Assembly (NCBI RefSeq): GCF_002234675.1
Contig: NC_019868.2
Span: 21,980,743-22,044,742 of the forward strand
Direction of reading: 5' to 3'
DNA from: Oryzias latipes
Lineage: Eukaryota; Chordata; Actinopteri; Beloniformes; Adrianichthyidae
Length of the DNA stretch: 64,000 nucleotides
The notes under the pieces were generated by a model. That model did not search any database and was not told where the DNA came from. It saw nothing but the letters and a program-made list of their open reading frames with translations. The position numbers and the translations under genes were made by a program. How positions within the stretch are numbered: position 1 is the stretch's first letter; each line of letters starts with the position of its first letter. This document shows positions 1-64,000 of the stretch, in pieces.

Positions 1-299
1 ATGTCAACTATACTGAACTAAATCATGGTAATTAGGAAATACAAATAAATTAGATAGAGAAATGTATTCAAAATAAAAACTGAAACTCAAAACTAAAATT
101 GAAATTATTTCAAAATGTGGTTTTGAGATTATTTTACACAAAAAAGTATTTGACCTACACTACCTTAAAAATCTTTTTTTTTTTTTCCAGCCAAGACCAC
201 TTCAATTTGTTTTTTATCGTCTTCTCACAACTGAGGTCGTGACCACGCTCAATAATGACGATGCCTGCCATTATTTTAACACAAATTTGATCGCAAACT

Positions 300-800
300 C
301 TTCAGGTGTGTTTGTGAAAGTTTAGCGTGGACCGCCAGTTTTGGTCTCTAGGGAAGCAAGTCACGCTGACCACGTGGTGCAGACAGAGCCAATCAGACCC
401 GTCGACGCATCCGAAAGCAACTAAAACGTCCCGTCATTGGTCAATTAGGCCGGGAAGACGAGAGATGGCCACGACCATAGAGGAAGCGATCTGCGGAGAA
501 ATATAGAAAATAAAGCTAAAATTAGCTGATTTCAGACCATTTTCTAATCCGGAAAGCGATTTGTCCCTAGAGATCAGGTCTTTATTTCCCGGAAAGTACG
601 TTCGGTTTGCTCAAAAACCCGGATTTCCGGGAATTCCCGGAAGACTTTCATCACTGCTTTATTAACCCGCTCTGGAGAATCTGAGGGTCCGAACGGGGAA
701 GTGAACCCCGAAGGAGGATCCGCCCTCTGTCCCCCGCGCTTCTGACCACGGTCGGTAAGGGGGGAAAAAAGTCATGGCGGGAAAGGTTCAACACCACGCT
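300..800. promoter_or_regulatory. Promoter-like island with three STAT/GAS-type sites
   Basis: This segment is richer in C, G and CpG than its surroundings. It has a CACGTG E-box (about 379-384), CCAAT-type boxes in both orientations (AGCCAATCAG near 388, CATTGGTCA near 435), and three TTCC(C/G)GGAA motifs at 586-594, 625-633 and 634-642. The last two abut and form an 18-bp perfect palindrome. No gene on either side could be tied to it, so the promoter or enhancer role is inferred from motif content only. Confidence 0.35.
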
Positions 801-1021
801 CGGCCATTTCGCTGGAATTTTTTCAAAAACCGTCCTGTTGCGATAAGAGCCCTGAAGTTTGGCCTGAATAGAGCTGTCACCCTAAATATCAATCAAAATA
901 TTAATCAAATCAGGGACCTCCCTTCCCTTCCACTGACTGGTCTCAGCAGCCATGGTTGGTGTTTGTGTTTTCGTTCCTGCCTACTTCAACGCAGAATGAT
1001 GACGTTTGTAGCGTCTCAATG

Positions 1022-1250
1022 ACGTACGGGTCAGATACATGTGGCCTGGCCGTTCAGAAGGCGGTCGCATTTCAAGAGATCGGATACGTATCGGATTCAG
1101 GACCACATACCCAAGTGGCCTGGGTCTCATATGAAAAGAAAGAATCTGTGTCGTTCAGACTGTCATAAAAAGATCAGATACAGGTCGCATAGGGGCAAAA
1201 AAATCGGAATTGGGTCGTTTCAGCCTGCAGTGTGAAGGTAGAAGTCCTGC
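1022..1250. repeat. Probable interspersed repeat fragment
   Basis: The stretch has internally echoing phrases (GATCGGATACG, GATCAGATACAG, AAATCGGAATTGGGTCG, each near a GTCGCAT or GTCGTTCAG motif). This pattern is typical of a dispersed fish repeat whose consensus I recall only in part. No terminal repeats or target-site duplication could be defined, so boundaries are approximate. Confidence 0.3.
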
Positions 1251-3169
1251 ATACATATTTGCTGCCTCAGGCTGAACTTAACATGTAAACCAACGGTTGT
1301 GACCGTCTTACAGTCCGAAGGTCGAGTTCCAATCTAGACCTTCTGACTAAAGGTTGTAAGAGGCCACCATAAATACTTTTGCTCCTCTGATCATGAGGAA
1401 CAACAATGGAAATGTGAGCTAAACGGTCAACTGTGAATGCTTGCTCTCACAGGAATTTTGGTCATATTTACACTGTAAACATTTCTGGCGGTGCATCTTC
1501 TGTAACCAACTGCTTTTAGCCTAACAAAACAGCAAGAACTGCAAGCTCCATGTTATCTGTAGTAGTGTGAATTTTATTGAGTTCAAAGTTGTCTTTCTTA
1601 GGCTACGTTCTAGCTTGTTCTGGGGCTTCTGGGTAATGTGGCGAGTAAGGTAGAAGGATTTTTTTTTTCTGTAAACAAAAACTGTCTATAATCACATAAA
1701 ACCGGCAAAAAAAAGGCAGATAATCTTCTGTTCAGATTTTCTTAGGTGTCTCACCTAAACAAATCACCGTGTCACCAGTAAATTCCCAGTAGATTTGTTT
1801 TCTTTGTTACACAAGTAGGACAGGAAAACAATCCAACCACTTCTTATCCAACCAATTTACCTAAATCTTCTCATTTGCACATGTGATTTTCCACCATGGC
1901 CTGGAAAGAGGTCAATTTTGCTACAATAATAATAGATAGGCTTCTTTCTTTTTCTACATTCAGGATTAGATTGCTCGCCAAAGGCGAAGAATGGGATTCT
2001 AATCTTTTGACTAAAAAGGCGCCACACAAAAATGAAGAGCAACCGGACACCGTGTGATGGCTTACTTTTTCCCGGTCTTTTTCCCCGTGACTGAAAAGCT
2101 CGTTATTGTGAGGGTTTGACATATATCTATTAATGCCTGGGTCAGGTGGTTGTCCATTTGTGAGCACCGCATTTGTACTTCCCATCATGAACAGCGAAAG
2201 TAGGTGAGCAGGTGAACACAAAGATATTGTTTTCACAACAGTACTGTGATGATGAAATCTCATGCAGACAGAAGCTAAATATGTGCATAATATACCAGAA
2301 ATGAGTCAGGGGGTTAAAACTTCCCTTTAGATCCCGTGTTATAACCAAATCAATGGATAAAAAGATATGGATTCATTCTACCACAGCTAAATATTAAGAC
2401 AAACCTAACAGAAAATTGTGAGACTTAAACAAAATTAAACTTATATAGCATTTAAATTTAGCATTTCAGCAAATATATGCCACAATCCTGTACGTTAAAC
2501 TTAATGAGAGACCTATGATGCAGCTATAAACGTAGCTGAGAGACTCAGAAACAGAAAAGCTCTGTTGCTGAGCCAACCGTGTTTAGTTTTCCATCTCGGG
2601 GGACGTTTTGAGGTACAAAAGTCTTATTGAACGCAAGTGTAATCCCCACTGGTGCTTCGGGACCAAGCCTCAAGCAAACACGAACTTTCACGAAGATGAA
2701 CAAGTGTAAATTCATCGTTTTCATGATAGTTCAGGTTAGCTTCGTTGAATTATTATTACAAAAAAAAAAATCAAGCTAACATCTATTTGCTCTTCAGAGC
2801 GTGAGTAAACGATTAAAGTGATATAATTTAAACTCAGATATATCTCCTCCCGACATTTGAACATGAATTTGCATTAAAAATGTATATAAGTGCGTATTTA
2901 TTAGCTAAACATCTAGGCACCTGCAGGCCGTAACCCTGCCCAGTGACGCTTCGAGCCCGGTAAGTTCGTAGCCCAAGCTCAGCGAAAACATAAATAAAAA
3001 TTGTAACGGAAAATGAATGACTTACCCTATAAATGTGTTCCAGCGGCCAAAAACAAATATTATCAATATACTTTGCCCGTATTCAACTGTATATACGTCT
3101 ATGGTTTTCACTGGCCTTTAGTTTTATTAACCGCAACGTAGATACGCTCTCCTAAAGTCCCGTGTTTGC

Positions 3170-3300
3170 CTAAAGTGGACATGACGTCATTAGGGGGGTA
3201 TGGGAGGGTCTAAAAGGGGTGACAAAACACGTGATTGGTTGGAGGCGTTTCCGTATCTGTTAGTGTCCAATCAGGAGCTAGAGCGATTGTCGGAGATTGG
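3170..3300. promoter_or_regulatory. Promoter-like cluster: CRE, E-box, CCAAT
   Basis: The short segment holds a full cAMP-response element TGACGTCA (about 3,182-3,189), a CACGTG E-box (about 3,229-3,234), an ATTGG box just after it, and a CCAATCAGG box (about 3,268). The combination resembles a compact vertebrate promoter, but no exon or start codon beside it was recognised. It could be an enhancer or a non-coding transcript promoter. Confidence 0.3.
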
Positions 3301-5117
3301 AAATGAGAGAAAGAAAGAAAAAACCTAAATGGATTACCAGCCACTGATTTTATGATTGAAAAGCAGTAGTCAGTTTTTGTAGCATTCCAAAAAAGGGGAA
3401 GTTAGCACACTTATGTCCCATTTCATAAAATTCTAACGATTTTAAAGGCAAAAAATGGTGCATATTCTTGTAAATAACGTTTAAGACTAAGGTTTGGATT
3501 CGAAAAATCCAATTGTGTATTTTTTCGTTCATACTTTTTGGGGGGGATTTTAATTTCTGGTGTTCTTCTAAATTCTTGTTTCTATTAAAATCAGAGAAAA
3601 TAGACAATCTCTTTGTGGTGTAATTTCACACAGCTGTGTGTTTGATGTAGTTTTTTAATTTCTTAATAATCCTGAACAAGTTTTATAATCATCAAAGTGA
3701 ATTTACACTGAATTTCATTTATTTATATTACAATTTATCAAAATTCACGAAAAATGAAAAAACACTTTTGTCAAAAACAATAAGTGACATGAAAACCTTT
3801 AGTATTTGTGTTTTATTTTTACATTTATTGTGTCTTTGTTTAGCTTTCTTATCTCTTTATTTAACGATGGAACTAATTTGTTTGTTCTAACTTTTCTGTT
3901 ACACATTTATGTGTATATATTCTTATGTTGACATTTGTGGTGTTCATTTAAATAAATCAATAGGTCAATATTCTAAACAAGTAGACGTCACCATGTTATT
4001 GATTATAAGTGACTACTTTCTGCTTATTGGTGGTCAATTGTGTAATTCAAAAAAGAACCTTATGTTAAAACTTTACTTTTAAATTATTCTTTATTTAAAC
4101 TTTTGTAACTAGCATTTCAACTGTACAGTTTCTGGGGTATTATTGGTTTTCCATCGCATCACAGCAAATCTACAGTTAACATGCAATACCACCATGCTGC
4201 CAGCAGGTGTCAGACTTTTCCCAGTCTTGCTTCAAATGTCTTCACAACATATGTTCTGTAGTCGTATGATTTCCCGTTTAGGGATTACGTTTTTAACGAG
4301 CCTATAATTGGAAAATAGAGCATAAACTGAGTCACATTTTAGGGTTACTTTTATACGCTCAAAATGGGACCTGATTAGGTAACAAGAATATACCAGTCAT
4401 TTCAAGCTGTTGTTTTCATTTAAACAAAAGCAGAACATTATAGTTTCTGTAATATAAACCACCTCGGGACACACCGTAATACTTGAGCGTCACGCCTGTA
4501 CTGTTTTAATGTGAACTAGACAGCTGACCGTGTGGGAGAGGCCCATATGCACTCATGTGCAGTATATGGTTCACATACCTAACCCCTAAATGCCAGGGGT
4601 GGACAAAGTACTATAATAACTCAGTACAAATACTTCTATGCTGGCAAGGGTTGTGCTTCCACAAAGCTCTTTTGTTAATCTTGAGATCAGACCTTCAGGT
4701 TTCGAAATGCTGAATTTTGCTTATGAAATTCAAGAAAAGTTTTGTTTTCTGAGTATTATGGGTTTATTCATGAGTGTGAGGAAATAGATTTATGCTAATT
4801 TATTTCTATAACAACTGATGATTGGAGAATGTGGCGTGAAGTTTCATTTGTATTTTTTGATGTGTTCATTGTGAATCAAGGACCAGAAAAAAAATCCTCA
4901 AATACATATCCTCGTTGTCATAATTCATGTTAAGAACTCTAAGATATCAATCCTGAGCTGTAGGAGTGCACTAATTGTGTTCCTCATTTAAACACTTCAA
5001 CCCATGTGTCCTTCTTAAAACTTTATTTTTTAAATTGATGGTAAAACATATATTGATCAAAACTCCTTCAAAAGCACATCAGAAGGCACTGACAGGATTG
5101 CCGTTGTAACCGTGAGC

Positions 5118-5312
5118 CCGACCTGTCTTTCATGTGCATTTGTTCTCATGTGTTTTGCGAAACACAGTCATACACACACATTTTAGCCTGATAGGCATGA
5201 CCGATTTCAAAGCTTTATCTTTGAGACTTTTTTTCCCAAATATTTGCTGAAGGGTGCAATGATCTCATGGTTCACATCCTATAACTAGAATTGCAAATGA
5301 ACAAATACTTTG
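5118..5312 (+). repeat. Diverged local direct repeat, copy A
   Basis: This copy aligns with 6,822-7,012 about 1.7 kb downstream in the same orientation. The best blocks are CACACACATTTT, CCAAATATTTGCT and a 23-bp identical block starting TGCAATGATCTCATGG; in between the match is interrupted by small gaps. It may be an old tandem duplication of an unnamed segment or two copies of a repeat. Confidence 0.6.
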
Positions 5313-6821
5313 TTGAAATTTCAGGGCTTTACCAGGAATTTAAATAAAAAACACCTCATAAAAAAGGCTAGACTACTTCAAACTGACACCAACTCATCTT
5401 TTTTTATTTTTATGAATAAAACTCAAACCAGACGCCTCAGTTTTCCTTTTTTTAAATATATTGTGTTTTAAACTTGGATGAACCACATTTTTTGAAGAAT
5501 TTATCTGTAAATGAAACTGTTGTGGTTTTGTGCTTTTTCTTGCCCCAAACTTTTTAAAATTTTACCTCACAAACTTTTTTTGATTTGTTGGGCAACAAGA
5601 ACTGCCTTTCAGTCTTTTAATGTCACGGTTTATCACTTGCTTAACACCAGTGCAGCATTTGCAAAACTAGGGTCATCCGGTTTGTTTGACGTCTGTAGTT
5701 TTTCAAGCCAAACAAAACGGCAAATATAGTATCATGTTATTATCTGATAAAAAAAAACAGGCCTCATTAAGCAATAAAAGATTTGGAAAAACATGTTGTG
5801 CAGAGTTTATAGAACATTTAATGATTAAAAAGAGCATAATTTCTGGAATATTTCAATGTATATTACAATGTTTATGACAGATTCAGTTAAAAGGTGTGCA
5901 TGAACAGAACTGCAAGCAGATGTAGTAATAGCCTGGCAAGAGTGTTTACATGATTGCCATGAGGCAGAACTAAGATTGTGCAACAGACAGAAGAAAGGTT
6001 TGCTTCATAGAGGCAACTGATGCCATGTGCAGTTTCCTTTAAAAACCCTCAATATCTTCTTGAATTCCTACTAATATGTTGCATTTTACTACAAGGAATA
6101 GTTCCTCAACAGAGCAGGTGTTAAAGAGAGGATTTGTGAGTGCACTTGCCATCGAGGAATCACCTCATCTGTTTATTTTGTCAAACATGAGTCGTCCTGT
6201 GAAGCCGTCGACTCTTTTTTCAGTGGTGTTTATTCGCTTCAATGCAGAACATGTTTTTCTGTGAATGAGACATGTGAGCCGTGTCATGACCGCAGCCTGG
6301 AAGCATGTCGCGGTTTTAGGTGTCTGTTGACATCGTTGCCCTGACGATTCTCTACCCAGATCCATTTTTTTCCATCGTCCTCGGACAGAGAAGCTTTCAA
6401 AAATAGATCTTTGAACCCGTTCCCCCACCACCCAGCCAACGCCGGACTGGGACACGTGAGACCACCGGAGGGTCCTTTAAAGCCACTGGGGGTTGTTGTT
6501 ATCACCAGGTGCTGTTTGCAGCAACATAAGACTGATTTTCCTAAACATTATATGAATGAGCAGCATTGTGTTTTAATGTCTAAGTTCAAGTATTTTAAGA
6601 TTAAAAAGATGTGACTTAGTTGCAGATTTGCTCATACATTCCTTGTTTTCAAGGAATGCTTGAAGTCTTTCCCCAGAGATCAAAGCATTTTTGTGCATAG
6701 CCGTTCAAGATGAGGGACTGCAGTGGAATCAGGGATGTAGAAGTAAATCTGCAGATGGTTTTGAGGACGAAATTTCCTGTAAGCACACAAGCAGAAAGGT
6801 TTCTCATCGTCATCTACCACT

Positions 6822-7012
6822 TGGCTTGACTTTCATCTGCTTTTCTTCTCACGCATTTTGCATAAAGAAAATAAAATCATATGCACACACATTTTTGACC
6901 GATAAGCCTGACTTTTGGCAACTTTAGAGGGTTTCTGCCAAATATTTGCTTTTGGCTGCAATGATCTCATGGTTCACATGGCCTGGTGAGGATTGCAAAA
7001 GAACAAATACAA
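6822..7012 (+). repeat. Diverged local direct repeat, copy B
   Basis: This is the partner of 5,118-5,312, with the same order of blocks and no coding potential. Retention of a 23-bp identical core inside otherwise diverged sequence could mean recent origin of part of it or constraint; the sequence alone does not decide. Confidence 0.6.
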
Positions 7013-7869
7013 AGTCTCACAATCTTACTAGAAAGCAGGAAGACATAAATCCAGCCCACGATCCAGTCAAAAGATAGCTTTTAGCTGTGAGGTATGACGG
7101 GAAGGCGTGCAGCTCAGTGAACACAGCAGTTGTGCAGACTGACCCACATCCCACACCATGTAGAACTTTTTATCCAATACTTCACCAGCTCAGATACAAT
7201 TTTGGAAATATTTTAAAAATTAAATCAAGACTAAATGGTTTAGTGACTTGCCTGTGTTGCAAGTGGTTCTTCCCTTTGAATAAATTTCTGCCGCTGATAG
7301 ATTGCAACAAAATTTGTCACTATACCCTGGTATGCAGGACTTGGAGGACTGCCTGAAAAGTGAACCCCCTCCCTCACCTCTAAATCTCTAGTCAATCCCT
7401 CTGCAGTCATGCTCGCCAGTAAAGTTATATTTTCTTTTTATATAAAAGTGGTTCAAATAGTCTTTTGTGTAACAGGAAGTTATTAGGCTTTAAATGTGTC
7501 GGTTCTAAAATGGGTTTGCGATGCGTTAAAGCATGCAGTAATCAACCCACAGAGATTGATAATCTAATGCTTAACACGTTTTTACAAGATGTGTGCAATG
7601 TATGTAATTAAAAGGTTCATCTAAGGCCATAGCTTTAGTCTGTTCTCTGTACTTTCTTGTCATTTAAGCCAAACAGGAAGATTGTCTGGAGGCCCCTACA
7701 ACAGATTTGAACCAAATGTTTATACGACTTTATTAAATCCCCTCACAGCAGAGGCTCTATTCAGTTTTCCACAATATTGTTCATTCTCATGCATTTTCCT
7801 AATATTAGCACTTTCAGCCACCAATTGATTCAACACAAGAACAGAGAGAACTTTTGCATTTTCACTGCC

Positions 7870-7875
7870 TTTATT
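7870..7875 (-). terminator. Poly(A) signal of the 4E-BP gene
   Basis: AATAAA on the minus strand (TTTATT on the plus strand), about 490 bases beyond the stop codon of the 4E-BP gene. It gives a 3' UTR of roughly half a kilobase, ending near 7,850. Confidence 0.55.
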
Positions 7876-8365
7876 TTGAAATTCTCAAATCACTCCTTTC
7901 ATACAAAATAAATGTTTGATAATCTGCAGGCTTCAAACAAAGTGAGTCTTCCCGTTTGAGGCTTCACATAAGAAGGCTGATGCATTGCTAACCCATTCCA
8001 TACATCTCTTAATGTAATCATTTCCCTCAACTTAAAAAACATGCTACATCGTACAAATTTCTTATTTACATAAGATAAAAAAGTTAATTCAAAAAAGGTT
8101 TTTCCCCCTCCCTTGTACTGCTGTATCATTACAGTTAGCAAGCAAGAAATTATCAAGGCAATCCATTTTCTTCCTTTGCTTAACTCAGTGTGAGAGGGTA
8201 ACAACACAAAATCACCCCACAGTTCCACACATTCATTTGGGTTTTTGACAAAGGTATTTGTAAACAAAAAATAAGAGGAATAATGATTTTTTTTTTCATA
8301 TAATTAATGCATTAGTCATTTATGACCTTTAACCAATAACTCTCCACAGGAGGCAATTCTGGAGC

Positions 8366-9915
8366 TCAAATATCCATCTCAAATTGGCTGTCATCTGTTG
8401 GAAAAGAAAAAGGAAATTGTCTTAGCCGAGACATGGATGGGACAAAGTCCGTATTGTAAAGATTTAGAAAATTACAGAATGGTGTCATTTTATCAAAACG
8501 TCAAAATGTTGGTTATAAAACAGCCGATGAAGCGCAAAATTAAAAGCTTGCACTGCACAAACTACCATACGGCAAAGAGTCTCTAATAATCAACTGGCCT
8601 AGTATTAAAAAATGTACCATGAGGTAATAAACAGCCCAACTGCTGCAACGGCAAGAACAGTACGTCTGCTAGATAAGCAATAAGGAGTGACCGAGAACAA
8701 ACAGATTAAGATCTGCGTGTTTATGTAAAGAAAACCACTAAACTGTAGTTATGTTTAGAGCAGAAATACTTTTATTTTACCTGCAACATCCTTCTCTTCC
8801 TCCTCTTTCAGGTCCTGCAGTTTCCCCACGGAGTGTGTAGCTGGTATGGTGACCCCTGGGATCTGAGGCAGACAGCATGGGGGGGTCCTGGCGAGAGGGG
8901 AATTTCGACATTCCAGGAGAAACTTCCTGTCGTAGATGATGCGAGTACCTGCGTTCGAAGAGAACAGAAAAACACAAAGTGGCGTTTGAGGATTTCGCAG
9001 TCCTTGAACAGAGAAGGCCCTAATTTTAATGTGCAAGGGAAAGTGAAACAATACAAATACTAGAATTTAAACTTGATTCATTCTCCTGGAGATTGACATA
9101 TTGAAAAGAAAAAGTTTAAAACACTTAAAAATGGGGATGTGTTAGCTGTCAAAAAGACAGCTTACATTCATGTGTACAGTATCAGTTCAAGAACTGTCTC
9201 CAAGGAAAACATGTTATGCAATGGGCCAAGGTTGGAACGGTTCATCCGGGACAAAGGCAACCAAAACAGAGGACTGGAGAGGCGGGTTTACAGACACAAG
9301 TGGGCTGGAATGTAAAGAGCATGCAATGCATTTCAAGGTAAAGAAGAGCAAAAGGCATGTTCAGCAGCAGATCTGGACATTGCAATACTTTTTGGGGAAT
9401 TGAAAAAGAAAAAAAAAGAACCACATTCAATGCATAGACTGACCCCCCTTCCCCTTTATGAAAACTGTACACAAAGTTCTTGGGTGTTCCTCAAACGGCC
9501 TTCAACCGCCAGCGCGCACAGGCCAATCACAGCGCTGTGCTTGCAGCTTGACTCATCCACCCTCCCTAGTCACGAGTTGGTCGGATCCTGTTGTCTTTGA
9601 CTGTATGTTTCTGATGGAGAAACTAAAAGCAGACCTCAATGTTTTAGGAGTACTGTTTCAAAACAAATAGCACTGACTCTTAACCCTTAAATCTGCACGC
9701 GTTTTTCAGATTTCAAGGGTTGACATCCTTTTTTTTTTAAACATTTCTGCGGGTGAGGCGGAAGTCTGGCTGATTTTCTTACCTCCTGGCGTGGTGGAGA
9801 AGAGGGTCCCCCCGGGGGTCTGGCTGTAACAGTCAGGGAGCTGGGACCAGTCCTTCAGGGTGAGGACCCTGGTGGGAATCGGGCAGCTTTTCGCTTGCTT
9901 TGCGCCAGTCGACAT
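8366..9915 (-). CDS. eif4ebp3l: eIF4E-binding protein (4E-BP3-like), 109 aa
   Basis: This is a translational repressor of the cytoplasm. Unphosphorylated 4E-BP binds the cap-binding protein eIF4E and blocks eIF4G; mTORC1 phosphorylation releases it. Three coding exons: 9,915-9,783, 8,948-8,781 and 8,394-8,366, with GT-AG introns and a 330-nt sum. Visible motifs are the paired TTPGGT-type phosphosites (T33 and T42), the eIF4E-binding core YDRKFLL (50-56), the S61 and T66 proline-directed sites, and the C-terminal TOS motif FEMDI (105-109). The N-terminal CPIP (11-14) stands where RAIP sits in 4E-BP1. The CPIP, the LPDCYS and the [13 protein letters not shown] stretch favour the 4E-BP3 branch over 4E-BP1/2. 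The ATG at 9,915 fits family length (100-120 aa). acsl4 lies head-to-head about 2.3 kb away. Confidence 0.93.
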
Positions 9916-10310
9916 GCTCGCTTGTTGGCTGTCGAATAAGTTTTAAGTAAACAAAAAGAAAATCCACAAAGTTACAGCGCTTTTAATGGTATTTCTTTCC
10001 TTAAGTCGACCAGCTACTTTTATTCAAACGGTGTGCTTTTTCAGCAAAGAAAGCGATAAAGTTAAACAAAACTCAAAAGGTTGACGCTTGCACACCACCA
10101 TGTGCTTCGTAGCACACAGCTGCAGCAGCCGCCCGTGATGTTTTTGTGCAGCAGATCTGGAACACGTGGGACTTTGAGTCTGGGTGGCGAATGTTTTACT
10201 ATAATGGGTACGCCGCCGGGGCGGCGCTTACAGCCACAAAAAAAAAAAGCATGAAATAAAAAGCGCACGCGGAAAGGAGCTTTTGTCAATAACGTTATGT
10301 TTTAAACCAA
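9916..10310 (-). promoter_or_regulatory. 5' UTR and promoter area of the 4E-BP gene
   Basis: The sequence upstream of the minus-strand start codon is locally richer in G, C and CpG (for example GCCGCCGGGGCGGCGC near 10,210). It ends at a poly-A/T stretch around 10,310. No TATA box stands out at a convincing spacing. Assignment rests on position and base composition. Confidence 0.4.
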
Positions 10311-12150
10311 AAAAAAAAAAAAAGAATTTTAAGCACTTTGGGCTCTAGTACCAAACATTATATTTCAATTGACAACATTTACCATGAGATTTCAGTTTAA
10401 ACATTCAGTGTACAGCATTACAGTGAAATGCAATTCAGCGGAGGGGCTGTCCCGCTCGCTAAAACAAGTGCACCTCTGCCATGCCTGTATGTGTCTGAAC
10501 AACACTGCCTCCTACATAAATGTAAAGTTGGAACGATGACTGCACGTTTTTCACGTTACACACACACGACACCTTTCTCTGTGTTACATCAGCAGACATT
10601 TTCTTAAAAAAAGAAAAGAAAAAGAGGTTTAGCGAAACAGAACTGAGATGGAGGACTGTTAATATATACATATATAATTATCAAAAACAACAATGTGATA
10701 GTGGCTTAATCATCACATGTTAAATACATCTAACCAATTTTTAAAAAGCGATGTATCTACAAACTGTACTATCATGAAAACAGAACTTAGAAAGAAGGTA
10801 ACTTCCTTCTAAGTACATTATTTCCAAGTAAATTAAAGAGTAAATTTCCTTTCAGCAAGTTGCATTTATTTTTCTGTATTTTATTTTATTCTGTAAGTAA
10901 GCTGCATTTATTTCTTTTAGTTTTTTTTCTTTTGTTTTTGTTGATACAAGGCAAGGCAAGTTTATTTGTATAGCGCATTTGATGCACAGACAATTCCAAG
11001 TGCTTTATATAAACCATTAAAGAAACAATCAAACGACATAGTAAATGCGTGATCTTTAAAATAAGATTTTAAAGATAAGTAAGCTGCATTTCTTTTCAAC
11101 ATAAAATGCTTAACACTGCAGCGGTAAAACTCTAGTCTCAGACATACCTTTTTGCTTTAATATCGATTACATTAATTTAACTATGAATAAAATTATGTGT
11201 TTTAATGTATTTAATATGTGTTTCGGGTTAGAATATACATTTCAGCTCGAATGTTTTTCTATGATGTGTTTTTCCCTGTGTTCTAAACTGCTTTTTTTTT
11301 ATTTTTTTAATCCATGCTATTAAATAAAATCCTGTTGTAAACAACTCGACCACCTGCCTTTGTTGTTCCTAATACATCGTGGTCCGCATGTCTGACGATG
11401 GGATAGAGGGGCATCTGTAAGTGCTAATGTTCAAATTCTTTGGATGATTCAAAGTGGTTCCCATTTTTTCTGAGACGAGCAAACAAAAAGAAAGGGGAAT
11501 GTGAATTTGTAAATGCAACTGTGCTGATTCTCGTCAACCACTTGAGGGCGACATTGTGAAGTTTAGATCACATTTGTTTATGATTAAAAAGCTAAAACGG
11601 TCTGGGATTTAACCTACAGCACGGAATTGAAACACAACAATTGGTTATTTGCAAACGTTTCTTTCACTCTGCCTATGTGAATTAGTATTATATATCATTT
11701 TAACATCTGTCCAGATCAGCAAAAACAGTAATTGTGAGAATAGTGCTGTTTTTTTAAACGTATTTGATCTACTTTGCAGATAACTTAAATTGACAATAGT
11801 CTAAATGTGTCCAAACACATATTTTCCTTTGAAATAAAAAGAAACACACAAACAAATGTAAATTAAAATAAACTCTTTTTTTTTGTCCCAAAAGTCGAGA
11901 ATGGTTCATAAAGTCGGTTTATAAAATTAGTGATTAACAAATGCCAAGGGCACTTTTTCCCCCAACAATTTTCGGAATAGAACAGAAAATAATTCCATTC
12001 AGTTAAATGTCAACAAGAAACAGGGTTTCATTGAAAATGTAATTATTAAAAAGTATTTTCCCTAAAAATGAAACAAAAAATAACAAAATTAAAAAAAAAT
12101 GTCAATAATCATCTGACAATGACATCGTGATTTCCGGCTACATCTGTCAT
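10310..12150. other. Intergenic spacer between eif4ebp3l and acsl4
   Basis: AT-rich sequence with no recognisable exon. The only distinct item is a common fish repeat fragment near 10,950-11,030. Confidence 0.5.
10948..11030 (+). repeat. Fish interspersed-repeat fragment (AAGGCAAGTTTATTTGTA type)
   Basis: It contains the phrase CAAGGCAAGTTTATTTGTAT followed by AGCGCATTTGATGCACAGAC and AATTCCAAGTGCTTTA. This arrangement recurs widely in fish genomes as a short dispersed repeat. No flanking duplication was identified and I cannot name the family. Confidence 0.5.
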
Positions 12151-12345
12151 CTCGCGGATGTGGAGAAGGAGGGGGATGCGGGGGCCCGAATCAGCTTCGG
12201 ATTCCTATTGGTCGAGAAACATAGAATGAGATGACGTGTGTTCCGTGTTTCTGGGTCCCGCTGAAAAGGTAACTTTCGGTCACTTCTGGGTTCAGACATG
12301 ACTGACCGGGTTTTCGGCTGTTGAGGGTAAGAACGTCTGACGCCT
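12130..12345 (+). promoter_or_regulatory. acsl4 promoter and non-coding first exon
   Basis: A CpG-rich island contains an ATTGGTC inverted CCAAT box (about 12,208), a TGACGTG half-CRE (about 12,232), and a probable donor at GTTGAGGGTAAGAA near 12,325-12,332. Splicing this leader to the acceptor at 14,043 gives a leader exon followed by the exon with the start codon. A second island element, the palindrome AGCGCATGCGCT (12,648-12,659), is an NRF1-type site inside the proposed first intron. Confidence 0.5.
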
Positions 12346-14214
12346 GCTCTTTAAGCAGGGGTATCACTGTCCTGTTAAAACTGTAATCTCATTACTTCCT
12401 TTACCCGTTAATAGATTTGTGTTAGAGTTAATTTGTGCGCGTGTAACTATAACGGCTTAGTTAGTACGACACATTTTTGCCAGATAATGTTAATCAACTC
12501 GCCGTTTGTGTTGCTCAACGGCGCGAGCTGAGCAAGCAGCAGCAGCGCGTGGTTTCTTTTGTCATCCGATCGTTTCCTATCCCGCTCGTTTCGTTTAGCA
12601 CGGGTTACTCCCGAAATTAATGTTTTATTATAGAGGACACATTTTTCAGCGCATGCGCTCTAATCACTAGTCGAAATTTAGGCATTTTTTTTTTTTGTTA
12701 AAACGGACCCAAATTACCACTTTGGATGTATTTATTTTTATTTGTATATATATATCAAATGAAATGTTTGAAATAACAGAAACATTTCTCTACGTCTGAT
12801 CATTACATTCCATCTATGTAAAGATTGATACTTGTCAAAAAAATTCTGGGGCGTGATTCCGATATCTTTTCTTGTCATTGAAAAAACTTTATCAACAAAA
12901 CTTAAGAACATCAGAAGAACACAACGAGAATGTATTTTTTTCTTCTTATCATTTCAAGTTCAAAGGCAGAATCTCCGTCAGGAGCTCCGCAGGTGTGGGC
13001 TTCCTTACTGTTACGTCATGTTTCCGCGCCGGTATTTTTTATGGTTATATGCCCCCATAGAAAACCAAAATATATGCAAAATGTGGGTTTGAACAGAGAC
13101 CGGCTTGTTCTAACTGTTTTGTCCAGTTAGATGTTTTTGCACGTCATGTGTACTTGGGAAATATGACTCACTGACAGGTGAATCATGGTGTTTGCACAAT
13201 AAAAAAAATATCCAGAACTTTTTCATTCCCCTCCTGCCTCTGGACAGGAAGATTTTCCTGTTACTGCATTAAGCGTCTGGAAATGTTGTGTGGACATAAT
13301 GATGGAGTAAGCCCTTAAGAAGAGGATGGTTCTGCATTCCTCTTCCTGTGTTTTAAAATGTTTATTACGCTAAAGGTGGCCCTTTTATTTTGTATGGGTA
13401 AAATGTGGTTTAACTGCATGCAGTCCTCTGCGCAGTGAGGTCGCCAGCTTGCCCTGAAGTTGCCTTTGACTGACCACCAGTGGGGTGAGCCTCAAGAGTG
13501 ATTTTTATTGGCCGTCTGCTGGTCTATCCTCTTCAGCGCTTTTCTCTAGCTCGGATCATTGGCCAGAAGCTCATCTGGTCAGAGGGACTTCCCGCTCTGG
13601 TTATCAGCCCTCTGTATCTGACAGGTAGACAGGTGTTTATACAAGATTGAGGGAGAATTTCCCAGTTGAAATGTCATTTATTTTGAAGCTGTAGAGGCGT
13701 GTAAGCATCAAAACTACGCAGAACTGTTTAGGACCAAAGACTGTAAAAACAGTCTATGTTTGGGACGGAGAAAAAAAGGAGGTATGCTTCTAAAGTAATT
13801 GAATTCCTAATCTCAGATCTTATCAACTTTATTTTAAATTCCTTAGACGTTTTTCATCAGAAAGTGGTTTGCTTTAACGGCTGTTTAGTAAAAATCGGTT
13901 TGATTCATTTTTTTCACAGAACTTTGAAATAGCAAAACAGCAATGATCAGTAATTATTTGATGTAAACAATAAATTTGATGGAAAGTAAATGTATATTTT
14001 GTATGTTTATTTCATGTCTTTTTTCTCTCTCTCTTCGTTTTAGCTCAACGTGGTGACAATAGTGGACCCAAAGCCTTTATAATACACCTGTGGGACCATA
14101 AAATACCTGCGTGGGCTTTTCTCATCCCAGCTTTGACAGCTGTGCACTTACACTTTGAAATCTTTTTAAAAAGCAGTTCAACAATCAAGACTTTTTCAAC
14201 CACCGCACACCAAA

Positions 14215-21136
<6,922 letters not shown>

Positions 21137-22487
21137 GTCCACTTTGTCAGAGGTCCGTGTCCATATCATCCCTGACCCTGGCTTTTCCTGACACATTCAC
21201 ACTTTGTCACTCGATTCAATTCAACTTTTCCAATAGAAACCCACGATCAGAGCTACTAAACACACGATCGCTACACCAAAAGGTACTAAGCCTCCATCAG
21301 TCCCATGATCCCCTGCTTCATCAGCAGCAGCCATCCTGGTTGTTTACCCAAGTGCCTCAGCGGTGCTCCTCTGTACAAACAAGTCCAGTTAGATTAGTTG
21401 TGACTGTTCAGTGCCAGTCTGACAGAAGAGGAGGCAAGAGATTAACGTTTATTTATATTATTCTTTTTTTTTTGTCTTAACTTAAGCTGGTCTGGCTTTC
21501 AGCCTGGTAAATGACTTTTTTTACCTGGCTTAAAGCTGCTCGTACACCAAATAATTTGTCTTTAAGACAAACGCCGAAGCTGTAGATAGCTGTAAAAATA
21601 AAAAAACAACTCTGTGCTCCTTTTCTCCGTCTCTTTTGAATATCGTGTCTGATGTATGACTATAATAGAAGCACTGGAGTGACAAATGTTTCACAAAAGT
21701 TCAGCCACAGCACTCCACTGCCATTCACTCAAAACCTGTCTGCACCCTGCACCAGACTGCAGCTAAAGTTCCTGATTTGTCTGTGGTGTTACGAGAACAT
21801 TAACAAAGGTCAATGGATCAAAGCAGCTTACTCTTTAGTGAAGTTGGAGTGCTGATGTTACTGTGCCTTCAGTTTGACAGGACTGGCATAGTAAAGTGAT
21901 TCTAGACTAGAATTGTCTTCTAAATGGCTTAATAGCCATGTTGAGTTTACACGAGAGGAAAAGTGATGTCCACCCAAAGATAGACGTGAATTATTTCAAA
22001 AATAGACATTTCTGTTTAGCCACTGTTTTCATATTTTTTGCCAGTTATATTTAATTTATACTTCTGTTGATGTGTTTAATAAGTAGAGGCCCAAAAAGGA
22101 TAAACGAGTCTGTCTCAGGAAGATGCGCATTCTTAAAAATGTGAAAGAAGGATTTGCTTGTCGATGAAGCTTTTTAGGATTCTTACAGGCACATTATTTA
22201 TTTAGGAAAAGCAACGCTGAACTGCTCGCAGGCTTAGCAGCCGTAGTTCCAGCTGGAGTACTGTAATGCGGTGCATACTGTACAGCAATTGAAAGCTATA
22301 CGTGGTTTAGGATCAGGAGGTTCACAATGTGTTTGTTCGATATCATAGGAGGGTTTTCTGTGGATGTTTTTTTCCTAGTACTTTTTTTTGTGTTAAACTT
22401 TAAGACCGTGACAGCTGCTTTCATGTTGTCTGGAAATTGTATTTATTTTCACGTCCTTATGGTCACATGCTCTGTGCAGGTTTAAAG

Positions 22488-22493
22488 AATAAA
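22488..22493 (+). terminator. Poly(A) signal of acsl4
   Basis: AATAAA about 1.35 kb beyond the acsl4 stop codon. It is preceded by a long AT-rich 3' UTR and followed within 20 bases by a T/G-rich stretch. It gives a 3' UTR of 21,137 to about 22,515. Confidence 0.65.
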
Positions 22494-23034
22494 CATCTTT
22501 TCATAGGAATGTTTTATGACTCGTCTGTTTTGTACATGTAAAAAGATGTAAGGGTTCTGCGGTCTCATCTCGTCAAAAACTTGATTTCTTCTTGCAATTA
22601 AAGACTCATTTCAAACATCTTTCGATCAAATGTAAAAGCGCTCCCAGTTTTCTTTGTCATTTTGATGTTGCCGTTTTTAGCCCAAATCAAAAAGATTAAA
22701 AAAATCATTAGAAATTTGCCTCTGTGTTTTCCACCTCACAAAAAGTCTTTTTTTTCTTTTCAAAATATGTTCAAAAAGAAATGCAATCTGGAGTTTAACT
22801 CTTAACATGTTTTACATCATCTGTACAATCCCACAAGAACATGTTAAAAACACCATTTTCAGTGGAGTGGATCTATAAAAATATATTTATTTGAACTTTG
22901 TAATTAAAAGGTAGTTAATGAAGAATTAATGTACAACTTTTAAAGCACACTTGTTCTTAATTTGTCACAATAATTGCCTAGTAATAACACTAACTTAGAA
23001 AATATTAAAAACAATCAGTAAAAAGGAATTGTCT

Positions 23035-23253
23035 GGGAGCCAGTTTAGCTCGTGCTGGTTTGCGGCGCCTTCCGTCCGTGAAACCCGGGTTCGACTCCAG
23101 GCTGCTCCCTGTTCCCTTCTCTACCTCTGCCGGTTCTAAGCCCGGTTAGAGAAGGTTGCGCCAGGAAGGGCATCCGGCGTAAAACATTGCCAAATTTACC
23201 ATGCGACTTGTTCGCTGTGGCGACCCCTGATGGGAGAAGCCAAAAGTGGAAGA
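23035..23253 (+). mobile_element. tRNA-derived SINE with 18-bp target-site duplication
   Basis: The head has a tRNA-like A box (TTAGCTCGTGCTGG, about 23,045) and B box (GGTTCGACTCC, about 23,088). The 3' part (CAGGAAGGGCATCCGGCG and CTGTGGCGACCCCTGATGGG) matches a tail common to fish LINE/SINE pairs; I recall it as RTE-like but am not certain. The copy is bracketed by a perfect 18-bp duplication (23,017-23,034 and 23,054-23,071 offset by 200, that is 23,254-23,271), so it is a complete and fairly young insertion. Confidence 0.85.
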
Positions 23254-25051
23254 AGTAAAAAGGAATTGTCTCACAATATGTAATAGTCATTGAACATTTT
23301 CGAACCAAAGAATGTAAAATGTTGAACGCTGTTCATTTGAAGCCATAGTTTTTATATCAGCAAAAGAATCGTGAAGAAATATAACTGCAACTGAGGGTAA
23401 GAGTAAAAGTTTGTTTTTTAGAGAACAACCTTAACAGGCGTCGAGTTAGTTCCATAGTTTATTTGCATGAGCTACAATACCTACATGTATGTTTGCTTGC
23501 ATAATCAGAATGCAACAGGCAGTAAATGGTCCCCATTTGATTGTAAAGTTAAGTTACACCCACAGTTACTGCAAGTCTCTCCAGTCTCTGATTGGACAGT
23601 TGAACTGCCCTCCAGCAGACTGGTGATCTCTTCAGGCTGTAGCCTGGGAAATGCACCAGCAACCTCATGATTCCCAAAGGGATTAAGTGGGTTTAGAGGA
23701 TGGATGTATTATTGAGCTGCATGTGACAAAGAAAGGGTGTTCAGAAAGCATAACTGAAGATTCAATTTTATGTCTTCCAAATGACTTGAATTGCTGCGAT
23801 TTGTCAGAGAACAAGTAAACCGGCTACTGTTTGTGGTTCAAATAACTTCAAAACTACGCATTTTAACCTTTGATGTTCCGGATTTTTATTTTTACATCAA
23901 ATTTTCAAATGTATGAATCTACTAAGTGCAAAAATACATGCTGAGATGATGATGGAGATAGAATTTTATGTTGTCGTGTTTAGCAACTAAAGCCAATGTA
24001 GCAAACCGCTTAACAGTCAAGACATCAGGCACTGACACTGACCTCAGCTGGGCTGAAAATGGTGCTAACTTCCAGCAGTCTCTAAATTCATTCTCTCAAC
24101 ATTCTCCAATTCTATACCTAAAGTCCTAAATCAGGGGTCGGGAACCTATGGCTCGCGAGCCATATATGGCTCTTTTGATGGTCACATGTGGCTCGCAGAC
24201 AAATCTTTAATTATACTTTTTTTTTTTTTTCATTAGACCAGTCCTCGGCGCGATGCGATGCCAGAGGCGCGCAATAGTAGCGGTGCTTAGAGAGAGAAAT
24301 CTGTGCCAGCACTTTCAGTTTACTATTATCTATTATTTCACAGAGTTTGTACAAGCTGAAAACCTGTGAATTGCCGTGGCTAAAACTGCGCGCTCCCGTC
24401 TCTGAGAAAGAGCGCGCAGTTGCGGAGACGGGATGTGTGAGGAAGAAAGCAGAGGGTGGGGGTGAGGGGTTGTGGGGACCGGCAGCAGGTGAATCGCGCA
24501 GGGATTGTAAAAACGTAAAACCCGCTGCCTGTCACTCACTGTGGCGTGTGAGTGTGTGTCTGGCTCCCCGTCTGCATGTGAGCAGTCTTTGTCACATCTA
24601 AAGAACATTCAGACCTACGATCACGTTTAAAGTCTCAACGCCTGCGTGAAGCAGAAACACACCACGTATCAACCAGACTAGACAATCAGCAAAACTACCA
24701 TGAGAAATACTCACCATTTATTAGCAACAGCATAACAATGTTATTGAAAAGAATCCACAGACTTATTGTACTTTAAAAATGTTGAAATTACATCAAATGC
24801 ACACATTCACTTGTATATTTAGTTTTAAACATTGTCGCGGACTGAGTTTAACTTGTCTGTTAGGCCGCATTAAAAGTTCTGGAGTTCATTGAACGCGTCA
24901 AGCAGAGATCTGATTGGCTCTCAGTTCTGTCGCTCAGCCTGTTGTTAGGTAATTTGGACCAATGGAGTTCAGCTATGGGCCAAATAAGGGAAATGGGAGG
25001 GCTGCAGCGGGAGCAGGGGAATATAAAGTCTGGAGAATCGCTCTCGTCTCG

Positions 25052-25903
25052 CAGTGTTGCCAGATTGGGCGGGTTTCCGCCCAATTGGGCTTCTTTTGGT
25101 TATGTTGGGCGGGTAAAATTGGCATTGGGCGGGTCTATAAAATTTGGGCTGCTTTTCAAAATATTTAGCGGTTTTATTGTCATTATTATTATTTTTCTTA
25201 TTATTTAAAATATTAAGTAAAAGTATACTAATTAATATATAGCGTAAAAAAAGCATTGTGAATATATGAAACATTACAGTAATCCCCCTGTTTAGTCCCC
25301 CCCCCCCCCCCCCCCCCCGCGAATAACAAAAATCAGCGAATAATTGACGCTGTTTTAAAACTCCCAGAGCCTCTGCAGAGTCAGAACCCTATTCTGCCGT
25401 TTGGGTTCATTTCCAAAAGATGGAGATGATGCAGGGCTTTTATTGGCTTTTATTAACCTTGTCAGAATGGTTACAGCTCGAACAAAAATAGCGCAGCCTG
25501 CTTATACACTCAGCCGGAGTAGAACGTTCAGCCAACGCGCACCCAGGTAGGCCCCGCCGCCTCTAATCCACCAGTCACCAGCCCACCGCTGATTGACATA
25601 CGCTGTGGTCCAGCAACTGGCAGTGGCAGAAAGAGGGGGGCGCCATCAAAAGCCATCTAGAGTACACGATACGAGAAACCTATAACTGGATTTTCTGTAC
25701 TTATTTTATAAAAAAATGTATTATAACAGACTTATTATATAATAATTTATTATTATTGCGTCATTTTTTATTAGGCTATGGCTATACTTTTACGTTCAAC
25801 ATTAGGTTTTTGCTAGGTTGAGATTTGGGCTTGTTTTTATTGAGGTGGGCGGGTTTTACGATGAGTTTGGGCTGGAAACTGTCGCTCAGATCTGGCAACA
25901 CTG
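25052..25903. mobile_element. Second hAT transposon nested in the first, 852 bp
   Basis: Terminal inverted repeats CAGTGTTGCCAGAT and ATCTGGCAACACTG have a perfect 8-bp duplication TCGTCTCG (25,044-25,051 and 25,904-25,911). It lies wholly inside the larger hAT element, so it inserted later. Near both ends runs of TTGGGCGGGT-type phrases recur. No transposase was seen. A third fragment starts inside it at about 25,277. Confidence 0.9.
25277..25620 (+). mobile_element. Third, partial transposon fragment inside the nest
   Basis: The start CAGTAATCCCCCTGTTTAG, followed after a 22-nt C run (25,297-25,318) by CGCGAATAACAAAAATCAGCG, resembles the left end of a very common vertebrate MITE-like family beginning CAGTAATCCC. 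The right end was not found, so the extent is a guess. Confidence 0.4.
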
Positions 25904-26391
25904 TCGTCTCGGCGGGAGAGATTCAGGAGTTGCTGAATTAATTGTACGGCGTTTGTTGTGGTCTGCAGTAACCAGAATAAAGAACTTTAAAAGAGGTTAA
26001 GTGTCAGTGTGGGAAAGAGACACTACATTATTGTATGGCTCTTTCGAAATTACATTTAAAAATATGTGGCGTTTATGGCTCTCTCGGCAAAAAAGGTTCC
26101 CGACCCCTGTCCTAAATGATGCATAAAGACAAGTTTCAAAAAGCTGGTCTTTAACCAGATTTTCAGGAATTTGGGTGAGATTGATGTGACTGGTGGTGTC
26201 TGTTTTTCCATCTTAAAACAATTGATGCTCCTACTTGGAAGTGCTCGAGTCAACACAGAGCGAAATGAACAGATTACCTTTTATTTTTGTAGCAAATAAC
26301 ACGGTAAGTATTGAATCCCTGAGATGTCAGTTAACGTGTCTGGTTCCAGCCGGGACTCTAAAAAGGCTTTTGTTTGGGACTCAGTTCTTAA

Positions 26392-26450
26392 CCCTTGTGC
26401 TATCCTAGGCACTTTAACATTGGGAGTGGGGTCATAGGATAGCACAAGGG
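26392..26450. mobile_element. Very short piggyBac-like MITE, 59 bp
   Basis: The ends CCCTTGTGCTATCCTA and TAGGATAGCACAAGGG are flanked on both sides by TTAA (26,388-26,391 and 26,451-26,454), consistent with piggyBac-type insertion. The inverted symmetry continues beyond the TTAA: arms 26,378-26,407 and 26,435-26,464 are perfect 30-bp inverted copies with a 27-nt centre. Related copies are at 33,880-33,923 and 46,308-46,510. Confidence 0.75.
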
Positions 26451-26888
26451 TTAAGAACTGAGTCTCCCTGTTGCTGAGAGCTCTCTGTTTATGTACTCTC
26501 CTCCTGGTTTACAATCCCACACAACCCCAACTTAACATTACTGTCCCCACTGTCCCCTCCCACCAAGCAGGCCCGGGTTCCAAAAGTCCTGAAACCTGTG
26601 TCATAGACTGATAACGACTCTAAACTGTCCATTAGAACTAAAAATATTTGTATAGCCCTGTGATAAGATAGTAATCTGTCCATGGCGTCTCCTTTACCCT
26701 AAAGTACCTGACTCCTGCAAACGCCTGTGACTCTCTACAGGACAACATGGAAATAAGATAACGAGTGGTCTTAGTTACGTCCTTTTTATCATCTAGAATC
26801 TATTTAGGAGAACTAAATGTAGAAAACTCTGCAATCTTTTAAGAAAAAGGCTTAATTTTTTATATCAACAGTTTCTTCAAAAGAACAT

Positions 26889-26894
26889 TTTATT
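26889..26894 (-). terminator. Poly(A) signal of nxt2
   Basis: AATAAA on the minus strand about 155 bases beyond the nxt2 stop codon. The mRNA would end near 26,870, tail-to-tail with acsl4. Confidence 0.55.
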
Positions 26895-26994
26895 TTGGTC
26901 ACATTCTTTACAAAACATTCTGAAAATTTCTATTCTTAAAAGAACACCAAACAAATTTCTTAAACAAGTGTTAGTTATTCAAAAACACCAGGAA

Positions 26995-27042
26995 CCCCCC
27001 CCCCCCCCCCCCCCACCCCCCCCCCCCCCCCCCCCCCCCCCC
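26995..27042 (-). repeat. 48-nt C/G homopolymer tract abutting the nxt2 stop codon
   Basis: On the plus strand there are 47 C with one A at 27,015. In nxt2 mRNA it is read as a G run starting five bases after the TGA (27,049-27,047). Exact length may be affected by sequencing slippage. Confidence 0.9.
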
Positions 27043-27046
27043 AGCT

Positions 27047-28393
27047 TCAACTATTCCAGTCCTGAAATCGGAAACAGTCGCTTGCAATCTTCCAGACGGG
27101 CTGGTCGTTGTTCGGCGTCGCCTGAGCAGTGAGGAGAAAGTTCTGGTTGAAGAAACGCTGCTTGTTGCCTTCAAACTTGACTATTCCACCAGTAACCACA
27201 AGTAGAGTCGTCTGGCCTTGAGTTGCTTGTTCTGTGAAGTTTCAGATGAAACAATATGGTTTAACAGACATTCAGGTGTTAACATGTTTCAGTTTCTGAT
27301 CGTTTGTACAGATTCACTAAGGATTGCTTAAAAACTGAAAGGGTTTTTGGGTTTAAAGCCACCCCACTGACCATGTACAGGCTGGCAATCCAGTGTTTGA
27401 ACCTGAAATTCGCTCGACGGCAGGGACTCAAAAAATGCACTCAGGGCTTCTTGCCCTGACACCGCATTCCCGTTCCAGACCAAAGTGGCTTTGTCCAGGT
27501 ACAGCCGGATCAGGTTCTGAGACACACCAGCCAAAAAGAACGGCATTTAGAAACAACAATGTGAGCCTTTAGCACCTCCTTCAGCTCACTAATGCTGAGT
27601 ATTTCACTAAAGGTTGAAAAAATATATAACTGTATGAATTTCTCAGTGAGGTACGCTCTAAGGGTGAGGGCATTTTGATGATGTAGCCCCCTACCATCAT
27701 TCAATCAGAAAGATAAGTGTCAGCTGACAAAATCCTCCACACTTTTGAAGGAGTTTAAAGTAAAGCTACCTGAAAAAATGTTACTGTCAATGATGAGTTT
27801 AATTTTTTTAAGTTGGCAAACTACTCCATTTCTACAGAAATGTGTTTATGGGAGCATATTTGTCTCATAATTCAAAATAAAAGTCAATCCCGGAAATGCT
27901 TTTTCATTTTCACAATAAAGCAGCGTCGTTCGTTCAAAACTGAATTGAAAAATCAATCCGCCAAATGGCTTTTCCTTTTTCTTCTTCAACATCGCTCCTT
28001 CTGTCTCTTAACTAAAATGATATTCAGGTTTTGACTTTTATTTTTAATTATGAGACACATGCTTCCATATGTATTCACGACTCTATGCACAAACTAGTAG
28101 TAGTAAACAACAGAGCGGTTTCCAAATACTAGTCGTCGGTGACGAAAAAAAACTCACCCTCCTTTTTTTATCCATGCAGTCGTAATAAATGTTGACAAAT
28201 TCCTCTGAATATCTACAAGACTGGTCAACGTGGGTCCTGAAGTCCTATAGAGAACATAAACGTTTATCAAACTGTGTCACAGAGAACCAAATATTGATTG
28301 ACACACAAAAAACTGATGAGGGAGAAATATTAGTTCTACTTTTCAGCAAATGTCCATTAAATAAAGGTTGAAACTTACCAACGTGCTTGCCAT
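27047..28393 (-). CDS. nxt2: NTF2-related export protein 2, 143 aa
   Basis: NXT proteins have an NTF2-like fold and pair with NXF1/TAP-type receptors to carry mRNA through the nuclear pore. Coding exons on the minus strand: 28393-28379 (five codons, MASTL), 28244-28158, 27516-27372 and 27231-27047; the sum is 432 nt with matching phases. The order is [24 protein letters not shown], then [50 protein letters not shown], and the ending [11 protein letters not shown]. The RLYLDKATL and QPVHEQATQ segments match NXT2 rather than NXT1 (RLYMGTATL, PVHDEATPS). Human NXT2 is about 142 aa. The tiny first exon was placed by the ATG, the donor GTAAGTT and the conserved DF(R/K)T follow-on. Confidence 0.95.
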
Positions 28394-28858
28394 GTCCTAA
28401 CACAATTAAATAAAACCAATTTATTTGAAAGAATATCGCGCAATCTCCAAACATTCATTAATTGTTTTTCTTTTTTTTAATCATGTAGCATGGAACGCGG
28501 CCATTTTGGTCTTAACATTACTTCTTCCGGATACAGCGGAAGCCTACCAGAATAAAATCTCTGCTGTTTCTTTCTTGCTAAATAAAATGCATTTGTGAAA
28601 ATTTTGGTTAATGTTTACATATTTCTGTTTTGTTAATTACTAAGTAGGTAATTATTTATTCATAATTCATATTAAATATTTTGATTTTAAACGCAACTAC
28701 AGAATGATGCTTTTACTTTGAAGAAGCAAAGACATCGGTCAGGATATAGGAGACACGATTTCCTGAGTCATTGCTCCTGTTTCAAAGCTAAACAACGAGT
28801 GCTGTTACTTCACTATCTTAATTCAAAATTTTGCACAATACTTTAGGTCATTTTGTAA
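28394..28858. promoter_or_regulatory. Bidirectional promoter of nxt2 and psmd10
   Basis: Only 465 bp separate the two divergent start codons. The segment holds a YY1-type GCGGCCATTTTGG (about 28,497-28,510) and ETS-type CTTCCGG and GCGGAAG sites (about 28,522-28,545), typical of TATA-less housekeeping promoters. Exact start sites are not visible. Confidence 0.6.
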
Positions 28859-31800
28859 ATGGAGGGGTCGGTGTCAAATGTGGAGGTTTGTAATTATGCG
28901 TACACAGGACAGTTCGACAAATTAAAACAGTGTATTCTCTCTGACAAAACACTCGCCTGCAAAACCGATCAGGTAAACTTTTTTATGATCCTGTTCATCA
29001 TTTGTACCTTGTATTTAATTGGTGCTTTTGGAAAAAAACAAACAAATGTGTTTTCAGGACCGCCGAACAGCTCTTCATTGGGCTTGTTCTGCTGGACACA
29101 CCAACATTGTGGAGTTCCTCCTCGATCTTGGAGTCGAAGTGAATCTGCAAGATGATGTAGGTGGTTTTGAAATGTTTATATTTCAGGAAGTGTTTAAATA
29201 AACAAAAATCTAATCGACTTTCACTTCAAATGCAATATCAATTCTTTAAATCTCTGATAGATTTGAAGCCCCCCCCAAAAAAAGTTTGAATTTTGTTCAT
29301 TTTCAATCATTAAATATGATCTAGAACAGGGTTCACCAACCTTTTTGAGACCGAGGGCTATTTCATGGGCACCAAGTGGTATGAAGGGCGCCACTAAAAA
29401 CCTCCTAGCCCCCCCCCCCAAAAAAAACCAACACAATTTGAGGACTTCCTTTTGTGTGCCCTATTTTTATTTGCTCATTTTACACACAAAAACATGCATG
29501 AATTTTCTAGACTCGTATTACAGGGGGGGTCAAACTCAGTTGCAGAGGGAGCCTAAATTCAAAACAGACTTTAGGTTGCAGCCGAACAAGATAAATATTT
29601 ATTGAACACACTGAAGCTAAACTTTTAAACCTTTAAAACTTTAACTTAATTTTAACTTTTTAAACATAAATGTAAATAAAAACAGACAGGAATATTAATC
29701 CTCACATTAATGGATTACTCAACCACCTCAACCTATTCTCAAAATCTTTACATTGCATGAATCATAAGAATGTCCAGAAATTGTGTAATTTATATGATCT
29801 ATTTAAACTTTTGTAATAGACCCTTACTTTTATTGATTATTTTTTAAGTTATATTTGTTTACATATTTGGGTTTTCTTTGTCTACCTTTATCTCAGAATT
29901 GATATTGTTGTCATTGACAAACATGCCGTGGTTGTTTGTTGAATATTTGCTTCAATAAAAAAATAAAATATATTTTGGGGGTGCATTCCCTGCGGGCGCC
30001 ACAAGGGGTGCTCGCGGGCGCACTGGCGCCCGCGGGCACAGGGTTGGTGACCCCTGATCTAGAATATGTCAATCTTAATCCAGTCGATTTAGTGTTTGGG
30101 CTCACCACTAAGAAAACTAAAACTCATATATATACTCATATATTTATAAAATCCAATTCTTTTCTTTAAAAAGATGAAACGTATGCTCTCCATTTTGTAA
30201 TTGAATTTACACCAATAGTGTTTTTGTAGCTGTTATTTTTTGGCTTTGACTTGCAGTCATTATTTGTGAAATGCTTCATACCAGGGGAGTTCCTCATACT
30301 GTAATAAAGTGTGTAAATAAATCAACGTTAAAAAAAAATTGGATTTATTTGCCCTTTACTCTAAAATATGACTAAAAGAATAGTTGATTCTTTCTTCGTC
30401 TTTGTTGTATTGCAGGCCTCATGGACCCCTTTGCACATTGCTGCATCTGCAGGCAGAGAGGACATAGTGAAAGCTCTGATCTCCAAAGGAGCTCAGCTGA
30501 ACTCGGTTAATCAGAACGGATGCACGCCTCTGCATTATGCTGCTTCTAAAGACAGATACGAGGTAACGTTCAGTGGTTGCAGTAATCTGCAGGAAATCCC
30601 AGCTAGGATATTCCAAATGTAAAAAGATGTAAAAGATGGAATCTTCATGATGTGAATGTCGGCACAGTCACAACTGCTGCTCCGAGTCAGAATTTCAGTG
30701 TTTAACCAAAGGAAATGCACCATTTCCTACCCATGTTTTGCCTTTAGGCCGCTCCTTTTAGAGTCACATTAGCAAAAAATTGATAATTCCTCTAGAAGAA
30801 ATCTTAAGGTTTTTATTATTAATAGATAAAAAAATGACTTAGAGCCAAACTATGGTTTACAAACTACATTATTTTGATGGTCTGATCACCTTTAAACAAT
30901 AGAATTTGCTTAAAGGTAATACAATGTAATGCATTTTGTTAGTTACCTGTCAGCTAACTGATAATTTTAAAAGCTAAGAAATAATATTAGTTAAAAAATA
31001 TAGTTCCTACATAAGTTACAAGTTAGATTGTGTATCTATTTATTGTGTATTTGGGAGTTATGAGGCTATTCACAGCCCTCACTTTGACACCTAAAGTGGT
31101 ATATCTGTACATTTGTCATCTGAGTCACACCTTTTTGTGTGTGAGTTCATGTGGGAACTTGTGTGTCCATCTTTATGTTAGTAAAGTCATAAAAGTGCAG
31201 CCCATGATCAATGAATGAAGTCCTACAGAAATCGGGTTTAAAATATCTACAGATTATGAATCTTGGAGAACAACTAGATCAATTTTGGCCTCTGGATAAT
31301 TGTATTGGCTGCTGTTAACTGCTCCTACCCTAAAGGAACAGGCAGATACAACAGAAAAACCCTGAATAAAATAGTTCCTGGGTTCTCCAAGGATATATTA
31401 AATGCTCAATGATAACCTTCATCAACTGTTGAAGGTAAAATCTTGTAAAATATATATAAAATATACAGAAAAATTAAAAATGTCTCTTAATTTGCACCAG
31501 GGAGTTGAAGATGGATAAAAAGAAGCAGAATTAGATACTAAATGCTTCATTAGATGGGCATAAAACTGTGATCAACAAAAAAAACAACCAAATAAAATCA
31601 TTCTGTCACAATGAATCCTTACTAAGAATGAACACAGTGAGCCTTTGTGATGATGAGGGTTTTTCCATTCTTTCCAGAACTTTTTAGCCTCCCCTTCATT
31701 ACAGGGTTTAATCCACAGAACTGTACGAGTGCGTCATGTTGTCGGAAGCAAACCGAGAGGATCAGATAGTGGACCTCCTGCCTGTGGGGAGTCACGGAGC

Positions 31801-32385
31801 TTAAAATCTCTGGTATCAGACTGACGCAATCCTCCGTTCGCAGATTGCCTTAATGTTGTTGGAAAACGGAGCAGACCCCAATGCCACAGACAAGTTGGAG
31901 TGGACCCCTCTGCACAGAGCATCTGCCAAAGGCAACTACCGCCTGATCCAGCTGCTGCTCAAACAGAGTGCCTCCACCAACATCCAGGACTGCCAGGGCA
32001 ACACCCCTCTGTATGTGTCAAACAGAAAAGAGCTTTGTGGTTGCTGATACTTTTTAATAAATAAAAAAAAGTAAATCAATCTCCTGTAAAAGCATTCTTT
32101 CATTAGGAGGGGACTGATTTTTCTACATTTCAAAATGTAGTTAGAAATCCAGACTCTTTAGACAACAACCACCATCAGGAAAAGATTTTCTTGTTCTTAT
32201 AAATCCTCGTCTGTGTTTTTCCCTCTTCTAGTCACCTTGCATGCGAGGAGGAACGCGTAGAAGCCGCTAAGTTGCTGGTGGAACACGGGGCCAGCATTTA
32301 CATTGAGAATAAGGAGGAGAAGACACCCCTTCAGATCGCCAAGGGTGGACTAGGAAACATCCTTCGTCGGCTGGTGGAGGGGTGA
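28859..32385 (+). CDS. psmd10: 26S proteasome assembly chaperone gankyrin, 226 aa
   Basis: PSMD10 (p28, gankyrin) is an ankyrin-repeat chaperone that binds the C-terminal domain of the ATPase RPT3/PSMC4 during assembly of the 19S base; it also binds RB1 and MDM2. Coding exons: 28859-28972, 29058-29156, 30416-30562, 31844-32010 and 32232-32385; the sum is 681 nt with phases intact, giving 226 aa, exactly the human length. It starts MEGSVSNVEVCNYAYTG. Ankyrin repeats include DRRTALHWACSAGHTNIVEFL, ASWTPLHIAASAGREDIVKAL and NGCTPLHYAASKDRYE, and the protein ends KTPLQIAKGGLGNILRRLVEG. Human LHWACSAGHT and CTPLHYAASK blocks are conserved. Introns hold a hAT element (29,327-30,056). A weak poly(A) signal ATTAAA is at 32,678-32,683. 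Confidence 0.97.
29327..30056. mobile_element. Non-autonomous hAT transposon in psmd10 intron 2, 730 bp
   Basis: The inverted ends CAGGGTTCACCAACC and GGTTGGTGACCCCTG are bracketed by a perfect 8-bp duplication ATCTAGAA (29,319-29,326 and 30,057-30,064). The interior is AT-rich with a GC-rich GGGCGCC-type block near both termini. There is no transposase. Confidence 0.88.
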
Positions 32386-34879
32386 TATTTCGGCTGGCTT
32401 CTTGGCTGTGGTTTTAACCGCCTCCATCTCCAGCTCACAAGAGTGAGACTTGTCCTGCAGCTCACTGGTTTGTAGTGAAACTTTGTCAGGTAGAATTCAC
32501 AACAGTGTCCTGGAGAAAATGTTGGATTGTTCTGCTCCACCTACCGGTGGGATTTTCAGGCTTGGGATAAGCTCAAAAAAGTTTCCAACTTTGTGTAGTG
32601 TTTATAAAAAAAATTATGTATTTTTGGTTTTGTTTTTTAAATATTTTTTGCGTAAAAGCAACGCCATAAAAGTTTTGATTAAAATGTCTTTAGAATAAGT
32701 GTGTGTGGGTGTATAAAAGCACAAATAATCGTGAACGAATCTGCTTTCCAACATTTAAAGAGTTTTTTTTTCTATTCATCATGTTTTATATATAATTTTT
32801 ATGTATTTTAAACAGAATTTCTGTAGGACGTCATTAATTGATCATAGTTTTGGAGATGTTAGATTACCAGACTCTACGATGCCCTTTTATGGATAAAGAG
32901 TTTTCATGTACAGTCCAGGTCAGAACATACCAGACACTGACAGGATTCAATCACATTCCGATAAGGAGAGATCTTAGGAATATAAGTAATGATTTATTTG
33001 TGATACAGAGAGATGTGTAGAAATGGGCAAATACATAAATCTTGGGTGAGTTGGCTGATGACGTCTTATGGACCAGGTCATTCCAATGCATCATTCGTGG
33101 TGGACGGAGGAGGGCCAGCAAAGCCTTCTGGAATGTGGAGAAGGAAACATCCATGACTGTAAAGGTGATTGGCTAAGAAGAATGGCAGGCAATTTAGTTA
33201 TGGGTCAGAATGACTGCATATTGTAATAACAGCAGCACACAGTTCCTAGAAGTGGGGTAGATCTTCCTAATTGGAATTACGCCAAAGCTTAATCGGTGTT
33301 CTCTCCACATGAAGCACAGAAATATGTAACAGGATGATAATTAAATAATTCTTAGTACTCCAAACATCAATGCCAAAGACGTGGATGTACGGGGGAGCTG
33401 AAATGCTGGTCAACAAAGAGGACATGTCAAGCCTCCTTTTAGAAAACCAGACCCATCTAAAACAGAAAGCTTCTTGTGAAACAGAGAGCTGTTCTTCTGA
33501 TAAAGAAAGAGTTCACTGTGTTTTACTCCTAAGGCCTAAAACGCCCGAATAAATGGATCTCAAATATCTTTATGATTGGTGTCAACATCTCTGGTTTTGT
33601 AGTTTCTAACATCAGCTGATGCAAGCTAGAATAGATCTTTATTTGTCATTGTCATACGTACAATGAAATTAAAAGGGCTTCCTGGTCAGTGCAACATTCA
33701 TACCTTTAAAAAAAATAACTTACTACTAAAAATGATACATAAAACTACATAAAAAGTGCTTCAATATGCGTTAAAATGGTTAAAAACCAGAGAAATTATA
33801 ATAAAAATAGTTGATGAAGAAAACTTCAACAGTATCATAGTTTTTAAGAAGACGTCCAGGTTTATTCCTTGGTGGGGATAACACGTCAAAATAAGGGTGG
33901 GGTCATCTAAGATAGCACAAGGGTTAAGGCAGTTGGATAAAAACTGCTGGATAAAGCTGAGATGTTTTCCATCCAACAGTGACATCCTGTCTGATTACTG
34001 TGGAAGTTCCATGTTCCTTACAAATGTTAGATTAGTAAATGTAGCAGTGGGTTAAGTTTTTAACATTTCTAGCCTCTTTTTTTCCTATTCCCTACTGTTG
34101 AGGAAAAATGCTATATGACAATTGAATAACAGCATGTAATGTGACTAAGCAAATCAGCCTTTATAAGCACCAGTTAAAAACCTCAGAGTACATCCCATAA
34201 AAAAAATCCTGAATAATATTAGTCTTGAAACCTCACCAGATGCATTCATAGGTTTAAAGTCATGGAATGAAATAAATTTTCATAGTACCTTTGTAACTTC
34301 TCCTGAAACCAAACAGGATGTTTAAAAAAGCACTATGTGAAGAATTTCAGTGAGAAAAAACTGCCACAAAGTGAGAGTAATACCACCTGTTGGCCACTAG
34401 ATGGAACTGTAGTGCAGAGGAGAGGAAGGCTTTGGAATTCTCCAAGCAGCCCTCATCACAGGAAAACGTAAAGAATTTATTTTTATTTTTTCTGCCACAG
34501 TTTTGTCTCACTTCTTCAAAAAAAAACAAAAAAAACAAAGAAGCTGTCAACATGTAAACACCAAAAGTTTGTAAAGCTGATTAGACTCTTTAAAGAAACT
34601 TTACCCTCATAGCAAATGAATGGGACTTTGATGAGTAGGAAAGAGAAGCTTTTCCACTATAGCAAACCTTTTTTTTGGTCCCTGTTTAATATAAAGCAAT
34701 ATTTACCGTATTGGGTGTCTAGACGTCTGTTTGGACTACACAGAATCTCAAATTCTGCTAAATTCCTTTGTAAGGAGCTGTAAGAAAAAATGCTTTTTAA
34801 ATTTAGGAGGTGAGGCTTCAACTTTGAAATCCTAGCTAGAACTTTATAGCAAAATGGTCTAGCAATGAAAATTGACATA
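32386..34879. other. psmd10 3' UTR and intergenic spacer
   Basis: The 3' UTR probably ends just after ATTAAA (32,678-32,683). The remainder has no recognisable exon. A common fish repeat phrase, TTTATTTGTCATTGTCATAC followed by GTACAATGAAATT, lies at about 33,640-33,670. A one-ended piggyBac-like MITE remnant lies at 33,880-33,923. Confidence 0.5.
33880..33923. repeat. One-ended remnant of the piggyBac-like MITE
   Basis: The right end GATAGCACAAGGG is followed by TTAA (33,924-33,927), as in the 26,392-26,450 copy, and is preceded by GGGTGGGGTCATCTAA. The left terminus is not recognisable. Confidence 0.5.
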
Positions 34880-36119
34880 CACTGTATTCCTATAGTCGCT
34901 CACCCATCCAAATGATCAGAATCGGGTGTCCTAATCACTTGGCCTGGCCACAGGTGTATAAAATCAAGCACTCAGACATGCAGACTGGTTTTTTTTCTTA
35001 AACAAACATTTGTGAAAGAATGAGCCGCTCCCAGATCAGTGAATTCCAGCACGGAACTCTCACAGGATGCTACCTGTGCAACAAATCCAGTTGTGACATT
35101 TCCTCATTCTTGAATAATCCGCAGTCAGCGCTATCATAACAAAATGGAAGAGTTTGGGAACAACAGTAACTAAGCCACGAAGTGGTGGACCACGTAAACT
35201 GATGGAGAGGGGGCAGCAGATGCTGAAGCAAATTGCAAAGAGATCGCCGACTATCTGCACAGTCGATTGTTACAGAGCTCCAAACTTCATGTAACCTTCA
35301 GATTAGCCCAAGTACAGCACTCAGAGAGTATCATGGAATGGGTTTCCATGGCAGAGTGAAAAAGTCTTTAGCTGGCTTTTCTTTTTAAGTTTCTGGCATG
35401 TGAACATTAGTGTTGCTCCGTCTTCTTTCTAGTCCTTCTAGCCAGGCTTCCCTTCTGGTGTCTCCCCTTTCTGGGGTCCTTTTCCTCCTATACCCAACCG
35501 GCCGCCACAGCAGCAGCTCCTGGAGGCGCCGATGCCCCCCTAAGCAGCCCGGACGGTACATTTCAGACTGCATTCTGCAGAGTGTGAAGTTTGGTGGAGG
35601 AGGAATTATGGTGTGGGGTTGTTTTTCAGGACTTGGGCTTGGCCCCTTAGTTCCAGTGAAAGGAACTCTGAATGCTTCAAGATACCAAAACATTTTGGAC
35701 AATTCCATGCTCCCAACCTTGTGGGAACAGTTTGGAGTGGGCCCCTTCCTCTTCCAACATGACTGTGCACCAGAGCACAATATAAGGTCCATAAAGACAT
35801 GGATGACAGAGTCTGGTGTGGATGAACTTGTCTGGCCTGCACAGAGTCCTGACCTGAACCAGATACAACACCCTTGGGATGAATTACACCAGAGACTGAG
35901 TACTTCTCCACCAACATCAGTGTGTGACACCACCAAGTATGGAAGAATGGTCAAACACACTCCTTAACCGTGTGGACAGCCTTCCCAGAAGAGCTGAAGC
36001 TGTAATAGCTGCAAAAGATGAACTGACATCAAATTGAACTCTATGGGTTAGGAATGGGATGGCACTTCAGTTCACATGTGAGTCAAGGCAGGTGAGCCAA
36101 TACTTTTGGTAATATAGTG
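34880..36119 (+). mobile_element. Decayed Tc1/mariner transposon, about 1.24 kb
   Basis: The ends CACTGTATTCCTATAG (left) and the reversed right end CACTATATTACCAAAAGT are diverged inverted repeats, and TA precedes the left end. Tc1 transposase is recognisable in pieces. An N-terminal region of about 35,010-35,355 has lost its frame (phrases such as CGAAGTGGTGGACCACGTAA). A C-terminal region of about 35,551-35,960 encodes [23 protein letters not shown] and [11 protein letters not shown], the last two covering parts of the DDE catalytic region. The middle (35,356-35,550) does not match Tc1. The element cannot be active. Confidence 0.9.
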
Positions 36120-37596
36120 TGAGAACAATTGCAAAATAAGGCAGTTCACACACACACAAACAGTTGTGTAGTGTTTGACGAACATGTCTGCAATGTTATG
36201 TGTTTGCATCTGATTGGCATCTTAAAATTAAAAGTGGAAAACTTCAGCTACATTTTATTTATTGCATATGGCATCACAATCCGCCACCTTTAGCTAAATA
36301 TGTAGGTTTTACGTGATTTTGTCTGAATTAAAATTGGCATATATACCCTAAATCACGAGTCTTAGACATCAAATATGTTTTTTTTCTTGTTCACTAGACC
36401 TTGCCAACAGAGCAACTCAATATCTCAATATTTTAGTACAACCGTGTGGTTTCGTCCACTAGGTGGTCAAAGTTTCGCAGTTGGGTTGGATCTCCTGAAA
36501 TGTTACTCTTTAAAACACAATTTTTTACTTTTTATTTTTATTTTTTACAGTTTATCCCTGCACCTGTTGGCACTTTAAATTGGATCCACTTTAAAACGAC
36601 ATTGTTCTCTGCGATGTCGTCTTTTGTGTAAGACTTTTGTGTTAGCTCCCTGCAAAACATCCTTTCAACAACCTCTATTGAGTTGGGTTCCAACTTGTTT
36701 TGAACTACCTAAATCCAATCATGCCACCCCCTCTGCTCAATTTTTACAGTTTCAGTACAATGTACAAATAAATGCTTCTAACGGTTGAAATTGTGTAAGT
36801 TCTTCAAAAAGGCTTTCATGCTCACTTAAATATTAACAGGTGATGTAAAACCAGTCTTTAAAGGGATTAGGCAATCAGCAACACTATATGAAGAACTCTT
36901 TATGTGGAAGTGTTTTCCATTGCAGACTTGTCAGTTTGTTATACTTGTGGGTTTTTTTTCTTCTAAATTTTGCACACGTATTGTTTCCGATATGCCTCCA
37001 CTGATGGTCATGTAGTTTCTTGTACTAGATCCCTTTTCTTATAAAGTTGAAAGAGGACCTTGAAATTTGAAAGGATCAAAAAGCTTTAAATAATAGTGTA
37101 GGACACCCTTTATAACATCAAGTACAGAATAAAATGGCTTGGGATGTCCAATAGGTTCCAAACAGTGGGGCAAAGGCAAGTGATATAGCTTCAGGGTTAT
37201 TTAAGGTTACTTAAACAACACTGCAGTGGTAGTTCACAAGGTGGCAATGGTGAAACTAGCAGCAGCAGTCATATGAAAACTCCAGGCTTGCAGCAATCGG
37301 ATGCCATTTCTTTAAAGAAAATTCAAACCTAGTTTCTTTTAAAGCTGCACATTTATTACCTTTCTAAACAAATTAATGTCATCAGTAATGTCATTTTCAA
37401 AAGGTTAAAATTAAACATTTTCTTGACACTTTCAGAACACAAACTAAATTATAATATACTTCCTTAATAACTAGGATGTGAATGAAAAAGTTGGCATGAG
37501 GTTCTCAAGGAAAATTCCTTCCCAAAGCCCTTAAACATTTACTTGCACTTCCTTAAATTCAGATGCGTCATCAACGTGGGTTTTTTTTCTTAACAG
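36120..37596. other. Intergenic spacer before the XIAP-like gene
   Basis: AT-rich, with no exon, promoter island or transposon end that I recognise. Confidence 0.5.
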
Positions 37597-37683
37597 GCTT
37601 GGTGGCAGACTGTTTCATCAGTTCTTGACTGAAATTTACCTGCTGAAGATCCTTACCTGAAACCTTCAAACAAGAATAGAAAG
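37597..37683 (+). other. Candidate 5' UTR exon of the XIAP-like gene
   Basis: The segment has an acceptor (TTTTCTTAACAG) on its left and a donor (AAGGTAACG) on its right. Read in the phase needed to enter the next exon (39,173) it contains an in-frame stop, so it would be non-coding. It is supported by splice-like signals and position only. Confidence 0.35.
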
Positions 37684-38084
37684 GTAACGTCTTTTGCATT
37701 TTTGTTTTGTTTTCTTATATTGAGTACTTTCCTGAACTGTGCAAATTGCACCATTATTGTAGTTGAGAAAATAGAATTCTTTGGTCTAATCAAAGTACAG
37801 CATAAACTTGGGTTTGAATCTGGCTTTTCAATACATTAGATATCTTTTGGTTTTGATCTTTTAAAATTTTCTACAGGTCTCGATGAAAATGGTCAGCTCG
37901 TGTTTTATAGCCTAAATAATATTGGTATGTGAATATACAAGTTCTGTTGAGGCATGATAATTTCACAGTAAAGGGAAAAAATTGCCATCAAACATTGCAA
38001 ACTATGTATCTTTAAAAAAGCTTCACTTCTCCCGGTGACTGTTATGCAGTCAAGTCCACACAAAATGAGCCTGAAAGGTGCAGA

Positions 38085-38510
38085 AAAATGAATGAATTGT
38101 AACTACGGCAAGCCGCAAGCTCCCTGCTCCGCCACATTCTGATGAATCCACCTGCAGTCAGATAGATCAATACCTTTTTGTTTTCCTCGTCTGAGCTGAC
38201 ATCTTGCTCCAAGTGGATAGCTCCAATATTCCTTGCAATTTTTTGTTGCACTGGTAATGTTCGGTTGGAGTTGTGAGGGGCTGTTAGCATAGAGCTCAGT
38301 TATGGTGAAATGGAGGGGGGAGGGGTTGCTCCGCACCATTATTCCCTTCTAACAACTCAGAGGCAAATTTTTAATGAACTCCTGGCACCCTGCAGATACT
38401 ATGTCCTAGAAAACGACACAGATTATTTTTGATTTAGGCTAAGAACACCGTAATCTTAATTAAAAGACCTCTTGGAACGCTTGTAAAATAGATCAAAAGA
38501 TGAAAGTACG
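38085..38510 (+). repeat. Interspersed repeat family X, copy 1
   Basis: It shares ordered blocks with 39,877-40,313 and 44,755-45,012: CTCCCTGCTCCGCCACATTC, CAACTCAGAGGCAAATTT, and AAAGACCTCTTGGAACGC followed by ATCAAAAGATGA. No inverted ends or target duplication were pinned down. It lies in the proposed first intron of the XIAP-like gene. Confidence 0.65.
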
Positions 38511-39273
38511 TGCTTCACATCTGACTTGTTTGGTATTTTCATTGACCTAGATATGCATAACAATTTAGTTTCAGGTCAAAATTGTTACTTAAACTGTTTT
38601 TTTTTCTTTAACATTTTTTGTTCAAATGTCATTTTTCCCTTCTCTATCAAAATCTGCTGATAATCAGTCTTTGCACCGCTTTATTTTATTTATTTATTTT
38701 TACAACGGTTACTTAGCCGAGACCAGTTGAGTGATGGTAGGAATGCCCTTCAGGCTAGAGGAATAAAAACTGCAGATTGTTATAGGCAAGATTTAGCTTG
38801 GGCGAGGAATTTAAGACCTCCAAAGACTATGTATGAAGTTAGTGAAGATTATCTTACTTTATTATATTTATATTTTTTACATTTATTGCCTCATATGTTA
38901 CTTTTCTTTTTCCTTAAGTTAAGTGTACTTGGCGCTCCAATTCATTACTGTTGAAACCCTCTTGTCTGCTTGTACATTTGTAAATAAAGTTTAAAAAACA
39001 ATGCCAAAAAAATCCATTATCAAATGGAGAAAAAATAAATAAAAAACATAAAAATTGTCAGCATGGTGATCTTTCTTTTTATCTATCTTTTTCATTTTAT
39101 ACTACATCAATGCAGTTTGATGCAACTGAAACATTCATTAGCCTTTTAACCCTTTAAACCTGTTTCTTCTAGGTTTCCTGATCAAGGTGGCCTCTCCTCT
39201 ACCCACATGCTTCTCTGTTTTCACTGACCAAAGAGCAACAGAAGATCTGATCTGTCATTCAAGCTTTGAAGCA

Positions 39274-41386
39274 ATGGTTGATAGGATACCTTGCATTGTG
39301 AAACAGCTCATGAAGAGTGAAAAAGCTCGTCTTCAAACATTCTCCTCGTGGCCTTTTACTGATCCGCAAGATCTGGCTCAAGCCGGCTTCTTCTGTGTGC
39401 GATGGAGCGATCTGGTGCAGTGTTTCTGCTGTGGTGGAGAGCTGAGTGGCAGTGATCTTAAAGATGACGCCTGGAAGGAACACAGCAGAAGCTTCCCCCA
39501 CTGTTTCTTCATTCTTGGTCACAATGTTGGAAATGTACCACTCCAGATGGATGATGAGGGCTACCCTGAGAAAGGATGTCCTCCATGCATGAAGACTTTA
39601 AAGGAGAGGCTTAGCAGCTTTGATGATGTCCAACACCCTGTTGATCCTAAGAAACTTGCTGAAGCTGGTTTCTACAGCACAGGTAATCACATTTCTGGGA
39701 AGGAAAAAGACCCACTCTGATGAAAATTGTGTTTTTGGTGCTTTTAATGTTTTTCTCATGATGGAGGACATATAAAGAAAAGTAAGCTCAACATTGCATT
39801 TCTGAGTATTTCTTTATTCAAATAATTGTGGATCAGAAACAGGTGTAAAAATTCTGTTTAAAAAAACAGCTCATTTGTGATGGAAAAAATGCTCTGGGCC
39901 ACAATGTCCCTGCTCCACCACATTCCGATGTATACACTTGTCTTGATCCATGTGCGTCTTCATTTTCCTCATCTGGGCTGGAATCTGGCTAGCTCTGACA
40001 TTGCTCGTCATTGTTGTTGCACCGGTAATGTTGGGACGGAGGTGTGAGGGGATGTAAGCTAGTGGGAGAGAATGTAAACAGAAAGCTCTCAGCAACAGGG
40101 ATTGGAAGGAGGGGGGCGGGATTGTTCTGCGCCAACAGCCCCGTCTGCAACTGAGGCAAATTTCCAATAAGTTACTGCTGCTTTGTAGAAACTATTTCCT
40201 TGGAAATAGTTTTTTTTTTCATTTTGGTTAAAAAATGGCATTATCATGACTTAAAGACCACTAGGAACGCTTTTGAAATGGATCAAAAATGATTGGATTG
40301 GGTCTTTAATTGTTTTTCAAATGTACTCGTACAGGAAAAGGAGAGGAGGTGTTGTGTTTCTCTTGTGGTGGCGGTTTGGAAAACTGGAAACGACAGCTTG
40401 ACCCTTTCCAACAACATGCCAAACACTACCCAGGGTAAAAAGAACCATCATATTCATTTATCTGTTTTTATACCTTATTTTCCTTTAATTTACATTCAAT
40501 ACTTAACTGTTTTTTAGGTGCAAGTTCCTGGCGACTACAAAAGGTCAAGCATTCATCAACAACATCCAGCTACATAGGCACAAACGGCAAAAAAATAGTG
40601 CTGCTATTATTCGTAATGTAAGTGATATTCTTTTCACTTTTTGTAAAGAATCATATATTCTGCTCCATCGCACACAAAAAGAGGTCTATGACTTTTAAAA
40701 TATTTTACTGCAGAAAAAAGACTCTAGACTTTCTTTTTATATTTAAGTCAGATCAACAGAAACACAACGAAGCAACAAATGAAAATATTATTTTACTTTT
40801 ATAATATTTTTATTTACTTATAATTTATGTCTTAACCAGTTTAAGTGTATACATGGATGGCTGCCTAAAGAATTAAAATTAAATCTAATCTGCAGCACTA
40901 CAGCAAGTTTGTTAAAGACAAAAGTCGTTAACCTGCTGAATTTGTCTCTTTTCCATTTGTTGGTCAATGCTAAGCTTAGTTTTGTAAAGTTTACTTTCAA
41001 ATCTTATTGTCATCAGAGAGTTGTGATTCATGATTCCTCCTTAGATTTCTCAAAATGCTATTTAAAGGGCTTGAGGATTTTAACCATCATCTAGAATTCT
41101 GATTTACAGTACAAACCCAAATACTGTAAAAAAAAAAAAAAGAAGTGAAAGTTTTTTTTTTTTTTGCATTTACATGGGGTGTTGGGAGATGGCATACTAC
41201 ATGCCAGCCGTTTCATTCAGTAATTTTAGTTTCACTGTTTGGTTTCGCCTACACGTTCCGCATTTTGTTTTTACGAGAAATGTATGGTATCCCACTCAGA
41301 CAGGTTAGGTGTGTGAAAGGGAAATATTTGAATTCATAACTGACATGTGGTTGATGTGTTCATCTCTGTAGGTTGCCTCATTGTGA
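39274..41386 (+). CDS. XIAP-like protein with two BIR domains and no RING, 207 aa
   Basis: This is an IAP-family gene in tandem with xiap. Coding exons: 39274-39682, 40335-40434, 40518-40617 and 41372-41386; the sum is 624 nt with all phases fitting. The two middle exons match the BIR3 exons of the downstream xiap in phase, the first of them also in length (100 nt). BIR-A (about residues 14-90) resembles XIAP BIR2 and BIR-B (about 105-185) resembles BIR3; both keep the C-x2-C...H...C zinc ligands. Missing are BIR1, the linker before BIR2 that blocks caspase-3/7, and the RING. The last exon adds only VASL. Relative to human XIAP, W210 is S and H223 is S in BIR-A, and E314 is L, W323 is H and H343 is Q in BIR-B. 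Start chosen: first in-frame ATG in the exon opening at 39,173; an upstream exon could extend it. A 6-codon upstream ORF begins at 39,207. Poly(A) signal at 41,497-41,502. It may be a regulator, or a gene drifting toward loss. Confidence 0.75.
39877..40313 (+). repeat. Interspersed repeat family X, copy 2
   Basis: It lies in intron 1 of the coding part of the XIAP-like gene. It shares with copy 1 the blocks CCTGCTCCACCACATTCCGA, GTTGCACCGGTAATGTT and TGGAACGC/AGGAACGC and the closing ATTGGGTCTTTAA-type end. Same orientation as the other copies. Confidence 0.65.
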
Positions 41387-41496
41387 TAGAAAAATGGAGC
41401 AAACCACTCTAGAACTGGGCATTTTGGATTTCATGACAAGAATGGAGGGCACTCAATCACATCTTTTTTCCTTTAGAACCCCCTTTTTTTTTAAAT

Positions 41497-41502
41497 AATA
41501 AA
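41497..41502 (+). terminator. Poly(A) signal of the XIAP-like gene
   Basis: AATAAA 110 bases after the stop codon of the short IAP gene. It supports a short terminal exon from 41,372 to about 41,520. Confidence 0.5.
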
Positions 41503-41569
41503 AGAAAATAAAAATTTTCCAATTGTGTGACCGTTTTTGTTTTTGTCAGATCAAAATAAAATATGATGA

Positions 41570-42250
41570 AAAGAAAGGTTGTCCATGGTTGTCTTGATTT
41601 TTGTGTTGGATAAAGAAATGGGGAAAGAGGCCAGGAGGTGAAGCCGGCTGAGGCCTATTGAGCGTTAGAGTTACTATCCAGGATGAAACATCCAAGATCC
41701 ACGAATAGAAGCACAAGGCTCCAACCGACAGTGTGTCCTGTGAATGCCCCAAGCAATGGAAAGCAGAGGATGCGATACATTTTATCTTGGGAGGACCATG
41801 GGATGTTCTACTGATATCGCAACCAAATGACTGGAGCCTACAGGTACATCTGTGCAGAATTTGGAGTGGAAACCCCAAGGTCACAAATGGGAAAGCACCT
41901 CTAAAAGTGGCAGAGAATGAGAGAGCTAAGATCCTGTGGGACTCCCAGATCCAAACTGACAAGATGGTCATGGAGAACCAACCAGACACTGTAGAGGTGG
42001 ACAAAGAAAAGAGGAAAGTCTGGAAGAACTGGAGAAAGCTTTAAGGTTAATTTGACGGTGGTGCCTGTGGTTATCCGATCACTCAGGACAGTAACCCCTA
42101 AGGTGGAGGAGTGGCTGTAATGTTAGAAATGACCAGAAGAGTGGCTAAAGCAGATCCCTGGAGAAACATCTCAGTCCAGAAAGGTTCAGTCCTAGGAAAG
42201 ATACTGCACAGAACCCTCAAGCTCCCAGGCCTCTAGTAGAGGACCCAAGC
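41570..42250 (+). mobile_element. Degenerate LINE 3' region (endonuclease-type C-terminus)
   Basis: The frame 41,733-42,044 encodes CPKQWKAEDAIHFILGG, then RAKILWDSQIQTDKMVMENQ and PDTVEVDKEKRKVW. These resemble the C-terminal part of a widespread fish retroelement protein (usual form DKxVMANQPDIVVVDK...VIDVAIP), which I take to be the PD-(D/E)XK restriction-like endonuclease of a site-specific-type LINE. Downstream, out of frame, are traces of VVPVVIGxLGAVTPK (GTGGTTATCCGATCACTCAG) and ISVQK...LGKILHRTLKLPGL. The copy is 5'-truncated and frame-broken. The clade is not certain. Confidence 0.65.
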
Positions 42251-42259
42251 TTGGGTGAG

Positions 42260-43320
42260 AAACTTGCGGGGGTGTGAAAAGAGTGTTTAATTTATACCAT
42301 GTAATTCCCCATTAACCCACATCAAATAAGGGGAAGTTGGATGCTTGCCTTGTCACCTAAACAGCAAGTCTCACTCAGCATGGGGGTTTCTTACCAAACT
42401 GCACAGAAACTTCGTACTTTCCCTTTTTCACTGCTTCTTGAAGTGAATTCATCAAATTGTGTTTGGTGGCTTCAACTTTTTTTCTAGTGGTTTACCTGTA
42501 CTTTTCTGTATTTTTTTTAACCAAAGAAATGTCACTGAAGATTTGTTTGAACAAATGGATGTTTATTAAAACCCTATTTATGACTTCTGCCTAATACTAT
42601 TCCCCTATTCCACATTGGTTATGTTTTGGAAGCTGTTTAAAATGTTTTATTTTTTATTTCATGTGACCAAATGTAAATATATCTAAAGTTGTATAGTTTG
42701 GATGCTGCGTGTCTGACAGGGCAGCCTCACAGCCGGCTGAACTTAAAATGACTCAGAACACACTGAAATTTGAACCACTGTCCCACCAACTTTTCAGAAG
42801 TTAAAGTGTGATCTTAAAGAAAACTGCATCCTTCATAATAAAAGCATAGACTAAAACCCACTTCAAAATATGTGGCATTTTGTATTCTTGCTCCAAACGT
42901 TGAAAAACAGAAAAAAAGCTAAATTTGAATAAATTAATCATATAAATGTCGCATTTGCTTTGAGACATAAGGGACACATTTATAAATGTTTTTTACTCAT
43001 TTAGTTTCTTTTGTCGACAGTGTATTTTACTGATTTTAAACAGCATATTTGTAAGGGAAACCCCCCCTGGGAAGAAAAAAAAAACCTAGAGATTTGCTTA
43101 AAAGTCGCTTTTCGGGACTGCGTGGTTTTTTTTCTCTCTCTTTTTTTTTTCAAATCTACGTTTCAACACATACTGCATAAGTTACAAAAACATATCTTTC
43201 TTTAGCAATAACATCTTCGGGCTTGAGCTGTTAAGCATGTTGAAATTTTTCTGTTTAAGTGACAATGTTTTATATTTTTTTCCATAACGAAACTGAAACA
43301 GAACCTCTGGAATCTTCTCA
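42260..43320. other. Spacer upstream of xiap
   Basis: AT-rich DNA with no recognisable gene, between the LINE fragment and the xiap promoter. Confidence 0.5.
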
Positions 43321-43329
43321 TTGAACCCC

Positions 43330-43640
43330 CACTTTCTTTGCGTAATCGACGATGCGCATGCGCATTGTCAAAGACTACGCTGTTCTTACTTCCTGACTTT
43401 GGGAGGTCACGCCAAAGGAATTCTTCTACGCCGATTTCCTTCACAGGGCGATCTCATCAAGGACCTTTTCAAACCACGAACCGAAGACCTCCCTACACGA
43501 GCAAAGAAATGCAAGTATTTTATGTTTTTAGAGCCGCTGGTAAAGTAATCGCGCGCTTAGCGAACAAGGCTAACTAGCTAGCTAGTCAAATGTTACATGA
43601 AATGTAAACAAACTATAGTTACAGCAAAGGTACGCACTTT
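43330..43640 (+). promoter_or_regulatory. xiap promoter and probable non-coding first exon
   Basis: A CpG-rich segment has a perfect NRF1 palindrome TGCGCATGCGCA at 43,353-43,364. A likely leader exon follows, with a donor-like CAAAGGTACGC at about 43,626-43,636. The next good acceptor is at 45,096, directly before the first coding exon. The exact transcription start cannot be read. Confidence 0.5.
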
Positions 43641-43872
43641 TAAATAATAATTTGACTCCTTATGTAAGATTCCTTTATCCACTGTAAAACACCAGCAGTT
43701 GTCTTTTTTCTTTTATATTAATTTTTAATCCGTGATGTGTAGCCCTTTAAATGATGTGGGTGGAATCTTTGTGAACAGAGCAAAGTATGCAGTTGATAGT
43801 TCGTAGAAACACAACAATGACGGCATACGCATTTGTCGCTCACTGGGCGGTTAGAGATGTTAATTTCAGTTT

Positions 43873-43930
43873 TGCTGTCGCAAAGACAGCAAAACTGTCT
43901 TTGCGACAGCATATTTACTGTAGTAAATAT
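43873..43930. repeat. Two adjacent perfect hairpins upstream of xiap coding exons
   Basis: The first hairpin has 17-bp perfect arms (43,873-43,889 and 43,895-43,911) with a 5-nt loop. The second has ATATTTAC/GTAAATAT arms (43,911-43,918 and 43,923-43,930) with a 4-nt loop and starts on the last base of the first. Confidence 0.85.
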
Positions 43931-44754
43931 GGCCGTTAGCTTTTGATTTGATCACTTGATCACTGAGGCAGAAAAACGTGACAGTGCAAAGATCACATGC
44001 AGTCCTCCACCACCAGCAGATAAAATCCCATGTCACAGCTAAATGTGCACCAAATAGTTCCACGTACAGCGTGTTTGTCAGAAGGAGTAATGCAGCATAT
44101 GACTGTCCTAATGTGTGGCAACAATATCACACAAGAGTCTCAACCTCCTGTAGAAAACAGTGATTGTTTTTGACTGTGCTGCTAGTACATTTCTGGATAA
44201 TCTAACAAACATATGTGGCAGATCGCTGAAACCTATTAACAGTGTTCCAACATTGTGTTTTGATGAATCAATGATCTGATTAGCTCTTTAAGAATGGTGA
44301 ACAGTACATCTGCTACACCCTTTGGCATATAAGTTAACTACAGGAGCCGCCCTCGTGCCCATCCCTTGTGCCTTCACTAAAACATTCATTTTTTCAACTG
44401 ATATCCATCTGGTTTCCTGAGTTACCGGCTTAAAAGAACTTTAAAGAGCCTAGCTATGTGGACAGATTATGACTATGAATGGAATGGACATTCCATACCA
44501 TTCTATCTACACACACTCTCAAAAAATGTCCAACTGAAAGATATTTGACTTCTACTTTCTGTTTTTGACAAATAATTTCCTCTGGGAGGTGACTAGGCTT
44601 GAATAAAAGTCATCACACCTTTAGTATGTGTCATGAATAAGAATTGCATGAAACACAGGCGTGCTGATGCAATGTTTATTAGCACGATGTGATGTCAAAG
44701 GTGGACATAAAGATAGGGAAGCTGGTTAACTTCCAGAATACTTTATATTTTTGA

Positions 44755-45012
44755 CAAATCTGAATGACTGAGGAGGACTGAAGCTAGCAGGAGAACATGG
44801 CAACAGAGAGCCCTCGGCAACATGGAGAGAAGCGGCGTTGCTCCATGCCAACAGTCCAGCCAACAACTCAGAGGCGAATTTCTAATGATCTACTGCTGCT
44901 CTGCAGAAAAATCTGGGCACTTTTTTGGACAAAAATGGCATAGTGGTAATTAGAAGACCCCTGGGAACACTTTAAAAATGGCTCAAAAGATGATCGGAGT
45001 AGGTCTTTAAGT
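44755..45012 (+). repeat. Interspersed repeat family X, copy 3
   Basis: It ends about 85 bases before the first xiap coding exon. Shared blocks with copies 1 and 2 are CAACTCAGAGGCGAATTTCT, ACTGCTGCTCTGCAGAAA, AAAAATGGCATAGTGG and GATCGGAGTAGGTCTTTAAG. It lacks the 5' half of the other copies. Confidence 0.65.
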
Positions 45013-45129
45013 AAAAAAAAAGAGATTCCCCCATGATCTATTATTCAAGGTTCTACACTTCTAACTCAAACCTTTTTCATGTTTCTTTTCTTTTAGATTT
45101 TGTGTTTACCGCCACAGCTACTTGTTTCA

Positions 45130-48100
45130 ATGATGTGTGACCCCAGCCAAGATGGGAATTGGGAATCGGACTCCACAATTGATTACTCTAAGATAAACAA
45201 TCGTCTGGAATCTTTCTACAACTCCAGCTGGAGCAAGAAGGTGTCACCGCTGCAACTGGCTGAAGCTGGCTTCCTCTTCACTGGAGTCTCTGACCGCGTA
45301 CGCTGCTTCAGTTGCCAGAAAACGGTAGAAAACTGGTCCCAGGAAGATCAACCAGTGGACAGACACATACAGGTAATTGTTTATGTTGAAAAAAAAAATA
45401 GTTTAGAAATGTTGGGCAATTCTTTTTCAACTTTTTAAATAATAAAGTTCAACATTTTCCTTCCATGCAGGTTTCCCCATCGTGCACGTTTCTCCGCTGC
45501 ACACACTTCAACCGTTTTAAGTCAAATCCCCATATGCCCCTCAGCAATGGGGGCCTTCATGATGGAACTGAAGGATATATAGATTACCAGTTGAGAACAA
45601 GAGCCATTGTTGATGAGACTCCATATCCACGGAACCGGAATATGAAAAGCGAAGAAGCCCGCCTGGAAACTTTCTCTTCGTGGCCGCGTTCTGCTCCAGT
45701 CAGACCTCGAGATTTGGCTCAGGCAGGTTTGTTCTACTTAGGAAAGGAGGATAAAGTGGAGTGTTTCAGTTGTGGAGGCAAGCTAAGTGGCTGGAAACCT
45801 GGGGACACCCCCTGGAACGAGCATGAAAAACATTTTTCCCACTGCTTCTACATCCTTGGTCATGACGTGGGAAATGTGCCTCTGGAAAGAGATGGAGGAG
45901 AAAATGAAGAGACTGGCAGCAGAAACCAACATCGCACACCTGTCAATTTGGAAAATCTTGACGAGCGACTCGGCACTTTTGCACGCGTCCAGCACCCGAT
46001 TGACCACGAGCTGCTTGCTAAAGCTGGCTTCTACAGCAAAGGTAAAGCATGTTTGTTCAAACATCCCCTTTACAAATGAGATGTACCGGTAATATTTTAA
46101 TTTTTCTAAATCTAAATGTTTGTTCATAATATTTTTTTATTATTATTCTAGGAGAAGGAGACGAAGTGATCTGTTTCAGATGTGGTGGTGGTTTGAAAGA
46201 TTGGGACCCTGAGGACAATCCTTGGGAAGAACATGCCAAATATTATCCTGGGTAAAAACCTCCAGCTTTGCTTTTTCCCATAAAAGAAGGATTATGTATT
46301 CGTATAACCCTTGTGCTATCCTATGGGGTCAAGATGGCCATTGACGTGTTCTCCCTACATGACAAAGGTGGACAAAGGTGGAAAGATTTCATGTAATCCA
46401 TAGACACCAGTGAAGATCACAAATCATTGAAGAAAAAAGGTTCAGCTCACTGTCTAGTGGGTCTAGATGACCCAACTCCCAACGTTAACGTGCCTAGGAT
46501 AGCACAAGGGATGTAAGTGTATTTATGTATGTATCTTACATCCTTTTTTTTAAATTCCATTTTAGATGCAGCTTTCTTTTATCAGAAAAAGGCCAAGAGT
46601 TTGTTAATACAATTCAGCTACAAGAACCTAAATACTCACAACAGGTAAGGCATATTATTTCCCCTCATTTAAGAAATCTGTTTCTGAAGCTTCTTCACTT
46701 CCCTAGTTTTTGTAGAAATTGTTTTTTTTTTTTTAAATAAAACAAAGAAGGTTTATTTTGTATTATGCCTAGCCTATTCTCTGTTAAAGAGTTGGTGGGG
46801 GAGTGTGTTTAAAACAAAAGCTGTTAGACGTTTCTCATGAGTTCAGACAAAAGGATTTACAAAAAGTGATGATGTGACCCTTTTGTTTCCAGGCTTCAGA
46901 ACATCAAAATGGATTTTTTGAAGAGGAGAAAGGTAAATATTCTTGGATATGTATCTAAATCTAAAAATGTACACTATGGTATTAGTTAGCTGAACCTTTT
47001 GAGAAGGAGAACCTAAGCCAGGGGTCTGCAACCTTCAGCACTTGTAGAGCCAATCAGGTTAATTTTTCACTTACCGGAACCCAGTAGGAGCCATAAAAAG
47101 ACACTGATTTGCATTCATGTTATTGTTACTATTATTGTAAATATAAATCAAGTTGTGGATTTTTCACAGAAATAAAACAGTCATAAAGATAAATTTGTTT
47201 GAAATAGTGAGAACTTTTAACAGAGGTTTACATGACTTCCTTTCAAGATAAAAGACTCTCTGTACCACATATGATCATCTTAATGTAACAAATGTTGTTG
47301 TAGGAATTGGGATGTCAGCAGTGATTAAAAAACAACAACTATACACTGTTTAATTTATTGTTGTTTATACCTCTCAGCCAGAAATTTGTAAAAATCTAAC
47401 AAGCTAAAATGAAACTAGATTTTTGACCCTATGGCGCACTTGCAATTGTTGAATTTTGTTCAATAATAATCTCTTCTAGTCTCAGCGTGCCTTAAGTATG
47501 AATTCTGGTTGTGTTTACTGACCTCCAGCTGAATTGCTGTGGTCAAATCGTTTCAAACGTTAGACGATTTTGTTTTGATTGATGTATCGTATGGTCTAAA
47601 GAATGTTACTTTTTAAAATGAAAAACATTTTAGTATTCTTCAATATGAGAGCCACAAAGGAGGGGTCAAAGAGCCACATGTAGCTCCAGAGCTTCAGGTT
47701 GCAGAGCCCTGACCTCAGCTCAGTCATTTGTTGGGGTTAAATTAAAAGTCAAAAAACATTATCTTCTGCAATTTTACATTAATTACATACGAACTGGGCT
47801 GACAAATAATAGAAAACATTGAATTTTCAAGCATGGTCTAAGCAGTACGGCAGAGTTAAAAAAAAAAAAGAAAAAAAGTAGGATGCCCAGACCATGACCC
47901 TGCTGCACCCCCCTGTGGCCTGCTTGGGCTCTTACAGTTAGAGATTGTCACAATTGGGACCGTGGAAAACTAACCCTTTCTTTTTTCAGTTGAGAACCCT
48001 CTAGAGGAGCTGGAGAAGCTGCGGCAGGAAAAGCGCTGTAAAATCTGCCTAGACGAGAACGCGTGCATCGTCTTCATCCCATGTGGACATCTGGCCAGCT

Positions 48101-48183
48101 GCAAGGCGTGTTCCAATAAGCTCAACCAGTGTCCCATCTGCTGTGCAGCTATAGCACAGAAAATCCGGACCTTCATCGCTTAG
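45130..48183 (+). CDS. xiap: X-linked inhibitor of apoptosis (XIAP), 408 aa
   Basis: XIAP is a cytosolic E3 ubiquitin ligase that inhibits caspases and supports RIPK2/NOD2 signalling. Coding exons: 45130-45372, 45471-46041, 46152-46251, 46566-46644, 46893-46932 and 47990-48183; the sum is 1,227 nt with phases joined. BIR1 is at about residues 24-92 (CFSC...H...C), BIR2 at about 141-212 and BIR3 at about 243-320 ([11 protein letters not shown]...HAKYYPGC). The C-terminal C3HC4 RING (about 360-408) is CKICLD, PCGH, CKAC and CPIC. The linker before BIR2 keeps [18 protein letters not shown], like human [20 protein letters not shown]. Between BIR3 and RING only about 30 residues remain, so the UBA of human XIAP (497 aa) is absent. 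W323 is Y and H343 is Q. The first ATG of an ATG-ATG pair is taken. Adjacent stag2 matches human XIAP-STAG2 linkage. Poly(A) signal at 48,513-48,518. Confidence 0.94.
46308..46510. mobile_element. piggyBac-like MITE in xiap intron, 203 bp
   Basis: The ends CCCTTGTGCTATCCTA and TAGGATAGCACAAGGG match the short copy at 26,392-26,450. The TTAA flanks are not intact here (TATAA on the left, ATGT on the right). The interior contains a repeated GACAAAGGTGGACAAAGGTGG phrase. It lies between the second and third BIR3-region exons of xiap. Confidence 0.75.
47019..47711. mobile_element. Non-autonomous hAT transposon in xiap intron, 693 bp
   Basis: The inverted ends CAGGGGTCTGCAACCT and AGGTTGCAGAGCCCTG have one mismatch-type difference. 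The flanking 8-bp duplication is ACCTAAGC against ACCTCAGC (47,011-47,018 and 47,712-47,719), one base apart, so the insertion is older than the other hAT copies here. No transposase. Confidence 0.85.
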
Positions 48184-48512
48184 GAAACCAAAGACTCTTG
48201 TCTAACATGGTTGCTGCTATTCTTTCAATGGAGACGTATTTTTTAAGTGGGTGTCTGTGAAGAAATGGCTTTTTGTGAGCATGTAGGTGGAAAAAACAAA
48301 GAGTAATACAACTAAAGGTTTGTCTAAACCAGGTTTGCAAGAACTTACATATAACAGCCGTTTTCTTCACAGCAAGAAAACACGAAAATTTGTTTGTTTG
48401 TAGTGATGAAACATTCACAAAACATCAATATCTGCATTTCTTCATCCAACTTGAAGATTTTTAGGGTTTAAGTTGTTTTTAAACATAAAAAGTGCTTTTT
48501 CTTCAGACTCGG

Positions 48513-48518
48513 AATAAA
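48513..48518 (+). terminator. Poly(A) signal of xiap
   Basis: AATAAA about 330 bases after the stop codon, giving a 3' UTR of 48,184 to about 48,540. Confidence 0.6.
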
Positions 48519-48540
48519 AACTATTCCCCGTGCTCCAAGA

Positions 48541-50250
48541 TCTGGAATTCATTCATTGTTTTTTTTACACAAATCTCCACTTAAAAAAAGGAAAATTCCA
48601 TTAGTGACTATGTAATATAACGCTATATTCATCAAACATGCACTATAATATATGTAAAGATAGTTGATGTTGCAGAATTAGAGATGTATCTGAATAATAT
48701 TTTTTCAGTAGTTTGGGGGATAAAGGATTATTCTATCCAGGTGATTTTGTTAGAAGCAATAATTTTTTCTTATTATTGTTTAAAATGTAACGTTTTCATT
48801 TGTTTTCTGTTTCTATCTATGCATTTATTTAAACTTTAAAGCTTTGAAATTGTCTTATTTTAGTTTTCTGTTCCCAAGCATATATTTAGTTTTTAAACTT
48901 TGATTTATTTTCTTTATTTGTCAAAGATATTTTAATGCATAAAGGCAAAATTTTAAAAACACTACTAATAAAGACTCTTCCAGTGTGGTGAGATGTTTCA
49001 CACGTCACTCATTCAATTGCTTTCATTAACAGTGAATAAATAACTTTTTTGTCTTTATTTACCTTCCATTTTTCCCTAAAACTGTTTTTTTAATTAAAAA
49101 AGTTCCTTAACTATGACAATTTTTTTTTTATCTTATGAAATTATTTTCTAATCATCTTAATGAATATTTTGGGGAAGAAACAACAGGTAGAAATCTAAAT
49201 TTCAATCATTTTTGATTATATAAAAATATTGAATTAATTTTAATTCTAAATTGGGTGGTTTCATCTGAATTTACATTTTTTTTATTGTTTGATTTAACAT
49301 CACATTTCAATTTTAAACAATTTCAGACACATTTTCAAACAATATTTGTCTTGGATGTTCAAGTTTTTTAATTTGGAATGGAATTTTTTTAGGATTTTTA
49401 AATAAAAAATAATTAGAAACTGTCAATTTGGTAATTTAATATTTATTTTAAATGATTTGATTGCATTTTTATATTTTAGCTAAGTCTTGTTTTGTAGTTT
49501 GACTTTTATGTATTTTTTTTGTTCTGTAAGACATTACATTTTGTCGGGTGGGCGGCATATTTGGGTAATATTCATAAAAACAGATTATGTTTCTGCCACT
49601 GGCAAACGGCTTCTTCCCCCAGGTACAGCCAACCATCAGGTTAATTCTCCAAGAATTTAAATTTACTTGAAACATCTGACCGATTTGATTAAAAGCTGGT
49701 ATTGAACCCACGTTGAATTAAGATTGGGGGGAGATGTAGTTTTTTATTATGACAGTGGATAATGAGCGTGCTGCAAAGTAAGCATCCCAATGGAAGGGCT
49801 TATTTCTAGGAGTGAAACTTAGAAATCTTTCTATCAACAGACTAGAACATGGAAACCAGCAAAACTAACCACATCCTCTTGTTTTGTAGTTAATTATTAT
49901 TAAAGTTCAATAGATTATTTATAAATTACTTTGATTTAGCATCTAAATACGTCTCAGAAACGCGGTAAGTTTCTAAGTTCTGCAAAACTAACAACCAGCT
50001 GATAAAACTGTGCTGCACATAGATGAAATCAACCCAAATCTATTTATAACACTTTTTTCAATTTTGTTTACTGATCTCTTTTTACATTTATTTTGTATTA
50101 AATGGAACTCCGTGGAAGGTGTTTTAGAGTCAAAGCTGTCCTAAAGTGAAAAGGGAAGAGAAGAGCCGCCCCTCCCAAAAAATTGCAGTACCCCTAATTA
50201 CCACTAGATGTCAGGTCAAGCCACTTGTCGTTCACGCATCCGCTGTGGCC
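48541..50250. other. AT-rich spacer between xiap and stag2
   Basis: Very AT-rich DNA with long T and A runs; no exon or transposon terminus recognised. It ends at the CpG-richer stag2 promoter. Confidence 0.55.
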
Positions 50251-50461
50251 GCTAGGTGGCAGCTCTGCTCCAGGATTTCCTCCTCCCAGGTCGTCGAAAC
50301 AACAAACCGAACTACGGAGCAAGCGGGGTGAGAGAACGTCCGAAACCGCCTTTAACCGCGACTTTTAAACTCTTTTTACAAAATTATTACTGGATTAAGA
50401 CACAAGACCGTAAAAGGGTAGTACAAGTTAAGATCGCAACGGGACTACATTTTACCACAAG
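50200..50461 (+). promoter_or_regulatory. stag2 promoter and non-coding first exon
   Basis: A CpG-rich stretch leads into a probable leader exon ending at a strong donor, CCACAAG followed by GTAAGTTAG (50,462). Another donor-like GTAACG after CAAGATGGAGGACGCAAGG lies near 50,816 and could mark an alternative first exon. The coding start sits in the exon opening at 52,358. Confidence 0.5.
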
Positions 50462-52441
50462 GTAAGTTAGATGTAAAATGGCGGAGAGCTATCTGGAACT
50501 TAGTTGATTTGTATTTTGCTAGCTATCTCGCTAGCTTTGCTAGCCTGAGAAGAGCTCACAGCGCGGCTGCCTGCCTGAACCAAGTCGCTTTGCTAGTTCG
50601 CGGTATATGGCAACTTAAACGCCAGTAAGCTAACAATCCCACATTTTTGCACGCCCGCCCTAAGCGAACACTTTGCTGCGGAAATAAGTAATTTAAAATC
50701 TGGAATAGCGTTTTAGGACTTAATATATTTGTAAACAGAGTGATTGTTGCTTATGCAATACGGCGGTGGAACTCCCGAGGCAAGATGGAGGACGCAAGGA
50801 CGTGATGTTTTTTTAAGGTAACGTTAGCATTAGCTGTTAGCATTTTCTGACTAATCGGAGTTATTCTCAACTTGTAAATTGCAGAGTGTGTATTTCGTTT
50901 TATTTTCCTTAAGACTAGCATCGTATGCAAGTGGAATACGAGCTAAATATAGTCTAGACTACTAAATATATAGTTGATTAGCGTGATTATACACTGGCTA
51001 ATTTTAGCTTACAGTAGAGCTTGCGTTGTTTTGTTGTGATAGTCGGAAAATTTCAAGGCGTACAGAGTGCATATATACAATATCTTGAAGTCTCGTGCCG
51101 TCAAAGTATGCCGTCTTGCTTTTATCTACTCTTTTCTTGTTTGCACCGAGTCGTGCACGCGCACTACGTTAGATTTTAGTTAGCTGACGTCGAGGAAAAT
51201 ACTCCGAGATCCTCGGTTCCTTAGCTGGTGGCGCTAGCACCAGCAGCGCACCGGTGTCAATTTTGACAGGAACCGACAAAGAGCGTTGCTGTGCCGGCGT
51301 CGTTGGAGGGAATTGAGTCCGAAGTGTGCGGAGTCGTGAGACGTTTATAAGCAACCAGATCTATTTTGTGGAGTAATTGAACCGAAATGTATTTAGAATT
51401 AGGTCACATGGGCAACTTTATGGGTTTGTCGATACGATTTGGCGCCACTTTTTCAGTCTACACCCATCGTATTCTCTCGTCTTGACATGCAGTGTTTCCC
51501 TCACTTCATAGGAAATGGACTCGTTAAAAAAAAAAAAAAACTTAGATTAGATAATATACAAATATTTGAAGTATTCATTCCATGCATCTTTTCATCTGTA
51601 TTAGATAACTTCAATAGTCCTAAATTTAAATAAATATATATATAAGTTGAACTTTTAAAATAGTGATGAGCTCAAACCGCATGTTTCCAAACGTGGGTCA
51701 TGATTTGGACGGAAAACATTAGAATCAGGAACGTTAGACAGTTTTTTTTTTTATCTTTTTGCTTAACCATATGTAAGAATACCAGGGCAAAGTGAACTAA
51801 AGCCAATTTAGTACATTTAGGAGGATCATGGGTACAGTTTGCTTTTTATTCCTTATTGCTGGACGGTTGAATATATGTTTGTGTGGGCCTTTTTCTACAA
51901 TTCAAGACATTTGCATCCAGTGGGAGTATCAGGCCGCAAAAAATATACAGCTCTGAAAAGTTACTTCTGCTATCTACTTTGAAAAAAGCTTGTCTTACTC
52001 CTTGGCCTGCAGTGTCTTGTTGATGTTGATACTGCACTTTGATTGGTTTGGTTTTGTGTTGGGCGGATTGAGTTGGACCATATTTGGCCATGGAGGATGA
52101 TACTCCAGTCTAACTCGCATGACAAGCAGGAGTGATGACACTCGGGGAGCCAATGGGAAGATGGCAAGCGTGACAGCGGAGGCTGTGCCCACCCCCTGTT
52201 ACCATGTGAAAATTTTATTTTACCTCACACAAGCTTGAACAGTGAAACGGGTTCATTCATTTTTTCCCCCGTAGAAATCAAAACATGTTTGTTCAAGTCA
52301 GGGCAACTTGGTTAAAAATGCTTAAAGATCTCACTGATTTCTGTCTTTTATTTTAAGGTCACATGCGGCCTTTCCCGTCTTGTGTTTGCTGAGGATCTTA
52401 AGTCAGTTCCAAGTTGACGGTATTCAGAAAATGTTACAGAA

Positions 52442-61988
<9,547 letters not shown>

Positions 61989-62507
61989 GTACAGAAGTGA
62001 AGTCTGTTGCTGAGGTTAAAACGTTTTCTTGTAATGTTTCTCAAAAGGGATACAAGAGGTCCACCTTTTATATATTTTAGAAATACTACTTATTTATTTA
62101 AAATGTTGAACATAGAGAATATTTTTCTGTAACCTATTACATTATAAAGCTAAACGTGGAGCCATATTAACTCTGAATTCCAATTGATCATGTATCAACA
62201 ATGAAAAACAAATATTTAGAAGCAAACAGAAGTTCAACTTAAGCAAAGGGTGACTCCGTTTCTTTTATTAATTATTTGTGATAATTTCCTAAAAAGCATT
62301 GATTCTTATTTGACATTTCTAAAAAGAATCGGTGCCTTTTTGATGGTTAGGATTCAGAAACAGTCTGTGTTTAGATTTTTGTAGTTATGAAGTCAATATT
62401 TTCAAAGCTTTCTGTTTTTGTGTGATTTTTGTTTGTTACAAAACATAGATTTGGATTTGAGCATTACTATTACTGTGAAAATTGTATTTTCAAGCAATAA
62501 TGAACAG

Positions 62508-63521
62508 GGCTGGGTATCACCAATAAGTTCAAGAATTTGATCCAGTTCACTAGAGCCTGGATCCATTTGATTCACGATCTGTTTGATTCTTTTGATCCAC
62601 TCGATTTAATTCAATTTTGACTTTGCAAGGTCTACAATTTTAGACACACATTTGTATAGAACTACAATAATAATCTATATTTGTTTTGAATATATATTAA
62701 TCTGATACAGTTTACATACTTTATAATTAAATAGTAACATATTAAACCAATGAGATTGTTAACACCATACAGTGTGACATGATGTCTTTAGAGGAGAAGC
62801 TTTACTTTAATATATTCATCAATCCAAGCTCATTAAATCAAATATTTAGCCATAAAAGTAGAGATCGATCTTTTATGCTTTTCCTTTTCTGGTGACGTAA
62901 AGCATAACACCAGTAAAGCCAAAGTCTGCTAGCTTAACGCTAACGTATAATGGAATTTCCCATAGGACGGCTAATGCTATCGCTTGGTCGACCTAAACAT
63001 ACAATGTTTACTAAATGAACAACTTTATATATTCACGGGCATGAGTTTTCCAAACTATTTTAAGGAAACCTAAAATCTCAAATCTTCTGGAATAAAATGT
63101 AATGCAATAGCATGTGCTCCACCTAGTGGCCAAACTGAAACGCCCTCAACCAGAGGCAGAACATTTTTTTTTGTAATATGAGCCGGATTAATGATCTTAC
63201 TGATCTGCACATTTTTGTTGGAGCTTCTCTTTTTGAGAAATCATGTAACACGAACTGGTGTTAACAATGTCATTGGTTAAGTATTTCAATAAGAAATTTT
63301 ACAGGATTTGAACTGTATCAGATTAATATGACTATATCTTCAAAAAAATTATTTATGTGTTTGTACAAATGTCTAAATGTGTAAACCATGTACCAGAAAT
63401 TCAAAACAAATTAAATTAAATGGAGTGGATCGAAAGGATAAAAAACAACAACAGTCGTATCGATGCAGGGTCTGGTAAATCGAATCGATCCTGGAAATTA
63501 TTGGACATATCCCCCTGTATT
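62508..63521. mobile_element. Probable non-autonomous DNA transposon, about 1 kb
   Basis: The left end CAGGGCTGGGTATCACCAAT and the reversed right end CAGGGGGATATGTCCAATAA are similar inverted termini. The subterminal GATCCACTCGATTTAATTC-type phrases near both ends (also TCGAATCGATCC near 63,480) fit a common fish MITE. No clear target duplication was found, so it may be decayed. Confidence 0.45.
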
Positions 63522-63651
63522 CTGCAGAATACAATCAGCTTTAAAATAACAAAACAACAACAATCTGCGAAACAGTGAAACCGTGAAATAGCGATGAATC
63601 ATTCTTACTTGCCTTTTCTAAAACAGGAATTTCATACATGTTAGCTTAGCA

Positions 63652-64000
63652 TGGGGCCCCAGGGGTATTCCAGAAATCAGGTTACGCTAGTTACCACGGT
63701 AAGTTTGAGGCTAAGGAAGTGGATAACCTCAGCTTTTGGTTCCAAAAATGGAGGTATGTTTCAGGGTATGCCAAGTTCCCCTAGCAACTCATGCTCTGAA
63801 CATAACCTGGTCTGGAGCAGGTTTAGTTGAAGGTTAGTTTGTTTTCAGAGAGGTGACGCAGCATGGCGTGTCCATTTGAAGATGATTTAGTGGACGAAGA
63901 AGCTCAGATAATACTTTTTCCACCATGAGAGGGTCCACAAGACCACATATGGATGTTTAAAGATAAACTTTTTACATTTATCTAACTTAATTATTTGCTT
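63652..64000 (+). mobile_element. PIF/Harbinger-like element, left part
   Basis: The sequence GGGGTATTCCAGAAATCAGG, then an ATG at 63,863 opening MACPFEDDLVDEEAQI, matches my recollection of fish Harbinger elements, whose transposase (HARBI1-like) begins MACPFVDD.VDE.A. The frame closes after about 20 codons in this copy, unless an intron intervenes. The right end is outside the window. Confidence 0.5.

Follow-up and report, generated by a model that had tools for sequence, protein, structure and literature searches.

XIAP is an inhibitor of caspases that, in immune signalling, also assembles ubiquitin chains. It carries three BIR domains followed by a C-terminal RING (BIR1-BIR2-BIR3-RING), and the human protein has a UBA as well. 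A BIR3 that binds peptides with an IAP-binding motif (IBM) is marked by W310 together with an acidic residue at position 314 (human numbering here and below), E314 being the amine anchor. A truncated XIAP duplicate is known in primates: BIRC8/ILP-2, a retrogene that encodes a single BIR together with a RING. NAIP (BIRC1), which has further NOD-like receptor domains, combines tandem BIRs without a RING. Here we describe a locus of the medaka, Oryzias latipes, at which a truncated copy of xiap (hereafter, the copy) lies in tandem with xiap itself on one strand. The window, that is, the whole stretch of DNA that was analysed (C10:21980743-22044742; 64,000 nucleotides), holds in order what we take, from open frames judged by eye, to be acsl4-like and psmd10-like genes, then the copy, xiap and a presumed stag2-like gene. 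The stop of the psmd10-like gene, upstream of the copy, lies near 32.38 kb.

With the neighbouring xiap (XIAP/BIRC4) the copy has in common BIR2 and BIR3, the positions and phases of its introns, the zinc ligands, the V147-D148 pair and W310. It differs from xiap, and from the XIAP architecture, in having neither BIR1 nor RING, and carries W210S, H223S, E314L, a deletion of residues 177-179 and a basic C-terminal tail. When set against BIRC8/ILP-2 as that gene is commonly described, both are truncated XIAP duplicates, but the copy is tandem and intron-bearing, with two BIRs and no RING. The best sequence match of the copy in the PDB is NAIP/BIRC1, which reflects the shared tandem BIRs without a RING and not a closer kinship. 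A gene at 15.83 Mb of C7 in the same genome, which we take to be birc7-like, has a BIR2-BIR3 type pair like the copy and is 46% identical to it. Unlike the copy (W210S, H223S, E314L and W323H), it retains W210, H223, D214, W310, D314 and W323. Whole-genome protein and BIR-family searches (734,051,031 bases in 25 contigs), in which the best candidates were scored so that counts are lower bounds, list the copy, xiap, the birc7-like gene, one birc2-like gene and another two loci with BIRs; a second locus for the copy is not among the candidates listed. Searches of viral and prokaryote contigs, a set in which fish genomes are not expected, found no relatives of the copy, and an NCBIfam search of it returned nothing. 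Among the literature matches listed (papers, mostly by title and the start of the abstract), none deals with a tandem xiap duplicate of a fish that is without a RING, which hints weakly that the copy is new.

The features of the locus, in window positions, are as follows.
39173..39273, plus strand: probable 5'UTR portion of the first coding exon, tracing to the xiap BIR1 tail and linker (acceptor and local alignment).
39274..39682, plus strand: coding exon 1, with the ATG, the V147-D148 equivalent, the whole of BIR2 and the start of BIR3; ends in phase 1; 54% identity to xiap.
39313..39540, plus strand: BIR2 domain, zinc ligands intact; W210S and H223S, residues 177-179 deleted, L207, D214 and E219 kept (residue table, AlphaFold2, fold match).
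40335..40434, plus strand: coding exon 2, the zinc-site half of BIR3; W310, L307 and Q319 kept, E314L, W317F and W323H (109-nucleotide ungapped match of 72% to 46150-46258).
40518..40617, plus strand: coding exon 3, with the last BIR3 zinc Cys, the C-terminal part of BIR3 and a basic tail peculiar to the copy that contains KRQK; ends in phase 0.
41372..41386, plus strand: coding exon 4, encoding just VASL before the stop codon.
41497..41512, plus strand: two AATAAA signals (41497 and 41507) with a GT-rich stretch behind them, a candidate for the copy's poly(A) site, AATAAA occurring elsewhere in this AT-rich stretch too.
43100..43799, no strand assigned: CpG-rich stretch (CpG o/e 1.22 and 0.92), the probable xiap promoter, downstream of the copy.
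45130..48183, plus strand: xiap, six coding exons (45130-45372, 45471-46041, 46152-46251, 46566-46644, 46893-46932 and 47990-48183) encoding BIR1-BIR2-BIR3-RING, 408 amino acids.

A sequence-only reading of this DNA had proposed that four exons of the copy join perfectly in frame and preserve every zinc ligand of both BIRs. Both points hold. Exons 39274-39682, 40335-40434, 40518-40617 and 41372-41386 join into 624 nucleotides, 207 codons followed by TGA, with GT/AG borders at all three introns and no frame break, and residue comparison finds 8/8 of the Cys/His ligands (CCHC in each BIR). The start codon stands in the context GCAATGG. Pfam places PF00653 (BIR) on two stretches of the product (126.8 bits, E 4.8e-37, above the curated cut-off) and no RING family, compared with three BIR stretches and a RING on the xiap product. 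The KRQK in the basic tail, which we take to resemble a nuclear-localisation consensus, has no counterpart at the end of xiap BIR3 in the alignment. Structure prediction covered BIR2; BIR3 is split by introns. With eight BIR rows AlphaFold2 gave pLDDT 84.2 and pTM 0.74, although one of these rows (L010:4167-4472) adds just the beginning of a further BIR, followed by a tail that is largely unaligned; with two rows there was no confident fold (pLDDT 35.7). The best fold match of the predicted domain is XIAP BIR2 itself (4kju; E 1.1e-8, TM 0.82, 49% identity).

The copy is 53-55% identical to xiap over the joined exons, and the intron positions and phases of the two genes agree; together these exclude a chance resemblance. 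Among 196 aligned codons there are 65 first-, 50 second- and 105 third-position differences. In a five-sequence tree the copy groups with the same fish's xiap (support 99), against human XIAP, and not with birc7 or birc2, so that its earlier description as a tandem paralogue of XIAP is borne out. The protein branch of the copy in this tree is 0.73 compared with 0.33 for xiap, corresponding to about twofold faster change. Fish and human separated some 430 million years ago. If the xiap lineage is used as a clock, a rough inference from a single short alignment would put the duplication near half of that age, which predicts orthologues in many other teleosts.

The acceptor of the copy at 39172/39173 (TTCTTCTAG/GTTTCC) resembles that of the xiap BIR1/BIR2 exon at 45470/45471 (TCCATGCAG/GTTTCC). 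Since the first coding exon starts at this acceptor, as in xiap, one or more further exons must precede it in the copy's transcript. The 101 bases that lead up to the ATG align locally to xiap with a score of 47.5, compared with a shuffle mean of 32.4 (4/500 shuffles reach 47.5); with the acceptor included the score is 62.5, whereas none of 200 neighbouring stretches exceeds 54.5. Global alignment of 39173..39273 with xiap did not rise above shuffles. The third codon of this segment in xiap's frame is a stop (TGA), which would halt translation from BIR1 into it in the ancestral frame. However, the copy's own frame is open back to 39142, and a longer N-terminus may therefore arise via some further 5' exon. 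We searched 32400-39273 and 40618-43300 by tblastn, using as queries the complete xiap protein and, separately, its exons for BIR1 and RING; the best E was 0.14. Across the entire window the two exon queries had matches at E <0.01 solely in xiap and in the BIRs already known from the two genes. With two BIRs in Pfam and no BIR1 or RING exon beside it, the copy is the BIR1-less, RING-less paralogue that had been proposed.

One alternative would restore the RING by splicing. The end of copy exon 3 (40617) and the start of the xiap exon at 46893 are both in phase 0, and joining the copy's first three exons to the last two of xiap gives a frame that is open through the RING, so a fused transcript encoding an alternative BIR2-BIR3-RING ligase from these tandem genes on one strand could be made. 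We regard this as very improbable, because a chance in-frame join is expected in about one third of cases, the copy has a stop exon and AATAAA signals of its own, and xiap is preceded by a CpG-rich stretch of its own, located downstream of the copy. Homology between copy exon 4 and the xiap exon 46893-46932 was not significant. No exon encoding a UBA lies between BIR3 and RING in the xiap gene model, whose exons 46566-46644, 46893-46932 and 47990-48183 join in frame.

We then considered whether the copy has been maintained by selection. Pairwise comparison with xiap gave dN 0.36 and dS 2.15 (NG86) or dN 0.34 and dS 1.22 (LWL85). A free four-taxon branch-wise codon model was rejected, as it could not separate omega values of 0.2 and 1 on the copy; it is uninformative owing to saturation, and leaves the copy free to take a neutral branch much shorter than that of xiap. 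As linked copies that arise in one duplication are expected to have matching neutral branches, we imposed an equal-age constraint that forces them equal, on the assumption that linked copies share age and mutation rate. Under this model the copy had an omega of 0.29 and xiap one of 0.18, each a single value for all sites, with synonymous sites near saturation and other medaka family members as outgroups. Fixing the omega of the copy at 1 was worse by 13.1 lnL (2dlnL 26; p 3e-7), whereas equating it with that of xiap cost 1.4 lnL (p 0.09). It was below 1 in 60/60 bootstraps (95% range 0.12-0.45), and stayed between 0.22 and 0.39 in seven fits (F1x4, F61, either outgroup removed, BIR2 or BIR3 alone), with dlnL against 1 of 4.0-18.4. 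In neutral simulations (substitutions only, no indels; 4000 runs per start), the probability of having no stop at 0.2 substitutions per site was 0.005-0.009, and that of keeping all 8 ligands about 0.018. Sites invariant in the other four sequences tell a similar story: the copy has lost 6/55 (G193, W210, H223, T271, D296 and W317), and the same fish's xiap also 6/55, none of them at the groove positions considered. The corresponding losses are 3/52 for the birc7-like gene, 5/54 for the birc2-like gene and 4/53 for human XIAP, three of the latter being gaps from cropping. The losses of the copy were not significantly concentrated in the groove (2/8 groove sites compared with 4/47 others; Fisher p 0.21). 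An omega of 0.29 with the value 1 rejected, together with invariant-site losses equal to those of xiap, indicates a gene constrained over its history and not merely decaying. The marks of a pseudogene (no constraint, disabling changes) are not seen: frame and splice sites are intact and omega is well below 1. Thus the suggestion of slow decay gave way to the equal-age test, with the reservation that its omega is an average over the copy's history, to which a recent loss of function is invisible. Judged by sequence, the copy is a real, old, constrained and truncated xiap paralogue within the known BIR/IAP family.

It is this reservation that leaves room for a recently disabled gene, long constrained and now silent or non-functional, with the intact frame as a remnant. 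Such a gene would account for the faster protein evolution, for an omega above that of xiap in 58/60 bootstraps, for G193R and the three-residue loop deletion, and for the lack of a CpG-rich promoter before the copy, where windows over 36500-39299 reach a CpG o/e of at most 0.52. The last observation may equally mean that expression of the copy is tissue-restricted, or that there is none. Against it, the frame is free of stops and shifts and its splice sites are intact; under neutrality, roughly every second simulated run has already acquired a stop at 0.02 substitutions per site; and the history-average omega is far below 1. Moreover, with birc2 removed the omega of the copy (0.22) is no higher than that of xiap (0.25). 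We therefore consider a dying gene unlikely.

The peptide grooves of the two BIRs are partly altered. BIR2 has W210S and H223S, with L207, D214, E219 and W217 kept; G193R and the deletion of the loop residues 177-179 are unusual changes. BIR3 has E314L, W323H and W317F, with G306, L307, W310 and Q319 kept; of the pair that marks an IBM-binding BIR3, W310 is present and 314 is Leu. All four replacements named in the sequence-only reading (S, S, L and H for W210, H223, E314 and W323) were thus confirmed, but W323H is weak evidence: the same fish's XIAP has Tyr at position 323, and the human BIR2 counterpart of this site is a His (H223). Indeed, since the fish XIAP itself has D314, E319, Y323 and Q343, human XIAP is no fair yardstick for position 323. 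The linker that blocks caspase-3/7 was said to be absent; its part upstream of V147-D148 is gone, but residues V2-D3 of the copy align with V147-D148. According to PMC3068168, human XIAP loses caspase-3/7 inhibition through D148A/E219R/H223V in BIR2 and caspase-9 inhibition through E314S in BIR3. Type II (IBM-binding) BIR2 domains are defined by E219 and H223 in PMC3944466, in which H223V abolishes Smac binding; the copy keeps E219 and has Ser at 223. The proposal that the copy cannot inhibit caspases or bind Smac by the usual route is therefore supported as to W210, H223 and E314, at or near which human mutants lose Smac binding or caspase inhibition in these papers, and less so as to the retained W310, L307 and Q319.

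Those retained residues mean that the BIR3 of the copy may still bind something. It might hold Smac- or caspase-9-type peptides weakly through W310, L307 and Q319, acting as a sponge for peptides and so freeing or protecting XIAP. The presence of G306 as well, and a His at 323 that mirrors the natural His of human BIR2, would suit such a role. Yet E314 is Leu, BIR2 is without both W210 and H223, and a human BIR3 with E314S cannot inhibit caspase-9 according to PMC3068168, so we think a residual IBM binder quite improbable.

Part of the groove contacts for RIPK2 is kept in the copy and Smac-specific contacts are lost, which suggests a decoy: its BIR2 would bind RIPK2, be blind to Smac, and block XIAP in NOD1/2 signalling. 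L207, D214 and E219 are retained and 211 is acidic (Asp). In PMC3944466, L207P, D214S and E219R abolish RIPK2 binding of human BIR2 and H223V, at the site lost from the copy, raises it. A ripk2-like gene in the genome (C17:13.78 Mb) keeps R41, N133, N137, K209, E279 and S282. On the other hand, N209 is Gly and the Y176/H178 loop is reduced to T176 followed by the deletion of 177-179; in PMC10485824, mutation of the RIPK2 contacts N209, E211, D214 or Y176 ends binding, and Y176A ends the human complex. The same fish's XIAP is itself without Y176, N209 and E211, and fish RIPK2 has Q36 and S285; as these contact sites differ from the human ones, the human interface may not apply. A RIPK2 decoy is thus a long shot on present residues. 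So, too, is the wider idea of an ancient, fish-specific, Smac-blind and RING-less built-in dominant-negative of XIAP in NOD/RIPK2 or other BIR2-dependent immune signalling, which, if true, would mean that the immune-scaffold surface of XIAP has been separated from its caspase function.

The reading we prefer, and to which we give about an even chance, is that the copy is a genuine coding gene from an old tandem xiap duplication, cut back at both ends, whose BIR2-BIR3 product would act as a non-catalytic competitor. After the duplication BIR1 would have been lost, leaving its tail in what is probably the 5'UTR, and the coding sequence would have come to stop short of any RING. The resulting small protein, its zinc fold presumably preserved by purifying selection, would dock on one or more XIAP partners through the retained surface, namely the D214/E219 acidic floor and L207 of BIR2 and W310, L307 and Q319 of BIR3. 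In this way it might compete with or temper XIAP-dependent ubiquitin signalling. A competitor is favoured over a caspase blocker because the copy is without a RING and probably poorly sensitive to Smac-type peptides. We infer its expression, partner and competitor action from sequence, the partner and the competitor role being guesses from residues. A constrained natural paralogue without a RING and without part of each peptide pocket would be a natural test, set by evolution, of which BIR surfaces are important apart from caspase inhibition and, if expressed in a laboratory fish such as medaka, the copy would be open to direct knock-out.

Finally, we noted several minor features of the locus. 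The fish XIAP (45471-46251) differs from the human protein at caspase-9 and RIPK2 contact sites, including S176 and K211 besides D314, E319, Y323 and Q343. Upstream of the copy, an exon-like stretch at 37595-37682 is flanked by an acceptor and a donor, as judged by eye, and is a possible 5' exon. A relic at 35000-36100 carries a frame that by eye resembles a Tc1/mariner transposase, and a 111-codon open frame between the copy and xiap (41709-42044) resembles, again by eye, a relic of a LINE-type retroelement. Related repeat stretches lie upstream of the copy (38360-38503), in its first coding intron (40153-40293) and upstream of the first coding exon of xiap (44862-44993).
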